The notes under the pieces are model-generated. The model made no database searches, was not told the origin of the DNA, and saw only the letters and a program-made list of their open reading frames with translations. A DNA stretch of 64,000 bases from Haloarchaeobius sp. HME9146 (GTDB lineage: Archaea > Halobacteriota > Halobacteria > Halobacteriales > Natrialbaceae), in assembly GCF_025399835.1 (NCBI RefSeq), contig NZ_JAODVR010000001.1, positions 1,488,001 to 1,552,000 of the forward strand. Reading direction: 5' to 3'. Made by a program: the position numbers and the translations under genes. Positions 1 to 64,000 of this stretch are shown here, in pieces. How positions within the stretch are numbered: position 1 is the stretch's first letter; every line of letters begins with the position of its first letter.

Positions 1-6
1 CCGGGT

Positions 7-921
7 CTACAGCAGACCCAGCTCTTCGAGGTCCGCTTCGAGCGCGGCGGTGTCTTCCTCGTCCATCGTGGTGAGGGGGTCGCGAAGATCGCCCGCGTCG
101 AAGCCGCGCAGGGAGAGCGCGGTCTTCACGCCGGCCATGTACGGGCCGCGCTTGAGGGCGTCGCGGATGTCGTACACCTGGCTCTGGAGTTCGCGGGCGC
201 GGGCTTCGTCGCCCTCGTCGTAGGCGTCGTAGAGGTCGACGACGATCTCGGGGAAGACGTTCGCGACGGCCGAGACCATCCCGCTACAGCCGACTTCGAG
301 ACCGGGGAACAGCAGGGAGTCCGACCCGGAGAGGAACGTGAGTTCGGGGTGGGCGTCGATGGCCTGCCCGAGCCACGGGACGTTCTTGCTGGAGTCCTTG
401 ATGCCGACGAGGTTGTCGATGGTCGCGAGCTCGTCCACGGTGTCCAGCGAGAGGCTGTTTCCGGTCTTCGAGGGGATGTGGTAGACGTACACCGGGAGGT
501 CGGTGGCGGCGCAGACCCGGCGGTAGTGTCGCAATGCGGCGTCGTGGTCGAGGGGGAAGTAGTACGGCGTGACGACGACGAGGCCGTCGGCACCGGCCTG
601 TTCGGCGGCTTCGGCGCGTCGAAGCGTCTGGTGGGTGCTGGGTGCACCGACGCCGGCGATGACGGGAACACGGTCACCGACCGCGTCGACGACGGCCTCG
701 ATGGCACGGTCGCTTTCTTCGCCGCCGAGCATCGGGCCCTCGCCGTTGGTCCCGAGCGGGAACACGCCGTGTGCGCCGCCGTCGACGACGTACTCCGCGT
801 GGGCCGCCGTCTGCTCGTAGTCGACCGATTCGTCCTCGTGGAACGCCGTGATGGTCGGCGGGACGACCCCGTGGATGTCGAGCGGGTCGTCGCTGCCGGA
901 TGTGGGTGCGTGGCTGACCAT
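7..921 (-). CDS. DHDPS-family class I aldolase, possibly KD(P)G aldolase
   Basis: Class I lyase/aldolase of the dihydrodipicolinate synthase/N-acetylneuraminate lyase superfamily; 304 residues is the usual length. The substrate-carboxylate loop GTNGEG (57-62), Tyr147 in YHIPSKTG and the Schiff-base Lys175 in GIKDSS are all present, so an active (beta/alpha)8 enzyme acting on a 2-oxo acid is expected. A true DapA lies in the lysine operon at 29753, so this copy is probably not for lysine. Glucose dehydrogenase and gfcR lie 2.5 kb away, which suggests 2-keto-3-deoxy-(6-phospho)gluconate aldolase of the semi-phosphorylative Entner-Doudoroff pathway. That assignment is inference; another sugar-acid lyase is possible. 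The gene is complete: the stop is six bases from the window edge and the ATG is at 921. Confidence 0.85.
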   Translation of the reverse strand: MVSHAPTSGSDDPLDIHGVVPPTITAFHEDESVDYEQTAAHAEYVVDGGAHGVFPLGTNGEGPMLGGEESDRAIEAVVDAVGDRVPVIAGVGAPSTHQTLRRAEAAEQAGADGLVVVTPYYFPLDHDAALRHYRRVCAATDLPVYVYHIPSKTGNSLSLDTVDELATIDNLVGIKDSSKNVPWLGQAIDAHPELTFLSGSDSLLFPGLEVGCSGMVSAVANVFPEIVVDLYDAYDEGDEARARELQSQVYDIRDALKRGPYMAGVKTALSLRGFDAGDLRDPLTTMDEEDTAALEADLEELGLL

Positions 922-948
922 GTGGCTAACAAATTACACGGAATCGAG

Positions 949-1599
949 TTAATTGTTGCTGTGCTCGTTCCATCGACCGCGGACCGTCTTCGCGAGTGGG
1001 CGGGCGACCAGCACGATCGCGAGGACACCGAACACCGCCAGCAGTCGCAGGTCGACGGGTGCCGTGCCGGTCGCGGCGCGGGCAGACTGGACGATGACCA
1101 TATACATCAGCACCCAGGGGGTGATACCGATGGCCGTCCCGAGCGCGAAGGAACCCGTGGGGACGTTCGAGAGCCCGGCTCCGTAGGACACCACGTCCGC
1201 GGGGGTGGGCGTGAGCCGGATGGCAATCATCCCGCGGAGGTCACCGGTCGCGCCGAACGCGTCGCTTCCAAGCTCGCGGAACCGGCCGAGGATAGCCGAG
1301 TCGCCCTCGTAGCGTTGCGCGAGCAGGTACGGGGGCATGGAGGTGAACACCGTCCCGACGATGGCGATGGGGAACCCGAGCCAGCCGAACCGGAGCAGGA
1401 TTATCAACGAGAACAGGCTCACCGGGAGCGCGAGGAACGGCCTGACGAGGTAGGCGAGGACCAGCGCGAGGAGGAAGACGTAGTCGTTCTCGACGGCCGC
1501 GACCAGCCCGGAGACGTCACCCTTGAGGAGGGTTCGGCCGACGATGGCGACGCTCACCAGCGCTAGGACGACGAGGACCGACCGGCGGGAAGCTCGCAT
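949..1599 (-). CDS. TVP38/TMEM64 (VTT-domain) family membrane protein
   Basis: A 216-residue polytopic membrane protein with hydrophobic segments near 7-24, 38-58, 60-82, 150-172 and 184-200. The VTT/SNARE-associated signature is visible: GWLGFPIAIVGT (72-83) followed by the Arg-Leu-x-Pro loop and the YGAGLS stretch (139-144). These are the re-entrant conserved parts of the TVP38/DedA-like superfamily, thought to move lipids or ions. No substrate can be assigned. It lies upstream of, and on the same strand as, the DHDPS-family gene, 28 bases away, so the two may be cotranscribed, but their functions do not obviously connect. Confidence 0.8.
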   Translation of the reverse strand: MRASRRSVLVVLALVSVAIVGRTLLKGDVSGLVAAVENDYVFLLALVLAYLVRPFLALPVSLFSLIILLRFGWLGFPIAIVGTVFTSMPPYLLAQRYEGDSAILGRFRELGSDAFGATGDLRGMIAIRLTPTPADVVSYGAGLSNVPTGSFALGTAIGITPWVLMYMVIVQSARAATGTAPVDLRLLAVFGVLAIVLVARPLAKTVRGRWNEHSNN

Positions 1600-1689
1600 C
1601 TACCCTGTTTCAAGGGTAGGATTCACTTGACGGTTGCGAGATGGGGAGAGACGAACTGTTCCATCACTCCGTTCGTCGAGCTGCTGGGG

Positions 1690-1935
1690 TCACTCGCTGT
1701 CGCTATCGCCGGCGGTGTTCCCGGTGAGCACGCCGTAGAGGAACCCGAGGACGACCACGACGAAGCCGCCTTTGACGAGGCCGTCCGCGAGCGGGGACTG
1801 GGGAGGGAGCCCGGTCTGCTGGGTGATGAGGGCCTGGATGGTGAGGATACCGCCGGTGAGGATGGCTGCGATGCCGAGGAGCATGGGTCGGACACCTGCG
1901 AGTCGCGTCGTGGTGGAGGGACTGCTATCACTCAT
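1690..1935 (-). CDS. small two-TM membrane protein
   Basis: An 81-residue protein with two hydrophobic segments (about residues 16-37 and 52-70) and an acidic tail. The start was set at ATG 1935 (MSDSSPS...) rather than a longer in-frame start at 2025, because the upstream extension is basic and unlike haloarchaeal protein. It shares its strand with the VTT membrane protein downstream, about 90 bases away. The family was not recognised and no function is offered. Confidence 0.6.
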   Translation of the reverse strand: MSDSSPSTTTRLAGVRPMLLGIAAILTGGILTIQALITQQTGLPPQSPLADGLVKGGFVVVVLGFLYGVLTGNTAGDSDSE

Positions 1936-2045
1936 TGTGTTGTCTGTGTGTCGTTGAACCGACGATTCCCGTGGGCGATAAATCAGTTTTCTGCTCGCGC
2001 GAAAAGAGCGCCCGAGAGCGGGCACGAGACCTCCGAGAAGCCAAC

Positions 2046-3290
2046 CTACGACAGCCCGGCCAGCCGGTTCAGCGCGTAGACGGTCCGCAGCATCTCGGCG
2101 CTCTTGCCGCGGTCGAAGACGAGTTCGTCGGTCGAGAGGACGAAGTCGAGCACGTCGCTGGAGGAGTGTTCGGGCGCTGCACCGATACCCGAATCGGTCT
2201 CGGCGGCCCAGCGCATCACCCGCAGGTCGGACTTCGAGTCGCCCATCACGAGCGCGAAGGGGTCCTCGACGCCGAGCACGTCGAGCGCGGCCTCGACGCC
2301 GGCGACCTTGTCGAGTTCGAGGCTGGTGACCTCGGCGGCGTCGGCCTCGTAGTAGGCCACGTCGATGCGCTCGAACGTATCTCGCACCGCGTCGGGCATC
2401 GCGTCGAGGTCCACGTCGGGGAAGCCGCCCTCTCGTTCGAGGACGCCGCGAATCTCCGGGTCGGCCTTCGCGTAGTACCGGCGGGACCAGTTGGCAGTCG
2501 ACTCGGGGTCGGTGTCGGTCGCACGCGCCACCGCCTCTCCGACGAGGTCGAGTTGGTACACCAGCGCCTCGTCGATTATCTCTCGCGACCGCTTGCTCCC
2601 GGTCTCGAAGTTCGGCTTGAGGGTGACGTTGAACTCGTTGCCCTGCAGGTGACAGCCGTGACGGATGCTCTCGGGCGCGTCGGTGAGCACGCGGGCGCGC
2701 ACGTCGTCGAACACGTCCCTGACCGATTCGTCGAGGTCCTCGTAGAGGAGTTGCTTCGTATCTGCGCCGTGGCCCGGCGTGAACACGCCGTTGCCGGCCT
2801 CGTAGACGATGCTCAGGTCACCCGAGTGGACGACCTCGCTCCCGAGGCCCTGTATCATGAAGCCCTTGACGTTCTCCAGGGTCTGCCCCGTGCAGATGAC
2901 GATGGGGACACCGTCCTCGTGGAACTCGGTCAGCAGGTGGAGCGTCTCGCGCGGAATCTCGTTGTCGGTGTTGCCGGCCGAGCGCAGCGTCTCGTCTACG
3001 TCGAGCACGAGGACGTTCACGGCGCGGCCGTACTTCGAGTAGAGGTCGAGCGCGGTGAACGCCTGGTCGCGGGTGGCGCGCGCGGCGACCTCGGCGAAGG
3101 TCTCGCCCGCGGCGAACGCCTCACGGACCTCCGCCTTTCGGTCCTCGAGTTCGTCGCTCGCGTCCTGCCAGTGTTCGAGGGCGACGCGAGAATCCACCGG
3201 GGGAAACACGTCGACGAACTCCTGGTAATCGCGCAAGGTCGCGGTGTCGAAATCGTCGTACAGCTGGTAGAGCAGGTCGTATCGTTCCAT
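2046..3290 (-). CDS. HAD-superfamily hydrolase
   Basis: A 414-residue phosphatase of the haloacid dehalogenase superfamily. Motif I is DVDET (97-101, nucleophile Asp97), motif II contains CTGQT (133-137) and motif IV is GDSKSD (350-355). A helical N-terminal region of about 90 residues precedes the HAD core, and a large cap-like insert (about 160-340) lies between motifs II and IV, consistent with a type II cap. The ATG at 3290 (MERYDLL) was preferred over an upstream start that would add a Pro/Cys-rich leader. The gene diverges from glucose dehydrogenase. A sugar phosphatase role would fit the neighbourhood but cannot be shown. Confidence 0.8.
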   Translation of the reverse strand: MERYDLLYQLYDDFDTATLRDYQEFVDVFPPVDSRVALEHWQDASDELEDRKAEVREAFAAGETFAEVAARATRDQAFTALDLYSKYGRAVNVLVLDVDETLRSAGNTDNEIPRETLHLLTEFHEDGVPIVICTGQTLENVKGFMIQGLGSEVVHSGDLSIVYEAGNGVFTPGHGADTKQLLYEDLDESVRDVFDDVRARVLTDAPESIRHGCHLQGNEFNVTLKPNFETGSKRSREIIDEALVYQLDLVGEAVARATDTDPESTANWSRRYYAKADPEIRGVLEREGGFPDVDLDAMPDAVRDTFERIDVAYYEADAAEVTSLELDKVAGVEAALDVLGVEDPFALVMGDSKSDLRVMRWAAETDSGIGAAPEHSSSDVLDFVLSTDELVFDRGKSAEMLRTVYALNRLAGLS

Positions 3291-3487
3291 GAGTATAGGA
3301 GCCTTCGAAGGGCACGGATAAAACGGTGGATGCTGGCACGGGATGTGGCTGCAGACACCTGCTGTGCGCGGTTGGGGGTGTGTTGGGGGCACCTGCCGAG
3401 TTGCGAGTCAGGTGGCATCCACCGTCACTTCAGATGTTTACTCGCAAGAGAATAAATCTTTTGTCGGTGGGGGTTCTCGTACTCTGT

Positions 3488-4555
3488 ATGCAAGCAGTCG
3501 CAGTTCGACGGGGCGAGACCGAACCCGTCGTCATCGAGAAACCACGGCCGGAGCCAGGTCCAGGCGAAGCGCTCGTCCGGACGCTCAGGGTCGGCATCGA
3601 CGGCACGGACCACGAAGTGCTCAGCGGCGGGCACGGCGGCTTCCCGGCCGACGACGACCACCTCGTCATCGGCCACGAGGCCGTCGGAGTGGTCGAGGAC
3701 CCGAACGGCACCGACCTCGAGGTCGGTGATGTGGTCGTTCCGACGGTCCGGCGCGCGCCCAACGGCCCGAACGAGTACTTCGAGCGCGGCGAGCCGGACA
3801 TGGCCCCCGACGGCCAGTACTTCGAGCGCGGAATCGTCGGCGCGCACGGGTTCATGAGCGAGTACTTCACCAGCCCGGCGGAGTACCTTGTGCCCCTGCC
3901 GCGAGAGATGACGGACCTCGGTTTCCTGGTCGAGCCGGTCAGCATCTCCGAGAAGGCGTTCGAGCACGCGTTCGCCTCTCGCTCCGCCTTCGAGTGGAAC
4001 CCGGAGTCCGCGATGGTCCTCGGAAACGGGAGTCTCGGCCTGCTCACGCTCGCCATGCTCGAAGCGAGCGACGGGTTCGAGCGAACCTACTGTCTCGGCC
4101 GCCGCGACCGACCGGACCCGACCATCGACATCATCGAGAAACTGGGCGGCACCTACGTCGACTCACGCGAGACGCCGGTCTCTGCGGTCCCCGGCGCGCA
4201 CGAGTCGATGGACTTCATCTACGAGGCGACCGGGTACGCGCCCCACGCGTTCGATACCATCGAGGCGCTCGCGCCAAACGGTGTCGGCGCGCTGCTCGGC
4301 GTGCCGACCGACTGGGAGTTCGAGATCGACGGTGGCAGACTCCACCGTGAGTTCGTCCTCCACAACAAGGCGCTCGTCGGGAGCGTCAACTCCCACGTCG
4401 GCCACTTCGAGGCCGCTGTCGACCGTCTCCAGGGCCTCCCGGAGTGGTTCTTCGACGAACTCGTCACCGGTGTGTACGGTCTGGACGAGCTCGACGCTGC
4501 CTTTGCGGACGACGACAGCACTATAAAAACTGCCATCGAATTCGACCGTATATGA
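3488..4555 (+). CDS. gdh: glucose 1-dehydrogenase (zinc-dependent MDR)
   Basis: Oxidises beta-D-glucose to gluconolactone with NAD(P)+, the first step of the haloarchaeal semi-phosphorylative Entner-Doudoroff pathway. The 355-residue sequence is recognisably close to the characterised Haloferax mediterranei enzyme. Catalytic-zinc ligands Asp38, His63 and Glu149 are present, the Rossmann loop is GNGSLG (179-184), and the GRRDR segment (204-208) supplies the arginines that contact the NADP 2'-phosphate. The start at 3488 gives the family N-terminus MQAVAVRRGE. A TATA-like element (aataaatc, 3451-3458) lies about 30 bases upstream, so the mRNA probably has little leader. The stop overlaps the ATG of gfcR in an ATGA junction. 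Confidence 0.95.
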   Translation: MQAVAVRRGETEPVVIEKPRPEPGPGEALVRTLRVGIDGTDHEVLSGGHGGFPADDDHLVIGHEAVGVVEDPNGTDLEVGDVVVPTVRRAPNGPNEYFERGEPDMAPDGQYFERGIVGAHGFMSEYFTSPAEYLVPLPREMTDLGFLVEPVSISEKAFEHAFASRSAFEWNPESAMVLGNGSLGLLTLAMLEASDGFERTYCLGRRDRPDPTIDIIEKLGGTYVDSRETPVSAVPGAHESMDFIYEATGYAPHAFDTIEALAPNGVGALLGVPTDWEFEIDGGRLHREFVLHNKALVGSVNSHVGHFEAAVDRLQGLPEWFFDELVTGVYGLDELDAAFADDDSTIKTAIEFDRI

Positions 4556-5196
4556 AGAACGTCGACGACCTCATCGAGAGTGCCGCCGAGCTCGCAGAGC
4601 GTGGCCTGTCGAAGGGCGAGATCGCAGACGAACTGAACGTCTCCCGAGAGACCGCCTCCTGGCTGGTCGAGCGCTCGGGCAGTGCCCCCTCCCAGGCCGA
4701 CAGCGAGACGGCAGAGACGAGCGGCGGGACCCACGACATCCACGTCGACTGGTCCGCCATCGGCCGCGACAGCTTCCGCCTCGAAGCCGTCACCTCCGCG
4801 ATGGCCGACCTCCTCGCCAAGCAGGGCGACGAGGTCGACCTCACCATCGGAATCGAGAAAGCTGGTGCGCCCATCGCCACCCACATCGCGCGCGAACTCG
4901 ACACCGACCTCGCGTCCTACGCGCCGCGCAAGCACCAGTGGGACGAAGGTGACCTCGAAGACCTCGGTGGGTCGTTCTCCCGGAACTTCGCACAGATCCG
5001 CGGGCGCGACTGCTACGTGGTCGACGACACCATCACGAGCGGGACGACCATGACCGAGACCATCGAAGCCATCCGCGAGCAGGGTGGCAACCCGGTCGCG
5101 GCCTGCGTCCTCGTGGACAAGCAGGGACTCGACGAGGTCGAGGGCGTCCCCATCTACTCGCTGTTGCAGGTCATCACCGTCGGCAGCGACGACTGA
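4552..5196 (+). CDS. gfcR: GfcR, PRTase-like transcriptional regulator of sugar catabolism
   Basis: A 214-residue protein with an N-terminal helix-turn-helix (about 5-42, with the segment KGEIADELNVSRETASWLVE) joined to a type I phosphoribosyltransferase domain with the PRPP loop VVDDTITSGTT (156-166). This matches GfcR, long annotated as a second orotate phosphoribosyltransferase, which in Haloferax volcanii activates genes of glucose and fructose degradation. Translation is coupled to gdh by an ATGA overlap, the arrangement known for this regulator. The PRTase domain is best read as a ligand sensor rather than an enzyme. A real pyrE function is unlikely given the HTH and the context. Confidence 0.92.
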   Translation: MKNVDDLIESAAELAERGLSKGEIADELNVSRETASWLVERSGSAPSQADSETAETSGGTHDIHVDWSAIGRDSFRLEAVTSAMADLLAKQGDEVDLTIGIEKAGAPIATHIARELDTDLASYAPRKHQWDEGDLEDLGGSFSRNFAQIRGRDCYVVDDTITSGTTMTETIEAIREQGGNPVAACVLVDKQGLDEVEGVPIYSLLQVITVGSDD

Positions 5197-5298
5197 GCCG
5201 TCGGCTGACAGCTTTCCGACCTACGTTTCGAGTACGCGAGGAGCGGTAGCGCTCGACTCGGCAGAAAGCACTTGTAGAAATGTCGGGTAGTCAGAACT

Positions 5299-6510
5299 AT
5301 GCCCCCGGATCACTCTCGCCGGTCCCTCCTCGCGAGCCTCGGGTCGCTCGCGCTCGCCGGGTGCGTGAGCGACAGCGCCGGCGACGGGACCACGACGAAA
5401 CCAATGACGGCAGCGACGTCCGAGCAACCGACGACAACCGGGCGACCCGAGACACCGGACCAGATAGCCAGTTCCTGGCCGATGCCCGCCGCTGACCCCG
5501 GCCGGAGCAACTACGTGCCCGATGCGACCGGACCGACGGAACCAGTTGCCGAACTCTGGAGAACGACCGCCTCGGCGTCCCTGTCGAAACCCGTCCTCGC
5601 CGAAGGGGTACTCTACGTCGGTGGTGACGACGGCACGGTGCGCGCACTCGACGCCCGAACAGGAGAGACGCGCTGGCAGCAGTCGGTCGGCTCCGCGGCC
5701 CGGACACCGTGGCTGTACCAGGGGCAGCTGTTCGTTCCCACGTCGGAGGCCATCGTCGTACTCGCCGCCGGGGACGGTGCGGAACAGTGGCGCGTCGAGA
5801 CGCCCGACTGCGCCGCGATGCTGGTCGCCGCCCACGGGGTGTACTGGCTCTCGCGTGGTCCGCCCACCGTGGTCGCACTTGCGCCCGCCGACGGGAGCGA
5901 ACGCTGGCGAACCGAACTCGCGGACCCCTGGGAGCCGCCCCTGCTCGCGGGCGAGGATGCCGTGTTCGTCTCCAGCGGGACGTACGATACTCGGTTCTGG
6001 CGGCTCGCCGCGGACACCGGTTCCCTGCTGGGCGAGGACCCCAGTTCTGGAGCCGACTTCCCGGCCGAGCAGTGCTATCGGGACGGGACGGTGTTCGCCG
6101 TCGAGGGCTTCTTCGGTGGGGTCAGGGCGACCTCCGTCCGCGACGACGGGAACGGGTGGCGACAGGTCGATGTTCCGCCTGCAGGCGGCGGTGCAGGCGG
6201 GCTGAGTGTCGGAGCGGAGTACGTGTTCTACACCTCGAACTACGAGACGAGCCAGGTGTTCGCGCTGTCGAGGACCGACGGCACGGTCGCGTGGACTGCT
6301 GCCGTAGGAGCGGCGCTCTCGGGGCGGCCCGTGGTCGCGGGCGAGGCGGTTCTCGTCAGAACCAAAGACGGCCTTCGCTGCCTCGACCCCGCGGACGGAA
6401 CCGAGCGGTGGACCGAGTCGAGCATCGGTTCCGACGCCTCCGTGGTCGTGGCCGACGACCTGCTCTTCACGACACAGGCCGACACCGTGCGCGCGCTTCG
6501 TCCCGTCTGA
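5299..6510 (+). CDS. Tat-exported PQQ-binding-like beta-propeller lipoprotein
   Basis: A 403-residue secreted lipoprotein. The N-terminus SRRSLLASLGSLALAGC combines a twin-arginine signal with a lipobox; Cys22 is the predicted lipidated residue. A Thr/Asp-rich linker (to about 60) is followed by a seven- to eight-bladed propeller. Repeat units of the type LYVGGDDGTVRALDARTGETRW recur near 110-130, 160-190, 195-215 and 330-400. Haloarchaea carry many such proteins; some resemble the BamB scaffold and some bind quinone cofactors, and nothing here decides. It is a single gene with 100 bases on either side, probably a monocistron. Confidence 0.85.
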   Translation: MPPDHSRRSLLASLGSLALAGCVSDSAGDGTTTKPMTAATSEQPTTTGRPETPDQIASSWPMPAADPGRSNYVPDATGPTEPVAELWRTTASASLSKPVLAEGVLYVGGDDGTVRALDARTGETRWQQSVGSAARTPWLYQGQLFVPTSEAIVVLAAGDGAEQWRVETPDCAAMLVAAHGVYWLSRGPPTVVALAPADGSERWRTELADPWEPPLLAGEDAVFVSSGTYDTRFWRLAADTGSLLGEDPSSGADFPAEQCYRDGTVFAVEGFFGGVRATSVRDDGNGWRQVDVPPAGGGAGGLSVGAEYVFYTSNYETSQVFALSRTDGTVAWTAAVGAALSGRPVVAGEAVLVRTKDGLRCLDPADGTERWTESSIGSDASVVVADDLLFTTQADTVRALRPV

Positions 6511-6595
6511 AGGTACTCCCCGTGGCTGTCCTCGGCTGCAGCGTCGCCGCGCGCCCGACGCAACTTCTTTCCGCGCCGGTTTCCTATCCCGCTAC

Positions 6596-6937
6596 ATGAC
6601 GTTCGACCCCAACCAGAGTCTTCCCCAGGAGGAAGTCGACGAGACCGTGCGCGAGACCATCGAGAACAACGAGGTCGTGCTGTTCATGAAGGGCACGGAG
6701 GTCATGCCCCAGTGCGGCTACTCCGACCGCGCGCTCGGGCTCATCCGACAGTATCGAGACGACTACGAGACGGTCGACGTGCTCCAGTCACTCGAGGAGT
6801 TCCGGACCGCTCTCTCGGAGCACTCCGGCTGGGAGACCATCCCGCAGACGTTCGTGAACGGCGAGTTCGTCGGTGGGAGCGACGTGCTCGCAGAGCTCGA
6901 GGAGCGCGGGGAACTCGAAGAAACGCTGACCAACTGA
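6596..6937 (+). CDS. monothiol glutaredoxin (Grx4/GrxD family)
   Basis: A 113-residue protein with the thioredoxin fold. It has a single active-site cysteine, Cys40 in CGYS, preceded by the FMKGT stretch (30-34), with the cis-proline loop TIPQTFVNGEFVGGSD at about 90-105. These features define the monothiol glutaredoxins that bind a glutathione-type thiol and carry [2Fe-2S] clusters for Fe-S trafficking. Haloarchaea use gamma-glutamylcysteine rather than glutathione, so the bound thiol probably differs. A short T-run follows the stop. Confidence 0.92.
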   Translation: MTFDPNQSLPQEEVDETVRETIENNEVVLFMKGTEVMPQCGYSDRALGLIRQYRDDYETVDVLQSLEEFRTALSEHSGWETIPQTFVNGEFVGGSDVLAELEERGELEETLTN

Positions 6938-6950
6938 AGCGAACCCAGAG

Positions 6951-6956
6951 TTTTCT
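6951..6956 (+). terminator. oligo-T terminator after glutaredoxin
   Basis: A ttttct run 13 bases after the stop codon; archaeal RNA polymerase terminates at such U-tracts without needing a stem. Placement only, no expression evidence. Confidence 0.35.
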
Positions 6957-7057
6957 CGATTCCTGATTGAAATAAACAGCAGGTCATTTAAACTCTACGC
7001 CCCTACGTACGGGCAAGCGGTTGGCTATTCGACGCGCCGTGATACCCCCCCTTCACT

Positions 7058-7636
7058 ATGTCAGCAGAAAACTCCGGCCAAGTATTCCGGTTGCATTCCA
7101 CACTGGAACTGCCGCTCGAGACAGTTCGGGACTTCCTGAACAGCGACCCAGAAATGCCCGACGGCATCGAATCCGTCGACCTGACCCGCCGTAACAACAC
7201 CCTCATTCTCAAGGCTATTGCATCGGACAACAGCCTGAGCAAGTACACCCCGACGGCGCAGCTGAAAGCGAGCGTCACGGAGAACCGGGTGTACGAGGAG
7301 GACCCCGACGAGCGACGCGGGCCGCGCTGGGGCGAGGAAGAGGAAGAGGAGATCCCGTCCGAACTCGTCGAGTTCGCCGCGTTCAAGGGCGACCGCGAGA
7401 CGGTGCTCCAGAACTCGCTGCTCCAGTACGAGATGTTCAAGGTCCTCTGCGATATCGCGCGTGAAGCAGAGAAGGGCACCTTGACGGCCATCACGGCCCT
7501 CGACGACGAGCTCGAAGCGACGCGCATCGTCGACGGCGAGGACCGTCCCGCGACCATCGAGGTCGTGGAAGGTCGCAACGAGAGCAAGGCAGCGAGCAAC
7601 GGCGTGAACTGGCGCGACAACAAGTTCATCAGCTAA
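7058..7636 (+). CDS. conserved haloarchaeal protein of unknown function
   Basis: A 192-residue soluble protein with no signal peptide or membrane segment. The N-terminal half (FRLHSTLELPLETVRDFLNS) reads like an alpha/beta domain, followed by a glutamate-rich loop (GEEEEEEIP, about 91-100) and a largely helical second half. The order and composition look like a widely conserved haloarchaeal hypothetical family, but I cannot name it with certainty. The upstream 120 bases contain a TATA-like tcatttaaac (6984-6993) and then a leader of about 60 bases, longer than the usual leaderless mRNA. Confidence 0.75.
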   Translation: MSAENSGQVFRLHSTLELPLETVRDFLNSDPEMPDGIESVDLTRRNNTLILKAIASDNSLSKYTPTAQLKASVTENRVYEEDPDERRGPRWGEEEEEEIPSELVEFAAFKGDRETVLQNSLLQYEMFKVLCDIAREAEKGTLTAITALDDELEATRIVDGEDRPATIEVVEGRNESKAASNGVNWRDNKFIS

Positions 7637-7728
7637 CCTTCTCGCGAGCGGTTGCGTGCTTCGGCAGTGGGCGGGGTAGCTCGCCGCATCCCCAACCCAC
7701 TTTTCCGTCCTCGGCATAGCCCACAAGC

Positions 7729-8562
7729 ATGTCCGACCAGCAGCAGGTGACACCGGAGAGTGTGCCGCTCGCAGATGACATGCCGATGCTCGGCCTCGGT
7801 ACCTGGCAGAACACGGACCCCGACCAGTGCGCCGAGAGCGTCGCGAACGCCCTGGAGATGGGCTATCGCCACATCGACACCGCGCAGGCGTACGACAACG
7901 AGGAATCGGTCGGCGAGGGTATCGCCCAGGCCGACGTGGCCCGCGAGGACGTGTTCCTCGCGACGAAGGTCTGGATTACGAACCTCGCGCACGACGACGT
8001 ACTGGAGACCGCCCGCGAGAGCCTCGACCGCCTCGGCGTCGACTACGTCGACCTCCTCTACGTCCACTGGCCGTCCGACACCTACGCCCCCGAGGAGACC
8101 CTCTCGGCGTTCGACGAACTCTACGACGAGGGGCTCATCCGCCACGTCGGCGTCTCGAACTTCGAACCCGAGCACCTCGACGACGCGCGCGAGCTGCTCG
8201 ACGCCCCCGTCTTCGCCAACCAGGTCGAGTGCCACCCGCTCCTCCCGCAGGACGAACTGCGCGAGTACGGCGAGGAACACGACGTGAACCTCGTCGCCTA
8301 CTCGCCGCTGGCCCGCGGCGAGGTGTTCGACGTCCCCGAGATCCAGGACGTTGCGGAGAAGCACGACGCCTCGGCCGCCCAGGTCAGCCTCGCGTGGCTC
8401 CGCGAGAAGGGCGTCACCGCCATCCCGAAGGCGACCGGCGACGCCCACCTGCGCGACAACCTCCAGTCGGTCGCGCTCGACCTCGACGAGGAGGACATCG
8501 CGACCATCGACGGTATCGACACCGAGAACCGCGTGGTCGACCCCGACTTCGCGCCCTGGTAG
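7729..8562 (+). CDS. aldo/keto reductase
   Basis: A 277-residue NADPH-dependent oxidoreductase with a TIM barrel. The catalytic tetrad is complete: Asp50 and Tyr55 in HIDTAQAYDNE, Lys80 in LATK and His113 in YVHWP. The C-terminal IPKATGD...DNL segment is the cofactor-clamping region of the AKR5/2,5-diketogluconate reductase-like group. The substrate cannot be told; small aldehydes or sugar ketones are usual. It is monocistronic, followed by a T-rich stretch and the first copy of the intergenic repeat. Confidence 0.92.
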   Translation: MSDQQQVTPESVPLADDMPMLGLGTWQNTDPDQCAESVANALEMGYRHIDTAQAYDNEESVGEGIAQADVAREDVFLATKVWITNLAHDDVLETARESLDRLGVDYVDLLYVHWPSDTYAPEETLSAFDELYDEGLIRHVGVSNFEPEHLDDARELLDAPVFANQVECHPLLPQDELREYGEEHDVNLVAYSPLARGEVFDVPEIQDVAEKHDASAAQVSLAWLREKGVTAIPKATGDAHLRDNLQSVALDLDEEDIATIDGIDTENRVVDPDFAPW

Positions 8563-8589
8563 GACGACTGAAAAACCTCTGGCTCGGGG

Positions 8590-8597
8590 TTCTTTTC
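8590..8597 (+). terminator. T-rich terminator after aldo/keto reductase
   Basis: The pyrimidine-rich tract ttcttttc begins about 28 bases after the stop codon and just before the intergenic repeat. It is a plausible archaeal U-tract terminator. Confidence 0.3.
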
Positions 8598-8618
8598 TGT
8601 AACCGAACTACCCGTTCT

Positions 8619-8835
8619 GGCGCGCGCTGGCGAGCGTGCCGAGCGAGGCGACGCAGTCGCCTCGCAATGCGAGGCCGCGAGACAGTGTCGCGCGAGGGAT
8701 GAGTACCGGAGCGAACGGAGCGAAGCGGAGTGAGGCGAGGAACGGAATCGGCTGGGGAGGGTGTGGTGCGGTGGCGGTGCGGGTGCGGGGCGGTCTCCAC
8801 TGCCACCAGCGCGAGTCACGTGCTCGGAGCCACCG
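8619..8835 (+). repeat. dispersed non-coding repeat, copy 1
   Basis: This fills most of the 395-base gene-free gap 8563-8957. It shares blocks in the same order with copy 2 (47785-47992): gcgcgctgrcgagygtgcc, then a hairpin block, then gcgaggcc-cgag-cagtg, tcggctggggagggtgtg, gccaccagcgcgagtc and finally gccaccg. The hairpin is strong: arms gcgaggcgac (8643-8652) and gtcgcctcgc (8656-8665) around a 3-base loop gca. It has no credible reading frame and no terminal inverted repeats. The remaining 122 bases before the next gene hold nothing recognisable. It resembles an archaeal interspersed repeat or a small RNA more than a transposon remnant. Confidence 0.75.
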
Positions 8836-8957
8836 GAAATCCCTGTACAGGCCAGCGGCCAGAACCGAGAACAGTCGGACCTCAGACCAGTTACCTGCCG
8901 AACCATACTCGCGGGAGGCCGAAAACGTAAACAGCGGGCGCACGCACCTCTCTTGCA

Positions 8958-9680
8958 ATGGCAGGTGTCGTCGCCGGGCTCCGCATCGACCTGAAACGGC
9001 TTCACGAGACGTGGATGGAGATCGTCTTCCCACGCCAGCGAAACGCCGACCGGTCGGTGCTCGGCAAGTGGAAGCCACAGACGGCCAGCGGGAAGCTGGC
9101 CTACAGGCTCTGGGGAGCCATCGGCGCGTTGTTCGTCGCGCTGCTGTACCCGTTCGCGCTGGCCGGCACCGTCGTCCGCTGGGCCGCCTACAACTTCGAC
9201 GACCTCGGCGACTACCTCGGCGTTCTCGGGACGGTCGTCATCGTGGCGCTGCTCTGGGGGGCGCTCTCGGCGCTCGCCCGGTTCCAGTTCTCCTTCGCGG
9301 GCTTCATCGCGGTGGTCGTCGCGGCCGCGGTCGCGACCGTCTCGGCCGGGCTCGCCGTGGCCGTCTCTCGAATCGGCGGGCGCACGAGTTCCATCCTCGT
9401 GGCGTACCCGCTGGGGATGACGGCGGTGTTCCTCCCGCCGGTCGTCGCCGCGTTCTACTCGCCCGCGCTGGGCCAACTCGTGTTCACCGAAAGCGAGTCT
9501 CTCGCCATCTGGTTCCTCGAGACCGTCCTCGCGGTCGGAGACATCAACGAGTACCTCCGGACCCAGTACGACCTCACGGGTATCGCCTACGTGCTGATGT
9601 GGCTCGGGGTGGCGATTCCCCTGGGGTGGATTCTGGGCGTGCTGGTGTCGCTGGCGGAGCTGGCGCGGCCGACGAACTGA
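8958..9680 (+). CDS. five-TM membrane protein of unknown function
   Basis: A 240-residue integral membrane protein. A cytoplasmic-looking N-terminus of about 48 residues with amphipathic character (RLHETWMEIVFPRQ) is followed by hydrophobic segments near 51-73, 87-105, 112-135, 147-168 and 208-231. No catalytic or transport motif was recognised. It is a single gene, with copy 1 of the intergenic repeat ending 122 bases upstream, and it converges on the next membrane protein gene. Confidence 0.75.
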   Translation: MAGVVAGLRIDLKRLHETWMEIVFPRQRNADRSVLGKWKPQTASGKLAYRLWGAIGALFVALLYPFALAGTVVRWAAYNFDDLGDYLGVLGTVVIVALLWGALSALARFQFSFAGFIAVVVAAAVATVSAGLAVAVSRIGGRTSSILVAYPLGMTAVFLPPVVAAFYSPALGQLVFTESESLAIWFLETVLAVGDINEYLRTQYDLTGIAYVLMWLGVAIPLGWILGVLVSLAELARPTN

Positions 9681-9696
9681 GGGGTCGGCGAAGCGT

Positions 9697-10110
9697 CTAA
9701 TCCCGCCCAGAGTCCCTCCCGTCCCGATACGCCGCCATGGCGACACGGACCACGTGACCACCACCGATACCGATGGTCAAGAACAGCAACAGCGCGATGA
9801 ACGGGAGCCCCCATCGCGCGGTGACTCCATCGCCGAGGACGCCGATTGCCAGCGCGAGCGTCGCGCCGAGTCCCGCGATGGCTGCGACACCGAGTCTCGT
9901 CGGTTCACCCTCCCGGCGTGCGAGCAGCATCTGCGGGAGCGTGATACCGACGACGAGGTAGAGGGCGACGCCCAGGGGTGTCTCCGCCAGGAAGATGTAC
10001 GGCTGGTCGAAGACGACTGCTGCTGCCAGGGCCACGAGAACTGCCAGTAGTGGGCCACCCCACGTGACCTGCCGGTCGCTGGGAGTCCGGGGCCGGTCGA
10101 CTCTGCCCAT
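9697..10110 (-). CDS. four-TM membrane protein
   Basis: A 137-residue membrane protein with four hydrophobic segments, at about 17-38, 43-64, 74-95 and 106-127. The start was placed at ATG 10110 (MGRVDRP) because the alternative start 30 bases upstream adds a basic His/Arg leader. The family was not recognised. It is convergent with the preceding gene (16 bases between stops) and divergent from the next. Confidence 0.65.
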   Translation of the reverse strand: MGRVDRPRTPSDRQVTWGGPLLAVLVALAAAVVFDQPYIFLAETPLGVALYLVVGITLPQMLLARREGEPTRLGVAAIAGLGATLALAIGVLGDGVTARWGLPFIALLLFLTIGIGGGHVVRVAMAAYRDGRDSGRD

Positions 10111-10222
10111 GTCGTGCCCTTGGCGTGATCGCGACATCAACTATCGGCTTGCCAACCAGTCGAACCGGCGAGATCTTCTGCCCTCCGCTGCGATTATCCC
10201 CCTCCAGCCCCGACTCACCCGC

Positions 10223-10414
10223 ATGGAATTCGACCTGCAGAAGACCGCGCTGGTGTTCCTCGCGCTCATCGCGGTGGGCACCCTCGCGCTCGTCGCCGCA
10301 CCGATGATGACCACCCAGACCGTCCTGATGATGGTGACGCCGTCGATGCTCGTCTTCGGGCTCATCTGCCTCGTCATCGGCGTGAAACACGGCGAGTGGC
10401 GCGCGACGCACTGA
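10223..10414 (+). CDS. small two-TM membrane protein
   Basis: A 63-residue protein that is essentially two transmembrane helices (about 7-28 and 32-55) joined by a short Met-rich turn (PMMTTQTVLMM), with a hydrophilic tail. The start at 10223 (MEFDLQK) removes an Arg/Ser-rich upstream extension. Function unknown. It precedes another small membrane protein on the same strand by about 90 bases. Confidence 0.65.
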   Translation: MEFDLQKTALVFLALIAVGTLALVAAPMMTTQTVLMMVTPSMLVFGLICLVIGVKHGEWRATH

Positions 10415-10501
10415 ATCCTCCATGACAGCGCCCACCGGCACCGGTGGGCGGTGCGCACCGCAGACGAAAACTCCTTTCTGGCGACACGACGAGGGACGCC
10501 C

Positions 10502-10909
10502 ATGAGCAACTCCGACTCCTCGATTCTCGGCAATCTCGACCCGGTCCTCCTCGGCCGTGGCGGGGCTGCCCTCGCGGGCGTGCTCGGCCTCGTCTTCCTC
10601 GCCAGCCCGCTGTTCCTCCTGACGGCCGTCGCCGCCGACCCTGAGGTCGCCCAGGTGGCGTTCATCATCCAGGGGACGGCGGTCGTCTTCGGGCTGTGTC
10701 TCGTCGCCATCTCCGTGGTTGGCAGACACGGGCGGAGCATCCTCGCAACGGGTGCGCCCGCGCTCCTCGCGGTCGTGTTGCTACTCACCGGGCCGGTGCT
10801 CGGGTACGTCATCGGCGTGTTCAGCTGGGCGGGGCTGTTGCTCGCGTCGGTGTTCGTCGCCGGGATTCCCGGTATCTGGACGGCCTACAAAGCACGTCCC
10901 GAGAGCTGA
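10502..10909 (+). CDS. four-TM membrane protein
   Basis: A 135-residue hydrophobic protein starting MSNSDSS, with helices near 18-43, 47-67, 79-100 and 103-125. No recognisable motif. The start was chosen at 10502 because the region upstream in frame is not hydrophobic and overlaps the leader. It is tail-to-tail with the TFS gene, 16 bases between stops. Confidence 0.65.
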   Translation: MSNSDSSILGNLDPVLLGRGGAALAGVLGLVFLASPLFLLTAVAADPEVAQVAFIIQGTAVVFGLCLVAISVVGRHGRSILATGAPALLAVVLLLTGPVLGYVIGVFSWAGLLLASVFVAGIPGIWTAYKARPES

Positions 10910-10925
10910 GTTCGCGAGAGAGCGC

Positions 10926-11246
10926 TCAGTGGTCGTCTTCGCGCCACTTGTGCTCGCACTCGGTGCAGATGAAGAATCGCGTCTCGGACTCGTCCGCGGA
11001 CCGGATCTGTTGCATGTACCAGTACGCCTGGTCGTTCTCACACTTCGGACAGATGGCGTTGGTCTTGGCCAGCCCCTTGTCCTCGGCGTCGCTCACGTCG
11101 ACGACCTCGCTCACTTCCTGGGCTTCGGTCGTAACCATCGAGGCTTCAGAGACCGCATCGCGGGCTTTCTCGAAGTCGCAGTTCCCACAGACCCAGTAGT
11201 CGCCCTCGGTCTTCATCATGGAACCGCATTCGTCACAGAACTCCAT
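10926..11246 (-). CDS. tfs: transcription factor S (TFS)
   Basis: A 106-residue archaeal homologue of TFIIS and of the Rpb9/Rpc11 subunits. It stimulates the RNA-cleavage activity of paused RNA polymerase. The N-terminal zinc ribbon uses Cys4, Cys7, Cys20 and Cys23; the C-terminal ribbon uses Cys66, Cys69, Cys94 and Cys97. Asp85-Glu86 in SADESETRF is the acidic pair at the tip of the hairpin that reaches the polymerase active site, so this should be a cleavage-competent factor rather than an inhibitory paralogue. The linker is long and acidic. Monocistronic. Confidence 0.95.
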   Translation of the reverse strand: MEFCDECGSMMKTEGDYWVCGNCDFEKARDAVSEASMVTTEAQEVSEVVDVSDAEDKGLAKTNAICPKCENDQAYWYMQQIRSADESETRFFICTECEHKWREDDH

Positions 11247-11344
11247 TGATACACTGTGGTACGCCCGGCCGGAAACTTAAGGTGCCCGCTTCACCCCTCG
11301 CGGACCTGTCATCCCTCGAACGGCGGTCACACCTCACACGCGTC

Positions 11345-11602
11345 TCACCCTTCGCCTTCGGACTGGCCAGGCTCGCCGACGGCCTCGATCGGCATGACGC
11401 TGTTCAGTTCGAGCAGGAGGTCGTCGGCGGAGTCGAACGAGTCGCTGTTGGTCTCCGAGACGAGTTCGCCCAGGTTCACTTCCCCGTCGGCGAGGAGGAC
11501 GGTCACGTCCGCGAGGTCGACGGCGAGGTCGTCACGAATCGCCGGATAGCTCACGTCCTCGAGGAGCCGTTCCAGGTGGCTCAGTTTCACAGTCTGTGGC
11601 AT
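11345..11602 (-). CDS. DUF5789-like small protein
   Basis: An 85-residue acidic protein. The pattern SHLERLLEDVSYPAIRDDL followed by a short beta region (VTVLLADGEVNLGELV) and a Phe-x-Ser helix (DSFDSADDLLLELN) matches the small haloarchaeal DUF5789/DUF2795-type fold, in which a 'YPA' turn is typical. ATG 11602 (MPQTVKL) was preferred; ATG 11623 is seven residues longer and possible. Function unknown. It is divergent from the DUF5797 gene. Confidence 0.65.
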   Translation of the reverse strand: MPQTVKLSHLERLLEDVSYPAIRDDLAVDLADVTVLLADGEVNLGELVSETNSDSFDSADDLLLELNSVMPIEAVGEPGQSEGEG

Positions 11603-11722
11603 AGGCGTGCCTACGTTTGCCACACCCTTTATGTTGCTGCCAACTTCCGCGCTCTGGTAGCGGAACCGGGCGGTCGTCGCCAGACAGAACTCCCAAATAG
11701 CGGCTGTGCGTATCCGCGCTCA

Positions 11723-12232
11723 ATGACCCTCTCGGACGAGGCTCGCGAGCGTCTGGCCGACGTCGTCGAACTCCAGCCGACGAAGAACGGCGAGCTACAG
11801 AAGCGGTGGGGTATGGAGAGCGGGAGCGAGGTCCACCAGTACCTCGAGAACGAACTGAAGGAGTACTACTATCGAGACGACAACAGCCTCATCCGCGCGA
11901 CCGCCGAGGCCGCAGAGCTGGTCGACGTCGAGCCGGGCGTGCAGGCCGACGAGGACGGTGACGGGACCCCGACCGCGGTCCGCGTCCCCGAACTCCAGGC
12001 CCACATCTTCGAGGTGCTGGCCGGTCCGGAGGAGGACGGCCAGAGCGTCGTGAGCGTCCTCCACGCGGTCCGTGACGCCTTCGACGTGGACGACGACGTG
12101 AGCGCGGACGAGGTTCGCTCGGCGCTCCAGGCACTCCGGCGCAAGGGCGTCGTCGAGGTCATCTACACGACGGTCCCGACGTTCCGCCTCGCGGTCGCCC
12201 GTGAGGACATCGACGTCGCCGTCGCGTCCTGA
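11723..12232 (+). CDS. DUF5797 protein, probable tandem winged-helix
   Basis: A 169-residue protein, recognised by its conserved N-terminus (LADVVELQPTKNGELQKRWG, about 11-30) as the haloarchaeal DUF5797 family. The first half reads as a helix-turn-helix domain ending in an aromatic patch (KEYYYRDDNSLIRAT). The second half (about 92-160, ending RRKGVVEVIYTTVPTFRLA) has the helix-helix-beta-hairpin pattern of a winged helix. It is therefore a likely DNA- or RNA-binding protein; the binding role is inference. Its TGA overlaps the ATG of the Nmad3-like gene (TGATG), so the two are translationally coupled. Confidence 0.75.
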   Translation: MTLSDEARERLADVVELQPTKNGELQKRWGMESGSEVHQYLENELKEYYYRDDNSLIRATAEAAELVDVEPGVQADEDGDGTPTAVRVPELQAHIFEVLAGPEEDGQSVVSVLHAVRDAFDVDDDVSADEVRSALQALRRKGVVEVIYTTVPTFRLAVAREDIDVAVAS

Positions 12233-13080
12233 TGACCGTCGTCTGCTGTGGCATCGGTGCCGACACCACGAACGTCTCCTTGCGCGATTCTCGTGTCCCA
12301 CTCGTCGACGATGCGGGCCGCTTCGAGTACCTCCCGATTCCCGAGAAGACCCGCGACACCCGTGAGGAACTGACCTTTGGAACCATACCGCGACGAACCG
12401 GTGACGGGACGATGGCCGACCTGCTCGCCAGCCTCACGCCTGACCCGGACGGGTCCGGGGAGTCGATCACCGACCCCGCGGCCATCGCGGCGTACCCAAC
12501 GCACCACGACCCGAACTTCGACGCGCTGACCTACGGCGAGCATCGGCCGGGGTACGTCAACCGGCTGGCCGCGCTCGAGAGCAACGGCGACGACGCGGTC
12601 GCGTTCTACGCCGGGCTCGAGGACGACGACGGCCGGCTCCATCGCTACCTCGTCGGCTGGTTTCCGGTGGGCAAGAAGACCGTCGTCGAGGCCGACGACG
12701 ACCCCGCCACGAAACGGCAGAAACTCGCCGGACACCCCGACAACGCCCACACCAAGCGGGCGGTCGACGGGCTTCCCTACAGGGACGACCGGCGCGTCGT
12801 ACTGCTCGATGGTGATTCCGACACCGACGACCTCGGCGGCGGCCTTCTCGACCGCGCCGGGCCGAAGATGAGCACCTTCGCGGCCTTCGATGGCGAACGC
12901 CGGGGGTACTTCCTCGACGACGAGTTCGTCCGCGAGTTCGAGGTGAACAAACCTGATCACGACCCCGACAGCAGTCTGCGCGCCGACAAGGCGGGCGTGA
13001 CCCGCAAGCCGGCTATCGTCTGCGACCTGACCGCACGGGAGTTCCGGGACCGACTCTCCTCGCACCAGGACGCTTCCTGA
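12232..13080 (+). CDS. Nmad3-like putative nucleotide-modification protein
   Basis: A 282-residue protein. The layout fits the Nmad3 (nucleotide modification associated domain 3) family: a short N-terminal strand, a glycine/aspartate turn, an LPIPE segment (33-37), then THHDPNF...LTYGE..RPGYV (about 89-112), AVAFYAGL (about 122-129) and RYLVGWFPV (about 138-146). The family is known from modified-DNA contexts, but its chemistry is undefined. The ATG at 12232 was kept, rather than ATG 12412, because the LPIPE region lies upstream of the latter and the TGATG coupling to DUF5797 supports it. The gene ends directly against the stop of the convergent DUF5787 gene, with no base between them. Confidence 0.6.
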   Translation: MTVVCCGIGADTTNVSLRDSRVPLVDDAGRFEYLPIPEKTRDTREELTFGTIPRRTGDGTMADLLASLTPDPDGSGESITDPAAIAAYPTHHDPNFDALTYGEHRPGYVNRLAALESNGDDAVAFYAGLEDDDGRLHRYLVGWFPVGKKTVVEADDDPATKRQKLAGHPDNAHTKRAVDGLPYRDDRRVVLLDGDSDTDDLGGGLLDRAGPKMSTFAAFDGERRGYFLDDEFVREFEVNKPDHDPDSSLRADKAGVTRKPAIVCDLTAREFRDRLSSHQDAS

Positions 13081-14124
13081 CTACTCCAGTCCCGGTCGCT
13101 GCCGCCGTCTCCGGTCCGCCAGCAGTCGCTTGAGTCTGGTGCCCGGCCCGCCCGCGATCGGCCACCCCTTGGTCCGCCACGCGGGCGGTTCGGGTTCGAA
13201 GTCGCCACATCGCCCCGAGCACTCGCCCGCGGTCTGGCACCGGCCCTTCGCCGCACACCACGGGAGCAGGGGACCGTCCTCGCGCAACTCGAAGTACCGG
13301 CAGTCCGGGCGCATCGTGTCGGCGAACGACCGCCAGCCGCGCTCGTAGGCGCGCTCGGCGATCTCGAGGCGCTTCTGGGCCTTCCACTCGGGGTCGGCGT
13401 ACCGGAACTCGGCGGCCGAGGCGTCGAAGTCGCCGCCGTCGGGCCGGTCGAGTATCATCGTCCCCGGGTCGTCGACCGCGAGGCGGCGGGCGTGCCACGC
13501 CACGGTCGCGTCGTTCGCGTCGGTGTCGACCGTGAGGATGCCCGCTTGCACCGGCATCCCCTCCAGCAGGACGGGTTCGACCGTCTCTCCCGTCGCGCGG
13601 GAGGCGACCCACACCTCGTCGGCGAGCGTCAGCGCCACGTCGTACTGGATCTGTTCGACCAGCGCGTCGGCCGCTTTCGCGTCGAGGTCGGGCTTGTTCT
13701 CGATGGCGACGATTCGATTCACCCAGTCGGGGTACGCCCACTTGCGGCGAATCTGGATGCGGTTGCCATCTTTGCGTTCTTCCAGGATACCCCGCGTGCT
13801 CGCCCGGTGGATAGCCTCGCGGACGTAGCGCCACGGGTAGCCCGGTTCCGGCAGGCAGTCGCGGTAGTAGGTCCACTCGGCGGGTGCATGGCGGACGACG
13901 TGGAGGAGGTCGGAGTCGAGCGCCTCGTGGCCGAAGTTGGCCCGCTGGCGAAGCGCGTCAGCACCGCATTCGAGGACGATTGTGTCCCAGCATCGGCGTT
14001 TCGTGCCGAGCTGGCGGGCGACGACGATGGGATTCTCCCGTTCTTCTCCGGGCGGCCACGACCGCTCGGCCCACCGACACACCCGCAACTCGAAGCCGAA
14101 CTCGGTGTCCTCGCCCGGAAGCAT
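13081..14124 (-). CDS. DUF5787 protein, putative PD-(D/E)XK nuclease with Cys cluster
   Basis: A 347-residue protein of the haloarchaeal DUF5787 family (recognised by its FGFELRVC start and its YPDW..RIVAIENKPDL core). Residues 138-175 look like the catalytic hairpin of a PD-(D/E)XK nuclease: Glu142-x-Lys144 in AIENKPDL, followed by Gln158/Gln160 and then a strand DEVWVAS. Asp47 in the earlier strand RCWDTIVLEC could be the motif II aspartate. The C-terminus carries Cys275, Cys290, Cys296, Cys302 and Cys306, like the Fe-S or zinc clusters that staple Cas4/AddB-type nucleases. The nuclease reading is my inference. It is convergent with the Nmad3-like gene and divergent from the small membrane protein at 14197. 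Confidence 0.7.
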   Translation of the reverse strand: MLPGEDTEFGFELRVCRWAERSWPPGEERENPIVVARQLGTKRRCWDTIVLECGADALRQRANFGHEALDSDLLHVVRHAPAEWTYYRDCLPEPGYPWRYVREAIHRASTRGILEERKDGNRIQIRRKWAYPDWVNRIVAIENKPDLDAKAADALVEQIQYDVALTLADEVWVASRATGETVEPVLLEGMPVQAGILTVDTDANDATVAWHARRLAVDDPGTMILDRPDGGDFDASAAEFRYADPEWKAQKRLEIAERAYERGWRSFADTMRPDCRYFELREDGPLLPWCAAKGRCQTAGECSGRCGDFEPEPPAWRTKGWPIAGGPGTRLKRLLADRRRRQRPGLE

Positions 14125-14196
14125 ATAGCGGGGTCGGGGTGCGCGAGTGGAAGGTGTTTCGGTGCTTTCTTGTCGGATTTCGATATAGTTTCGCGT

Positions 14197-14442
14197 ATGT
14201 CCTCCCGAACGGTCGAGACCCTCCTCGTCCTCGTCGTGTTCTTGCTCGCCCTGCTCGTCGACATGCTCGCCACGTACCTCTCCTGGCAGGGGGTGTCGAC
14301 CGGGTTCGCGGACCTCGCGGCCACTATCGTCGCCGTGCTCACCGGGGGCTACCTCGCCCTCGCAGTCGTCGCGTTCGTCACCGAAGGGGACGACGACCCG
14401 ACCGCGCTGATCGCCGACGTGCTGGCCGGTGACGAGTCCTGA
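14197..14442 (+). CDS. small two-TM membrane protein
   Basis: An 81-residue protein with helices at about 8-30 and 39-62 and an acidic C-terminal tail (GDDDPTALIADVLAGDES). The start at 14197 (MSSRTVETLL) is about 70 bases from the divergent DUF5787 start, leaving just enough room for a shared promoter region (with tatagtttcg). Function unknown. Confidence 0.6.
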   Translation: MSSRTVETLLVLVVFLLALLVDMLATYLSWQGVSTGFADLAATIVAVLTGGYLALAVVAFVTEGDDDPTALIADVLAGDES

Positions 14443-14532
14443 TCCGCGGCCGACCCGACCACCGAGAAGACAGTCGCTGTAGAGCGGTAATGCGTCTGAA
14501 AAGCCGGGATCGGCTCGCGGGGCCGGTGGCGG

Positions 14533-14970
14533 CTAGATGCCGCCGTTCTTCTCGAGTTCGTTCAGGAACTCGTGGGCGTCCTCGAGTATCTCTCGTGGAC
14601 CGTCCTGGGTGACGGTGTTGAACGCCTGGTCGTAATCGCGCCACTGCAGGTCGCGATGTTCCGTCGACAGTTCTGCCGACGCTTCGTAGGACTTCGCGAT
14701 GAACAGGTGGACCGTCTTGTGGATGGTCTTCCCGTTCGCCTCGAAGACGTAGTCGTAATCTTTGCGGAATCCGTCGATGAGACGGAAGTCGTTGATGCCT
14801 GCTTCCTCTTTTACTTCTCGTATTGCGGTCTGTTGGAGCTCTTCGTCTCCTTCGACGCCGCCCTTGGGGAATTCCCAGTCCCCGGGGCGACTCTTCAGCA
14901 GCAAGTACTCGCGCCGGCCCCGCGTATCCCGAAAGAGGATGGCACCTGCGCTCGTAGCATCTACTGCCAT
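14533..14970 (-). CDS. Nudix hydrolase, diadenosine tetraphosphatase type
   Basis: A 145-residue Nudix enzyme. The Nudix box runs from Gly37 to Ile59 (GX5EX7REVKEEAGI) with no missing residue. PGDWEFPKGG just before it and a conserved Trp in LQWRDYDQA (about 108-116) are typical of asymmetric Ap4A hydrolases, which clear dinucleoside polyphosphates. The substrate is family-based inference. The start MAVDATS at 14970 was chosen; a start at 14988 (MVYQWV) is also in frame. Monocistronic, divergent from the S10-like gene. Confidence 0.88.
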   Translation of the reverse strand: MAVDATSAGAILFRDTRGRREYLLLKSRPGDWEFPKGGVEGDEELQQTAIREVKEEAGINDFRLIDGFRKDYDYVFEANGKTIHKTVHLFIAKSYEASAELSTEHRDLQWRDYDQAFNTVTQDGPREILEDAHEFLNELEKNGGI

Positions 14971-15110
14971 TACCCATTGGTAAACCATCCCCAGTTAAGA
15001 GAATATCGGAGAGCGCGCCAGAAATCGGGGCTGGATTCGCCTCGTCCCCGGCCACGGAACAATCTCAATGGCTTTTTGGTGGTGTCGCGTCTCAAAATCA
15101 GTACCTGACC

Positions 15111-15440
15111 ATGAGTTTCGTCACACGCCTCACATTACAGAGCGGGGACCGGGCGGTCCTCGACTCCGTCGTCGACGACATCCGAGCGACAGTCTCGCGC
15201 AAGGGCGCAGAGATGAAAGGGCCACACTCCGCACCCCCGGAGCACCTGCGCGTTCCGCAGCATCGCACCCTCTCCGACGACGAGACGGCACCGTTCGACC
15301 ACTGGAACTACACGGTGTACAGCCGCGAGATAGAGATCGTCGGCCACGACGAGGTCGCGCGACTGGTCGCAGGGCAGGACATGCCCCCGTCCGTCCACGT
15401 CGAGGTCGAGGTCGAACAGATCCGCTCGATGGGTTCGTAA
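15111..15440 (+). CDS. uS10/mL48-family ribosomal-protein-like protein
   Basis: A 109-residue protein with the S10 fold pattern: beta strand MSFVTRLTLQSGD, helix LDSVVDDIRATVSRKG, a GPHSAPPEHLRVPQHR loop (37-52, comparable to the S10 GP.PLPT loop), a hairpin WNYTVYSREIEIVG and a final strand VHVEVEVEQI. Haloarchaea encode such an extra S10 relative besides the ribosomal S10 of the tufA operon. It stands alone here with no translation genes beside it, so it is probably a paralogue with its own role rather than the primary ribosomal protein. Confidence 0.75.
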   Translation: MSFVTRLTLQSGDRAVLDSVVDDIRATVSRKGAEMKGPHSAPPEHLRVPQHRTLSDDETAPFDHWNYTVYSREIEIVGHDEVARLVAGQDMPPSVHVEVEVEQIRSMGS

Positions 15441-15488
15441 GCCGCTCTCCTCCCCGGCAGCAACGGTCACAGAGCACCAGCAGTGGCG

Positions 15489-16520
15489 CTACTCCTCCCG
15501 TCGCCAGCGCAGGATGACCCGACCGGTCCGTTCCGAGCCACCGAGCAGCCGCGGGCGGCTGATGTGCTCGCTCTGGGCCTCGGCGATGTCGGGTTCGGGC
15601 ACCGTCACCGAGGTCCCCCCGACCGTGATGGTCACCTCCCCACCGTCGTCGAGCGCCGCCTGGAGCGCTGCGAGGTCACGGTCCAGGTCGTCGAACTCGG
15701 GGGTGTCGATGGATTCGGCGTGCCAGCCGAGGTTCTGCACGTCTTCGGAGCGACCCGCCAGCACCGCGTTCAGCGCCGCCCCGACGAGGATGATGAGGCC
15801 CGAGAAGTACAGCCACGTCACGAGCAGCAGGATGGCACCGACGACCCCGTAGGCGTCGGCTTTCCCCGCGACGGCGACGTAGTACTGGAACAGGGACTCG
15901 AGCGTCGTCCAGCCGGCCGCGGCGAAGACCGTCCCGGGGATGACCTCGCGGACGGTCACGTCCTCGTCGGGGAAGACGTAGTACATCGGGAAGAACACCA
16001 GCGAGAGCCCCGCGACGAGCAGCAAGAAGCCGAACGCCTCTCCCGCGAACGAACCGTCCAGACTCACGAGCGTCCCGACGCCGGCTGCGACCGCGGCCGC
16101 GACCCCGACGGAGAGCAACACGAGGATACCGTCGGAGAGCTGGTCCGCGAACGTGTTCTCGGCTTCGGACTCGTAGATGTCCGAGAAGGCGGTGTCGAGG
16201 CTCCGGAATATCTTCAGGGTACCCCACACGAGCGCGACCACGCCGAGGATGGAGACGCTGGCGCTGGCGGTGGCACGCTGGACCGTGTCGGTCAGGAGCT
16301 CGCCCGCGTTCGGCGAGAGGTAGCTCCCGACGCTGAACACCACCTCGAGCGCCATGCCCTCGCCCCCGATGGCGGTTATCGCGGCGAGCAAGACGAGCAA
16401 GAACGGGAGGAGCGAGATGAACGCGTGGTAGGCGATGCTCCCGGCCATGAAGGTGAGGTTCTCGGCCTTCACCTCGCGCTGGACTGCGCGGAGGACGGTG
16501 AGGACGCGTGGCGTATTCAT
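15489..16520 (-). CDS. YihY/BrkB-family membrane protein
   Basis: A 343-residue integral membrane protein of the YihY (former RNase BN) family. The N-terminal segment NLTFMAGSIAYHAFISLLPFLLVLLA (about 24-50) is the family hallmark, and WGTLKIFRSLDTAFSDIY (about 121-138) is also diagnostic. Around six transmembrane segments are followed by a hydrophilic C-terminal tail of about 70 residues with DDGGEVTITVGGTSVTV. The role is unknown; the old tRNA-nuclease annotation is wrong for this family. The start at ATG 16520 (MNTPRVL) gives a normal cytoplasmic N-terminus; GTG/ATG at 16538 would add six residues. Confidence 0.85.
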   Translation of the reverse strand: MNTPRVLTVLRAVQREVKAENLTFMAGSIAYHAFISLLPFLLVLLAAITAIGGEGMALEVVFSVGSYLSPNAGELLTDTVQRATASASVSILGVVALVWGTLKIFRSLDTAFSDIYESEAENTFADQLSDGILVLLSVGVAAAVAAGVGTLVSLDGSFAGEAFGFLLLVAGLSLVFFPMYYVFPDEDVTVREVIPGTVFAAAGWTTLESLFQYYVAVAGKADAYGVVGAILLLVTWLYFSGLIILVGAALNAVLAGRSEDVQNLGWHAESIDTPEFDDLDRDLAALQAALDDGGEVTITVGGTSVTVPEPDIAEAQSEHISRPRLLGGSERTGRVILRWRREE

Positions 16521-16589
16521 ATTCCACCCCTTCGTCACGCCCGGGGAAAAGCTCGCGCCGTTAAGTAGGCGCGGCCCGTCGGTTCGACC

Positions 16590-17864
16590 ATGGTAGACCG
16601 CGACAGGTTAGTCGAACTGCGACGCGAGTTCCACCGCTACCCGGAGCCCGCCTGGCGGGAGTTCTGGACGACGTGCCGGCTGGTCGAGGAGCTGGAGGCC
16701 ATCGGCGTCGACGAACTCCACGTCGGCCCGGAGGCGCTCGATTCCACAGAGCGCATGGCGGTCCCCGACGAGGACGAACTGCAAGAGTGGTACGAGGCGG
16801 CGCGCGAGAGCGGCGCCCGCGAGGACATCCTCGAACAGCTCGCGGGCGGCCACACCGGTGCCGTCGCCGTCGTCGAGATGGGGCCGGGGCCGACGGTCGG
16901 CCTGCGCGTCGACATCGACGCCCTGCCGATCTGGGAGTCCGACGAGGACAGCCACCATCCTGCAGGAACCGGCTTCCGCTCCGAGAACGAGGGGTACATG
17001 CACTCCTGTGGCCACGACGGCCACATCACGCTCGGACTCGGCACACTGGAAGCTATCAAGGAGAGCGAGTTCTCGGGCACACTCAAGGTGTTCTTCCAGC
17101 CCGCCGAGGAGGTCGTCGGCGGCGGAAAGGCGATGGCGAAGTCGGGCCACCTCGACGACGTGGACTACTTCTTCGCCACCCACGTCGGCCTCGACCACCC
17201 CACCGGGGAGATCGTCGCCGGCATCGACGACTTCCTGGCCGTGAAGCACCTCGACGTGGAGTTCACGGGTGCGCCCTCGCACGCGGGTGCGAAGCCCGAG
17301 GAGGGCCGGAACGCGGTCCAGGCGCTCGCGACGGCGGTCCAGAACCTCTATGCGATTCCCCGCCACTCCGACGGCGCGACGCGGGTCAACGCGGGCAAGC
17401 TCGAAGCGGGCACCGCGGCGAACATCGTCCCCGAGCGCGCTGTGATGGAGTGCGAGGTCCGCGGCGAGGCGACCCACCTGAAGGACTACATGGACGAGCG
17501 CGCCATGCAGGTCCTCGAATCCGCCGCCGAGATGCACGGCTGTGAGGTGAGTACCGAGGTCGGCGGTGAGGCCCCGAGCGCGACGAGCGACCAGGACCTC
17601 GTCGACCTCGTCGGAACCATCGCGAGCGGCCACCCCGACGTCGAGCGACTGGTCGAGCGCGACGCCCTCGGCGGCAGCGAGGACGCGACGTTCCTGATGA
17701 ACGAGGTCCAGAGCCGCGGCGGCCTCGCGGCCTACGTCTGCGTCGGGACCGACCACCCCGGCGGCCACCACACGAGCACCTTCGACGTGGACGAGGCGAG
17801 CCTCCCCATCGGCGTCGACGTGCTCGCCGGTGCCATCGAGACGGTCGCGGCCGAGCGTCCGTGA
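16590..17864 (+). CDS. M20-family amidohydrolase, AbgA-like
   Basis: A 424-residue zinc-dependent peptidase/amidohydrolase of the M20D type. Ligands seen: the CGHDGH block (Cys140, His142, His145), Glu173-Glu174 in PAEE, and a late His in HPGGHHTS. An insert of about 40 residues (50-90: ERMAVPDEDELQEWYEAARE) between the first helix and the catalytic domain is what separates AbgA-type p-aminobenzoyl-glutamate hydrolases from plain IAA-amino acid or acetyl-amino acid hydrolases. A folate-scavenging role is thus possible, but substrate prediction in this family is unreliable. The ATG at 16590 follows a divergent promoter region shared with BrkB. Confidence 0.85.
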   Translation: MVDRDRLVELRREFHRYPEPAWREFWTTCRLVEELEAIGVDELHVGPEALDSTERMAVPDEDELQEWYEAARESGAREDILEQLAGGHTGAVAVVEMGPGPTVGLRVDIDALPIWESDEDSHHPAGTGFRSENEGYMHSCGHDGHITLGLGTLEAIKESEFSGTLKVFFQPAEEVVGGGKAMAKSGHLDDVDYFFATHVGLDHPTGEIVAGIDDFLAVKHLDVEFTGAPSHAGAKPEEGRNAVQALATAVQNLYAIPRHSDGATRVNAGKLEAGTAANIVPERAVMECEVRGEATHLKDYMDERAMQVLESAAEMHGCEVSTEVGGEAPSATSDQDLVDLVGTIASGHPDVERLVERDALGGSEDATFLMNEVQSRGGLAAYVCVGTDHPGGHHTSTFDVDEASLPIGVDVLAGAIETVAAERP

Positions 17865-17900
17865 CCCTGCTGTCTCTCGACTAAATCCACGAAGTACTCG

Positions 17901-17912
17901 TTTTTCCGTTTC
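17901..17912 (+). terminator. T-rich terminator after M20 amidohydrolase
   Basis: The tract tttttccgtttc starts 37 bases after the stop codon; no stem is needed for archaeal termination. It is the clearest U-tract in this part of the window. Confidence 0.45.
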
Positions 17913-17962
17913 TACGAATACATTAGTAAATTATACAGTACTGTGAATAGATAGTTCAGTCG

Positions 17963-18382
17963 ATGGTTGGGAGTATGCAGCGGCCGGCAGGGGTCTCGTT
18001 CGCGGCGCTCATCGCCGCCGGCGGCGGGTTCTGGACGCTCCTCGTGAGCGGTATCTTCGTCGTGTTCAGCGCGTCGTTCCAGTCCGTCGGTGGCGTGATA
18101 CTGGCAGTCCTGATGATACTGTACGGGTTGTTCAGGATCTTCCTCGCGGGGGCGCTGTTCAAGCTGTCCTCGTGGGCGCGGTTCGTCGGTATCCTCGTGT
18201 TCACACTGGCCGCCCTCGCCAACGGCGTCCTCGTGCTCGACGACCCGACGGCGCTGTTCGCGTGCGGGCTGAACGCCGCGAGCGCCGTCTTGCTGTTCCT
18301 CAACGGCGACGCCTTCGGCGCGAGCACGAAACGCGCAGACCTGACGGACGAACACGCGACCCGCATCGGGAGCGGGCTGTAG
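17963..18382 (+). CDS. four-TM membrane protein
   Basis: A 139-residue membrane protein with hydrophobic segments at about 8-34, 36-60, 66-90 and 93-112. ATG 17963 or the in-frame ATG 17975 (MQRPAGVS) could be used; the first is about 30 bases from an AT-rich TATA-like element (aaattata, 17928-17935), fitting leaderless transcription. A perfect 10-base palindrome acagtactgt lies at 17935-17944. No known family was recognised. Confidence 0.7.
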   Translation: MVGSMQRPAGVSFAALIAAGGGFWTLLVSGIFVVFSASFQSVGGVILAVLMILYGLFRIFLAGALFKLSSWARFVGILVFTLAALANGVLVLDDPTALFACGLNAASAVLLFLNGDAFGASTKRADLTDEHATRIGSGL

Positions 18383-18424
18383 AATCAACGCGAACGCTTT
18401 CCGCCTTCGTCGCGCAGTTTTCGT

Positions 18425-19039
18425 ATGGGGGAACGATACACATCGGGAGTGACGCGTCGCGGGTTCCTCCGCGGCGTCGCGGCCACCTCGGCACTGGCGG
18501 GGGTCGAGGCTGCGAGCGCCCAGGAGGGAACGACGCACACGGTCGATATGACCGACTCGCTCGTGTTCGACCCGGACGAGCTCATCGTCGCACCCGGCGA
18601 CACCGTCGAGTGGGTGAACGTCGGGAACGTCGGCCACAGCGTTACGGCGTACGAGGACGCGATTCCGGCCGAGGCGGAGTACTTCGCCAGCGGTGGCTTC
18701 GAGTCGGAATCGGCGGCGAGACAGCGGTACCCGGTCGGTGACATCGGCGGCGGCGGGCGCTACTCGCACACCTTCGACACCCTCGGGACCTACGAGTACT
18801 TCTGTATCCCACACGAGGGCGTCGGGATGGTCGGGAGCATCGAGGTCCGGGAGGGTGGCGCACCCGAGCCCGAGGTCACCGGGCCGGTGCTCCCCGACAG
18901 CGCGAAGACCATCGGCATCGCCCTGACGACCGCGATGGTGTCGGTGCTCGGACTGGCGTACGTGTTCCTCAAGTACGGCGGTGACTACGGCGAGGGCGGC
19001 GGAAAAGGCGGTTCCGAAGGCGGGCGTGGCGCGGTCTAG
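18425..19039 (+). CDS. halocyanin-like blue copper protein, membrane anchored
   Basis: A 204-residue secreted electron carrier. The twin-arginine signal TRRGFLRG (10-17) ends near ASAQ (about 33). The plastocyanin/azurin-like domain follows, with type 1 copper ligands His71 (GHSV), Cys127, His130 (FCIPH) and Met135 (GMVG). A C-terminal membrane helix (about 162-183) then a Gly/Lys-rich tail anchors the domain on the outer face of the membrane, so electrons are probably handled at the cell surface. It ends tail-to-tail with the geranylgeranyl reductase, the two stops sharing one CTAG. Confidence 0.9.
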   Translation: MGERYTSGVTRRGFLRGVAATSALAGVEAASAQEGTTHTVDMTDSLVFDPDELIVAPGDTVEWVNVGNVGHSVTAYEDAIPAEAEYFASGGFESESAARQRYPVGDIGGGGRYSHTFDTLGTYEYFCIPHEGVGMVGSIEVREGGAPEPEVTGPVLPDSAKTIGIALTTAMVSVLGLAYVFLKYGGDYGEGGGKGGSEGGRGAV

Positions 19040-20406
19040 TACTTCGGGTCCGCACCGGTCGTCTCGTACACCTTCTCCATGATGGAGTCACGGCGCGAGC
19101 GCCACATGCCGAAGTCGTTCGGGTTGCTCGGGTAGTCCTCGTAGTGCGCCATGAGCTCGTCGGCGCGCTGTTTCGTCCTGTAGAACTGCAGGATGTTGCG
19201 CCAGTAGCCGAAGCTCTTGATGGCGAGCTGGGCCTTGAGCAGCATGCTCATCTGGGTGCTGCCCTCGTAGAGCGCCTCGGCGAGCTTCTCGCCGGGGAGT
19301 GCGGCGAGCAGGCCCATCAGGTCGTCCACGTCGACGGCGGTCGAGAGGATGTTGTAGACGTCGAGTGCGGCGTACCGGCTCCCGAAGTGGTCCATCACCT
19401 GCTGGTTGTACTCCCAGAGTGCCGCCTCGCTCACATCGCCCTGCTCGATGGCCTGGATGGCCTGTTCGCCGGCGTACTTGCCGGAGTAGGCCGCGCCCGC
19501 GATGCCGCCGCCGGTCGTCGGGTTGACGAGGCCAGCGGCGTCACCGACCGCGATGAAGCCGGGGGCGACCGCGGAGTCGTAGGGCCGGCGGGTCGGGAGC
19601 GCGGCTCCGAGCTTGTCCTCGACGCGGGCACCCTTGAACTCGGGGCGGTCGCGCAGGTCCTGTTTGAGGTCCTCGACCAGCTTCATCGGCTGTTCGGTCA
19701 TCTGGAAGCCGAGGCCAGCGTTGATCTCGGTCTCGGTACGCGGGAAGTACCAGAGGTACCCCGCGGCGCGCTTGGTCGGCTTGAACACGAGTGCGTCGTC
19801 CCACTCGACCGGTTCCTGGACGTGGACGACCTCGCGGTAGGCCGAACAGAACTGCGAGTAGCTGACGTTGGTGTCGAACGTGGCGTCGTCGAACTCGACC
19901 TTGTCCTGGAGGAGCGAGAGCGCGCCCGCACCGTCGATGACGATATCGGCCTCGTACTCGACGGGCTGGCCCTTCCGCGTCGCGCGGACGCCCGTCACGC
20001 TCCCGTCGGCTTCCTGCACGACGTCCTGGACGACGGTGTCGTAGTGGAACTCTGCGCCGGCCTCCTTCGCGCCCTTGATGATGAGGCGGCCGTACTCCCA
20101 GCGGTCGATGACGGCGAGTTCGCCGGGGATCGGAATGTCCAGGACGGTGTCCTCCTGGGGGATCTCGAACCGCCCGTGGTCCACGCCCGTGTTGGTGAAC
20201 GCGGACTCGATCTTCGATTTGGGAATCGCCTCCGGGAAGGCGTCTGCACCCTTCAGCGCGTCGCCACAGGCGATGTGTCCGGCTTCTTCCTCGGACTTTC
20301 GCTCGACGACGACGACGTCGTAGCCCTCGCGTGCGATGGTCGCAGCGGCGTAGCAGCCGGAGGTCCCGGCACCGACGACCGCGACGTCGGGCGTGTGTGT
20401 AGTCAT
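19036..20406 (-). CDS. geranylgeranyl reductase family flavoprotein
   Basis: A 456-residue FAD-dependent reductase. The dinucleotide loop is GAGTSG (12-17), ERKSE follows at the end of strand 2, and the second FAD motif is GDAAGLVNPTTGGGI (about 288-302). The length and the YLWYFPRTETEINAGLGF stretch (about 219-236) fit the digeranylgeranylglycerophospholipid reductase/geranylgeranyl reductase family, which saturates the isoprenoid chains of archaeal ether lipids or reduces prenyl side chains. The divergent ferredoxin next door is an attractive electron donor. Which lipid is reduced cannot be read from sequence. Confidence 0.85.
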   Translation of the reverse strand: MTTHTPDVAVVGAGTSGCYAAATIAREGYDVVVVERKSEEEAGHIACGDALKGADAFPEAIPKSKIESAFTNTGVDHGRFEIPQEDTVLDIPIPGELAVIDRWEYGRLIIKGAKEAGAEFHYDTVVQDVVQEADGSVTGVRATRKGQPVEYEADIVIDGAGALSLLQDKVEFDDATFDTNVSYSQFCSAYREVVHVQEPVEWDDALVFKPTKRAAGYLWYFPRTETEINAGLGFQMTEQPMKLVEDLKQDLRDRPEFKGARVEDKLGAALPTRRPYDSAVAPGFIAVGDAAGLVNPTTGGGIAGAAYSGKYAGEQAIQAIEQGDVSEAALWEYNQQVMDHFGSRYAALDVYNILSTAVDVDDLMGLLAALPGEKLAEALYEGSTQMSMLLKAQLAIKSFGYWRNILQFYRTKQRADELMAHYEDYPSNPNDFGMWRSRRDSIMEKVYETTGADPKY

Positions 20407-20426
20407 GAATTGCCGTCTTCGCCGCA

Positions 20427-20446
20427 GGGAAAAAACGTTTTATCCC
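20427..20446. promoter_or_regulatory. near-perfect palindrome over the geranylgeranyl reductase promoter
   Basis: The 20-base sequence gggaaaaaacgttttatccc pairs in 9 of 10 positions around a central CG. It sits 21-40 bases upstream of the geranylgeranyl reductase ATG (20406), exactly where the TATA box of a leaderless gene should be, in the 110-base divergent gap to the ferredoxin gene. It may be a symmetrical TATA region or an operator. Confidence 0.45.
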
Positions 20447-20516
20447 CGATTCTGTCGGCATGTCGAAGTCACAATGGGAATAAAGAGTTTTGTTGCGCAG
20501 TGCTGAAGACGGGATT

Positions 20517-20849
20517 ATGACCGACTACACCGTCGAATTCGTCGGGACGGGCGAGACCATCACCGTCTCCGACAAGCAGACCATCCTGCGACGATGCATC
20601 GAGGAGGGCATCGCCCAGGAGTACTCCTGCCGGGTCGGGATGTGCCTGGCGTGCTCGGCCGAGATCGTCGAGGGCGAGGTGACCCAGCCCGCGGCACACG
20701 GCCTCACCGACGAGGAGCGCGAGAACTACGCGCTGACCTGCATGGCCCGCCCCGCCTCGGACCTCAAACTCGACCGCGGGAAGTACCCGCCGAGCATCGA
20801 GGCCGACGCGGAAGCCCTCTCCGAGACGGCGACGGCGGACGACGACTGA
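20517..20849 (+). CDS. [2Fe-2S] ferredoxin
   Basis: A 110-residue plant-type ferredoxin with cluster ligands Cys38, Cys43, Cys46 and Cys75 (C-x4-C-x2-C...C). It is shorter than the main halobacterial ferredoxin and lacks that protein's N-terminal acidic insert, so it is probably a specialised isoform. It diverges from the geranylgeranyl reductase gene with about 110 bases between starts; reduced ferredoxin as donor to that reductase is a testable pairing. The start at 20517 gives MTDYTVEF. Confidence 0.9.
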   Translation: MTDYTVEFVGTGETITVSDKQTILRRCIEEGIAQEYSCRVGMCLACSAEIVEGEVTQPAAHGLTDEERENYALTCMARPASDLKLDRGKYPPSIEADAEALSETATADDD

Positions 20850-20941
20850 GACTGTTTCTTGTAGCTGATTCCCGCTGGTTCACCGGAACGTGGTGGCGAC
20901 CCAGCGGTACCGATCTCCAATAGACAGTACGACCGGTCTCT

Positions 20942-21769
20942 CTACTCCAGGCTCTCTGGCCTGTTCTCCGTGAACCACTCGGCCGCGAAATCGACCAGTT
21001 CGGGCTGGTCGAGCAGCCGCGCGGTCGCTTCGCCGACCTGTCCGACGGTGACCGCGTCCGGGTGGGCCGCCTCGAACGCCTCGCCGGCGTCGGGGAAATC
21101 ATCGGTGTCGAGTTCGATGTCGACGAAGCGCAGCCAGACGCGCTCGCCGTCCTGGATGACGGGTGCACCGTCCGGTTCTAACTGCTTGTCGAGCCCGTTG
21201 CGGTACTCCGCGAGGTGGAGCGAGGTGTTGGTGCCGTGGTCGGTGCCGAGCATGAGGACCGTCGCGTCGCGCTCGTACAGGCGTGCGAGGGGTGACTGCT
21301 CGCCGAGCGGTTCGTCGTAGCTGTGGTCCGCCGTGATGGCCTCGGCGTCGGCTCCCCACGCCGCGAAGGAGACGACGGGGTGGCGGCTCCGGACCACGTC
21401 GGGGTACGACCGGAAGGTGTCGGGGACGGCCCCGAGCCGGGTACACGGTGTGACCTCGGGTCGATAGGCGGGCATCGTGTCGCGTATCTCCTGTTCCCAC
21501 TCGTCGGGGACCGGCGGGTTCCGCCAGGAACCGGGGTCGGAGTAGTCGCCGGTGTGGGCGGGCATCACCAGCGTCCCTGCTTCGGTGACCACCCGCTGGA
21601 GGGCATCGACGACCGCGACAGGCCCGCCACACACCCACCCGAGCGACGAGAGCGAGGAGTGGACGAGGACGGTGTCACCGGCCGCGAGGCCGAGGTCGCG
21701 CAGGTCGCTCGCGATTCGCTCGACCGTTATCGGTTCGTCGGAGCGGTCTTCGGGGAGGGTGTCTGTCAT
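20942..21769 (-). CDS. AAC(3)-family N-acetyltransferase
   Basis: A 275-residue protein of the aminoglycoside 3-N-acetyltransferase/YokD fold, which uses acetyl-CoA. Landmarks are LVHSSLSSLGWVCGG (about 35-49), the PAHTGDYSD turn (about 70-78) and LGTDHGTNTSLHLAEYR (about 174-190) with the active-site His/Asn region. Chromosomal archaeal members are unlikely to be drug-resistance genes; the natural substrate is unknown. Single gene, divergent from nothing close, convergent with ferredoxin. Confidence 0.85.
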   Translation of the reverse strand: MTDTLPEDRSDEPITVERIASDLRDLGLAAGDTVLVHSSLSSLGWVCGGPVAVVDALQRVVTEAGTLVMPAHTGDYSDPGSWRNPPVPDEWEQEIRDTMPAYRPEVTPCTRLGAVPDTFRSYPDVVRSRHPVVSFAAWGADAEAITADHSYDEPLGEQSPLARLYERDATVLMLGTDHGTNTSLHLAEYRNGLDKQLEPDGAPVIQDGERVWLRFVDIELDTDDFPDAGEAFEAAHPDAVTVGQVGEATARLLDQPELVDFAAEWFTENRPESLE

Positions 21770-21829
21770 CGCTGTGTCACGCCTCAGGCGGTGGGATAAT
21801 GAGTCTTCTGCGTGCCTGTCAGGTGTTGC

Positions 21830-22990
21830 CTATCGCGTCGCTGCGCAGTTGTTCGGCCCGAGTTCTATCTCGAACGCCTCCGCGTCGTCCAGGTCCTCGC
21901 GGCCGAGGTTCGTCTCGATGATGCGCTCGTAGTTGTTCGGACGCGGCGGCATGTCGGCGAGGACGTACTCGACGAACTCGTCCTCGCGCATGCGCAGGGC
22001 GTCGAGCCGACCTTCGAGGTCGCCCACGGTCGCGGTGTAGGTCCCGTCCTCGGCCTGCTCGGCCGCCTCGCTGTAGTGGGCCGGGGCGATGCGGACGCTG
22101 TCGGGATAGGGCAGGACCGTCTCCTGCAGCGAGTGGTACAGCTCGCGTGCCGCCTCGGGCGCGCCCTCGTCGCCGTCCTCGAGGTCCGGGCGCGCGACGC
22201 TCTCGAGGAACAGCCCGTCACCGGTGAACAGCAGGCCGTCGTACTCGATGGCGGTCATCTCGCTCGTGTGGCCGGGGGTCGCGACCGCGGTGAGCCGCTC
22301 CTTCCCGAGGTCGAGCGTCTCCCCGTCGGCGAGTGGGCGCGCGTCGAAGGCGAGGCCGCGCTCTCTGGCGAGTTCCGGCAGGACCGGCGTCGCGTCGCTC
22401 AACTCGGCCACTGCCCGAACGCCGGAGACGTGGTCGGCGTGGACGTGGGTGTCGATGGCGTACGTCAGGTCCGCGCCGTAGTCGGACGCGTCGGCGACGT
22501 ACCGGTCGGCGAACGCCCGAAGCGGGTCGATGACCGCGGCCTCGTCGCCCGAGACGACGAGATAGCTCAGGCAGCCACTGGACGGACGGTCGTACTGAAC
22601 GACGGTCCCCGGCACGTCGGCGAGTTCCCGTGCGACGAGGAGCTCGGCCCACGCCTCCATGCCGCCGGCGAGGTTGCGCGCGTCGAGGCCGGCGCTGGTG
22701 AGCAAGCCCGCGGCGTGCGCGCTGGCCTCACCCTCGCCACAGACCACGACGATGGGCTCGGGCAGGTCCTCGACGAGGTCGGCCGCGTTGCCCGTGACCT
22801 CCGCCTGGATGAACTTCACGTGTGGAACCTGCCGCGCGGTGACCGCTGGACCGTCGACGTGCCATGCCTCGAACTCGTCGCGGTCGCGCACGTCGAGAAC
22901 GGTGACGGGCTCACCGGCCGCCACCAGCTCGTGGAGGTCGGCCGGCGAGACCGACGGGACAGACTCGCCAGACTCGGGTTGAACGCTCAT
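21830..22990 (-). CDS. rhodanese / metallo-beta-lactamase fusion, persulfide dioxygenase-like
   Basis: A 386-residue two-domain enzyme of sulfur metabolism. Residues about 12-120 form a rhodanese domain with active Cys84 in VVCGEGE. Residues about 125-330 form a metallo-beta-lactamase domain with THVHADHVSG (181-190; His182, His184, Asp186, His187), a TPGHT histidine, TGDGLF and a final APAHY histidine. In ETHE1-type enzymes the lactamase domain is an iron persulfide dioxygenase and the rhodanese passes sulfane sulfur. Here the rhodanese is N-terminal. The start at 22990 (MSVQPESG) avoids a long shadow extension over the next gene. Confidence 0.88.
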   Translation of the reverse strand: MSVQPESGESVPSVSPADLHELVAAGEPVTVLDVRDRDEFEAWHVDGPAVTARQVPHVKFIQAEVTGNAADLVEDLPEPIVVVCGEGEASAHAAGLLTSAGLDARNLAGGMEAWAELLVARELADVPGTVVQYDRPSSGCLSYLVVSGDEAAVIDPLRAFADRYVADASDYGADLTYAIDTHVHADHVSGVRAVAELSDATPVLPELARERGLAFDARPLADGETLDLGKERLTAVATPGHTSEMTAIEYDGLLFTGDGLFLESVARPDLEDGDEGAPEAARELYHSLQETVLPYPDSVRIAPAHYSEAAEQAEDGTYTATVGDLEGRLDALRMREDEFVEYVLADMPPRPNNYERIIETNLGREDLDDAEAFEIELGPNNCAATR

Positions 22991-23083
22991 GCACGAGGGT
23001 ACGGGCGTTTTGCCCTTAAACACCGACACCGGGTGGATGGCGGACAGGCCAAGGTTGAAGCCGGCTGGCGTCGACTTTCCGAC

Positions 23084-23716
23084 ATGGACCCAGCCGCCTT
23101 CCACGAGGCCGTCGAATCGGCGAAACAGACAGAGCTCGACCGCCTCGGCTCCAACAAACTCCTCATCGCGCTCACCGACGCGAGCCTGGAGGAGGAGACC
23201 ATCCTCCGGGCCGCCGCCCTCTCCGAGTACCTCGCCCGCGAGACGTTTCAGTCGTGGGCCGAGAGCGAGGAAAGCGAGACCGCCCGCGAGGTGTTCGAGG
23301 ACGTGGCCACTCAGGAAGACGAGCACTACGAGCGCGTCGTCGAACGCCTCGGCGAACCCGTCGAACCCGACAGCGTCGGCCCGATGCACAGCTACCTCCG
23401 CCAGCGCGAGGACATGGTCGAGCGTGCGGCGGCCGGGCTCGTCGGCCGTGGGCTGGTCAGTCTGAAGACGCACATGCAGATAATCAGCTTCTACATCAAC
23501 GAGGCGGACGAGCCGGGCGCGAACCTGTTCCGCGAACTCCGGAGCGAGACCGAAGCGTCGCTGCAGAAGGGACTGGACCTGCTGGAGGAGTGCTGCGAGG
23601 ACGACGAGGACTGGGAGCGCGCGCAGATGGTCGCCGAGTACGTGGTCCAGGTCGCCTACGACGACTACGCCGACTCGCTGTCGGAGCTGGGTGTGGACCC
23701 GAAACCGATCTGTTGA
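23084..23716 (+). CDS. rubrerythrin/ferritin-like protein
   Basis: A 210-residue, all-helical protein of the haloarchaeal rubrerythrin-like family. Four long helices are predicted; iron-ligand type residues appear in the first helices (ELDRLGSNK, EYLARETFQSW) and in the E-x2-H pair of ATQEDEHYERV (about 82-92). There is no rubredoxin-type Cys4 domain. A role in peroxide or iron handling is the family expectation. It is divergent from the persulfide dioxygenase-like gene (93 bases between starts), so both may respond to redox or sulfur stress. Confidence 0.8.
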   Translation: MDPAAFHEAVESAKQTELDRLGSNKLLIALTDASLEEETILRAAALSEYLARETFQSWAESEESETAREVFEDVATQEDEHYERVVERLGEPVEPDSVGPMHSYLRQREDMVERAAAGLVGRGLVSLKTHMQIISFYINEADEPGANLFRELRSETEASLQKGLDLLEECCEDDEDWERAQMVAEYVVQVAYDDYADSLSELGVDPKPIC

Positions 23717-23872
23717 GCGAGCATCTGTTGAGCGAGCTGTTCTGTCCCGCGTGCGGCCCCTCGGTGCGTTTCACTCTTTGAAATATCAAGCAGAATCTGT
23801 GTCAGAGCGCCTCAAACAAGAAGAACTAAATAAATTCCTTAGTTAATCAGCCCTACCTTCACGGGCAGCCAC

Positions 23873-24052
23873 ATGAAGTCAGATTCAATTTCATCGACCA
23901 GGGATGGATTCGCACAGGAGCTAGAGACACTCATTCGCGAGTTCGAAGCGACCGGTCTCGACCTCGAAGGGGGCTACACACTCCGGGACGACGACGAGCG
24001 GAACCTGGAGGTACAGATCGTCCAGATCGCAAACCAACCCGACGGAGAGTAA
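23873..24052 (+). CDS. 59-residue acidic protein, paralogue of the 63604 gene
   Basis: A small acidic protein, MKSDSISSTRDGF... to ...NQPDGE. It shares the pattern F-x2-E-L-x2-L-(I/V)-R-x4-(T/S)-G-(L/V)-x-LEGG-(Y/W) with the 60-residue protein encoded at 63604-63786 on the other strand. The sequence around it (23780-23890) is clearly richer in A and T than its neighbours, with codons such as ATT, TCA and CTA that are rare elsewhere in the window, which hints at separate ancestry. A TATA-like stretch (aactaaataaattcc) precedes it. Function unknown. Confidence 0.65.
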   Translation: MKSDSISSTRDGFAQELETLIREFEATGLDLEGGYTLRDDDERNLEVQIVQIANQPDGE

Positions 24053-24174
24053 TCGACTGGGGCACTTCGAGGGGACACGGCTCGGCGGGCCACCGGTTTC
24101 GGGCACGGCTCGTTCTCGCCGATTGGTGGGTGGGCTCGCGAGGGAACGCGCTCGTGTTCGTCGAGCTGTGCTGC

Positions 24175-24555
24175 TCAGGCCGCCTTGCCACGGCGGAGGG
24201 CGGCGAGCACCACCCCTTCCGGGTACACCGACACTGGGCCGGTGCCGACGACGCGCGAGAGCACGCCCCCGCTGTGGTCGCGGTCGAACCCGCCGACGCT
24301 CACGTCGCCGACGCGCACGTCGAGTGCGACGCCGGAGAACGCGAGCGCGTCCAGCAGCCGTCTGACCGGCCACTGACTGGCGGCTCGCCGGAGCTGTCTG
24401 GCCGCGCGCAGGCTCGGTGCCTGGACGACGACCGTGTTGCCGTACCCTTTGACGAGCACGTCGGTGTCGCCGAGGCGCAGTCGCAGGTCAGCATCGACGG
24501 TCAGGGGCGTCCCGATCGGGGACTTCACGTCGGTCACCGATTCGACGCCGCTCAC
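24175..24555 (-). CDS. hypothetical protein, coupled to the upstream gene
   Basis: A 126-residue protein with alternating beta strands and one basic helix (RAARQLRRAASQWPVRRLLDAL, about 47-68). The start was moved to GTG 24555, because that codon overlaps the TGA of the upstream gene in a GTGA junction. The ATG further upstream would add a His-rich leader inside that gene. The strand-helix-strand order LRLRLGDTDVLVKGYGNTVVVQ resembles a steroid-carrier or heat-shock-like accessory fold, but this is weak. Function unknown. Confidence 0.6.
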   Translation of the reverse strand: MSGVESVTDVKSPIGTPLTVDADLRLRLGDTDVLVKGYGNTVVVQAPSLRAARQLRRAASQWPVRRLLDALAFSGVALDVRVGDVSVGGFDRDHSGGVLSRVVGTGPVSVYPEGVVLAALRRGKAA

Positions 24556-24776
24556 TGCTCCATCGTGGTGATGGTGAGCTTCCCGTCGATGTGCCACTCG
24601 GCGTGCTTCGCACCCTTGCCAGCCTTGCTCGGGACCTGGACCGTCATGTCCTCGAACTCGTAGACGATGGCGGCACCGCGTCCGGTGAGCCGGTCGTACA
24701 GGCCGATGGCCAGCTCGGGCCAGGTGGTCGTCTCGGCTATCTCCTGTTTCGTGGGTTTCTGCTGTGCTTCAGCCAT
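24552..24776 (-). CDS. small basic-core hypothetical protein
   Basis: A 74-residue protein, mostly strands: TWPELAIGLYDRLTGRGAAIVYEFEDMTVQVPS then AEWHIDGKLTITT. The start at 24776 (MAEAQQKP) was preferred to 24785. Its last bases encode both its TGA and the GTG of the downstream hypothetical gene, so the pair forms a two-gene operon. No family was recognised; the product is small and soluble with no cysteines. Confidence 0.65.
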   Translation of the reverse strand: MAEAQQKPTKQEIAETTTWPELAIGLYDRLTGRGAAIVYEFEDMTVQVPSKAGKGAKHAEWHIDGKLTITTMEQ

Positions 24777-24873
24777 GCCCCCCATAGGACGGGCAACGAG
24801 AAATATGCGCGTGTCGACAGTTCGTATCGTGCTGCTGAAGAAACCACTAGAAGCGTACCCGGTGACCGCCGTC

Positions 24874-25596
24874 TCAGTCGTTCCGGGCGAACGTCAGGTA
24901 GCCGGTGTGACCGACGCCGCGGGTGCTCGGGCGCGAGCCGCGGTCGTCGAAGTCCATCTTGCGCTGGATGGTCTCGTAGCTCGTCACGTTCGAGAGCCCG
25001 ACCTCGCGGGCGGCCTCGACTGCGTCTCGCGTCTGCTCGACGAACGGGGAGTACACCGAGACGAACCCGCCGCGGACGAGCAACTCGGGGACCTGGCTCA
25101 CGACCTCGGCCGCATCGATGGTGTCGAGGGTGACCACGTCGAACTCGCCGAGCTCGTCGAGGTGCTCGGTCACGTCGCCGGTGCGCACGTCGACGCGGTC
25201 GTCGATACCGGCCAGACGCATGTTCTCGCGAGCCACGTCGGCGAACTCCGCTTTCTGCTCGAACGTCGTCACGTCCGCGCCAGCGCGGGCCATGTACGCC
25301 GACAGGACGCCGGTGCCGGTCCCCGCGTCGAGGACGCGGTCGCCGCCCGAGATGCCGGTCTCGCCCATGATGATGCCGATGTCGCGGGGCATCATCGGCG
25401 CGCCGGTGCGCTCGAAGTGGTTGAAAAGGTCGGGGCCACGGAGCGGCCGGACGTGGAACGCCTCGCCGAGATGGGTCTCCAGGACGGCACCGGGCTCGAC
25501 GTCGTCGGGGACCTGCAGGACGCCGAGGTCGGTCTGGAGTTCGTCGCCGGGCGGAACGAGGTACTCTCGGTCGTCGTGGACGAGTAGGACGCTCAC
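24874..25596 (-). CDS. trmI: tRNA (adenine-N1)-methyltransferase TrmI
   Basis: A 240-residue SAM-dependent methyltransferase. The beta-rich N-terminal domain (1-55) is followed by [21 protein letters not shown] (54-74), the loop before the catalytic domain that is characteristic of archaeal TrmI, then the SAM motif [10 protein letters not shown] (90-99) and LDTIDAAE (about 157-164). The archaeal enzyme makes m1A at positions 57/58 of tRNA. The start is GTG at 25596, overlapping the TGA of the NAC gene (GTGA), so synthesis is coupled to a ribosome-associated factor. Confidence 0.88.
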
Positions 25597-25982
25597 TCTA
25601 GCTGGCTGACGGCGGCCGCGAGGTCACCGTCGTTGTCTTCGAGCGCCTTGCGTGCGTCTTCCTCGCTGGCACCGGTCCGGGTGACCACGAGTTCGACGTC
25701 GGAGTCCGGGATGGCCGAGCCGGCGTCGGCAGCGTCGTCGTCGTCGGTCGCTTCGACGGCACCTGCTGCGCCACGCTCGCGCTCCTCGGGTGTCCCGACG
25801 ACCTGGTAGGTCTCCTGGCCGCGAGCGTCCATCTTGGTCACCTGGGCGTCCTCGAAGACGAGGTCGAACTCCTCGGTCCGGATGATGACCTCTTCGGCGT
25901 CGACCTCCTCGACGTCGATACCCATCTGCTTCATCATCTGCTTCATCTTGCGCGGGTTCATCCCGCCACCTCCTCCAAACAT
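25593..25982 (-). CDS. nac: nascent polypeptide-associated complex protein
   Basis: A 129-residue archaeal NAC homodimer subunit. The Gly/Met-rich basic N-terminus [21 protein letters not shown] (trimmed here) contacts the ribosome, the NAC beta-barrel spans about 25-70, and a C-terminal UBA domain (about 93-129, [18 protein letters not shown]) ends the protein. The acidic Ala/Asp linker between them is long. The start at 25982 gives the family N-terminus. It is first in an operon with trmI. Confidence 0.93.
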
Positions 25983-26116
25983 ACCCGGAGCGTCGCGGTG
26001 TACCGGCAAAAGGATGACGAACTTCCCGATGACGAACGTCGTACCTGTCCGGTTACGACACGAGGGCTGGGAAGGCCCACGGAGTGGTTCATCCCAGTTG
26101 AGCGCGTACGTGGGGT

Positions 26117-27073
26117 ATGGACGTGGTCATCGGTACCGGCTCGCTCGGGTCGGCCGTCGTGCGCCAGCTCACGGCGCAGGGACGGCTGGTCAGGGCAGTG
26201 AACAGCACTGGGGAGGGGGAGACACCGGAGGGCGTCGCGGTCACGGCGGCGGATATCTGCGACCCCGAGGAGGCGAAACGCATCCTCTCGGACGCGGACA
26301 CGGTCTTTCTATGCACGAATCCGGAGCGCTGTCGGGGCGCGCGCAGGGTCATGGACGTCGCGAGCGCCGTCATCGAGGGCGCTGCGGCGGCTGGCGCGAC
26401 CGTCGCGTACGGCGACACGGTCGCGGCGTACGGCCCGGCGGACGAACCCTACCACGAGGAGATGCAACCGACCGCACCCGGGCGCTGGGGGCGCGCCCGG
26501 GCCGACGCGAGCGAGACCCTGCTGGCCGCCCACGCGGCCGGGCGGATTCGGGCGGTCGTCCTCCGGACGAGCGACCTGTACGGCCCGGGCGTGCGCGACT
26601 CACCCTATGGCCAGCCGATATTCGGCCGGTTGCTAGACGGGAAGGCCGCGCTCGTCCTGGGCGACCCGGACGCGACGCACGCCGTGACCTACGTCGAGGA
26701 CGCGGCACGGGCGCTCGTCGCACTCGCCCAGCAACCCGTCACCCACGGAGAGGTGTGGCACGCGCCGACGCCGACCGCTGTGACACCGCGGGAGTTCGTC
26801 GAACTGGTCGCGGCCGCGGCCGACGTACAGCCCGACCTCCGGCGGGTCCCCGGCTGGTTCGCGCTGCTCGCCGCGCCGTTCTCGAAGCGCTACCGGCGGC
26901 TCCGTGAACTGTGGTACTGCTACGACGAACCGCACCTGGTCGACGACCGCAAGTACGTCTCGACGTTCGGTGACGTGGCGACGCCGCTCGAGGACGGCAT
27001 CGAGCGCACGGTCGAGTGGTACCGCGACGGCGGGCGGCAGGCCGTCGTCCAGCCACCGCCGGCGGCAGAATAG
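26117..27073 (+). CDS. NAD-dependent epimerase/dehydratase-like SDR with degenerate active site
   Basis: A 318-residue extended SDR. The Rossmann start is [17 protein letters not shown] (2-18) and the YGP turn (about 111-113) is present. At the catalytic position, where extended SDRs have YGxSK, this sequence has RWGRARADA (about 129-137), so both the catalytic Tyr and Lys are missing. It is therefore more likely a binding or regulatory SDR (NmrA-like) or one with different chemistry. The C-terminal half (about 225-300) carries an unusual aromatic patch [12 protein letters not shown]. It is divergent from the NAC-trmI pair. Confidence 0.75.
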
Positions 27074-27088
27074 GGCGGGAGGGCGACG

Positions 27089-27580
27089 CTACTGGGCTTC
27101 TGCGTCGCCTGCACCGTCGCGGACGTTGACGGCCATCCCGGAGTCGAAGTCCCGCATCGCGTCGGCGGCGAGTTCTGCCCGTCCCACGGCGAGGAGGTGC
27201 CCCTCGTAGTGGACGACCAGCACCTCGTCACCGGGCCTGATGTCCGGGTCGGCGTCCTGGACGAACTTCGCGAACACGTTCTTGCCGTCGCGGACGAACG
27301 GCTCGCTGTCGTCGCCGACGACGACGCGACCGGTGGGTTCGTCGAGTGCCTCGTGGAGCTGCCGGCCGCCCTCGATACCGAGCGTGAACCGACCGTCGGT
27401 CCCGTGACTGACCAGTCTGCCGGCGTCGGCCAGTATCTGTTCGGGCCGGCCCGAGGAGGTTCGTTTCACGACGAGGTCTGCCGTCGGGGGGAACAGTGCC
27501 GCGCCCGCGCCACGACCGAACTGGTAGTCGGCGAGCACCCGCAACTCGGGTGCGTCGTCGAAGGCGTCAGGGTGAGTCAT
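27089..27580 (-). CDS. PUA-domain protein
   Basis: A 163-residue protein with an N-terminal domain of about 80 residues (DYQFGRGAGAALFPP... IEGGRQLHEAL) and a C-terminal PUA domain (about 86-155, GRVVVGDDSEPFVRDGKNVFAKFV...PGDEVLVVHYEGHLLAVGRA). PUA domains bind RNA, so it is probably an RNA-modification or translation-linked protein; with NAC and TrmI close by this is coherent. No catalytic residues were recognised. The start at 27580 (MTHPDAFDD) excludes a basic 35-residue extension. Confidence 0.8.
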   Translation of the reverse strand: MTHPDAFDDAPELRVLADYQFGRGAGAALFPPTADLVVKRTSSGRPEQILADAGRLVSHGTDGRFTLGIEGGRQLHEALDEPTGRVVVGDDSEPFVRDGKNVFAKFVQDADPDIRPGDEVLVVHYEGHLLAVGRAELAADAMRDFDSGMAVNVRDGAGDAEAQ

Positions 27581-27746
27581 GCTCCGGGGTTCGAGACCGG
27601 TCGGTGAAAGCGTGTCGGAGCGCCCGTGAGACCAACACGGTTTTGCATGAGACAAGACACCACGCACCTTGGCATGCGGTACCATTATTCTCGCACCGTT
27701 CGGTGGCGAAAGTTATATTCTGTTGCAACACGAGAATACTGACACG

Positions 27747-27923
27747 ATGAATTCAACAAAGATACTCCTCGGCGCGGTCCTGCTGTTCATCAGCTCGGCC
27801 CTGCTGCTGTACCTCGGGACACCCGGCGCGAACATCCCGATCGTGGCAGGCGGTGCGGCGTCGCTCGCGATGGCGGCCGGTGCGCTGCTGGTCGGCACGT
27901 CGGAAGGCGGCCGCCCGGTCTAA
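27747..27923 (+). CDS. 58-residue two-TM protein
   Basis: A tiny membrane protein: helices at about 5-24 and 30-50, with a Pro/Gly turn between them (GTPGANIP). ATG 27747 follows the AT-rich stretch aaagttatattctgttgc (27709-27726), a likely promoter about 25-35 bases upstream, consistent with a leaderless transcript. Function unknown. Confidence 0.6.
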   Translation: MNSTKILLGAVLLFISSALLLYLGTPGANIPIVAGGAASLAMAAGALLVGTSEGGRPV

Positions 27924-28012
27924 GCCGGATTCTTTCTCTCCCTGTTTGGTTCTCACAGTCCGTAGCGACCGCTGTCTCGGGCGTCTCGCGGCGACGAACG
28001 CCGGTCGCCCGG

Positions 28013-28510
28013 CTACAGCAAGAAGGTGTCCGGGCGCTCGGAGAGGTCGATGAACGCGTCCGATGCCTCGACGAGTTCGTCCGCGGTCGAGGATTCGAAG
28101 CCCATCACCTCGACGCGCACGCCCTCGTGCCGGAGGTGCGAGCAGAGTCGCGCGAAGTCGCCATCACCGGAACAGAGGATGATGGTGTCGTTGTGGCTCG
28201 CCAGCGTCACCGCGTCGAGCGCCATCCCGAGGTCCCAGTCGGCCTTCTTCGAGCCGTCCGCGAACGTCTTGATGTCCTTTATCTTCGGCTCGAAGCCGAT
28301 GTCCGCCAGCGCCTCGAAGAAACTCTCCTCGTCGGGCGAATCGGCGCGGATGACGTACGCGATGGCGCGGGTCAGGGTTCGGTCCTGGATGCCCTTCTCC
28401 AGTAACGAGGAGTAATCGATGTTGCGGGTGTAGATGCTCTGGGCCGTGTGATAGAGGTTCTGCGCGTCGACGAGCATGGCGACACGCTGGCCCGGATGTA
28501 TCTCGGTCAT
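28013..28510 (-). CDS. NYN-domain (LabA/DUF88) putative ribonuclease
   Basis: A 165-residue PIN-like NYN protein. Acidic residues expected to bind metal are in place: Asp15 in MLVDAQNLY, Asp91/Asp93 in KKADWDLGMALD, and Asp116/Asp118 in CSGDGDF. The protein is one domain with no fused helicase or ZnF. NYN proteins are usually RNA nucleases in RNA processing or toxin-like roles; family-level inference only. Monocistronic, with HtpX downstream on the same strand order (starts 911 bases apart). Confidence 0.88.
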   Translation of the reverse strand: MTEIHPGQRVAMLVDAQNLYHTAQSIYTRNIDYSSLLEKGIQDRTLTRAIAYVIRADSPDEESFFEALADIGFEPKIKDIKTFADGSKKADWDLGMALDAVTLASHNDTIILCSGDGDFARLCSHLRHEGVRVEVMGFESSTADELVEASDAFIDLSERPDTFLL

Positions 28511-28590
28511 AGTCGAAACGTGCAGACGGGGGGTGAAAGCCCTTTATGCCCGCCCGCGCCCGGCGGCCGCCGCGATCCGAGTCGTCGTCG

Positions 28591-29421
28591 TCAGTTCCGG
28601 AGGCGCTCGATGCGCTTCTCGACGGGCGGGTGGGTCGCAAAGAGGGTTCGCAGGAGACCCTTGTCGCTGTCGAAGATACAGAGCGCGGCCGTGCTGTCGT
28701 CGATGCGGCTCTCGTCGACGCGCTCGCTGGCACCCTGGATCTTCTCCAGGGCGCGGGCGAGCGGTTCGCCGCTACCAACGTGTTCGCGCGCGTCGGCGTC
28801 CGCGACGTACTCCCGGTACCGGGAGATGGCGAGGACGAACACCATCACGAGCATCTGGGAGATCATGCCGGCGATCCAGCCGAGGATGAAGTCGGCGAAG
28901 TCGTTGTCGCCCGCGAGGATGACCCCCCACTGGACGGCGATGCCGACGAGGGCGGCGATGGACTGGCCGAGCACCATCGTCACCACGTCACGGTTGCGGA
29001 TGTGTGCGAGTTCGTGCGCGATGACGCCCTCGAGCTCGTCACGGGAGAGTATCTGCATGAGTTCGACGCTCACGACGACGACGCCGGCACCGCGCCGGCC
29101 GGTCGCGAACGCGTTCGGCACGCCCATGCGGGCGTACTTGAGTTTCGGTTTCTCGATGCCCATGTCGTCCGAGAGTCGCTCGACCATCCGGTGAATCTCG
29201 GCGTACTCCTGCTCTGGCATGTCCTCAGCGCCGACGCTCCGGAGCGCCGCCCACTTGCCGAACTTGTACTGGAAGCCGACGAACAGGATAGTCCCGAGGG
29301 CCACGAACGGCCAGACACCCGTCCCGAACATCGTCAGCGCGACCCCGGCGATGGCCGCGTAGAATCCGAACAGGATGGTTCCGACGAACAGCATCCTGAG
29401 CTTGAGCCCTGTGTGTCGCAT
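28591..29421 (-). CDS. htpX: HtpX-family membrane metalloprotease (M48)
   Basis: A 276-residue zinc protease. Two N-terminal membrane helices (about 9-31 and 36-54), then the catalytic domain with HELAH (136-140) and the third ligand Glu in REYVADADA (about 215-223). Another hydrophobic region lies between (about 145-210), giving the usual four-helix HtpX topology. It degrades misfolded or damaged membrane proteins at the cytoplasmic face in bacteria; the archaeal role is presumed similar. VPNAFATGR (101-109) is the conserved substrate-binding strand. Confidence 0.92.
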   Translation of the reverse strand: MRHTGLKLRMLFVGTILFGFYAAIAGVALTMFGTGVWPFVALGTILFVGFQYKFGKWAALRSVGAEDMPEQEYAEIHRMVERLSDDMGIEKPKLKYARMGVPNAFATGRRGAGVVVVSVELMQILSRDELEGVIAHELAHIRNRDVVTMVLGQSIAALVGIAVQWGVILAGDNDFADFILGWIAGMISQMLVMVFVLAISRYREYVADADAREHVGSGEPLARALEKIQGASERVDESRIDDSTAALCIFDSDKGLLRTLFATHPPVEKRIERLRN

Positions 29422-29752
29422 GGGCGCCCCTTGCTCGTCAGGCCTTGTAAACTTCTCACCTCACTATCTTCCCTAGCGTGTGTCTCTCACCCATGGCACA
29501 GCCCTGTCGTTGCGGACACATCTGCGAGCGGCACAAACGTTATTGTATGCAAGAACAGTGTATGCAGTGATGACTGCCGCCACTCCAGTCCGGGCCCGAG
29601 GTCCCACGAAGAGTGGCACATTCCGTTTTACATTTGGGAAAAAATTCGCGCAGTAGAGTGCTCGAAGCGGGCGTGGCGACCCCGTTCCGGGTGCGTTCGG
29701 CTGACCTGAACTGCGCGACAGACGAATTCCCACGATACACACTACACACCAC
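29422..29752. other. gene-free gap upstream of the lysine operon
   Basis: 331 bases with no supportable gene between divergent htpX and dapA. It contains a direct repeat tgtatgca at 29545-29552 and 29559-29566 (14-base spacing) and AT-rich candidate promoters (ttttacatttgggaaaaaatt, 29626-29646, trimmed). If transcription starts near 29660, the dapA mRNA would carry a leader of roughly 90 bases, unusual for a haloarchaeon and therefore a possible control region. No riboswitch consensus was recognised. Confidence 0.4.
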
Positions 29753-30673
29753 ATGACAGACATCGATTTCAGCGGCGTCTATCCCGCCATCACCACACCG
29801 TTCCACGAGGACGGAAGCATCGACTTCGAGACCCTCCGAGAGAACGTCTCTCGCCTCGAAACGGCCGGCGTCGACGGTATCGTCCCGGTCGGCTCCACCG
29901 GCGAATCGGCCACGCTCAGCCACGACGAACACATCGAGGTCGTCGAGGCCGTCGCCGACGAGGCAGAGGAGATTCCGGTCATCGCTGGCTCGGGGTCGAA
30001 CAACACCGCCGAGGCGCTGTCGCTCTCGCAGCGGTCGGTCGAGGCAGGCGCGGACGCCCTGTTGCTCATCTCGCCGTACTACAACAAGCCCGAACAGCGC
30101 GGCTTCGTCGAGCACTACGAGGCCATCGCGGACGCGGTGGACGCGCCACAGATCGTCTACAACGTCCCCTCGCGAACCGGCCAGAACATCGAGGCCGACA
30201 CCGCGATCGAACTCGCGAGCCACGAGAACATCGCGGGCTTCAAGGCCGCCTCGGGCGACCTCGGGCAGATAACGGAGATTACGGAGCGCACCCGCGACGA
30301 GGACTTCGCGGTCCTCTCGGGGGACGACGCGCTCACGCTCCCGATGATCTCCGTGGGGGCGACCGGCACCATCTCGGTGTCCGCGAACATCGAACCCGAG
30401 CGCACCTGCGCGATGGTCGGGGCGGCGCTCGCCGGCGACTACGAACGCGCACAGGCGCTCCACCACGAACTCGGGCCGCTGTTCCGCGCCCTGTTCTGGG
30501 AGACGAACCCGATTCCGGTCAAGGAGGCGATGCGCATCCGGGGCTACAGCGAGGCACACATGCGCTCGCCCCTGACCCGGCTCTCGGATGAGTACGTCGA
30601 GCCACTCGCCGAGATTCTCGAGGAACTCGACTCGGACATGGTGCGCGAGGAACCCCAGGAGGTAGAGCACTGA
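29753..30673 (+). CDS. dapA: 4-hydroxy-tetrahydrodipicolinate synthase
   Basis: Condenses aspartate semialdehyde and pyruvate, the first committed step to diaminopimelate and lysine. 306 residues; GSTGES (47-52), YYNKP (109-113), Tyr136 in YNVPSRTG, Arg141 and Schiff-base Lys164 in GFKAASGD are all canonical for DapA rather than for sugar-acid aldolases; the Arg that binds the aspartate semialdehyde carboxylate is the deciding residue. First gene of a six-gene operon. Its TGA overlaps the ATG of dapB by one base (TGATG), and an aggagg ribosome-binding site lies 10 bases before dapB. Confidence 0.95.
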   Translation: MTDIDFSGVYPAITTPFHEDGSIDFETLRENVSRLETAGVDGIVPVGSTGESATLSHDEHIEVVEAVADEAEEIPVIAGSGSNNTAEALSLSQRSVEAGADALLLISPYYNKPEQRGFVEHYEAIADAVDAPQIVYNVPSRTGQNIEADTAIELASHENIAGFKAASGDLGQITEITERTRDEDFAVLSGDDALTLPMISVGATGTISVSANIEPERTCAMVGAALAGDYERAQALHHELGPLFRALFWETNPIPVKEAMRIRGYSEAHMRSPLTRLSDEYVEPLAEILEELDSDMVREEPQEVEH

Positions 30674-31446
30674 TGGTCCGTCTCGGTGTCACCGGTGCGA
30701 CCGGCGCGATGGGACAGGAGGTACTCGAAGCGGTCGCGGAGCGGACCGAGTTCGCCACCGTCGTCGGCTTCACCGCCTCCGGCGTCGACGACACGGTCGC
30801 CGGCGTCGAGGTCGTCTCCGACGACGACATCGAGGCCGTCCTCGCAGACCGCGAGATCGACGTGGTCGTGGACTTCACCGTCCCCGACGCCACCGTCGAC
30901 TACGCTGCGGCCTGTGCCGAATCGGGCACCGCACTGGTCACCGGGACGACCGGCCTCTCGGCCGAGCAGGAGGCGGCACTCGACGACGCGAGCGAGTCCG
31001 TCCCCGTCCTGCACGCCGCGAACTTCTCGAAGGGAATCGCGGTACTCCGGAGCCTCGTCCGTGAGGCTGCTGGGGCGCTCGACGACTACGACATCGAACT
31101 CGTCGAGGCGCATCACAACCGGAAGCGCGACGCCCCATCGGGCACCGCGAACACGCTGCTGGACGACGTCGAGTCCGTCCGCGGCGAGGAAGAGCGCGTC
31201 CACGGCCGCGAGGGTGAGGCCCCGCGGTCCGAGGGCGAAGTCGGCGTCCACGCGCTGCGAGCCGGGAACGTCACCGGCATGCACGAGGTGTGGCTCGCCG
31301 GCGGGCACGAGGAACTGCGACTCAGTCACCGCGCCGAGTCCCGCGGCGTCTTCGCCGAGGGGGCACTCGACGCGGCCCAGTGGCTGGCCGGCCGCGACGC
31401 CGGCTGGTACGATTTTGCAGACGTTCTGGAGGGAGACGACGAATGA
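30673..31446 (+). CDS. dapB: 4-hydroxy-tetrahydrodipicolinate reductase
   Basis: NAD(P)H-dependent second step of lysine synthesis. 257 residues: nucleotide loop GATGAMG (8-14), the GTTGL segment (about 95-99), and the substrate/catalytic motif EAHHNRKRDAPSGTA (about 151-165) containing the His pair, the Lys and the SGT loop. The operon position, coupled to dapA and ending in an ATGA overlap with dapD, leaves little doubt. Normal family length, no anomalies. Confidence 0.95.
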   Translation: MVRLGVTGATGAMGQEVLEAVAERTEFATVVGFTASGVDDTVAGVEVVSDDDIEAVLADREIDVVVDFTVPDATVDYAAACAESGTALVTGTTGLSAEQEAALDDASESVPVLHAANFSKGIAVLRSLVREAAGALDDYDIELVEAHHNRKRDAPSGTANTLLDDVESVRGEEERVHGREGEAPRSEGEVGVHALRAGNVTGMHEVWLAGGHEELRLSHRAESRGVFAEGALDAAQWLAGRDAGWYDFADVLEGDDE

Positions 31447-32270
31447 GCTTGCAATCCGACATCGACGACCTGTGGCAGCGACATCAGACAGACGAACTCG
31501 ACGCCGACGACCCCGAGGCGCACGACGTGCTGGCCGAACTGCTCGCCGCGCTCGAAGCGGGCGAGGTCCGGGCCGCCGAGAAGCGCGGCGGCGAGTGGGA
31601 GGCGAACGCGTGGGTCAAGCAGGGCGTCCTGCTCAGCTTCGTGCTCAACGACATCCAGCAGTACGAACACGGCGGCGTGGTCTACAACGACGTTCTGCCC
31701 CTGCAGGACACCTCGGACCTCGGCGAGCGCGGTAGCCGCAACACGCCCGACGGGACCGTCGTCCGCGCCGGGGCCCACATCGGCTCGGACTGCATCATGA
31801 TGAGCCCGAGTTTCGTGAACATCGGGGCCTACGTCGGCGACGGCACGCTGGTCGACTCGTGTGACACGGTCGGCTCCTGTGCCCAGATCGGTGAGAACGT
31901 CAAGCTCGGCGCGAACACGCTCATCGGCGGCGTCCTCGAACCGGTCGAGGGCGCGCCCGTGGTCGTCGAAGACGGCGTCTCGCTCGGCGCGGGTTGCCGG
32001 GTGACCTCGGGCTTCGTCGTGGGCGAGAACTCGGTCGTGGGCGAGAACACCCTGCTCACGCCGCGCATCCCCGTCTACGACCTCGTGGACGAGGAGGTGT
32101 ACTACGGCGAGCTGCCGCCGGAGCGCCGGGCGTTCCAGCGCTTCGTCGAGTCCTCGCTGGGCGACCACGACCTCATCCCGGGCGGCGCGTACAAGCCCGC
32201 GGTCGTGGCGACCGGCCTCGAGGCCGAAACCCTGGAAGCGACCCAGCGCGAGGAGGTGCTGCGCGAATGA
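31443..32270 (+). CDS. dapD: 2,3,4,5-tetrahydropyridine-2,6-dicarboxylate N-succinyltransferase
   Basis: Transfers succinyl from succinyl-CoA to the open form of tetrahydrodipicolinate; its presence shows that this organism uses the succinylase branch. 275 residues: a helical N-terminal domain (1-85), then a left-handed parallel beta-helix of hexapeptide repeats (about 100-225: GAHIGSDCIMM, GAYVGDGTLVDS, GENVKLGANTLIGG). Start ATG 31443 overlaps the dapB TGA (ATGA) and is preceded by a ggaggg element. The stop overlaps lysA in the same manner. Confidence 0.94.
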   Translation: MSLQSDIDDLWQRHQTDELDADDPEAHDVLAELLAALEAGEVRAAEKRGGEWEANAWVKQGVLLSFVLNDIQQYEHGGVVYNDVLPLQDTSDLGERGSRNTPDGTVVRAGAHIGSDCIMMSPSFVNIGAYVGDGTLVDSCDTVGSCAQIGENVKLGANTLIGGVLEPVEGAPVVVEDGVSLGAGCRVTSGFVVGENSVVGENTLLTPRIPVYDLVDEEVYYGELPPERRAFQRFVESSLGDHDLIPGGAYKPAVVATGLEAETLEATQREEVLRE

Positions 32271-33547
32271 GCGGCGAGGTCGCGCGGGCCGACGACGTGG
32301 CGGCCCAGGATGGCGGTGCCAGTATCCGCAGGCTCGCGGACTGGGACGCCGCCGGTCTGCGCGACTTCGCCGCCGAGTACGGCAGCCCACTCTACGTCCT
32401 CGACCTCGACCGGGTGCGCGAGAACTACCGCCGGCTCGACGCGGCGTTCCCCCAATCCGACGTGTTCTACGCCGCGAAGGCGAACACGCTGGGCCGGTGT
32501 CTCGCAACCCTGCACGACGAGGGCGCGGGCATCGAGTGTGCCAGCGCCGGCGAGGTCGCACGGGCACTCGACGCGGGCGTCCCGGGTGACCGCATCCAGT
32601 ACACCGCGGTCAACCCGCCCGCCGAGGACCTGATGACGGTCGTGGGGCTCTGGCAGGACTACCCCGACCTGACGGTCACGGTGGGCGCGGCCGACACCCT
32701 CGACCGCCTCGAAGCGCGAGGGTACGACGGCCGGCTCTGCCTGCGGGTGAACCCGGGCGTCGGCGCGGGCCACCACGAGAAGGTCCAGACCGGCGCGGAC
32801 GCCAAGTTCGGCGTCCCCTACGACGAGGCGACCGACCTGCTCGCCGAGGCCGCCGACCGCGGCTTCGACGTGGTCGGCATCCACGCCCACGCCGGGTCCG
32901 GCATCTCGGGCGAGGAGGACCTCGCGAGTCACCGCGAGCTGGTGGCCAGAATGGGCGACCTCGCGCGTGACGCGCCGGTCGACCTCGAGTTCGTGGACGT
33001 GGGCGGCGGCTTCGGCGTCCCGTACCACGAGGACGAGGAGCCTCTCGACCTCGACGCGGTGGCCGAAGCCACCCGTGAGGCCGTCGGCGACATCGACGCG
33101 ACGCTCCAGGTCGAACCGGGGCGCTACCTCGTCGCCGACGCGGGTGTCCTGCTGACGACGATAAACACGGTCAAGGAGGCGCCCGACACCACCGTGGTCG
33201 GCCTCGACGCGGGCATGACGACGCTGCTTCGCCCGGCGATGTACGACGCCTACCACGCCATGCGGAACCTGAACGCGGAAGACCGCGATGGAGACCTCGT
33301 CGACCAGACGGTCGTCGGCCCCATCTGCGAGAGTTCGGACGCGTTCTGCCAGAATCGACCGCTCCCTGCACCGGAGCGAGACGACATCCTCGCCATCGGC
33401 AACGCCGGCGCGTACGGCTACGAGATGGCGAGCCACTACAACTCCCGCCCGCGACCAGCCACCATCACGATCGCGGACGGGGCGGCGTCGCTCGCACGGC
33501 GTCGTGAAACCATCGCGGACATCACGCGACAGGAGGTATCAGAATGA
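32267..33547 (+). CDS. lysA: diaminopimelate decarboxylase
   Basis: Final step: meso-diaminopimelate to L-lysine, PLP-dependent. 426 residues, fold III: PLP-binding Lys71 in FYAAKANT, a HAHAGSGI segment (about 207-214), the phosphate-binding VGGGFGVPY (about 246-254) and the second-subunit cysteine motif GPICESSDAF (about 350-359). The start at 32267 (MSGEVARADD) is an ATGA overlap with dapD, with aggagg upstream; the N-terminus is about 20 residues longer than in bacteria. It sits inside the operon before dapF and dapE, an order that does not follow the order of reactions. Confidence 0.94.
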   Translation: MSGEVARADDVAAQDGGASIRRLADWDAAGLRDFAAEYGSPLYVLDLDRVRENYRRLDAAFPQSDVFYAAKANTLGRCLATLHDEGAGIECASAGEVARALDAGVPGDRIQYTAVNPPAEDLMTVVGLWQDYPDLTVTVGAADTLDRLEARGYDGRLCLRVNPGVGAGHHEKVQTGADAKFGVPYDEATDLLAEAADRGFDVVGIHAHAGSGISGEEDLASHRELVARMGDLARDAPVDLEFVDVGGGFGVPYHEDEEPLDLDAVAEATREAVGDIDATLQVEPGRYLVADAGVLLTTINTVKEAPDTTVVGLDAGMTTLLRPAMYDAYHAMRNLNAEDRDGDLVDQTVVGPICESSDAFCQNRPLPAPERDDILAIGNAGAYGYEMASHYNSRPRPATITIADGAASLARRRETIADITRQEVSE

Positions 33548-34437
33548 GCATCTCACAGCGAAACATCGAGTATCGAAAGTACAACGGCACCGGCAACGAC
33601 TTCATCGTAGTAGACGCGGACGAGTACGTCCCCGACCGCTTCGCCTTCGCGACGCGGAACTGCGACCGCGAGGATGGCGTCGCCGGAACCGACGAGACCA
33701 GCGTGCAGCGCAACGACATGGGAACGACCGGCGCGGACGGCGTCCTCTTCTTGCATCTGGAAGCCAAGTACCGCCCACCACGCGTCGTCATGACGCTCGT
33801 CCAGCCCGACGGCTCCACCGCGGAGATGTGCGGGAACGGCGCGCGTGTCGCCGCCGAGTGGGCGATGGAGCAGACCGGTGCTCCCGAGGTCATGATCGAC
33901 ACGCAGGCGGGTACCCGCCACGCCCGACAGGTCGGCGACGACATCGCCATCGAGATGGGCGAGCCGTCGTTCCGGCCCGAGGTCGTCCCACTCGCACAGG
34001 ACGAGCCGCTCGTCGAGGAGCAACTCGCCGGCTACGAGGTCACCGGCATCAACACGGGGGTCCCCCACGCCGTCGTCTTTGTCGAGGACGTGGACGCCAT
34101 CGACCTCGATGCAGACGCCCCGGACATCCGCCACCACGACGTGTTCCCGGAGGGCGCGAACGTCACGTTCGCCTCCGAGCGCGCCGACGGCGGCTACGAC
34201 CAGCGCACCTTCGAGCGCGGCGTCGAGGGCGAGACCCGCTCCTGTGGCACGGGGGCGGTCGCCATCGCGGCGGTCGGCAAGTACCTGGGCAAGCTCGAGG
34301 CCGAGGAGGTCGTCGTCTCGCCGCCCGGTGGCGACCTCACCGTCGAGGTGCCGGACGACGGCCCCGCGGTACTCCGCGGCCCGGTAGTACACGAGTTCGA
34401 CGGTGAAGCGTCCATCACGCCGCCCTCTGCCGACTGA
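33544..34437 (+). CDS. dapF: diaminopimelate epimerase
   Basis: Converts LL- to meso-diaminopimelate without a cofactor by a two-thiol mechanism. 297 residues; the two catalytic cysteines are Cys96 in EMCGNGARV and Cys234 in RSCGTGAVA, with NGTGNDF (14-20) at the start. Two pseudo-symmetrical halves, as expected. ATGA overlap with lysA and an aggagg 8 bases upstream. Its TGA overlaps the dapE ATG by one base. Confidence 0.95.
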   Translation: MSISQRNIEYRKYNGTGNDFIVVDADEYVPDRFAFATRNCDREDGVAGTDETSVQRNDMGTTGADGVLFLHLEAKYRPPRVVMTLVQPDGSTAEMCGNGARVAAEWAMEQTGAPEVMIDTQAGTRHARQVGDDIAIEMGEPSFRPEVVPLAQDEPLVEEQLAGYEVTGINTGVPHAVVFVEDVDAIDLDADAPDIRHHDVFPEGANVTFASERADGGYDQRTFERGVEGETRSCGTGAVAIAAVGKYLGKLEAEEVVVSPPGGDLTVEVPDDGPAVLRGPVVHEFDGEASITPPSAD

Positions 34438-35534
34438 TGGTCGGCGAGTTCGACCCGGTCGGATTCCTCGACGCAGCGGTCCAGATACAGTCGCACGAGG
34501 ACGTGTCCGAGATGCGCACGTTCCTCGTGGACACACTGGCCGACCACGGCGTCGAGGCCCACGTCGACGACGCGGGCAACACGATTGCGACACGGGGCAG
34601 TGGCAGCCCCCACGTCGTTTTGAATACACACATCGACACTGTCCCGCCACACGTCCCCTACGAACGGGACGACGAGGCGGGCGTCATCCGCGGCCGCGGC
34701 TCCTGCGACGCGAAGGGGCCACTCGCCGCGCTGCTGGCCGGTTTTCTGGCTGCTGACGTGGATTCCGACAATGGTGCCGGGAGAGTTACACTCGCCATTT
34801 CACCCGACGAGGAGACGCTCTCGACGGGTGCAGCCGCCATGGAGTTCGACGACCCGGACTGTTTCATCGTCGGCGAACCGACCGACCTGGACGTCTGTAC
34901 CGCCGCGAAGGGCCGGTTCCAGGGGACAATCACCCTCACCGGGGAGAACGCCCACGCCGCCGAGCCCGAATCCGGAATCAACGCCATCAGTGCGGTGCGG
35001 GAGGTCATCGACGCCATCGAGACGTTCGGTGACCGGCCCGATGCGCCGCCGGTCCATCCACAACTCGGCGGGGCAACGCTCACGCCGACGATGGTCGACG
35101 GCGGCACCGCGACCAACCAGGTTCCAGCCGAGACGAGCATCGTTGTGGATCGCCGGAGCGTCCCGCCGGAGTCGGCAGATGGGTTCCACGCGGCGCTCTC
35201 TGAACACCTGCGCGAGTCCGTCCCAGCCGCGGTCGGGGTCGAGTTCGCGCTCACAGAACGGGATACACCCTTCCTCGAGGCGTGGGACACCGACGAGGGT
35301 AGTGCGGTAGTGCAGGCGCTGACCGCGGCAGCCGACGCCAAGACGCGGCACTTCACCGCCGCGACCGAGGCCTCCTACTTCGCGAAGCTGGCCCCGACCG
35401 TGGTGTTCGGGCCTGGTGTGCTCGCGGACGAGGACGGCGCTGTCGCACACTCTCCCCAGGAGTACGTCCGCATCGCCGAGGTCGAGCAGGCGGCCGACGC
35501 GGTGACCGAGGCCATCGCGACCCTGCTTTCCTGA
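34437..35534 (+). CDS. dapE: succinyl-diaminopimelate desuccinylase (M20)
   Basis: Removes succinate from N-succinyl-LL-diaminopimelate. 365-residue dinuclear zinc M20 peptidase: His65 and Asp67 in THIDTVPP, Asp91 in SCDAKGP, general base Glu125/Glu126 in DEETLS, Glu147 in VGEPTD, and a late His in the AHSPQEYV stretch (about 336-343). Its position at the end of the dap operon decides DapE over related acetylornithine or carboxypeptidase enzymes. No aggagg is visible before its ATG, so translation probably relies on reinitiation after dapF (TGATG). Confidence 0.9.
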   Translation: MVGEFDPVGFLDAAVQIQSHEDVSEMRTFLVDTLADHGVEAHVDDAGNTIATRGSGSPHVVLNTHIDTVPPHVPYERDDEAGVIRGRGSCDAKGPLAALLAGFLAADVDSDNGAGRVTLAISPDEETLSTGAAAMEFDDPDCFIVGEPTDLDVCTAAKGRFQGTITLTGENAHAAEPESGINAISAVREVIDAIETFGDRPDAPPVHPQLGGATLTPTMVDGGTATNQVPAETSIVVDRRSVPPESADGFHAALSEHLRESVPAAVGVEFALTERDTPFLEAWDTDEGSAVVQALTAAADAKTRHFTAATEASYFAKLAPTVVFGPGVLADEDGAVAHSPQEYVRIAEVEQAADAVTEAIATLLS

Positions 35535-35557
35535 CCTGCAGAACTGTCCCGTCTCTC

Positions 35558-36436
35558 TCAGCGACGCTCGGTTCGACGAGCCCGGAGCGCCGCGGCCGCT
35601 GTGGCCCCGAGGACGCCGGCCAGGAGGCCGAAGCCGGGAATCGGCCCATCGTCGGAGACGGTTCCCACCGTCGCGGTGGTCGTGCGCCTGGTAGTGCCCG
35701 GCTGGGTGGTTGTGCCCGGCCGGGTGGTCGTGGCCGAGGTCGTCGCGGCCGTGGTCGTGGTCTCCTTCTGCCGGGCGGCCGTGGTCGTGGTCGTGCGGGT
35801 TGTCGTCTGTGTCGTCGTCAACTCGTCGGGGTCGACGAACTCGACGACGGGGGTATCCGGGGTAGTCTCCCGCGACAAGTCGTCGGAGAGGCCGTAGCCG
35901 AACTGGAAGGCGAACCGCTCACCACCGTATATCTCCACGGGTTCGTTCACCTCGTGGTAGACGAAGTTCAGGTCGCCGGTGTCCACGACCGCGTACACGG
36001 TCGTCTTGTCCTGGTACGCCGTCACGTTCGCAGGCCCGAGTATTGCGCGTATGGGGTTCCGCTGCGGGGTGGGGTTCGTCTGGACGATACGGAACTCGGC
36101 GTCCCCGTCGAGGGCCGCGAAGAACCGGGTGGTCGCCGACCCGTTCGATTCGTTCATCGTCTCGGTCAGTCGGTCGGACGAGATGGTGACGACGAGCGTG
36201 TCCCCGGCGACGATTCTGTCTGCGGGTTCGAACGTCCCGTTCCCGATGGACCGCTGGATGGGCCCGACATCCTCGACCGATTCGTTTGTAGCCCGGTACA
36301 CCGAGACGTGTTCGTCGGTCTCGCCTGCGGCGGCGGGGGCAACACCGAGCCAGACGAGTGCTGGTCCGAGTACCAGCAGGACTCCGAGGACCAGCCAGGT
36401 GCTGCCACGGCGGTTGCTCGTACTGGAATCGAACAT
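35558..36436 (-). CDS. PGF-CTERM-type surface glycoprotein
   Basis: A 292-residue secreted protein. An N-terminal signal helix (about 11-33, LVLGVLLVLGPALVWLG) precedes an ectodomain of about 180 residues with N-glycosylation sequons (NES, NGT, NGS, NVT). A threonine-rich stalk follows (about 213-265). The end is GPIPGFG followed by a hydrophobic helix and RARR, the PGF-CTERM tripartite signal removed by archaeosortase A and replaced by a lipid. The ectodomain resembles beta-rich S-layer-associated domains; its ligand is unknown. The start at 36436 was chosen because the signal helix then begins about 10 residues in. Confidence 0.82.
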   Translation of the reverse strand: MFDSSTSNRRGSTWLVLGVLLVLGPALVWLGVAPAAAGETDEHVSVYRATNESVEDVGPIQRSIGNGTFEPADRIVAGDTLVVTISSDRLTETMNESNGSATTRFFAALDGDAEFRIVQTNPTPQRNPIRAILGPANVTAYQDKTTVYAVVDTGDLNFVYHEVNEPVEIYGGERFAFQFGYGLSDDLSRETTPDTPVVEFVDPDELTTTQTTTRTTTTTAARQKETTTTAATTSATTTRPGTTTQPGTTRRTTTATVGTVSDDGPIPGFGLLAGVLGATAAAALRARRTERR

Positions 36437-36558
36437 CTGTTGAATATCTTTGACGAAGTGTGTTAACCGTTGGTGAGGGTACAATCGGCGTTTCAGCCTG
36501 GGGATTCGATATCCCTCGCGGGTCGAGTTCGGGGGCCTCCTGTCGCGTTACCGACCAC

Positions 36559-37011
36559 TCACTCTCGCAACTGTCTGGCTACGGGCACGAGTAGACACAC
36601 GAACCCTGCCACCGCCGAGAGCGCCGCGCCCATCCCGAACGTCGTCCCGAAATCGACGTAGACGCGCCGCCGGAAGACCTGCCAGGTGTTGGCCCGGTCG
36701 TCGTAGACAGCCAGCTTCCCGCGGCCGGGGCCCGGCGCGGCCTCAGGACTCTCGTAGACCAGTCGCTCGCCCGCGACGGCGCGGTCGAGGGCCGCCCGGT
36801 CGGCCGCGGTGAGGTCGGTCCGGTCGATGCTCCAGCGGGCCTCGGGGGCCTCGACCGGCCCCTCGTACACCAGCGCGACGCGAATCGCGCCGATGGTGAG
36901 GACGGCGGCGAGCGTCAGCAGGAGGACGCCGACGAAGAAGAGGGCGAAGCGACGGCTCGACGTGCTGGCGATGCCGCGTCTGGAACCGGCTGCAGTCGGC
37001 CCGGAGTACAC
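36559..37011 (-). CDS. two-TM protein with extracytoplasmic domain
   Basis: A 150-residue protein: a basic N-terminus (SRRGIASTSSRR), a TM helix (about 23-48), an external domain of about 70 residues (RWSIDRTDLTAADRAAL...NTWQVFRRRVYVD) and a second TM helix (about 125-146). The start is GTG at 37011; no internal ATG gives a better N-terminus. This layout recurs in haloarchaeal genomes as an unnamed domain. Function unknown. Confidence 0.65.
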   Translation of the reverse strand: MYSGPTAAGSRRGIASTSSRRFALFFVGVLLLTLAAVLTIGAIRVALVYEGPVEAPEARWSIDRTDLTAADRAALDRAVAGERLVYESPEAAPGPGRGKLAVYDDRANTWQVFRRRVYVDFGTTFGMGAALSAVAGFVCLLVPVARQLRE

Positions 37012-37054
37012 GCTAGAGAGAGGGTCCCGACGGCTATCCGGTTCCCGCCTCGCC

Positions 37055-37327
37055 TCAGTCGAGGAAGGTGTCGACGACCTCGGCCTCGGCGGTCTGGCTG
37101 TCGTCGTAGAACTCCGAGTAGCCGCAGTGCTCGCAGGTGACGACGTGGAACTGCCTGGTCTTGATGTCGAACAGGCGCGCGAGTCCGGAGCCGGTCGTCG
37201 ACACCACGTCGGTCGTCACCGAGTCGCGGTCGCACTTCGGACACCCCTGTGGGGCGGGCTGGTCGCGAACGTCGTCGCCTGGGCAATCGGTTGGGGAGGA
37301 GGTAGGGGACTGCTGCGGGCGGGGCAT
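37055..37327 (-). CDS. zinc-ribbon protein (COG3478/YpzJ-like)
   Basis: A 90-residue protein whose last 60 residues match the small zinc-ribbon family typified by Bacillus YpzJ: CPKC (about 29-32), a GSGLARLFDIKTRQFHVVTC stretch and CEHC (about 64-67), then GYSEFY. The Pro/Ser-rich N-terminus of about 25 residues is an addition. Possibly nucleic-acid binding; no partner is visible. Its start is 150 bases from the divergent ABC operon. Confidence 0.75.
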   Translation of the reverse strand: MPRPQQSPTSSPTDCPGDDVRDQPAPQGCPKCDRDSVTTDVVSTTGSGLARLFDIKTRQFHVVTCEHCGYSEFYDDSQTAEAEVVDTFLD

Positions 37328-37430
37328 GGCCGCGACTTCTCCTGTCAGTGGTAAGTGTTTGTTGGTGGAACTGATTCTGATTGTCGGTAATGGCCCACAG
37401 ATACCCGAAAACGCACGTCAGGCGCCTCAA

Positions 37431-37461
37431 AAATATATGAACGATATATTTATGAGTTCAT
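37431..37461. promoter_or_regulatory. palindromic promoter/operator of the ABC-TetR operon
   Basis: A perfect inverted repeat aaatatat-gaacg-atatattt (37431-37451) lies 29-49 bases before the ABC ATPase ATG (37480), over the position of the TATA box. A second repeat, atgaac (37437-37442) / gttcat (37456-37461), interlocks with it. TetR repressors bind such palindromes and the operon ends in a TetR gene, so autoregulation is the natural reading (inference). Confidence 0.55.
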
Positions 37462-37479
37462 TCCTCGTAGTCCTGAGTA

Positions 37480-38430
37480 ATGAGCGCGATCTCGGTGTCC
37501 GGTCTGACGAAGGATTACGGCGAGGTGCTCGCCAACGACGACGTGTCGTTCAGCGTCGCAGAGGGCGAGGTCTTCGGGTACCTCGGTCCGAACGGGGCCG
37601 GCAAGACGACGACCATCCGGACCCTGATGGGGTTCCTCGAACCGACGGCGGGCACCGCGAGCCTGCTCGGGCACGACATCCGCGACGAAGCGGCCCTCAT
37701 CCAGGCGAAACAGCGCATCGGCTACCTGCCGGCGAACCCGAGCTTCGACGAGAACGCGACCGGTCGCGAGGTCCTCGACCTTCACGCGTCCATCAAGGGA
37801 GACACCCGTCGCGCGGAACTGCTGGAGCTGTTCGACCCGCCGCTCGACCGCAAGATCCGCGAGTACTCGACCGGGAACAAGCAGAAGCTCGGGCTCGTGC
37901 AGGCGTTCATGCACGACCCGGACCTCGTCATCATGGACGAGCCGACGGCCGGGCTGGACCCGCTGATGCAACAGCGCTTCAACGAGTTCATCCGCCAGGA
38001 GAAAGAGGCGGGGACGACCATCTTCCTCTCCTCACACGTCCTCAGCGAGGTCCGCCGGGTGTGCGACCGCATCGGCATCATCCGCGAGGGGAACATCGTC
38101 ACGGTCGAGACGGTCTCCGACCTGCTCGACCGCAGCGGGAAGTTCGTCCGGCTCCGCGTCGCGAGCGACCTCGCGCCGGCGGACGTGACCCTCGACGGCG
38201 TCCACGACCTGTCGGTCCGACCGGTCGATGGCCTCGTCACCGAAGCCCCGATGGCCAACGGCGGCAGCGTTCCGGGGTCGGCGTCGGAGCTCACGTTCAC
38301 CTACACGGGTGATTTCAACTCGCTCGTCGACTTCGTCGACGGCTACGACGTGCTCGAACTCGACGTCGAGGAGGCCCCGCTCGAACAGGTGTTCATGCGG
38401 TTCTACGGCGACGACGAGGTGGTCGCCTGA
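37480..38430 (+). CDS. ABC transporter ATP-binding protein
   Basis: A 316-residue ATPase of a drug/lipid-type ABC-2 exporter. Walker A GPNGAGKTT (36-44), signature YSTGNKQKLG (about 130-139), Walker B LVIMDEPTAGLD (about 150-161) and the switch His in LSSHVLSEV. The C-terminal 90 residues form the regulatory extension seen in NatA/CcmA-like exporters. First gene of a three-gene operon; its TGA overlaps the permease ATG (TGATG). Confidence 0.93.
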   Translation: MSAISVSGLTKDYGEVLANDDVSFSVAEGEVFGYLGPNGAGKTTTIRTLMGFLEPTAGTASLLGHDIRDEAALIQAKQRIGYLPANPSFDENATGREVLDLHASIKGDTRRAELLELFDPPLDRKIREYSTGNKQKLGLVQAFMHDPDLVIMDEPTAGLDPLMQQRFNEFIRQEKEAGTTIFLSSHVLSEVRRVCDRIGIIREGNIVTVETVSDLLDRSGKFVRLRVASDLAPADVTLDGVHDLSVRPVDGLVTEAPMANGGSVPGSASELTFTYTGDFNSLVDFVDGYDVLELDVEEAPLEQVFMRFYGDDEVVA

Positions 38431-39218
38431 TGTTCGAGCTCGCGCGCTACCACGGCAGGCGCCGGGTGAAGGGAGCCGGGCTCATGACGCTCGGGCTGGG
38501 GCTGATGACCGCCCTCTACATCTACATGTTCCCGACCATCACGGCCGCGGTCGACCTCGACGAGTACATGCAGGCGTTCCCGCCGGCACTCCGGGAAGCG
38601 TTCGGCACGGAGTCGCTCGGCACCATCGAGGGGTTCCTCGCTGCAGAGCTGTACGCCTTCGGCTGGGTCATCCTCCTCGGGCTGTACATGGCCTACGCCG
38701 CGGCGTCGCTCGTCGCGGACGACATCGAGCACGGGCGCATGGACATGACGCTCTCGCTGCCGGTCTCGCGCTCGCGGGTCCTGCTGGAGAAGTTCGGGTC
38801 GATGCTCGTCCCGGTGCTCGTCATCAACGCGGCGATGCCGGTCATCGTGTTCGCGGGCGTCGTCGCCATCGGCGAATCCATCTCCGTCGCCGACCTCGTG
38901 ATGGTCCACCTGCTGTCGATTCCGTACCTGCTCACGGCGGCCGCCATCGGGCTGGTCACCTCGGTCGTCTTCGACCGGGCCGGCATCGCCCAGCGGGCCG
39001 CCATGGGTGTCGTGTTCGGCCTGTTCCTCATCGACTCGGTCACCGCTGGGACCGACTTCTCGTGGCTCGGGGCCATCGCACCCCAGCGCTACTACGACCC
39101 GGGTGCCGTCCTCGTCCACAGCGAGTGGGACCTCGGGGGCGCTGTCCTCCTGCTCGCCGCCAGCGCGGTGCTGGTCCTGGCGAGCCGCGAGTACTTCCGC
39201 CGGAAGGACATCGCATGA
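38430..39218 (+). CDS. ABC-2 type permease
   Basis: A 262-residue membrane subunit with six hydrophobic segments (about 16-36, 73-95, 115-140, 150-172, 184-200 and 230-250). LVADDIEHGRMDMTLSLPVSRSRVLLEK (trimmed, about 92-118) is the conserved cytoplasmic coupling region of ABC-2 permeases that act on lipids, peptides or drugs. It is placed between the ATPase and the TetR gene, overlapping both by a few bases. Confidence 0.88.
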   Translation: MFELARYHGRRRVKGAGLMTLGLGLMTALYIYMFPTITAAVDLDEYMQAFPPALREAFGTESLGTIEGFLAAELYAFGWVILLGLYMAYAAASLVADDIEHGRMDMTLSLPVSRSRVLLEKFGSMLVPVLVINAAMPVIVFAGVVAIGESISVADLVMVHLLSIPYLLTAAAIGLVTSVVFDRAGIAQRAAMGVVFGLFLIDSVTAGTDFSWLGAIAPQRYYDPGAVLVHSEWDLGGAVLLLAASAVLVLASREYFRRKDIA

Positions 39219-39829
39219 GCGGCGGGTTCAGCGAGACCGAGCGCGAGCGCATCCGCGAGCGCCTGGTCGAAGAGGGACGCGAGCTGTTCAGCCACTACGG
39301 GCTGAAGAAGACGACCATCGCGGACCTGACGGAGCCCGTCGGAATCGCCACCAGCACCTTCTACCAGTTCTTCGATTCGAAGGAGGAGCTGTACGTCGAG
39401 ATTCTCGAACGCGAGGGCGAGGAGATGCTGCCTCGCATCATCGCAGCCTTCGAGGAACACGACGACCCGGAAGCGGCCATCGTGGGGTTCCTGACCGCAC
39501 TGATGGACGAGATAGAGACGAACCCACTGGTGCGCCGGCTCGTGGTCGAACCACAGGAGATGCAGCTGCTGCGGGACTACCACACCGACGAGGAACTGCG
39601 CGAGGGCCGCGAGGAATCGCTCGCGTACTTCCTGCCCTACGTCGAGGCGTGGTACGAGGCGGGCGAGGTCCAGGGACCGAGCCCGAAGGTGGTCGCGAAC
39701 GCCATCCGGTCGGTGTCGTTTCTCACGCTGCACCAGGACGACATCGGAGATGACCTCTACCCCGAGACGCGCGACCTCGTTATCCGGGCGGTCGCGAAGG
39801 GGCTTACTGGTTCTCACACAGCACGCTGA
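39215..39829 (+). CDS. TetR/AcrR-family transcriptional regulator
   Basis: A 204-residue repressor: the N-terminal three-helix DNA-binding domain contains KTTIADLTEPVGIATSTFYQFFDSKEEL (trimmed, about 27-54), followed by a helical ligand-binding domain. It is cotranscribed with the exporter and probably controls it in response to an exported compound. ATGA overlap with the permease. The last 26 bases overlap the end of the convergent phosphotransferase gene. Confidence 0.9.
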   Translation: MSGGFSETERERIRERLVEEGRELFSHYGLKKTTIADLTEPVGIATSTFYQFFDSKEELYVEILEREGEEMLPRIIAAFEEHDDPEAAIVGFLTALMDEIETNPLVRRLVVEPQEMQLLRDYHTDEELREGREESLAYFLPYVEAWYEAGEVQGPSPKVVANAIRSVSFLTLHQDDIGDDLYPETRDLVIRAVAKGLTGSHTAR

Positions 39830-40880
39830 CCGCGTCTGTGAGAGCCTCGGCTGCTCCGTCGCGCTGTTCGTCGGTCGCGTCGGCCTGTTCCATCACCGTC
39901 TCGAAGTTGAGCATCGCGTGGCAGAGCGCAAGCAACTCGTAGCACTCGCCGTGTGTTTCGTACTGCTCGACGACGTGGCCAGGTCCGACCTCGCGATAGC
40001 CGTCGAGGAACCCACGCCGGATGGTCGCCTCGTGGTTCGGCACGCCGGGGACGTACGCCCACGCCCCGCCCGCCATGCTGTGCGTGACGAACGCGAGGTC
40101 ATAGGCCGGCGTCCCGGCGAACTGGAACTCCCAGTCGAGGAATCCGGTCACTTCACTCGTTTCGGGGTCGACGAGCAGGTTGTCGATGGAGTTGTCGATG
40201 CGACAGACGACCGGGTCGAACCGGCCGGAGAGCCGGTCGAGACGGCCGTCGAGCGCCGGTTCAACGCCCCCGACGAGGTTGTCGAAACGCGTCTCGGCCA
40301 GTCCCTCGACGATGGCCTCGACGGAGTCGCGCAGGCAGGATTTCCAGTCGTCGGTCGGATTGCGGACGACCAGCTGGTCAGGGTTGGAACTGGGCCGGTC
40401 GCCCGCGAGTGGGCGGTCGTACTCGACGCCGACGTAGCCGTACCCCGAAACCAGGTCGAGGTCGTGCAGGCTGGCGAGGTGGCGGCCGCACGAGCGCGCG
40501 AGCGTTTCGAGGTCCACGTCGGCGACGCGTGCCAGTTCGGTCCGCTGGTAGTCTTCCCCCGGGAGCGTCGACGCGAGGAAGAACGGTGCCGGGAGGTCGC
40601 CGTGCTCGTCCACGACCCCGAACACCTCGGGGACGGGCATCGTCGTGTTCGCCGCGACGATGGCGAGCATCCGGGCCTCCACGTCGCACATTGGGTCTTT
40701 CCCTGGTGGTGTCGCCTTGAGGACGCAGTCACGTGTGCCTGTCTCGGTCTCGACGGTGAGCAGGTAGACGATGTGGTGGCCGCCGGTCGCGGGCGTCGCG
40801 TCGGAAACTGTCCAGGTCGGTTCGATGTGCTGTACCATCCGGGTGAGCGTCTCGTCGGAGACGGTTCTGTCGTACTTCAT
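39804..40880 (-). CDS. phosphotransferase-family (APH-like) protein
   Basis: A 358-residue protein of the aminoglycoside phosphotransferase/choline kinase-like fold. It has a Gly-rich segment (ATPATGGHHIVYLL, about 27-40), the Lys in DCVLKA (about 50-55), and a Brenner-type loop reading CRIDNSIDN in place of the usual HGDxxxxN: the catalytic Asp and the Asn are kept but His is replaced by Arg. The metal Asp is in FLDWEF (about 250). Substrate unknown. The start at 40880 excludes a basic leader. Its 3' end overlaps the convergent TetR gene by 26 bases. Confidence 0.8.
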   Translation of the reverse strand: MKYDRTVSDETLTRMVQHIEPTWTVSDATPATGGHHIVYLLTVETETGTRDCVLKATPPGKDPMCDVEARMLAIVAANTTMPVPEVFGVVDEHGDLPAPFFLASTLPGEDYQRTELARVADVDLETLARSCGRHLASLHDLDLVSGYGYVGVEYDRPLAGDRPSSNPDQLVVRNPTDDWKSCLRDSVEAIVEGLAETRFDNLVGGVEPALDGRLDRLSGRFDPVVCRIDNSIDNLLVDPETSEVTGFLDWEFQFAGTPAYDLAFVTHSMAGGAWAYVPGVPNHEATIRRGFLDGYREVGPGHVVEQYETHGECYELLALCHAMLNFETVMEQADATDEQRDGAAEALTDAVSVLCENQ

Positions 40881-41310
40881 GGGTGTCGTGTGTCGTGGGC
40901 GCTGGCTGCGTGTTCTGTCGGGCTGTTCGTCGCGGGTGTCTTGGCTGCTGTGTCGTGTGTCGAATCGGTGTGCATCGTGTCTGTGTGGATACCCGCTGGG
41001 CTGTCCGGGATAGATGCGAGAGAACACTGCTGGTCGCGTCGGTAGCGACGTGGCTACCGGGACGTGGCGACCGGCGGTGTCCGGCCTGCACGGTCCGCTG
41101 GCGTCGGGACTACGTCGGTACCAGCGCGTGGACCGTGGCGCGGCCGAAGGAGGGACCTCAGTTCATCGCTGTTAGCTCGAATGTCGGCCCAGAATACTAA
41201 AATTCTACTGGCGGTGTGTTACTCTCTTCCAATCTCGCTCGCCGTCTCTTCCCCCCGTGGAATGAGGGGAAGCGGCGGGTTGAACCCGCTATGTGTGGTA
41301 CTAGCACGGT
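40881..41310. other. 430-base gene-free divergent region with skewed bases and inverted repeats
   Basis: No supportable gene. From 40881 to about 40990 the + strand is almost free of A (three in about 110 bases), so the phosphotransferase leader on the minus strand would be C/A-rich and unstructured. On the other side, before the NDH-2-like gene, there is a TATA-like actaaaat (41196-41203) inside agaat/attct arms, followed by two hairpin-forming repeats (41248-41289, separate entry). Confidence 0.5.
41248..41289 (+). promoter_or_regulatory. tandem inverted repeats in the NDH-2 leader
   Basis: Repeat 1 has arms cttcccc (41248-41254) and ggggaag (41266-41272) with an 11-base spacer. Repeat 2 has arms gcgggtt (41275-41281) and aacccgc (41283-41289) around one base. 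They lie 22-63 bases before the ATG and downstream of the likely TATA box, so they would be in the 5' untranslated RNA or serve as operators. Confidence 0.45.
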
Positions 41311-43080
41311 ATGGGGGAAGTTGCCGACCGGTGGCACCTGCTCGTCGGGGCTGGTGTCGGCCTGTTGCCCGGGTTCGTGCTCGTCGCCGTCCTCGGCCCG
41401 CCGGGGCTGCTTGTCGGCGTGGGCTGTGGCGTGCTGTACTGCACCGGTTTCCGAACGACGACCGGGACACCGGTCGACCACGGCCTGACCGCCGCGGCGC
41501 TGTCCGTTCCGGCGTGGGCGATCGTCCAGCTGGTCGTCGGGCCGCTGGCTGCCGGTGCCCCGGTCGGGTGGACGCTCGCTGGTGTTGCGGCCGGCCTCCC
41601 GGCGCTCCCGGTGTGGATGCTCGCCGGGCTGGCGTTCGGGATTGCGGTCGTTCCGGCGAGCACACGCGTTCGGAGCGCTGTCGAAACGGGGAGCGAGGAA
41701 CCAGTGCCGGAGTCGTCGGTTGCGGCGACGCGAATCGTCGTCCTGGGCGGTGGCTTTGCAGGTCTCACCGCCGCCCGCGAACTCGAATCCCGGTTCGGGC
41801 CGGACCCGACGGTCCAGTTGACGCTCGTGAGCGAGACGAACACGACCCTGTATACGCCATTGCTGGCCGAGGTCGCGGCCGGGAGCCTCGACCCGTCACA
41901 CGTCGTCACGCCGCTCCGGACCACCCTGCGGCGGACCCGGGTCGTCCGCGGGGAAGCGACGGCGGTCGACACCGTCGCGAAGCGGGTGTTTCTCGGGTCA
42001 CCCCGGACCGATACCGAACGCGTCCCGGACCGTGGCCGGGTCGCGCCCGACGGTGGGCTGGCAGGGAACGTCGTGGCCGCCGACATCGAGGGCGACGCCA
42101 TCGACTACGACCACCTCGTCCTCGCGGTCGGGTCGGTCGCACAGACCGGGCTGGTGTCCGGCGTCGAGGAGCACGCCTTCGGGTTCAAGACGCTGGCAGA
42201 CGCGGTGGCCCTGCGGAACCACGTCATCGACTGCTTCGAGCGCGCCGACCGCGAACCGGACCCCGAGACTCAGCGCGCACTCGTCACGTTCGTCGTGGCG
42301 GGGGCCGGCTTCGCCGGGGCCGAACTCGCGGGAACCCTGAACGACTTCGTCCGCGGCATGGCAGTCTACTACCCGAACGTTCCCGCGGACGCCATCGGCG
42401 TGACGGTCGTCCACTCCCACGGACACATCCTGCCCGAGTTGCCCGCGTCACTCGGCGAGTACGCGCTGGCGACGATGCGCGAGCGCGGGGTCGACTTCCG
42501 CCTCGGCCAGCGCGTGGACGAGGTCGCTGAGGGCGTCGTCTCGCTCTCGACCGGAGACCGGATCGAGACGGAGACGGTCGTCTGGACCATCGGGGTGCGT
42601 CCGAATCCGCTCGTACAGACCCTCGGCGTCCCGTTGACCGAGGGAAAGGCGGTGCCCACGACCGCGACGTTGCAGGTGCCCGACCACGCTGACCTGTGGG
42701 CCGCGGGCGACTGCGCCGCCGTGACCGACCCCGACTCCGGGCAGCGGTATCCGGCGACAGCCCAGCACGCGGTCCGGGCCGCGAGGGCACTCGCGCGGAA
42801 CCTCCACGCGGTCGTGAGCGGCCACGAGCCGACGCCGTTCCGGTACCAGTCCCGGGGGTCCCTCTGCGTCGTCGGCCACCAGCAGGCGTGTGCGGAGCTG
42901 TGCCTTCGGGGGCGGTCACACCGGTTCGTCGGGCTGTTCGCCTGGGTCCTGTGGCGGACGGCGTACCTCGCGAAACTGCCCGACGCCGAGCGCCAGCTCC
43001 AGGTGCTCGTGAAGTGGACGACCGAACTCGTCTTCCCCCGTGACATCGCGCAGGTCGTGGCGGGGGAGGGGCGGTGCTGA
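41311..43080 (+). CDS. NDH-2-like FAD oxidoreductase with fused N-terminal membrane domain
   Basis: A 589-residue protein. Residues 1-115 form about four membrane helices; from 141 on is a type II NADH dehydrogenase-like flavoprotein with FAD loop GGGFAGLTAARELE (146-159), NAD loop VAGAGFAGAELAG (about 329-341), WTIGVRPN (about 428-435) and the FAD motif LWAAGDCAAV (about 463-472). NDH-2 enzymes pass electrons from NADH to quinone without proton pumping. The membrane domain is not standard for the family and looks related to the repeat unit of the next gene. The stop overlaps that gene's ATG by one base. Confidence 0.85.
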   Translation: MGEVADRWHLLVGAGVGLLPGFVLVAVLGPPGLLVGVGCGVLYCTGFRTTTGTPVDHGLTAAALSVPAWAIVQLVVGPLAAGAPVGWTLAGVAAGLPALPVWMLAGLAFGIAVVPASTRVRSAVETGSEEPVPESSVAATRIVVLGGGFAGLTAARELESRFGPDPTVQLTLVSETNTTLYTPLLAEVAAGSLDPSHVVTPLRTTLRRTRVVRGEATAVDTVAKRVFLGSPRTDTERVPDRGRVAPDGGLAGNVVAADIEGDAIDYDHLVLAVGSVAQTGLVSGVEEHAFGFKTLADAVALRNHVIDCFERADREPDPETQRALVTFVVAGAGFAGAELAGTLNDFVRGMAVYYPNVPADAIGVTVVHSHGHILPELPASLGEYALATMRERGVDFRLGQRVDEVAEGVVSLSTGDRIETETVVWTIGVRPNPLVQTLGVPLTEGKAVPTTATLQVPDHADLWAAGDCAAVTDPDSGQRYPATAQHAVRAARALARNLHAVVSGHEPTPFRYQSRGSLCVVGHQQACAELCLRGRSHRFVGLFAWVLWRTAYLAKLPDAERQLQVLVKWTTELVFPRDIAQVVAGEGRC

Positions 43081-44588
43081 TGGCCGCTCCCGTCCCTCGG
43101 GCAGAGGCCACCGTCCCGTCGTCGCGTCCGACGCTGGCGGTCACATCGACCGCCTTCGCCGGGAGTCTTGCCGGACTGGCTGGCGGGCTCGTCGTCGTCG
43201 CCGTGGGAGACGTCGCATCACCGCTGTGGCTCCCCACAGGCATCGCGTTCGGTGCGGGCTTCGCGCTGGCCCTGGGTGGCCGGTCGTCGAACCCCGGGCG
43301 CGGGCTGATGTGGGGACTGGCGACGGCGGTTCTCGCCTGGGTCGTGGTACTTGGGTGTCTGGCCCTCGGCGGGTCGCTCGGGGTGTTGCCGACCCTCGGT
43401 ACGGCGGGCATCCGGGACAGGCTCCCCTGGCTGGCCGGGGCCGTGCTCGGTCTCGGTGCGCCCGTCGGGCTTGCGGTGGGCGGCTGGCAGGCGCGTGCTC
43501 GTGCCGCAACCGATGGCCCAGGGCACGAGAGCGACGAGAGCGACGAGACCGCCGAACCGCGTATCGACAGGAACAGGGCACTCCTCGTCGGCGGCGTCGC
43601 CGGAATCGCCGGCGGGTGGGCGTTCAGCGTCTGGATGGTGCAGGTCGGGATGCTCCCGCTCGTCGCGTCGCTGGTCGGTCGCACCGGGGCAGGGACCGGC
43701 CTGCTGGTCCACTTCACCGTCGCGGCGACCATCGGGGCGACCTTCGGGTTCCTCTTCCAGCGCGACACCCGCGGGACCGGGTCCGCACTCGGCTGGGGAA
43801 TGGCCTACGGGCTGTTCTGGTGGCTGCTCGGCGCGCTCACGCTCATGCCCCTGCTTCGGGGCTTCCCCGTCGACTGGTCCGCGACCGCGATGCAGGCCGG
43901 TGGTGGCACGCTCGTTGGCCACGTCGTGTACGGGCTCGTCGTCGGCGCGAGCTACGCGTTCGTCGACCGCGTCTGGGTCGTGCTGTTCTACGCTTCGGAC
44001 CCGCTGAACCGGGCGGTCGAGGGGCCAGGTATCAAGGTCTTGCAGGCGACCGTCTGGGGGACACTCGGGAGCGTCACCGGCGGCCTCCTGTTCGGGATGG
44101 TGATGGTCGCCACCGGGGACATCGTGCTCGTCGCGTCGCTCGTCGGGTCGGACTCGCCCGTCGTCGGGTTCCTCGTGCACATGGGTATCAGTGCCTTCGT
44201 CGGGGCGACGTACGTCCAGCTGTTCCGGTACGAGTCACCGGACCTCGGGTCGGGTGCAGCCTGGGGACTCTCCTACGGGCTCGTCTGGTGGTTCATCGGG
44301 CCGCTGACGCTCATGCCGACGCTGCTCGGCCAGCCTCTCGCCTGGCATCCGGCCGGCATCGCCGCGGCGATTCCGTCGCTGGTCGGGCACCTGGTATACG
44401 GGGCAGCAACCGGGGTGAGTTTCTCCCTGCTGGAGCGTCGCCAGCGCGCCTGGGGCCGACTGGACCCGCGAATCGCGGCGCGACTGGCGAAGCGGACCCG
44501 GCCGGTCGGCACGCCTGCACCGGCGGTCTGGGCGTTCGTGCTGGCGATCGTCGCGTTCGCACTGCTGGGTGTGCTCGGGCTGGGATAG
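43080..44588 (+). CDS. membrane protein with internal repeats, partner of the NDH-2-like protein
   Basis: A 502-residue, very hydrophobic protein. Two units are clearly repeated: GLLVHFTVAATIGATFGFLF... W(W)LLGALTLMPLL... GGGTLVGHVVYGLVVG, and GFLVHMGISAFVGATYVQLF... WWFIGPLTLMPTL... IPSLVGHLVYGAATG (each about 95 residues, near 215-310 and 360-455). A degenerate first copy is likely at 35-140. Each unit has a conserved His in LVH and in VGH, possible metal or heme ligands. ATG 43080 is coupled to the NDH-2-like gene (TGATG); a GTG two codons earlier is possible. Confidence 0.75.
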   Translation: MAAPVPRAEATVPSSRPTLAVTSTAFAGSLAGLAGGLVVVAVGDVASPLWLPTGIAFGAGFALALGGRSSNPGRGLMWGLATAVLAWVVVLGCLALGGSLGVLPTLGTAGIRDRLPWLAGAVLGLGAPVGLAVGGWQARARAATDGPGHESDESDETAEPRIDRNRALLVGGVAGIAGGWAFSVWMVQVGMLPLVASLVGRTGAGTGLLVHFTVAATIGATFGFLFQRDTRGTGSALGWGMAYGLFWWLLGALTLMPLLRGFPVDWSATAMQAGGGTLVGHVVYGLVVGASYAFVDRVWVVLFYASDPLNRAVEGPGIKVLQATVWGTLGSVTGGLLFGMVMVATGDIVLVASLVGSDSPVVGFLVHMGISAFVGATYVQLFRYESPDLGSGAAWGLSYGLVWWFIGPLTLMPTLLGQPLAWHPAGIAAAIPSLVGHLVYGAATGVSFSLLERRQRAWGRLDPRIAARLAKRTRPVGTPAPAVWAFVLAIVAFALLGVLGLG

Positions 44589-44592
44589 GCGC

Positions 44593-45972
44593 TCAGTCGA
44601 GTTCGTCCACGAGGTCCGAGCCGACGCCGACGTAGCCCTCCGGGGTCAGCGCCTTCAGCTCCTCGCGCACGTCCTCGCTGACGTCGAGGTCGTCGAACAG
44701 GTCGTAGAAGTCCTCGATGGTGACGCGCTTGCCGCGGGTGAGTTCCTTGACGCGCTCGTAGGCCGCGGTGTCGCCCTCGCGCCGGAGGATGGTCTGGACG
44801 GCCTCGCCGATGATTTCCGGTGTTTCCTGCAGGTCCTCGCGCATGACGTGCTCGTTCGGGACGACCTTCGCGAGTCCGTTCTGGGCCTTGGTGTAGCCGA
44901 TGAGACAGTGGGCGAAGGCGGCGCCGATGTTCCGTTTCACTGTGGAATCGGAGAGGTCACGCTGGAGTCGCGAGGTCGTCACGTAGTCCGCGAGGAAGGT
45001 GAGGTCGGAGTTCGCCTTCGAGAGGTTTCCTTCGCTGTTCTCGAAGTCGATGGGGTTGACCTTGTGCGGCATCGTCGAGGAGCCGGTCTCGCCCTCGACG
45101 GCTTCCTGCCCGAGGTAGCGCTTCGAGACGTAGAGCCAGAAGTCGCGGTCCATGTCGAGCAGGACGTTGTTGACGCCGCGGGCCGCGTCGAAGACTTCGG
45201 CAAGGTCGTCGCAGGGGTTGACCTGCGTGGTGACCGGCGCGAAGTCGAGGCCGAGGTCGGTGACGAACTCCTGGGCGAAGGACCGCCAGTCCACGTCGGG
45301 GTAGGCGGCGACGTGGGCCGCGTAGGTGCCGGAGGCGCCGCCGAGCTTGCCTGCCAGCGACTCGACCGCGCCCTGGAGCCGGGCGCGCGTTCTGCCCAGT
45401 CGGGCCGCGTACACCGCGGCCTCTTTTCCCCAGGTCGTCGGCGTGGCGGGCTGGCCGTGGGTGTGTGCGAGCATCGGCAGGTCGCGGTGTTCCTGGGCCA
45501 TCTCGGTGAGCTGGTCGACCAGGGAATCGAGTTCGGGGAACAGGACCTCCTCGACCGCTCCCGAGACGAGCAGGCGGTGTGCGAGGTTGTTCACGTCCTC
45601 GCTGGTGAGCCCGAAGTGGATCCACTGGGCGGCGTCGAGGTCCTCGGGCAGGTTCACCCGAACGAAGTACTCGACCGCCTTCACGTCGTGGTTCGTGGCG
45701 GTGAACTCGCCGTAGCCGTCGGTTTCGATGGTCTTGACGAGGTCGGCGTCCGCCTCGTCCCATTCCTCGTACAGCGAGCGCAGGTGGGCGCGCTGTGCCT
45801 CGTCGATTTCGAGCGGTGTCGCGTCGAGGTCGGCGAGCGCGACGAGGTACTCGACTTCGACCTGCACGCGAGCGCGCATGAGCGCGGACTCGCTGGCGTA
45901 CGGCGCGAGCGGTCGGGTGCGACCGGCGTAACGGCCGTCGAGGGGCGAGACGGCGAAGAGCGGATTCGGCAT
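44593..45972 (-). CDS. purB: adenylosuccinate lyase
   Basis: Releases fumarate from adenylosuccinate and from SAICAR, two steps of purine synthesis. 459 residues of the fumarase/aspartase superfamily. Signature GSSTMPHKVNPIDFENSEGN (about 296-315) holds the catalytic Ser loop; AHTHGQPATPTTWGKE (about 170-185) and FGLTSEDVNN (about 119-128) carry the active-site His residues. The start at 45972 gives MPNPLFAVSPLDGRY, the family N-terminus. Divergent from purNH with 164 bases between starts that hold a strong palindrome. Confidence 0.95.
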   Translation of the reverse strand: MPNPLFAVSPLDGRYAGRTRPLAPYASESALMRARVQVEVEYLVALADLDATPLEIDEAQRAHLRSLYEEWDEADADLVKTIETDGYGEFTATNHDVKAVEYFVRVNLPEDLDAAQWIHFGLTSEDVNNLAHRLLVSGAVEEVLFPELDSLVDQLTEMAQEHRDLPMLAHTHGQPATPTTWGKEAAVYAARLGRTRARLQGAVESLAGKLGGASGTYAAHVAAYPDVDWRSFAQEFVTDLGLDFAPVTTQVNPCDDLAEVFDAARGVNNVLLDMDRDFWLYVSKRYLGQEAVEGETGSSTMPHKVNPIDFENSEGNLSKANSDLTFLADYVTTSRLQRDLSDSTVKRNIGAAFAHCLIGYTKAQNGLAKVVPNEHVMREDLQETPEIIGEAVQTILRREGDTAAYERVKELTRGKRVTIEDFYDLFDDLDVSEDVREELKALTPEGYVGVGSDLVDELD

Positions 45973-46061
45973 GGACGACACTGCCCGGGCGGGTCGCAAA
46001 AGCCTGTCGGAACCATCCGCGTTCGTGCACAGGAAACTCGTTTCTTGGCGCTCGAATCGGG

Positions 46062-46087
46062 AAAGTATGCAGACTCGTGCATACTTT
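46062..46087. promoter_or_regulatory. perfect inverted repeat between purB and purNH
   Basis: Arms aaagtatgca (46062-46071) and tgcatacttt (46078-46087), 10 of 10 pairs, spacer gactcg. It is about 50 bases from the purNH ATG and 90 from the purB ATG, in the only non-coding DNA between two purine genes that probably need joint control. A purine-responsive operator is the simplest reading (inference). Confidence 0.55.
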
Positions 46088-46136
46088 TGCGCTCGCAACC
46101 GCAACTACTTTCCTGCCCGCACCACGCCACACAGGT

Positions 46137-47753
46137 ATGACACGCATCGCCGGTCTCGCCGGGAACCGTGGTCGCAATCTCCTGCACATCGACGACCTCA
46201 CACCGGGCGGCGCGGAGCTCGCCGTCGTCCTGACGAACGACGAGGACGCGCCCGTCCTCGCCGACGCCGAGGAGCGCGGCATCGCCACCGAGGCGGTCCC
46301 CATGGAAGACGGGGAGAGCCGACGCGAGCACGAGCAGCGCGTGGTCGAGGCGCTTTCGAACTACGACTTCGACCTCGTCTGTCTGGACGGCTACATGCGC
46401 GTGCTCTCGGAGACCTTCCTCGACGAGATGCCGCTGACGCTGAACGTCCACCCGAGCCTGCTCCCGTCGTTCCCCGGCATGGACGCCTGGGGCGACGCGC
46501 TCGACGCGGGCGTGAAGACCGTCGGCTGCACGGTCCACGCCGTCACGAACGCGGTCGACGAGGACGGCAACGTGGTCGACACCGACGTCGACGCCGGCCC
46601 CATCGTCACGCAGGAACCCGTCCCCGTCTACGAGGGTGACGACACGGACTCGCTGAAAGAGCGCGTCCTCTACGAGGGCGAGTTCAAGGCGTACCCGCGC
46701 GCCGTCAAGTGGTTCGCACAGGACCGCCTCAGCGTCGACTTCGAGTCCAATTCGGTTTCGGTCGAGGGCGACGAGGCCGCCGACCTGCCCCAGCGCCGGG
46801 TCGTCACCGAGGACCGCCACGCCGACCTCCGCTACGGCGAGAACCCGCACCAGGACGCCGCCCTCTACGCCGACAACACCTGCGAGGAGGCCAGCGTCGT
46901 CCACGCCGAGCAGCTCAACGAGGGCGCGAAGGCACTCAGCTACAACAACTACAACGACGCCGACGGCGCGCTGAACCTCATCAAGGAGTTCGACGAGCCC
47001 GCCGCCGCGGTCATCAAGCACACCAACCCGGCCGGCTGTGCCGTCGCCGACACCCTGAGCGAGGCGTACGCCGACGCCCTCGCGACGGACGCAAAGTCCG
47101 CCTTCGGCGGCATCGTCGCGCTCAACCGCGAATGCGACGCCGAGACGGCCGAACTCATCACCGACTCGTTCAAGGAGGTCGTCGTCGCCCCCGGCTACAC
47201 CGACGACGCGCTCGACGTCCTCACCGAGAAGAAGAACCTCCGCGTGCTCGACGTGGGCGAACTCGGCGAGGTCACGGAGACGTTCACCAGCAAGGAACTC
47301 GTCGGTGGCCGCCTCGTGCAGGAGCGCGACCTCGACGAGGTCACCCGAGAGGACCTCGAAGTCGTCACCGAGCGCGAGCCGACCGAGGAGGAACTCGAGA
47401 CGATGCTGTTCGCGTGGAAGGTCCAGAAGCACGTGAAGTCCAACGGTATCGTCTTCGCGAAGGGGACCGAGACCGTGGGCCTCGGCGTGGGTCAGGTCTC
47501 CCGCGTGGACGCGGTCGAGATCGCGGCGATGAAGGCTGAGCGTGACGCCGAGGGCAAGTCCGCCGACGGGGCCGTGATGGGCAGCGACGCGTTCTTCCCG
47601 TTCCCGGACGCCGTCGAGGAAGCCGCGGAAGCCGGCGTGGAAGCGGTCATCCAGCCCGGCGGGTCGAAGAACGACGACAAGGTCATCGAGGCCGCCGACG
47701 AACTCGGCATGACGATGGTCATGACCGGGACTCGGTGCTTCCGTCACGACTGA
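46137..47753 (+). CDS. purNH: PurN-PurH fusion: GAR and AICAR formyltransferase
   Basis: A 538-residue fusion. Residues about 1-200 are a phosphoribosylglycinamide formyltransferase (PurN): LAGNRGRNL start, LDGYMRVLS (about 84-92), [20 protein letters not shown] (102-121) with the catalytic Asn/His, and [13 protein letters not shown]. Residues about 215-538 are the AICAR transformylase part of Pur[16 protein letters not shown] (about 230-244), [10 protein letters not shown] (about 298-307), [10 protein letters not shown] and [12 protein letters not shown]. The IMP cyclohydrolase half of bacterial PurH is absent, as in other haloarchaea, which use PurO. Both active sites look intact, giving two formyl transfers in one chain. 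Confidence 0.92.
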
Positions 47754-47769
47754 GCGACGGAGAGTCGAC

Positions 47770-47774
47770 TTTTT
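47770..47774 (+). terminator. oligo-T terminator after purNH
   Basis: A ttttt run 17 bases after the stop codon and 11 bases before the second copy of the intergenic repeat; placement fits an archaeal U-tract terminator. Confidence 0.4.
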
Positions 47775-47784
47775 GACGGCGGTT

Positions 47785-47992
47785 GGCGCGCGCTGACGAG
47801 TGTGCCGTGCGAGGCGACGCAGTCGCCTCGACAGCGAACGGGGAGGAACGACCCGTGAGCGAGGCCACGAGTCAGTGCCGTGCGAGGGACGACCGGAGTG
47901 CAACGGAGGGAGTCGGCTGGGGAGGGTGTGGGTGCGGTGCTGTGCGGTGGCGGTCATAGCCACCAGCGCGAGTCGTCTGCTTCTCGCCACCG
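47785..47992 (+). repeat. dispersed non-coding repeat, copy 2
   Basis: This occupies most of the 363-base gene-free gap 47754-48116. It matches copy 1 (8619-8835) block by block: gcgcgctgacgagtgtgcc, hairpin cgaggcgac (47810-47818) / gtcgcctcg (47822-47830) with loop gca, gcgaggcc-cgag-cagtg, tcggctggggagggtgtg, gccaccagcgcgagtc, gccaccg. Between hairpin and second block the copies differ in length and sequence. Same orientation, and it ends 124 bases before the next ATG (copy 1: 122). Nothing else was seen in the gap. Confidence 0.75.
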
Positions 47993-48116
47993 AGCACACT
48001 CGTACTGCCAGCCACACCCATCGTCGTTCCCACTCGAACCGCCCGACGAACCCACGACCACCCCCCAGACAGGAACCTTCTCGTTTGAAGTACGCCGCCG
48101 CCCTACAGGATACCAC

Positions 48117-48671
48117 ATGGGTCTGCTCTCCAGTCGGAAGGTCAAGGCGCTCGTGGCCATGCTCGTCCTGACCCTGTTCACCCTCGTCGGCGTCTCGGCG
48201 TGGGGGCTCCTCCAGGCGGTCGCGGCGCTCGGGACCGCCGGGAGCCTGTTCACCTTCGTCGGAGCCATCGCCCCCTGGGTCGTCGCAGCTCTCCTGCTGA
48301 CGCTCCTCTCGGGGGTCTGGGTGCTCTGGCTGGTGGTGGCCATCGTCAGCCAGGTGTCGATGCCGAGCCTGAACAGCCAGCGCATCTCCAACGCCGCGGC
48401 ACTGGTCGAGTTCGCGGTCCCGCAGGCGCGCCAGTACGGGGTCTCGGAGTGGTTCGCGCCGCCGGAGCCGACCCTCGAAGAGAAGCGCGAGGAACTGACG
48501 GAGCGGTACGTCGACGGCGACCTCTCCGATTCGGAGTTCGAGCGCGAACTCCAGCGGCTGTACGAGGACGAGGAGGGGTTCGAGAACAGGGAGTTCCGTG
48601 ACGACCTCGACGCGCTGCTGGACGACACGGAGCGGGACCGGCGACGAGAGGTCGACCGCGAGACGACGTAG
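48117..48671 (+). CDS. membrane protein with C-terminal SHOCT-like motif
   Basis: A 184-residue protein. Two long hydrophobic segments (about 11-40 and 48-78) are followed by a cytoplasmic region ending in a charged helix pair LEEKREELTERYVDGDLSDSEFERELQRLY (trimmed, about 121-150), which is the short C-terminal (SHOCT) pattern with the conserved 'G-x-(I/L)-(T/S)-x-x-E(F/Y)' turn. SHOCT tails mediate oligomerisation. Function unknown. Preceded by copy 2 of the repeat; the next gene is 60 bases downstream. Confidence 0.75.
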   Translation: MGLLSSRKVKALVAMLVLTLFTLVGVSAWGLLQAVAALGTAGSLFTFVGAIAPWVVAALLLTLLSGVWVLWLVVAIVSQVSMPSLNSQRISNAAALVEFAVPQARQYGVSEWFAPPEPTLEEKREELTERYVDGDLSDSEFERELQRLYEDEEGFENREFRDDLDALLDDTERDRRREVDRETT

Positions 48672-48733
48672 GTCTCTCCTCCCGCCTCCGGCCGAGGGCA
48701 AGACATTCCACGGTCGGCCGATTCTGTTCTCAC

Positions 48734-49624
48734 ATGGGACTGTTCGACCGGTTGCGAGGTCTGTTCGGTGGGAGCGACGAGACTGCATCGACGGGGGACG
48801 AATCCGTCGGGCCAGCGGCGGGGTACGACGACGCGGACGTGACACCCGGGGAGATGTCGGACCCCGAGGGGCGGGGGCGTTCCGGGGTGAACGTGGCCCG
48901 CGAGGGGGCCAAGAGTGGGAGCCACGGGAGCCACTGGGACACAGTCGTCGAAGGCGACGACGCCGTCATGCAGGCGATCATGGGCGCGGTCGAGTCGGGG
49001 ACCGCGACCGAGGGCAGGCAGGTCGACGACGAGATCGTCGTCGGGTACCGGGGCGGCACCGGTGCGCTCTCGACCATGGCCATCGCCAGCGAGGCCGGTG
49101 AGATTTGGTCCGGCTACCCGACCGCGGAGGGAATCACCCACGAGGTGACCGTCTCCGAACTCATCCCGTGGGCGAACGGGGCCGAAGCACAGCTCTCGGG
49201 CACGCTCGGCGACGCGACGGTCTCGTTCTTCACGACGAACTTCTGGGAGCACGAGGACGACTACTTCGGCGGGGACTGCGAGGTCGAACTCGCGGCGCTG
49301 GCGTACGACCTGAACCCGGCCGAGACGGAGACCCTCACCGACGACGAGGGCAACGAGTTCTCGACCGAGGGAATGGCCGGGTTCGTCCCGTTCGAGGGTG
49401 GTGACGTGGACGACTACATCTTCCAGACGACGGTCGAGACCGTCACCGAGGTCGACTTCGGCGGCCAGCCGCTCTACCGGATGCGCGTTCCCCTGTTCCG
49501 CGGCGACGACGGGACCGAGTACCAGGTGATGCTGTATGCCGCGGAGCGACTCTGTGGCGACTTCGAGCCCGAGAAAGGCGACGACGTGGAGGGCGTGTTC
49601 TGGTTGCAGGGTCGGGTACACTGA
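48734..49624 (+). CDS. conserved hypothetical soluble protein
   Basis: A 296-residue acidic protein with no signal or TM helix. Amphipathic N-terminus MGLFDRLRGLFGG (possible membrane or partner contact), a Gly/Asp-rich disordered segment (15-70), then a beta-rich domain with many aromatic residues: ATVSFFTTNFWEHEDDYFGG (about 172-191) and QPLYRMRVPLFRGDDGTEYQVML (trimmed, about 247-270). No catalytic motif was recognised. It may be cotranscribed with the SHOCT-like membrane protein. Confidence 0.65.
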   Translation: MGLFDRLRGLFGGSDETASTGDESVGPAAGYDDADVTPGEMSDPEGRGRSGVNVAREGAKSGSHGSHWDTVVEGDDAVMQAIMGAVESGTATEGRQVDDEIVVGYRGGTGALSTMAIASEAGEIWSGYPTAEGITHEVTVSELIPWANGAEAQLSGTLGDATVSFFTTNFWEHEDDYFGGDCEVELAALAYDLNPAETETLTDDEGNEFSTEGMAGFVPFEGGDVDDYIFQTTVETVTEVDFGGQPLYRMRVPLFRGDDGTEYQVMLYAAERLCGDFEPEKGDDVEGVFWLQGRVH

Positions 49625-49651
49625 CGGCGTGCTGGATGGCACCCCGCCGGC

Positions 49652-49704
49652 AGCGTCACAGCGTGACCGTCCGCCGGGAGCGTCACAGTGTGACCGTCCG
49701 GCGG
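49652..49704. repeat. 27-base tandem duplication at the 3' end of a lipoprotein gene
   Basis: agcgtcacagcgtgaccgtc... (49652-49677) is repeated at 49679-49704 with two changes, period 27. The second unit contains the last codons and stop of the lipoprotein gene 49683-50519; the first lies just outside. It looks like a local slippage duplication of the gene end. Confidence 0.55.
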
Positions 49705-50519
49705 TGATACGTGCTCCCCCAGCCGAGGACGACGGTCACTTCGGCTGTGTCCTCCGCGTAGACTGACACGCTCTCTTCTGTCGTCACCGTCTCGCCAGCC
49801 GGAACCTCGAACGTCACCTCGGGGGTGTCGCTGATGTAGTCCGTGCCCAGCTCGGCCATGAACCGCCCGTCGCGGTCGCCCTCGTTCGTGACCTCGAGGG
49901 TCGCGCGGGCCGACGCGTTGCCGCCTTCGACGGTGAACGACTCGAGGGTGAACTGTGGGACGCGAGCGATTCGGGCGAGCTGGGCAGCGGTGAACTCGTG
50001 TCGGATACCGCCGTCTCCCGCAGGACCGACGGCGAGCTCGCCCGTCCCGGGTTCGATGCCGGTGGGGACCGGGACGGCGATGGTCGTCGCGTACTGGCTG
50101 CCGAACTCGGTCGCGAAGGCGTTCCCGTACGACTCGCCGTCGAGTGTGACCGTGAACTCGAGGTCGGTCGGTGCGGGCGGGTCCGCTGCGGTCTCGCCAT
50201 CTTCCGGGGGCAACACGCCGACGTCCGCGACGACGTACTGGCGCTCGGGGTCGGCAGCGACGTCGACGTGGACGCCGTTCGCGGCGGTCGTCGTCCGGCG
50301 GTACACCGCGACGTTCTCGACGACGAGGTCGTACCCGTCTCCGGACGCGGGGTCGGTCGCCGTGCTGTCGAGGGCTGTCGAGTCGGTCGGCGATGGGTCG
50401 GTGCCCGTCTCGGCCGGCTCCCGACCGGAGTCGGTACCCAGCCCGTCCGAGCCGACACAGCCGGCGAGGGCTACTGGAATCGCGGCTCCGGCGGTGGCGA
50501 GGAAACGCCGTCTGTTCAT
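49683..50519 (-). CDS. Tat lipoprotein, paralogue A
   Basis: A 278-residue secreted lipoprotein: MNRRRFLATAGAAIPVALAGC gives a twin-arginine signal and lipobox Cys21. A Thr/Asp/Ser-rich linker (to about 65) is followed by beta-rich domains. The second half shares its layout with the next lipoprotein (FTLESFTVEGG..., VTNEGDRDGRFMAELG, VTVVLGWGSTYHRRTV against FVLESFEVGPG, VSNQGSRAGRFLAELR, ATVLLRWGDTVHEQTV). CARDB-like or transglutaminase-associated beta-sandwich domains are possible. Function unknown. A perfect palindrome lies 32-47 bases upstream. Confidence 0.75.
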   Translation of the reverse strand: MNRRRFLATAGAAIPVALAGCVGSDGLGTDSGREPAETGTDPSPTDSTALDSTATDPASGDGYDLVVENVAVYRRTTTAANGVHVDVAADPERQYVVADVGVLPPEDGETAADPPAPTDLEFTVTLDGESYGNAFATEFGSQYATTIAVPVPTGIEPGTGELAVGPAGDGGIRHEFTAAQLARIARVPQFTLESFTVEGGNASARATLEVTNEGDRDGRFMAELGTDYISDTPEVTFEVPAGETVTTEESVSVYAEDTAEVTVVLGWGSTYHRRTVTL

Positions 50520-50550
50520 GTTCCCGACTTCCCACTACCCGGATAAGTGC

Positions 50551-50566
50551 TTTCAGCTAGCTGAAA
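50551..50566. promoter_or_regulatory. 16-base perfect palindrome upstream of lipoprotein A
   Basis: tttcagctagctgaaa, complete self-complementarity, 32-47 bases upstream of the ATG (50519) and just upstream of a TATA-like cttatcc on the minus strand. Its ctgaaa half-sites recur upstream of the paralogous lipoprotein gene. Confidence 0.5.
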
Positions 50567-50610
50567 CGTCCGTTGTACGTTACGCGGCAAGCCGACGACG
50601 CGGACCGCGC

Positions 50611-51504
50611 TCAGAGATCGACCGTCTGCTCGTGGACGGTGTCGCCCCAGCGCAGGAGGACGGTCGCCTGGTCGTGGTCGGCCCGCGGAACCGGGGCGCT
50701 GGTGTGGTACGTGACCGGTTCGTCGAGGGGGACGCCGAACGAGATGGACTCGCCCTGTGTCGCCGATTTGGTCCGAAGTTCGGCGAGGAAGCGACCGGCT
50801 CGACTGCCCTGATTGCTGACCGAGAGCCGGACCGGTAGCTGGGTGTCTCCCGGCCCGACCTCGAACGATTCGAGCACGAAACGCGGCGTCCGGTCGAGCT
50901 GGTCGAAGTGTCCCGACGAGAGCGGCCACCGAACGGTGGTGCCACCGGGCGCGTACCACATCACAGCGCCGTTCGACGCGTCGATACCGGCGGGGACCGG
51001 GACGGCGAACGAGCCATGCCCGTCCTCGCAGGTGTCCGTCGGAAAGACGCGCGTGTAGGTCACGCCATCGAGCGAGAGGGCCAGTGAGAGCTCGTTCGCG
51101 TCCGGGGACGTTGCGGTGGTCCGGGTGGCGGAGGCGGAGGTGGTCGACTGGGCAGCCGCCGGCGTCTCGGTGGCGGCCGGCTCGGCATGAGCCGTCCTGA
51201 CGTGAAAGACGAGGTACTGGCGGTCTGCGGCGGCGACGACCGACCGGTCGGTGCCGGTTCGCGTCGTCCGCCGCCACACGCCCGCAGCGGTGACGGTGGC
51301 GGCGATATCACCGACGCTCGCCGGGGAACCGATGTCGGTCGTGACGACCTTCGTCGTCGGCCGCACGGTCGCCGGGGCGGTCTGGGTCTCGGAGCGTGTC
51401 CCTCCGCCCCCGGGAGGGCCTGTATCCTCTGAGAGGGCGTCGAGGCAGCCGGCGGTGGCACTCAGCCCACCGGCCGCGACAGCGAGGAACCGTCGTCGAT
51501 TCAT
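50611..51504 (-). CDS. Tat lipoprotein, paralogue B
   Basis: A 297-residue secreted lipoprotein, MNRRRFLAVAAGGLSATAGC (Tat signal, lipobox Cys20), with a Ser/Thr/Ala linker and two predicted beta-sandwich domains. It is a paralogue of the downstream lipoprotein: both have the order ...(T/S)-(P/R)-(Q/R)-F-(T/V)-LESF, a V-(T/S)-N-(E/Q)-G-(D/S)-R-x-GRF-x-AEL motif and a C-terminal G/R-WG-x-T-x-H strand. The start at 51504 gives the exact Tat N-terminus. The two genes are 91 bases apart and have their own promoters, so this is a tandem duplication with separate control regions. Confidence 0.75.
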   Translation of the reverse strand: MNRRRFLAVAAGGLSATAGCLDALSEDTGPPGGGGTRSETQTAPATVRPTTKVVTTDIGSPASVGDIAATVTAAGVWRRTTRTGTDRSVVAAADRQYLVFHVRTAHAEPAATETPAAAQSTTSASATRTTATSPDANELSLALSLDGVTYTRVFPTDTCEDGHGSFAVPVPAGIDASNGAVMWYAPGGTTVRWPLSSGHFDQLDRTPRFVLESFEVGPGDTQLPVRLSVSNQGSRAGRFLAELRTKSATQGESISFGVPLDEPVTYHTSAPVPRADHDQATVLLRWGDTVHEQTVDL

Positions 51505-51544
51505 GTGGCTTCGTACTGTACCCGACAACTTATAGGTTCATCAT

Positions 51545-51564
51545 ACTGAAAAATGATTTTCAGT
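51545..51564. promoter_or_regulatory. inverted repeat upstream of lipoprotein B
   Basis: Arms actgaaaa (51545-51552) and ttttcagt (51557-51564), 8 of 8 pairs, spacer atga; 41-60 bases upstream of the ATG (51504), just upstream of a TATA-like ctataagt on the minus strand. It shares ctgaaa/tttcag half-sites with the palindrome before lipoprotein A. Confidence 0.5.
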
Positions 51565-51756
51565 GGAGCCGCGTCTCGGTAAAACAGGCAGCTTGGGCCG
51601 GGTTCAGGTGGGTAAAATCCCTGTATCCGCGCCCGGAAATAGCACAACTGGTACAAGATATTACAGAAGCACGCGGCTGTCACGCGTCCGTGGCCGTCGA
51701 CCGAGTCTGGCTTCGCAGTTCGACAGGCTAAAGCGGGCCGCCCCGGACCTTCGGAT

Positions 51757-54195
51757 ATGCAGTACCACGAGGCCGCGAACGCGCTCTTCGACCTGCGCCG
51801 GTACGGGCCCCGCCCCGGCACCGAGTCGACCGCGGACCTCCTCGCCCACCTCGGCGACCCCCACGACGACCTCACTGTGGTCCAGGTCGCCGGCTCGAAC
51901 GGCAAAGGCAGTACGGCCCGCATGGTGGAGTCGGTGCTTCGCGACACCGACCGGACGGTCGGGCTGTACACCTCGCCCCACTTCGAGGACGTGCGAGAGC
52001 GGGTTCGCGTCGACGGGCGCAAGGTCACCCGGACCGCACTCACCGAGTTCGTCGAGACGGTCCAGCCGTACGTCACCGACCGCGGCGCGGCCGGCGAATC
52101 CCCCACCTTCTTCGAGGCGATGACCGCCCTCGCGCTCTGGTACTTCGACCGCCAGGGCGTCGACGTGGCCGTCCTCGAGGTCGGTATCGGCGGCAAGTAC
52201 GACGCGACGAGCGTCGTCGACCCCGCCGCGAGTGCGGTCACGAGCGTCTCGCTCGAACACACCAGCGTCCTCGGCGACACCGTCGAGGAGATCGCCACCG
52301 ACAAGGCCCACGTCGCGCCCGACGATGCCCCACTCGTGACGGGGACGACGGGAGCCGCGCTGAAGGCCGTGAAGAAGCAGGCTGGCGACGTGATTACGGT
52401 CGGCCCCGACGGCGACGTCGAGACCACCTACGAGGGTCGTGTCGATGGCGCCGAAGCGGGTATCGTCCTCGACGGTCCGGACTGGCGCGTCGAGACGCGG
52501 ATTCCGGTCCTCGGGGAGTTCCAGTCGGTCAACGCCGGTATCGCGGCGACCCTCGCCAGACAGGTCGCCGACGTGGACGAGGCGACGCTCGCGAGAGGGC
52601 TGCGGAACGCCCACTGGCCGGGGCGCTTCGAGGTGCTCTCGGAATCGCCACTGACCGTCCTCGACGGGGCGCACAACCCCGGTGCCTGCGAGAAGGTCGC
52701 GACGGTCCTCGACGAGTTCGAGTACGACGAGTTACACCTCGTCTTCGGTGCGATGCACGACAAGGACCACGCCGAGATGGCCGCGGTCCTGCCCACACCC
52801 GACGCGGTGTACACCTGCGAGCCGAACCTCGACCGTGCCGAGGACTCGGCGGTCCTCGCTCGGGTGTTCGAGGAGGCGGGCGTGACGGACCGCACGGTCA
52901 GAACGTCGGTCGACACCGCACTCGACCGGGCCATGGAGGCCGCCGACGAAGACGACTGCGTGCTGGTCACGGGGTCGCTGTTCACCGTCGCCGAGGCCCG
53001 CACGCGCTGGACCCGCGTCGAGATTCCGAAGACGGTTCGCGACCTCGACGACGCCCGCGACGTGCTCGAATCAGCCAGCGTCACCGAACCCGGCATCTGG
53101 CGGATGCGTGCCAAGGGCGTCCACCGCGTGCTGAAGACCCGCGTCCAGAAGCGCCAGGCGTCCTATCTCAAGGAGGAGATGCTCAGCCTGGGCGGCGAGT
53201 GTTCCGTCTCCGGCCTGGAGACCGACGGTGAACGCCTCGACGTCGTGCTCATGGGGACGCTCTCGCAGTTCAAGCGGCTCACAGACAAGCTCGACGGGCA
53301 ACCCTACGGGCTGGCCCAGTTCGCGACCGAACTCCGCGAGGCGCTCGACATCCAGCAGCCCGACTCCCCCACCGACTATCCCTGGCAGGACGGGACCGCC
53401 GTCATGGGCATCCTGAACGTCACGCCGGACTCCTTCCACGACGGCGGCGAGTTCGACGCCGTCGACGCGGCCGTCGAACACGCCCAGGAGATGGTCGACG
53501 CCGGGGTGGACATCATCGACATCGGCGGCGAGTCGACCCGCCCCGGTGCCGAGGAAGTCTCCGTCGAGGACGAGATCGACCGCGTCGTCCCCGCCATCGA
53601 GGCCATCCGTGACGCCGGCATCGACACCACCATCTCGGTCGACACCCGGAAGGCCGCGGTCGCTCGCGCCGCCCTCGACGCCGGGGCGGACGTGCTCAAC
53701 GACGTGTCCGGGCTGGACGACCCGGAGATGCGCTTCGTCGCGGCCGAGTTCGACGCCCCGCTCATCGTGATGCACAGCATCGACACGCCGGTCGACCCCG
53801 ACAACGACATCGAGTACGACGACGTGGTCGACGACGTCATCGACCAGCTCGGCGAGCAGGTCTTGCTCGCGGAGAAGGCCGGGCTCGACCGCGAGCAGAT
53901 ACTCGTCGACCCGGGTCTCGGCTTCGGCAAGACCGCCGCGGAGTCCTTCGACCTGCTCGGGCGCATCGACGAGTTCCGCGCGCTCGGCTGTCCCGTCCTT
54001 GTCGGCCACTCGCACAAGTCGATGTTCGGCTATATCGGCCGCGACGCCGACGAGCGCGAACACGCGACCGTCGCCGCGACCGCCATCGCGGCCGACCGCG
54101 GCGCGGACATCGTCCGCGTCCACGACGTCGCGGAGAACATCGCCGCAGTCCGCGTCGCGACGGCGGCGCGTGACCCCGGCGCGTTCTCGAAGTAA
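51757..54195 (+). CDS. folCP: FolC-FolP fusion: folylpolyglutamate/dihydrofolate synthase and dihydropteroate synthase
   Basis: An 812-residue bifunctional folate enzyme. Residues about 1-420 are FolC (Mur ligase-like): ATP loop VAGSNGKGSTARMV (44-57), TSPHFEDVRER (about 72-82), EVGIGGKYDATSVV (about 144-157) and LDGAHNPGACEK (about 306-317). Residues about 425-535 resemble the N-terminal region of some long DHPS proteins (YLKEEMLSLGGECSVS, MGTLSQFKRLTDKL). Residues about 545-812 are FolP: VMGILNVTPDSFHDGG (549-564), DIGGESTRPGAEEV (588-601) and GHSHKSMFG (about 750-758). This fusion is known in haloarchaea, so substrate handover between the two halves is likely. Confidence 0.93.
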   Translation: MQYHEAANALFDLRRYGPRPGTESTADLLAHLGDPHDDLTVVQVAGSNGKGSTARMVESVLRDTDRTVGLYTSPHFEDVRERVRVDGRKVTRTALTEFVETVQPYVTDRGAAGESPTFFEAMTALALWYFDRQGVDVAVLEVGIGGKYDATSVVDPAASAVTSVSLEHTSVLGDTVEEIATDKAHVAPDDAPLVTGTTGAALKAVKKQAGDVITVGPDGDVETTYEGRVDGAEAGIVLDGPDWRVETRIPVLGEFQSVNAGIAATLARQVADVDEATLARGLRNAHWPGRFEVLSESPLTVLDGAHNPGACEKVATVLDEFEYDELHLVFGAMHDKDHAEMAAVLPTPDAVYTCEPNLDRAEDSAVLARVFEEAGVTDRTVRTSVDTALDRAMEAADEDDCVLVTGSLFTVAEARTRWTRVEIPKTVRDLDDARDVLESASVTEPGIWRMRAKGVHRVLKTRVQKRQASYLKEEMLSLGGECSVSGLETDGERLDVVLMGTLSQFKRLTDKLDGQPYGLAQFATELREALDIQQPDSPTDYPWQDGTAVMGILNVTPDSFHDGGEFDAVDAAVEHAQEMVDAGVDIIDIGGESTRPGAEEVSVEDEIDRVVPAIEAIRDAGIDTTISVDTRKAAVARAALDAGADVLNDVSGLDDPEMRFVAAEFDAPLIVMHSIDTPVDPDNDIEYDDVVDDVIDQLGEQVLLAEKAGLDREQILVDPGLGFGKTAAESFDLLGRIDEFRALGCPVLVGHSHKSMFGYIGRDADEREHATVAATAIAADRGADIVRVHDVAENIAAVRVATAARDPGAFSK

Positions 54196-54405
54196 GCACT
54201 CTCGAATCCGCCCCGACCCTTCTTATCGGATGCCGCGGCCAGTCTCGCTATCTCCTGAGAACCGACCCGTCGTCGGTCGAGGCTGGTGTGCGGGTCGCCG
54301 CGACGGGAATCCGATTCGGTCACCGACCCGCCTGTTTGCCCTGCCGACACACCCGGTCACACACCACCCGAAGTGATTTCTCTCCGCCGCGAGTCGCTCC
54401 GGCAG

Positions 54406-55032
54406 ATGACCAACGACGAGCACCGCCGCGTCGTCCGCGAGGGGTACGACGTGGTCGCCGACGCCTACGCCGCGGAGCGCGACGATGGGCCAGCCGGCGC
54501 GCCACTGCTCGACGACTTCCGCCAGCGCGTCGCCAGCGCCAGCGCAGTCCTCGACGCCGGCTGTGGCGATGGCCAGCGCTGTGCCGCACGCCTCGTCCCC
54601 GAGTACGACGTGACCGGACTCGACATCTCGCGCGAGCAGGTCCGTCGCGCGACCGATGCGGTCCCTGATGGCGACTTCGTCCAGGGCGACCTCACTCGGC
54701 TGCCGTTCGCCACTGGCGCGTTCGCCGGGCTCGTCTGCTACCACGCGACCATCCACGTCCCGCGAGCGGAGCACGCTGAACTCTACCGTGAGTTCGCGCG
54801 GGTCGTCGAGCCCGGCGGCTGGCTCCTCGTGAGCACCGGCGCGGGCGAGTGGGAGGGCTCGAACCCGAACTGGCTCGACGGCGGCGTCGAGATGCGCTGG
54901 AGTTTCTACGACGCCGAGACCGAGCGCGAACTCGTCGAGGACGCCGGTTTCGCGGTCGAGAGAGCCGACATCGTCGGTGACGAGATGGGTGACGGTGCCT
55001 TCCAGTTCCTGCTCGGCCAGCGCCGAGCCTAA
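54406..55032 (+). CDS. class I SAM-dependent methyltransferase
   Basis: A 208-residue methyltransferase of the UbiE/Methyltransf_11 type: SAM motif I VLDAGCGDGQRCA (48-60), motif II LDISREQ (about 72-78), GDFVQGDLTRLPFATGAF (about 87-104) and the post-II strand VVEPGGWLLVSTG (about 130-142). The start at 54406 (MTNDEHRR) matches the usual N-terminal helix; the longer in-frame extension is not protein-like. Acceptor unknown: a small molecule, menaquinone or other. The downstream gene is a partial-looking methyltransferase relative. Confidence 0.85.
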   Translation: MTNDEHRRVVREGYDVVADAYAAERDDGPAGAPLLDDFRQRVASASAVLDAGCGDGQRCAARLVPEYDVTGLDISREQVRRATDAVPDGDFVQGDLTRLPFATGAFAGLVCYHATIHVPRAEHAELYREFARVVEPGGWLLVSTGAGEWEGSNPNWLDGGVEMRWSFYDAETERELVEDAGFAVERADIVGDEMGDGAFQFLLGQRRA

Positions 55033-55079
55033 GTGATTAAGGAGAACGGGGATACCCCCGGTCTTCGTGGCTGTTGACC

Positions 55080-55517
55080 ATGGCGACGACGACTCCCCGC
55101 GGCGATCTCGATACTGCGACGCAACACGGTGACGACCCGACGGTGACCCGGCTCGAACGTGGCGGCCCCGGTTCCATGGCGGCGGCCCTCCAGGCGGTGC
55201 TCGACGACGACGCAGACCTGCTCGTCGGCAAGACCGACGACCCCCTCTCTGCCCTCGACCTTCCGGAGCCCCGGCGAACGGTCGACGCCGAGATGCCCAT
55301 CGGTGACACCTGCACCATCGACGCGGTGGTCGCCGCGACCCCGGCACACGACACGCTCGTCGAGTACCGGCGGGTCTTGCGGCCGAACGGGTACCTCCTG
55401 ACGAGCGTCACCGCCGAGACCGGGTACACGCCGCTCGACGTCGCCGGGTTCGAACCCGTCCTCGAACTCGTGGTCGAGGGTGGCGACACGCTGGTCGTGC
55501 TGGCACAGGCGGCCTGA
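55080..55517 (+). CDS. methyltransferase-like protein lacking the SAM-binding half
   Basis: A 145-residue protein. The C-terminal 70 residues (IDAVVAATPAHDTLVEYRRVLRPNGYLLTSVTAE, trimmed) look like motifs IV to post-II of a class I methyltransferase, but no GxGxG motif precedes them; the N-terminal half (TRLERGGPGSMAAALQAVLDDDADLLVGKTDD) is different. It may be a dedicated partner or a decayed duplicate. ATG 55080 was preferred; a TTG two codons earlier exists. Directly downstream of the full methyltransferase (47 bases). Confidence 0.55.
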   Translation: MATTTPRGDLDTATQHGDDPTVTRLERGGPGSMAAALQAVLDDDADLLVGKTDDPLSALDLPEPRRTVDAEMPIGDTCTIDAVVAATPAHDTLVEYRRVLRPNGYLLTSVTAETGYTPLDVAGFEPVLELVVEGGDTLVVLAQAA

Positions 55518-55543
55518 GTCGTTCGGTGTGACCCACTGGCCGC

Positions 55544-56614
55544 TCAGAATAGACCGGCGGACTCCATCTCCTCGCGGTAGCAGTCGAGGTACCGTTCCAG
55601 CACCGGCCGGTGGTCGAACTCGGCGAAACTCTCGTCGACGACCTTGTGCTCCATGTCGGCAGCCTCGCGGATCGCGTCCGCGAGTTCGGACTCACTGGTC
55701 GTCCGGAAGCCTCGTTCGGCGTCCATCTGGCGCAGTTCGACCAGCTCGTGTGCCGAGGAGTCGGCGTGGTACTCCACGATACCGATACAGCCCGAGGCCA
55801 GCGCCCACAGGAGTTCGGTCGCGAACAGGCACTCGTGGGCGGTCTGGGCGAAGACGTGTGCGCCCTTGTAAACCGCGACCCGCTGCTCGCGGTCGCATTC
55901 GCCCAGCCAGGTGATGCGGTCGTCGATGCGGAGGTCGCGCGCCTGTCGCTGGTAGTTCTCACGCTCCGGGCCGTCCCCGACCACCACGGCGGACCAGTCG
56001 ACCTGCCGGAGTTCCGCGAGCGCCAGCAGGACGGATTCCAGGTTCGCTCCTTCGTCCAGCCGGCGGGAGTAGACGATGTCGCCGGCGTTGACCGGGTCGA
56101 CCGACTCGATGTAGTCCATGTCGACGCTGTTCGGGATGACCTCGACCGCGTCCTCGGCGACACCGTGCTCCCAGACGCGTGTCTGTACGAGCCGGGACGG
56201 GACGACGACTGCGTCCGATCGCTTCAGCGCCTTGCGGTGGCTGCGGCTGACGTTCGCCGCGTCGCCGTACCAGTCGGTGATGACCGGTGCGCGGGCGACC
56301 CGTGCGCCCTTGCTCGCGGCCGAAACCTGCCCCGGCGGGATGGCCCCGACGTGGACGACGTCGGGAGAGAACTTCGGCAGCGCGACGGCCAGGCTGTAGC
56401 GGAACTTCCGGGCATCGGCCAGGTCGTCGACGAGCCCCCGGTAGCAGACGCCTTCGTGCTCCCACTCGGATTTCTCCCCGGTCCACCACTTCGCACAGAA
56501 CCAGGTCACGTCGTGCCCGCGCGCCGCGAGGAGTTCCGCGGTTCGCGTGAGGCGGTCTATCGCCTCGTAGTCGCAGTGGAGGGCAGTTTCAAGCGAGACG
56601 AAGGCGATACGCAT
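55544..56614 (-). CDS. GT4-family glycosyltransferase
   Basis: A 356-residue GT-B fold glycosyltransferase. MRIAFVSLET start, DVVHVGAIPPGQ (about 85-96) closing the N-domain, a VIPNSVDMDYI hinge (about 159-169), VVVGDGPERENYQ (about 205-217) and HECLFATELLWALASGC (about 258-274), where the second Glu is the donor-binding acid of the EX7E motif. It transfers a nucleotide-sugar residue to a lipid, glycan or protein at the cytoplasmic face. It is alone, not in a glycan cluster, so its acceptor is open. Confidence 0.88.
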   Translation of the reverse strand: MRIAFVSLETALHCDYEAIDRLTRTAELLAARGHDVTWFCAKWWTGEKSEWEHEGVCYRGLVDDLADARKFRYSLAVALPKFSPDVVHVGAIPPGQVSAASKGARVARAPVITDWYGDAANVSRSHRKALKRSDAVVVPSRLVQTRVWEHGVAEDAVEVIPNSVDMDYIESVDPVNAGDIVYSRRLDEGANLESVLLALAELRQVDWSAVVVGDGPERENYQRQARDLRIDDRITWLGECDREQRVAVYKGAHVFAQTAHECLFATELLWALASGCIGIVEYHADSSAHELVELRQMDAERGFRTTSESELADAIREAADMEHKVVDESFAEFDHRPVLERYLDCYREEMESAGLF

Positions 56615-56789
56615 TGCTCGTTTCGAGAGGCACTGTATAGCGTATTAAAAATCCCCCTTTCCGCGTGATTCGAATCGGGCGTGGATGCGGTAGTGGATGG
56701 CGTCGTAGCCTTCACCAGGCAGTGCGGAACCACACACGAAATCCCCCGCCACCACAACCGCTTAACGGCGTGGCGTCCCATGATACTGT

Positions 56790-58592
56790 ATGTCGTACGA
56801 CATCGAGCGGTATCTCCATATCCGGAGCGCCGGCAGCGCGTCTTTCTCGCCGGACGGCGAGCGACTCTCCTTCCTGATGGACACGACCGGCGTCTCGCAG
56901 GTCTGGACCATCGACGAACCCGGCGGGTGGCCGGACCAGCGGACCTTTTACGACGAGCGCGTCACCTTCGCCTCGTGGTCGCCCGAGCGCGACGAACTCG
57001 TCTTCGGGATGGACAAGGGTGGCAACGAGCGCCAGCAGTTCTACCGGCTCTCGGGTGACGGTCGCGAGGAGGTGAACCTGACCGAACACCCCGACGCGAA
57101 GCACCGCTGGGGCGGCTGGAGCCACGACGGGGAGCGCTTCGCGTTCACGTCGAACCGCCGGGACGAGAGTGTCTTCGACGTGTACGTCCAGGGTCGGGAC
57201 GAGCGCGGGAACGAGGCGACGCTGGTCCACGAGGGCGACGGCTGGCTCACGGTCAGCGGCTGGAGCCCGGACGACTCGCGACTCATCGTCTCGCAGGCGT
57301 ACTCGAACTTCGACCAGGACCTCTACGTCCTCGACATCGACTCGGGCGACATGCGCCACGTCACGCCCCACGAGGGGAACGTCCGGTTCTACAGCGCGAC
57401 GTGGGCACCCGACGGAGACGCACTGTACGTCAGCACGGACGAGGACTCGGACACGCTGTACCTCGCCCGGCTCGACCTCGACACGCTCGAACTGGAGACC
57501 GTCGTCGAGGGTGACGGCTGGAACGTCGACGGCATCGCGCTCGACCAGGACACCAGTCGGTTCGTCTACTCGCGCAACGTCGACGGGTTCACCCAGATAA
57601 CGGTCGGGAAGTTCACCGGGCCGACCAGCTACGAGACCTACCCATCCCCAGACCTCCCAGGGGGTATCGCAGGCGGGGTCTCCTGGGGACCGGACGCGGA
57701 GCGATTCGCCATCACCGCCACCGGGGCCGCGGTCAACACGAACGTCTACGTCGTCAAGACCGAAACTGGAGAAACCGAGCGCTGGACCTACGCGGCCACG
57801 GCGGGCATCCCCGAGGAGACGTTCCGCGAGCCCGAACTGGTCCACGTCGAGAGCTTCGACGACCTGGAGGTTCCCGGGTTCCTCACCCTCCCCGACGGCT
57901 ACGACGAGGGCGAGGTACCGGTCATCGTCTCCATCCACGGTGGCCCCGAATCACAGCGCCGCCCGTCGTTCAACCCGGTCAAGCAGTACTTCCTGAACCG
58001 CGGCTACGGCTACTTCGAGCCGAACGTCCGCGGGTCCTCCGGGTACGGAAAGGCGTACAGCCACCTCGACGACGTGCGAAAGCGGATGGATTCTGTCAAA
58101 GATATCGAGGCCTGTGTGGACTGGCTCCACGCCCACCCGGCGGTCGACGACGACCGGCTCGTCGCCATGGGCGGCTCCTACGGCGGGTTCATGGTGCTCG
58201 CCTGTCTGACCGAGTACCCGGACCTGTGGGCTGCGGGTGTCGACGTGGTCGGCATCGCCAACTTCGTCACGTTCCTCGAGAACACCGGCGAGTGGCGGCG
58301 GAAGCTCCGTGAGGCCGAGTACGGCTCGCTGGAAGACGACCGCGAGTTCCTCGAGTCCATCTCACCCACCAACAACATCGAGGCCATCCAGGCCCCGCTG
58401 TTCGTCATCCACGGCGAGAACGACCCGCGGGTGCCGGTGAGCGAGGCCCACCAGATCGTCGAGGAAGCCCGCGGGCAGGGCGTCCCCGTCCGCGAACTCA
58501 TCTTCGAGGACGAAGGCCACGGGCTCTCGAAGCTGGAGAACAAGATCGAGGCGTACTCCGCGGTCGCGGAGTTCCTCGACGAACACGTCTGA
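56790..58592 (+). CDS. S9-family prolyl oligopeptidase-type serine peptidase
   Basis: A 600-residue two-domain peptidase: an N-terminal beta-propeller of WD40-like/PD40 repeats (about 1-330, e.g. FSPDGERLSFLMD, WSPDDSRLIVSQ, WAPDGDALYVS) and a C-terminal alpha/beta hydrolase. The catalytic Ser463 is in GGSYGG (461-466), Asp545 in ENDPRVP and His577 in EGHGLS. The acylaminoacyl-peptidase/dipeptidyl-peptidase group is the best fit. No signal peptide, so intracellular peptide turnover. The start at 56790 (MSYDIERYLHIRSAGSASF) is the family N-terminus. Confidence 0.92.
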   Translation: MSYDIERYLHIRSAGSASFSPDGERLSFLMDTTGVSQVWTIDEPGGWPDQRTFYDERVTFASWSPERDELVFGMDKGGNERQQFYRLSGDGREEVNLTEHPDAKHRWGGWSHDGERFAFTSNRRDESVFDVYVQGRDERGNEATLVHEGDGWLTVSGWSPDDSRLIVSQAYSNFDQDLYVLDIDSGDMRHVTPHEGNVRFYSATWAPDGDALYVSTDEDSDTLYLARLDLDTLELETVVEGDGWNVDGIALDQDTSRFVYSRNVDGFTQITVGKFTGPTSYETYPSPDLPGGIAGGVSWGPDAERFAITATGAAVNTNVYVVKTETGETERWTYAATAGIPEETFREPELVHVESFDDLEVPGFLTLPDGYDEGEVPVIVSIHGGPESQRRPSFNPVKQYFLNRGYGYFEPNVRGSSGYGKAYSHLDDVRKRMDSVKDIEACVDWLHAHPAVDDDRLVAMGGSYGGFMVLACLTEYPDLWAAGVDVVGIANFVTFLENTGEWRRKLREAEYGSLEDDREFLESISPTNNIEAIQAPLFVIHGENDPRVPVSEAHQIVEEARGQGVPVRELIFEDEGHGLSKLENKIEAYSAVAEFLDEHV

Positions 58593-58638
58593 GTCGGCGG
58601 GAGTCCGTCTCCGTCTCTGTCTCCAGTTCGGGACCGCG

Positions 58639-59064
58639 TCAGAGGAACACCGTAATCCCGTACAGGCCCACGGCGAGCCCGACGCTGGCGAACAAGACTC
58701 CCCGCATCGCGCCACCGGCCGGCGACTTGACGCTGTCGTCGTGTTTCGACCACGTATCGAACCGGCCGACGGTCTGTTCGGGGAACTGTATCATCGCGCT
58801 CCCGACGTAGATGGGGCCGAGGCTGAGCGGCGCGACGAGCAGGAGAGCGAACGCGCTGACAGTGGGACCTGCTCCCTGCAGGTAGGCGAAGCTCGCCGGC
58901 GCAGTGATGATGCCGACGGCCACGAGCTTCCAGCCTCTGACGAGGCGCTCGTCGTAGGCCTCTTCCGCGTCCTCGTCGTGGTCGAGACCGAGTGGATGTC
59001 CGTCGTCGTCTCCTGAACCCGTGGTCTTGGCGGACTCGGGCTCGTCACCGGTCGCTGCGGGCAT
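58639..59064 (-). CDS. three-TM membrane protein
   Basis: A 141-residue protein with a strongly acidic N-terminus of about 42 residues (Asp/Glu/Ser/Gly) and hydrophobic segments near 46-62, 67-90 and 121-139. No recognised family. It is the last gene on a run of minus-strand genes (ABC exporter, egsA) and lies 48 bases after egsA, so it may be cotranscribed. Confidence 0.65.
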   Translation of the reverse strand: MPAATGDEPESAKTTGSGDDDGHPLGLDHDEDAEEAYDERLVRGWKLVAVGIITAPASFAYLQGAGPTVSAFALLLVAPLSLGPIYVGSAMIQFPEQTVGRFDTWSKHDDSVKSPAGGAMRGVLFASVGLAVGLYGITVFL

Positions 59065-59112
59065 AGATTGAACGATGAAACGGTTCGTACAAAAGTCGTC
59101 TGGCCGGGCGGC

Positions 59113-60171
59113 TCAGATGACGCCCGTCTTCGTGGCGACCTCGCGGGCGGCGCGCTCGTTCATCCCGTCGCCCAGGATGGTGTAGCGGTCGCGGATGGTG
59201 TGGCAGGTGGTGAGCGCCTCGATGACCGTGTCGGCGTCGATGCCGAGTTCGCGGGCGGTCGTCGGCGCGTCGATGCTGCGGAGCGCGTCGCGGATGTCCG
59301 TCCAGATGCCGCGGTCGCCCTCGTGCAGGTACGCGGTCATGATGGAGCCGACGCCGACCTGGTGGCCGTGGAGGGCCGGGTCGGGCGCGATGCGGTCGAG
59401 CTGGTGGGAGAACAGGTGTTCTGCTCCCGATGCGGGGCGCGAGGAGCCGGCGATGGACATCGCGACGCCGGAGGAGACGAGCGCCTTCGTGACGACCCAG
59501 GCGGACTCCTCGAGGCCGGGTTTGACGAGGTCGGCGTTGTCGACCAGGATCTCCGCGGTCATCTCCGAGAGCGCGGCCGCGTACTCGGAGTACTCCACGT
59601 TCTTCAGTCGGTTCGCGAGTCGCCAGTCCATCACGGCGGTGTAGTTCGAGATGATGTCGGCACAGCCCGCGGTCGTCAGCTCCCAGGGGGCCTCGGCGAG
59701 GAGTTCGGTGTCCGCGATGACCGCCAGCGGCGGGTCCGCGGCGACCGAGTGCCGGGTGTCGCCTTCGGGGACCGACCCGCGCCCGGAGACGATACCGTCG
59801 TGGCTCGCCGCGGTCGGAACCGAGACGAAGCCACGGCCGATGTGGTCGGCGGCCATCTTCGCGATGTCGATGGCCTTGCCGCCGCCGACGCCGAGCAGGA
59901 ATCCGGCGTCTATCTCCTCAGCAGCCTCGATGACGCGCTCGACCGCCTCGAAACTCGCCGTGTCGACGACGACGGTTTCGGCGTCCAGCCCGCGCTCGGC
60001 GAACTGCTCGATGATGGCCTCACCCGCTATCTTGCGGGGCGTCGGGCTCGTGACGATGAGCGGTCGCCCGTGCAAGTGGAGCTCCTCGACGGCCTCGACC
60101 GTCTGGTCGAGGACGCCGTGGCCCACCACGACGTTCCGTGGCAGCCGGATCCAGGTGGATTTGGTGAACAT
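59113..60171 (-). CDS. egsA: sn-glycerol-1-phosphate dehydrogenase
   Basis: Makes sn-glycerol-1-phosphate from dihydroxyacetone phosphate with NAD(P)H; this sets the archaeal lipid stereochemistry. 352 residues, iron-containing alcohol dehydrogenase-like fold with zinc. Cofactor loop VGGGKAIDIAKMAA (about 95-108), VSVPTAASHDGIVSGRGSV (trimmed, about 115-133), and metal ligands Asp in GCADIISNY (about 169-177), His in SGAEHLFSH (about 248-256) and His in LHGHQVGVG. The family length and start (MFTKSTWIRLPRNVVVG, trimmed) are normal. It lies downstream of the ABC exporter. Confidence 0.95.
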   Translation of the reverse strand: MFTKSTWIRLPRNVVVGHGVLDQTVEAVEELHLHGRPLIVTSPTPRKIAGEAIIEQFAERGLDAETVVVDTASFEAVERVIEAAEEIDAGFLLGVGGGKAIDIAKMAADHIGRGFVSVPTAASHDGIVSGRGSVPEGDTRHSVAADPPLAVIADTELLAEAPWELTTAGCADIISNYTAVMDWRLANRLKNVEYSEYAAALSEMTAEILVDNADLVKPGLEESAWVVTKALVSSGVAMSIAGSSRPASGAEHLFSHQLDRIAPDPALHGHQVGVGSIMTAYLHEGDRGIWTDIRDALRSIDAPTTARELGIDADTVIEALTTCHTIRDRYTILGDGMNERAAREVATKTGVI

Positions 60172-60221
60172 ACGTGACAGTCATCGGGGGGACAGGAAAC
60201 TCTTTTTCGTCTGCGCCGGGC

Positions 60222-61277
60222 TCAGTCGACTGACTCTTTCAGGTCGAGGTCCTCCTCGTACCCCTCCTCGTCGCCCTGCTTGCGGGCCGGGTCGTCCGCG
60301 GGGTCGTCGAACTGCAGTTCGAGGTCCTCGTGGTATCGGTCATCCGCCCCCGTCTCGGTCGACACCGCCGCGTCCGGGAAGTGGACGTAGTAGTTGAACA
60401 GGTCCGAGACGCGGGGCTGTTCGACCGTCGCCGTGGCCAGCGACGCGGCTGGCAGCAACTGCTCGACGGTCGCGGGGGCCACGCCCTCGGCCAGGAACCC
60501 ACGGCGCTCCGCGCCCGCCTCCAGTAGTTTGCCGTCCCGGACCAGGTCCCGGAGTTCGTCGACCTGTCCGTCGGCCTGGAGCAGGTCGAACACCTCGCTG
60601 AGGCCACCCTCGACGCGGACCACGGGCGGCACGTCGTCGAGGAGTTCGGTCGGGCTCGCGCGGGCGACGACGCCACCGTCCCGGAGGAAGGCGAGGTCGT
60701 CGGCGGCCGACGCGTCGACTGGGCGGTGACTGGTCAGCACCACGGTCCGCCCCTCGGCCCGTAGCTCCCGGAGTATCGTGTGCAACCGGTCGACGGCGGC
60801 GAGGTCGAGTTCGGCCGTCGGCTCGTCGAGCAGGTACAACTGGACGTCGGCCGACAGCGTGATGAGCAGGTCGAGCTTCTTTCGCATCCCCTTCGAGTAC
60901 TCGTGGACGGGCCGGTCGAGCGCGTCCGCGATGTCGAGCGTCTCGGCGAAGTCGCGCCACCGGTCGGTCCAGCGCGGGTGGAGGTCGGCGTGGAACGCGA
61001 GGTTCTCGCGACCGGTCAGTGCCGGGTCGCTCAGGCCGTCGTCCAGCATGAACCGGAACCGGTGGCGCACGTCCCGGGGCGCGTGGCCGAACAGACTCGC
61101 ACCACCCTCGTCGGGGCGGAGACTCCCGGCGAGACAGGACAACAGCACGGTCTTGCCGACCCCGTTCGGGCCCATGACCACGGATATCTTGGCTTCCTCG
61201 ACGCCGAGGTCGATTCCATCGAGGACCGGTTCGCCGCCGAGGCGGACCGTCACGTCCGAGGCGTCGACGACCCACAT
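60222..61277 (-). CDS. ABC transporter ATP-binding protein with long C-terminal extension
   Basis: A 351-residue ATPase: Walker A GPNGVGKT (36-43), signature EYSKGMRKKLD (about 125-135, the SKGM form seen in ABC-2 exporters), Walker B LYLLDEPTAELD (about 146-157) and switch His in LTSHRPVD. Beyond about residue 215 there is an extension of about 130 residues with acidic segments and no known motif, longer than the usual ABC-2 ATPase tail. ATG 61277 starts two bases after the permease stop; an upstream GTG (61289) overlaps it. Confidence 0.88.
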   Translation of the reverse strand: MWVVDASDVTVRLGGEPVLDGIDLGVEEAKISVVMGPNGVGKTVLLSCLAGSLRPDEGGASLFGHAPRDVRHRFRFMLDDGLSDPALTGRENLAFHADLHPRWTDRWRDFAETLDIADALDRPVHEYSKGMRKKLDLLITLSADVQLYLLDEPTAELDLAAVDRLHTILRELRAEGRTVVLTSHRPVDASAADDLAFLRDGGVVARASPTELLDDVPPVVRVEGGLSEVFDLLQADGQVDELRDLVRDGKLLEAGAERRGFLAEGVAPATVEQLLPAASLATATVEQPRVSDLFNYYVHFPDAAVSTETGADDRYHEDLELQFDDPADDPARKQGDEEGYEEDLDLKESVD

Positions 61278-61278
61278 C

Positions 61279-62142
61279 TCAGCGACCACCCCTGTCGTAG
61301 ATGGACCGGGTGGCGACAGCCACGCCGAGCCCGTAGCCGAGTCCGCCCCAGCCCAGCACGGTCGCGAGGGCCACCGCCGCGCCAGGCGGTTGCGGGTCGG
61401 ACGGGAGTGGGGTGCCGATGAGGTGGGACGTGATGGTCCGCGTCCCGACCGTGTTCGGCACGATGTTCAGCAGGTGCCGGGCCTGCTCGGGGAGCAACGA
61501 CGGCACGCCGCCGTTGAAGCCGCTGAAGAAGAACCAGACGAGGAGTCCGACGGTGCCCACCGCGACGACGTACTCGCGCCGCCGGACGACCTCGGCGAGG
61601 ACGACGCTCACGCCGGCGCTCGTGAGGCAGACGCCGAGCAGACAGCCAAGGACGACCGGAACCGCGAGCGGCCCTGCGACCGGGTAGAGCGCGCCATCGA
61701 CCAGACTGATGGCGACGATGGTGCAGAAGGACGCAATCGAGAACGCGAACGTCGCGAGGAAGCGGCCGGTCAGGTCGGCCGACGGCGACACCGGGAGCGT
61801 CCGGAGCATCCGGTAGCGTCGCTCGGTTCGGTCCGCCGAGAGGCGGGTCCCGAGGACGATGAGCGAGACCGACATCGCGCCGAAGACGCCGATGGAGATG
61901 GCGGTCCCTGCCTTCGCGTACCCCAGTTCCTGGGCCGGGTTCGACGCGTCTGCGGGTGCGGAGATGAACGTTAGACTCGTCATGACGTACCAGAATGCGG
62001 GCCAGACGAACGCCCAGAACAGCGCGGACCGGTCCCGGACGATTGTCCGGGTCGACCGGACGGCGAAACTTCGAACCTGCTGGGGCCACGGGACCGACTC
62101 AGCGTCGGTGTGCCGGCGCGAGGTGTCTGTCTCCGTGGCCAT
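61279..62142 (-). CDS. ABC-2 type permease
   Basis: A 287-residue membrane subunit. A basic N-terminus with QQVRSFAVRSTRTIVRDRSALFW (trimmed) leads into the first TM helix (about 40-60), and further segments lie at 84-105, 130-155, 162-190, 200-220 and 255-275. The cytoplasmic loop with LSADRTERRYRMLRTLPVSP (about 106-125) is the coupling helix typical of ABC-2 permeases. Directly upstream of its ATPase gene; substrate unknown. Confidence 0.85.
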   Translation of the reverse strand: MATETDTSRRHTDAESVPWPQQVRSFAVRSTRTIVRDRSALFWAFVWPAFWYVMTSLTFISAPADASNPAQELGYAKAGTAISIGVFGAMSVSLIVLGTRLSADRTERRYRMLRTLPVSPSADLTGRFLATFAFSIASFCTIVAISLVDGALYPVAGPLAVPVVLGCLLGVCLTSAGVSVVLAEVVRRREYVVAVGTVGLLVWFFFSGFNGGVPSLLPEQARHLLNIVPNTVGTRTITSHLIGTPLPSDPQPPGAAVALATVLGWGGLGYGLGVAVATRSIYDRGGR

Positions 62143-62203
62143 CGTGGGAGGTTGTTACTACACTACATCTTTCGCGCTGAATAAATCTATCTGCCGATTC
62201 GGC

Positions 62204-62416
62204 TCAGGCGGGGTAGCCGATGAAGAACCGCTTCTCGGCGAGCAGACCGTCCTCGGTCTCGACCGTGAGGACCAGCCAGTTCCCGTCGTCGGAGTACTCG
62301 TAGTCGACGTAGTCGTCCGGCCCGTACTCGACGACGTGGCCGGCGTCGTCGTCCGCCACGCGGAAGGTGGGATTCTCGTCCGGGCCGGTGGGTGGGTCAG
62401 GTTGCTCGAGCGCCAT
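62204..62416 (-). CDS. small acidic beta-rich protein
   Basis: A 70-residue acidic protein: EQPDPPTGPDENPTFRV, then strands VVEYGPDDYVDYEYSDDGNW and LVLTVETEDG..RFFIGYP. The start at 62416 (MALEQPDP) excludes an Arg-rich upstream extension. It resembles a small OB- or tudor-like barrel but was not recognised. It is just upstream of the ABC-2 permease gene on the same strand (61 bases). Confidence 0.6.
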   Translation of the reverse strand: MALEQPDPPTGPDENPTFRVADDDAGHVVEYGPDDYVDYEYSDDGNWLVLTVETEDGLLAEKRFFIGYPA

Positions 62417-62478
62417 GCGAGTGATTGGCACTGTGCCGGTATAGCCACTGTCGCCGGCGTGGTGAGGTGTCAGTGCCG

Positions 62479-63468
62479 TCACAGCGTGTCCAGCACGCCC
62501 AGCACGCGCTCTTCGTTCTCGCGGCCGGGGTCGTGCTCGCTGCCATCGCGGTCGGAATCCAGGTGGTCGTCGACGGCACGCTGCATCGCGTCTTCGAGGG
62601 GGGTCGACTCCCAGCCGAGGGAGGCGAGTTTGTTCGTATCGAGCACGTGCGGGTAGTCGCGATACAGGATGTAGTCCTCGCCCGAGAGGTCGCCGATGGA
62701 CAACTCGCGCTCGGAAGCGTGGACGACCTCCACACTCGTATCGAGACAGTCCGCCACGAGGTCGACCATCTCCTCCAGCGTCACGAGCCGCTGGTCGCCG
62801 ACGTTGTACACCTCGCCCGCCTCGCCCTCCTCGGCGACGATGCGCAGTGCTGCGGCCACGTCCTCGACGTAGGCACGGTGCCAGACGTTCGTGCCGTCGC
62901 CCGGGATGACGATTCGGTCGTACTCGTTCACCCGCGAAATCCAGAAGTCGAGGCGCTCGGAGTAGTCGTGCGGGCCGTAGACGATGCAAGGACGGACGGA
63001 CATCGCGTTGACGCCGTCCTCGGCGGCGGCGAACACCGCGCGGTCGCCCTCGGCCTTACGGTTCCCGTACGTCTCGTCGGAGTCGTCTTTCGCCTGCTCG
63101 TCAGTACACTCGCGCATCGGGGTGACGCCCTCGCGCTTTGGAATCTCCTCTCGCCCGTAGGCGTCGCCCGAGGAGATGTAGACGTAGGCGTCGGCGTCCG
63201 AGAAGACCCGACAGGCCATGCGCACCTCACGGGGCTTGTATGCCACGCAATCGATGACGACGTCCGGGTCGACTGCATGGGCGGCCGACGCGAGGTCGCC
63301 GTCGTCGGTGCGGTCGCCCTCGACGTGGGTCACGCGGTCGTCGTCCGCGAAGGGGTTCTCGTGGTTGCCGCGGTTGAAGATGGTGACCTCGTAGTCGTGT
63401 TCGAGGAGTTCCGAGACGGTGTGGCGGCCGATGAAGCGGGTCCCGCCGATGACCATCGCTGTGTCCAT
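62479..63468 (-). CDS. NAD-dependent epimerase/dehydratase (extended SDR)
   Basis: A 329-residue extended SDR. Cofactor loop GGTRFIG (8-14), RGNHENP (33-39), ISSGDAYG (about 97-104), and the catalytic YGNRKAEGD (about 138-146) with Tyr and Lys, so this enzyme should be active, in contrast to the SDR at 26117. Family members act on nucleotide sugars; an atypical group is RNA-binding. Substrate unknown. Single gene between the small acidic protein and the small paralogue at 63604. Confidence 0.85.
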   Translation of the reverse strand: MDTAMVIGGTRFIGRHTVSELLEHDYEVTIFNRGNHENPFADDDRVTHVEGDRTDDGDLASAAHAVDPDVVIDCVAYKPREVRMACRVFSDADAYVYISSGDAYGREEIPKREGVTPMRECTDEQAKDDSDETYGNRKAEGDRAVFAAAEDGVNAMSVRPCIVYGPHDYSERLDFWISRVNEYDRIVIPGDGTNVWHRAYVEDVAAALRIVAEEGEAGEVYNVGDQRLVTLEEMVDLVADCLDTSVEVVHASERELSIGDLSGEDYILYRDYPHVLDTNKLASLGWESTPLEDAMQRAVDDHLDSDRDGSEHDPGRENEERVLGVLDTL

Positions 63469-63603
63469 GCTCGGGGCGAAGGGAGCAGCGTGAAAAACCG
63501 TGGTGGTTGTGGTCGACAGTCGAGCCGAGGGCGCTGTGTCGAAGCCCTCGTTGTCACTGGACAGTCACAGGTTGTTCGAGCGTCGTGACCAGGGTCGAAC
63601 GGA

Positions 63604-63786
63604 TTACTCCTGCCGGAGCCGGTCAGAGAGCTCGACGATCTCGACGTCCCAACCGGCCTCACCGTTCGCTCCTTCGACTTCCCAGCCGCCTTCGAGTGCT
63701 ACCCCGCTGTCGTTGGCCCGCCGTACGAGGGCTACCAATTCCTCGTGAAACTGCTGTTCGGGACCGGTTGTATCACTGTCCGTCAT
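63604..63786 (-). CDS. 60-residue acidic protein, paralogue of the 23873 gene
   Basis: MTDSDTTGPEQQFHEELVALV... shares the pattern F-x2-EL-x2-L-(I/V)-R-x4-(T/S)-G-(L/V)-x-LEGG-(Y/W) and a final strand (VEIVEL) with the protein at 23873-24052. The start at 63786 was chosen because both proteins then have the same length. The region upstream (63787-63890) is AT-richer than the average window (ttacagaaataacc). Function unknown; two small copies in one window suggest a multigene family. Confidence 0.65.
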   Translation of the reverse strand: MTDSDTTGPEQQFHEELVALVRRANDSGVALEGGWEVEGANGEAGWDVEIVELSDRLRQE

Positions 63787-64000
63787 TTTGTACACTCTAC
63801 GTCGTGTGCCTTGAGGTAGGGTAGCACACGATAAAGGTGTGTTGTGACTTCCCGAGTTACAGAAATAACCGGCGGCTATCGTCCCGTTAGAGAATGTCCA
63901 CCCCACTGTCTGGCCTGTGCGCCGAGACCGTTCACCCGGGAGAGCTCACTCGGAAGACCTGTTCCCCGACCGCCACGACTTGAGTACCGGCAGATACGTC

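Follow-up and report, generated by a model that had tools for sequence, protein, structure and literature searches.

Three adjacent genes and their surroundings

The stretch of DNA analysed here (the window) comprises 64,000 nucleotides from Haloarchaeobius sp. HME9146. Within it, genes for a DUF5797 protein, an Nmad3 protein and a DUF5787 protein lie side by side, flanked by genes for a transcription factor and a hydrolase:

10929–11246, minus strand: TFS-like transcription factor (TFIIS zinc ribbon; PF01096, E = 2e-18), on the DUF5797 side
11723–12232, plus strand: DUF5797 protein, 169 aa (Pfam PF19110, E = 5e-81)
12230–12234, plus strand: TGATG stop-start overlap of DUF5797 and Nmad3, read from the sequence
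12232–13080, plus strand: Nmad3 protein, 282 aa (Pfam PF18754, E = 2e-23)
13081–14124, minus strand: DUF5787 protein, 347 aa (Pfam PF19100, E = 7.5e-118)
14536–14988, minus strand: NUDIX hydrolase (PF00293, E = 2e-18), upstream of DUF5787

Nmad3 and DUF5787 are convergent and their stops abut, the plus-strand stop ending at 13080 and the minus-strand stop beginning at 13081. A first-pass annotation of this DNA had given the coordinates, the TGATG fusion and the base-to-base convergence exactly, and Pfam confirmed the three families that it had named, with Nmad3 scoring 83.9 bits against a gathering cut-off of 27. NCBIfam held no match for Nmad3 or DUF5787, and no paper naming DUF5787 or DUF5797 was found in the literature searched. 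Comparison with two congeners revealed purifying selection on all three genes; against the closest sampled congener, pS was 0.27, 0.42 and 0.35 and pN was 0.05, 0.08 and 0.06 for DUF5797, Nmad3 and DUF5787, respectively. The nearest Nmad3 matches in named contigs came from Haloarchaeobius species (74% identity).

DUF5797 members gave sub-threshold matches to winged-helix families (GntR, TrmB, LexA, MCM4_WHD and others). The N-terminal half of DUF5797 also recurs in large proteins whose other domains are SF1 helicase, ResIII helicase plus DUF4011, VWA or HNH-repeat, a recurrence that suggests a role directed at nucleic acids. DUF5797 probably binds DNA or RNA as a winged-helix protein, perhaps with winged helices in tandem. 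Of the tandem winged-helix protein proposed earlier, the winged-helix character is weakly borne out.

Predicted folds of DUF5787 and Nmad3

We aligned 59 DUF5787 sequences drawn from many families and from both paralogues of the protein (see below). Residues E8, F9, E12, E20, R37, Q38, G40, R44 and D47 were invariant in all 59, as were E142, N143, K144, P145, Q158, C275, C290, C302 and C306; C16 was near-invariant. Asp47 and Glu142-x-Lys144, singled out from the window sequence in the first-pass annotation, are therefore at the positions that it gave and are fully conserved, and of the five C-terminal cysteines that it counted, the four just listed are invariant. With this alignment, AlphaFold2 produced a model of DUF5787 with a pLDDT of 89.5 and a pTM of 0.89. 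Its elements follow the order helix 8–22, strand 33–40, strand 45–53, winged helix, strand 135–143, helix 149–165 and strand 170–176, which contains the alpha-beta-beta-beta-alpha-beta core of PD-(D/E)XK proteins. D47 lies within strand 2 (45–53), and E142-N143-K144 ends strand 3 (135–143). These residues and the order of secondary structure make up the arrangement expected for the PD-(D/E)XK superfamily, so the core foreseen for 13081–14124, with D47 and E142-x-K144 together, was recovered by fold prediction.

Structural alignment of the DUF5787 model (VIA-align, run over 1000 Foldseek candidates) placed 3dnx first (Z 11.5, rmsd 4.2, 141 of 146 residues), followed by PaqCI (Z 10.3), XisH 2okf and 2inb (Z 9.4 and 9.1) and AF2093 (Z 8.3), and further down by Card1 (Z 7.5), SfsA (Z 7.2) and BsaWI (Z 7.1). 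All of these core-spanning matches (Z 7–11.5) are PD-(D/E)XK proteins or carry the title of restriction endonuclease. Residues 70–129 separately matched many winged-helix proteins (Z about 7–8), which indicates that a winged helix, at about residues 63–132, is inserted into the core. Foldseek E-values against the PDB were weak (best 6.8e-3), none of the 59 members matched any Pfam nuclease family, Cas4, PDDEXK_1 and AddB included, and sequence searches for homologues of known structure, run for DUF5787 and for Nmad3 with single sequences and with profiles, returned chance matches only. Assignment of DUF5787 to the superfamily therefore rests on fold plus motif, from which the protein is probably a metal-dependent PD-(D/E)XK nuclease. 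D47, E142-x-K144 and Q158 would make up its catalytic site together with E12 or E20. The inserted winged helix would bind a duplex or a junction, and the C-terminal Cys4 motif may hold zinc or an Fe-S cluster.

Among known nucleases, the closest structure, 3dnx (SPO1766), is presumably a member of the MmcB family. If so, DUF5787 resembles that family in this best match, in its predicted core and in the DNA-repair role proposed for it. It differs in being about 200 residues longer, in its inserted winged helix and C-terminal Cys4, in its archaeal occurrence and in its duplication in nearly every genome, and none of the 59 members matched the MmcB profile (Pfam). MmcB itself is an SOS-regulated PD-(D/E)XK endonuclease of Caulobacter (PMC9578287).

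DUF5787 had also been described as Cas4/AddB-like. A PD-(D/E)XK core together with conserved cysteines is indeed common to DUF5787 and the Cas4/AddB/Dna2 Fe-S nucleases. However, the four invariant DUF5787 cysteines all follow the core (C275-x14-C290-x11-C302-x3-C306), whereas in Cas4 and AddB one precedes it and three follow, spaced C-x2-C-x5-C. There was no Cas4 profile match (Pfam, PADLOC) and no helicase or CRISPR neighbour was seen at DUF5787; the description is not supported. With the restriction enzymes PaqCI and BsaWI, DUF5787 shares the predicted catalytic core; in contrast to them, it has no methyltransferase partner beside it, shows near-universal vertical conservation and occurs as two paralogues.

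The Nmad3 model (pLDDT 85.2) found its best PDB matches in the EVE proteins 2p5d, 2hd9 and 1wmm (Z 6.0–6.6) and lower matches in ASCH, YTH, THYN1 with 5mC DNA and McrB N-terminal domains. Z ranged from 4 to 6.6 overall, and a Z below 8 is insufficient alone for fold assignment; nearly every structural match listed belonged to a single superfamily (PUA-like). Foldseek ranked an ASCH domain first, with a best E of only 0.07, and a BFVD fold search gave weak matches only, some of them to ASCH proteins. A profile alignment of Nmad3 with 21 archaeal EVE sequences (hhalign) was likewise weak (E 0.006, probability 5.9) and covered 42 columns at the GD-x4-Y strands, but it paired the invariant D121...Y126 of Nmad3 with D38...Y43 of EVE, and the negative control, DUF5787 against EVE, reached a probability of 0.1. 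Likeness to EVE/ASCH/YTH proteins consists of the top structural matches and, from the weak profile alignment, the GD-x4-Y strand motif, whereas Nmad3 is about 100 residues larger and has no sequence-family match to them.

EVE domains and their relatives bind modified bases, with base flipping as the probable mechanism (PMC7641849). Together with the EVE/ASCH/YTH-like matches, this leads us to read Nmad3 as a base reader rather than a modifier: the predicted fold suggests that it is probably a PUA-like (EVE/ASCH/YTH) modified-base reader and not a modifying enzyme. The 'putative modifier' of the first-pass annotation gives way to this reading, which would alter the annotation of the Nmad3 family. 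DefensePredictor includes an unspecified NMAD domain among its untested candidates (PMC13092281).

Distribution and gene order across haloarchaea

DUF5787 was present in 144 of 145 Halobacteria in a class-wide sample, nearly always in 2–3 copies, DUF5797 in 143 and Nmad3 in 112; DUF5797 counts as a core haloarchaeal gene. Among the 197 genomes of a phylum-wide sample, 32 haloarchaea carried DUF5787, an equal number carried DUF5797, and neither gene turned up in other Halobacteriota, while 12 non-haloarchaeal Halobacteriota carried Nmad3. The three genes had been called haloarchaea-restricted, which the phylum-wide sample bears out for DUF5797 and DUF5787 and contradicts for Nmad3.

The two DUF5787 paralogues share about 31–36% identity. 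The second has conserved surroundings of its own, made up of aIF2-gamma, a PIN-domain protein, RpoE (Rpb7-like), Spt4 and DUF359, and it lies next to a metallo-beta-lactamase-fold protein. That nearly every genome holds DUF5787 as two ancient paralogues suggests a housekeeping task rather than restriction, either in DNA repair/recombination or in the processing of RNA. We consider the nuclease reading credible, and its interest lies in the ubiquity of a previously uncharacterised protein. Halobacteria would then have in DUF5787 a core nuclease family, kept as two ancient paralogues by practically all species; the family also occurs in the model Haloferax volcanii. The predicted active site offers point mutants, and the gap in haloarchaeal DNA repair/RNA processing becomes testable.

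We took gene order from match coordinates plus opened sequence stretches. By match coordinates, DUF5797 and a nearby DUF5787 copy were convergent and <4 kb apart in 98 genomes; 15 more convergent pairs came from genomes previously unresolved (G026, G040, G054, G063, G068, G075, G076, G078, G088, G109, G112, G113, G121, G124 and G139). The total of 113 of 143 genomes, 87 of them with the pair within 300 bp, rejects chance adjacency. Of 38 loci examined around DUF5797/DUF5787, 27 had NUDIX (cluster 2), and the shared order extends further to the TFS-like gene (cluster 4; 18 loci) and to other genes. DUF5797 and DUF5787 are ancestral convergent neighbours, and NUDIX belongs to the ancestral order. 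Conservation of this tail-to-tail arrangement could reflect a functional link.

At the junction between the two genes, 26 genomes hold 0.4–2.4 kb. The inserts that we opened were mutually unrelated: a class II aminoacyl-tRNA-synthetase-like protein, a TnpB/OrfB_IS605 transposase, a PHO4 transporter, a beta-helix protein, GNAT, DUF4397 and a methyltransferase. Given such heterogeneous inserts, the 3'-3' junction looks like a permissive landing site, with Nmad3 as one of several arrivals. Nmad3 occupied it in 1 of the 145 class-sampled genomes, that of the window. Of the 33 haloarchaeal genomes free of Nmad3, nearly all kept DUF5797 and DUF5787, and only G021 was without both.

Nmad3 lay directly downstream of DUF5797 in all six Haloarchaeobius genomes, with the TGATG overlap recurring in G145/L136 and gaps of about 13–16 bp in L141, L080, L081 and L140. 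DUF5787 adjoined the two genes in four of the six and was about 7 kb away in G146 and G149. Among the sampled genera, only Haloarchaeobius had Nmad3 between DUF5797 and DUF5787. Absence of the three-gene neighbourhood from other haloarchaea had been set beforehand as a refuting test of the proposed module, and the neighbourhood was found in this one genus only, so the module fails that test. In the Nmad3 tree, the Haloarchaeobius sequences grouped with those from other genera in their family and from one f3 genome. This grouping fits relocation of a resident gene; horizontal transfer could alternatively account for the origin of Haloarchaeobius Nmad3.

Neighbours of Nmad3 in 20 other genomes, in which we searched for a conserved partner, varied by family. 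The commonest neighbour cluster was dropped, because single linkage had built it from a mixture of hexapeptide-repeat acyltransferase-like proteins.

Readings of the locus and searches for viral relatives

We favour, as probably correct, an explanation that combines a core haloarchaeal DUF5787 nuclease with a genus-specific relocation of the putative base-reader gene Nmad3. In the ancestor of Haloarchaeobius, Nmad3 would have been placed right behind DUF5797, within the ancestral tail-to-tail pair, and in this genus it is probably co-expressed with DUF5797. The first-pass annotation had instead suggested that the three genes act together in a restriction-like, repair or RNA-modification system. 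As weighed here, DUF5797 would supply the DNA binding, Nmad3 the modification or reading of a base and DUF5787 the cut, for modification-dependent restriction or repair. The constant DUF5797–Nmad3 adjacency within the genus, with DUF5787 alongside in four genomes, speaks for such a module, as does the precedent that an EVE/PUA-like reader combined with a nuclease is a known plan of modification-dependent restriction (PMC7641849). However, Nmad3 is located elsewhere in all other sampled genera, DUF5787 stands on the opposite strand and is remote from the other two genes in two Haloarchaeobius genomes, and DUF5797 and DUF5787 are not patchy and persist where Nmad3 is missing. PADLOC gave an insignificant match only. 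A three-gene system is therefore highly unlikely, and we rejected restriction-modification on distribution, since DUF5787, vertically conserved and duplicated, is present in all but one of the 145 genomes and DUF5797 in all but two. In a further variant, the Haloarchaeobius DUF5797–Nmad3 pair would recognise a modified base, in nucleic acid of the host or of an invader, and guide the otherwise housekeeping DUF5787 to it. Such a genus-specific modification-dependent nuclease, put together by moving a reader gene into a core repair locus, seems to us the least probable of the readings considered.

The two remaining alternatives concern single parts of the locus. DUF5797 and Nmad3 may form a two-gene operon with a function of its own, in which a base reader has a winged-helix partner, for example as a regulator sensing modified DNA or RNA, and beside which DUF5787 is merely an old neighbour. 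The overlap or short gap between them in every Haloarchaeobius genome accords with this, and the two stay paired in both genomes where DUF5787 is not adjacent; yet the coupling is confined to one genus, and elsewhere in the class-wide sample 111 genomes with Nmad3 keep it apart from DUF5797, so the partnership is needed by neither protein. We regard such an operon as unlikely. Distinctly unlikely, in our estimate, is that DUF5787 is an inactive PD-(D/E)XK-like protein with a nucleic-acid-binding or structural role, such as a part of the apparatus for transcription or translation. Two paralogues nearly everywhere, the second of them beside RpoE, Spt4 and aIF2-gamma, would suit that role, and binding could be all that the winged helix and the Cys4 motif do. 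Inactive PD-(D/E)XK proteins, however, usually lose some catalytic residues, whereas the full set of D47, E142, K144 and Q158 is invariant across the alignment and in both DUF5787 paralogues.

Scans of IMG/VR for DUF5787 and Nmad3 returned zero relatives, and a phage collection contained no Nmad3 match. PHROG 34025 matched the Nmad3 protein of the window at E = 5e-56, so a virus- or provirus-borne relative exists in that library.

Inserts at the DUF5797–DUF5787 junction

The tail-to-tail junction between DUF5797 and DUF5787 looks like a permissive insertion point, where unrelated inserts, differing by genus, separate the two genes (loci L109, L110, L111, L113, L114, L115, L117 and L124 of other genomes). 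Aminoacyl-tRNA-synthetase-like, TnpB, PHO4, beta-helix, HTH_10 and methyltransferase inserts were observed. The first kind, found between DUF5797 and DUF5787 in three genomes of the same family, is a class II aminoacyl-tRNA-synthetase-like protein of ~420–440 aa with an anticodon-binding domain.

Class II aminoacyl-tRNA-synthetase-like proteins
L109:4773-6053, minus strand
L110:3922-5241, plus strand
L115:4487-5740, minus strand

Relatives of Nmad3 and DUF5797

The window Nmad3 (12232-13080) matched PHROG 34025, of unknown function, over its full length (E = 5e-56), yet had no match in phage or IMG/VR collections. Additional, divergent Nmad3 copies were carried on small contigs of two Haloarchaeobius genomes, G149 and G145 (L137, L138 and L139). 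These contigs are probably mobile, and proteins that by eye resemble TIR-domain proteins lie near the divergent copies.

The N-terminal half of DUF5797 (~66–83 residues) behaves as a detachable domain: it recurred in large proteins of haloarchaea that carry SF1 helicase, ResIII helicase plus DUF4011, VWA or HNH-repeat domains.

Large proteins with the DUF5797 N-terminal half
L201:3368-6253, minus strand
L195:1-6588, minus strand
L197:1407-3698, plus strand
L198:1600-3816, plus strand
L078:1-2076, plus strand
L194:2758-4395, plus strand

The second DUF5787 paralogue

The second DUF5787 paralogue is housed in a conserved aIF2-gamma/PIN/RpoE/Spt4/DUF359 neighbourhood, adjoined by a metallo-beta-lactamase-fold protein.

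Second-paralogue neighbourhood
L101:2815-5211, with equivalent loci L082–L100

In one sampled genome, G045, the match to this second copy was split into two pieces (G045:C1:642329-643291), possibly because of a frameshift, gene decay or an insertion.
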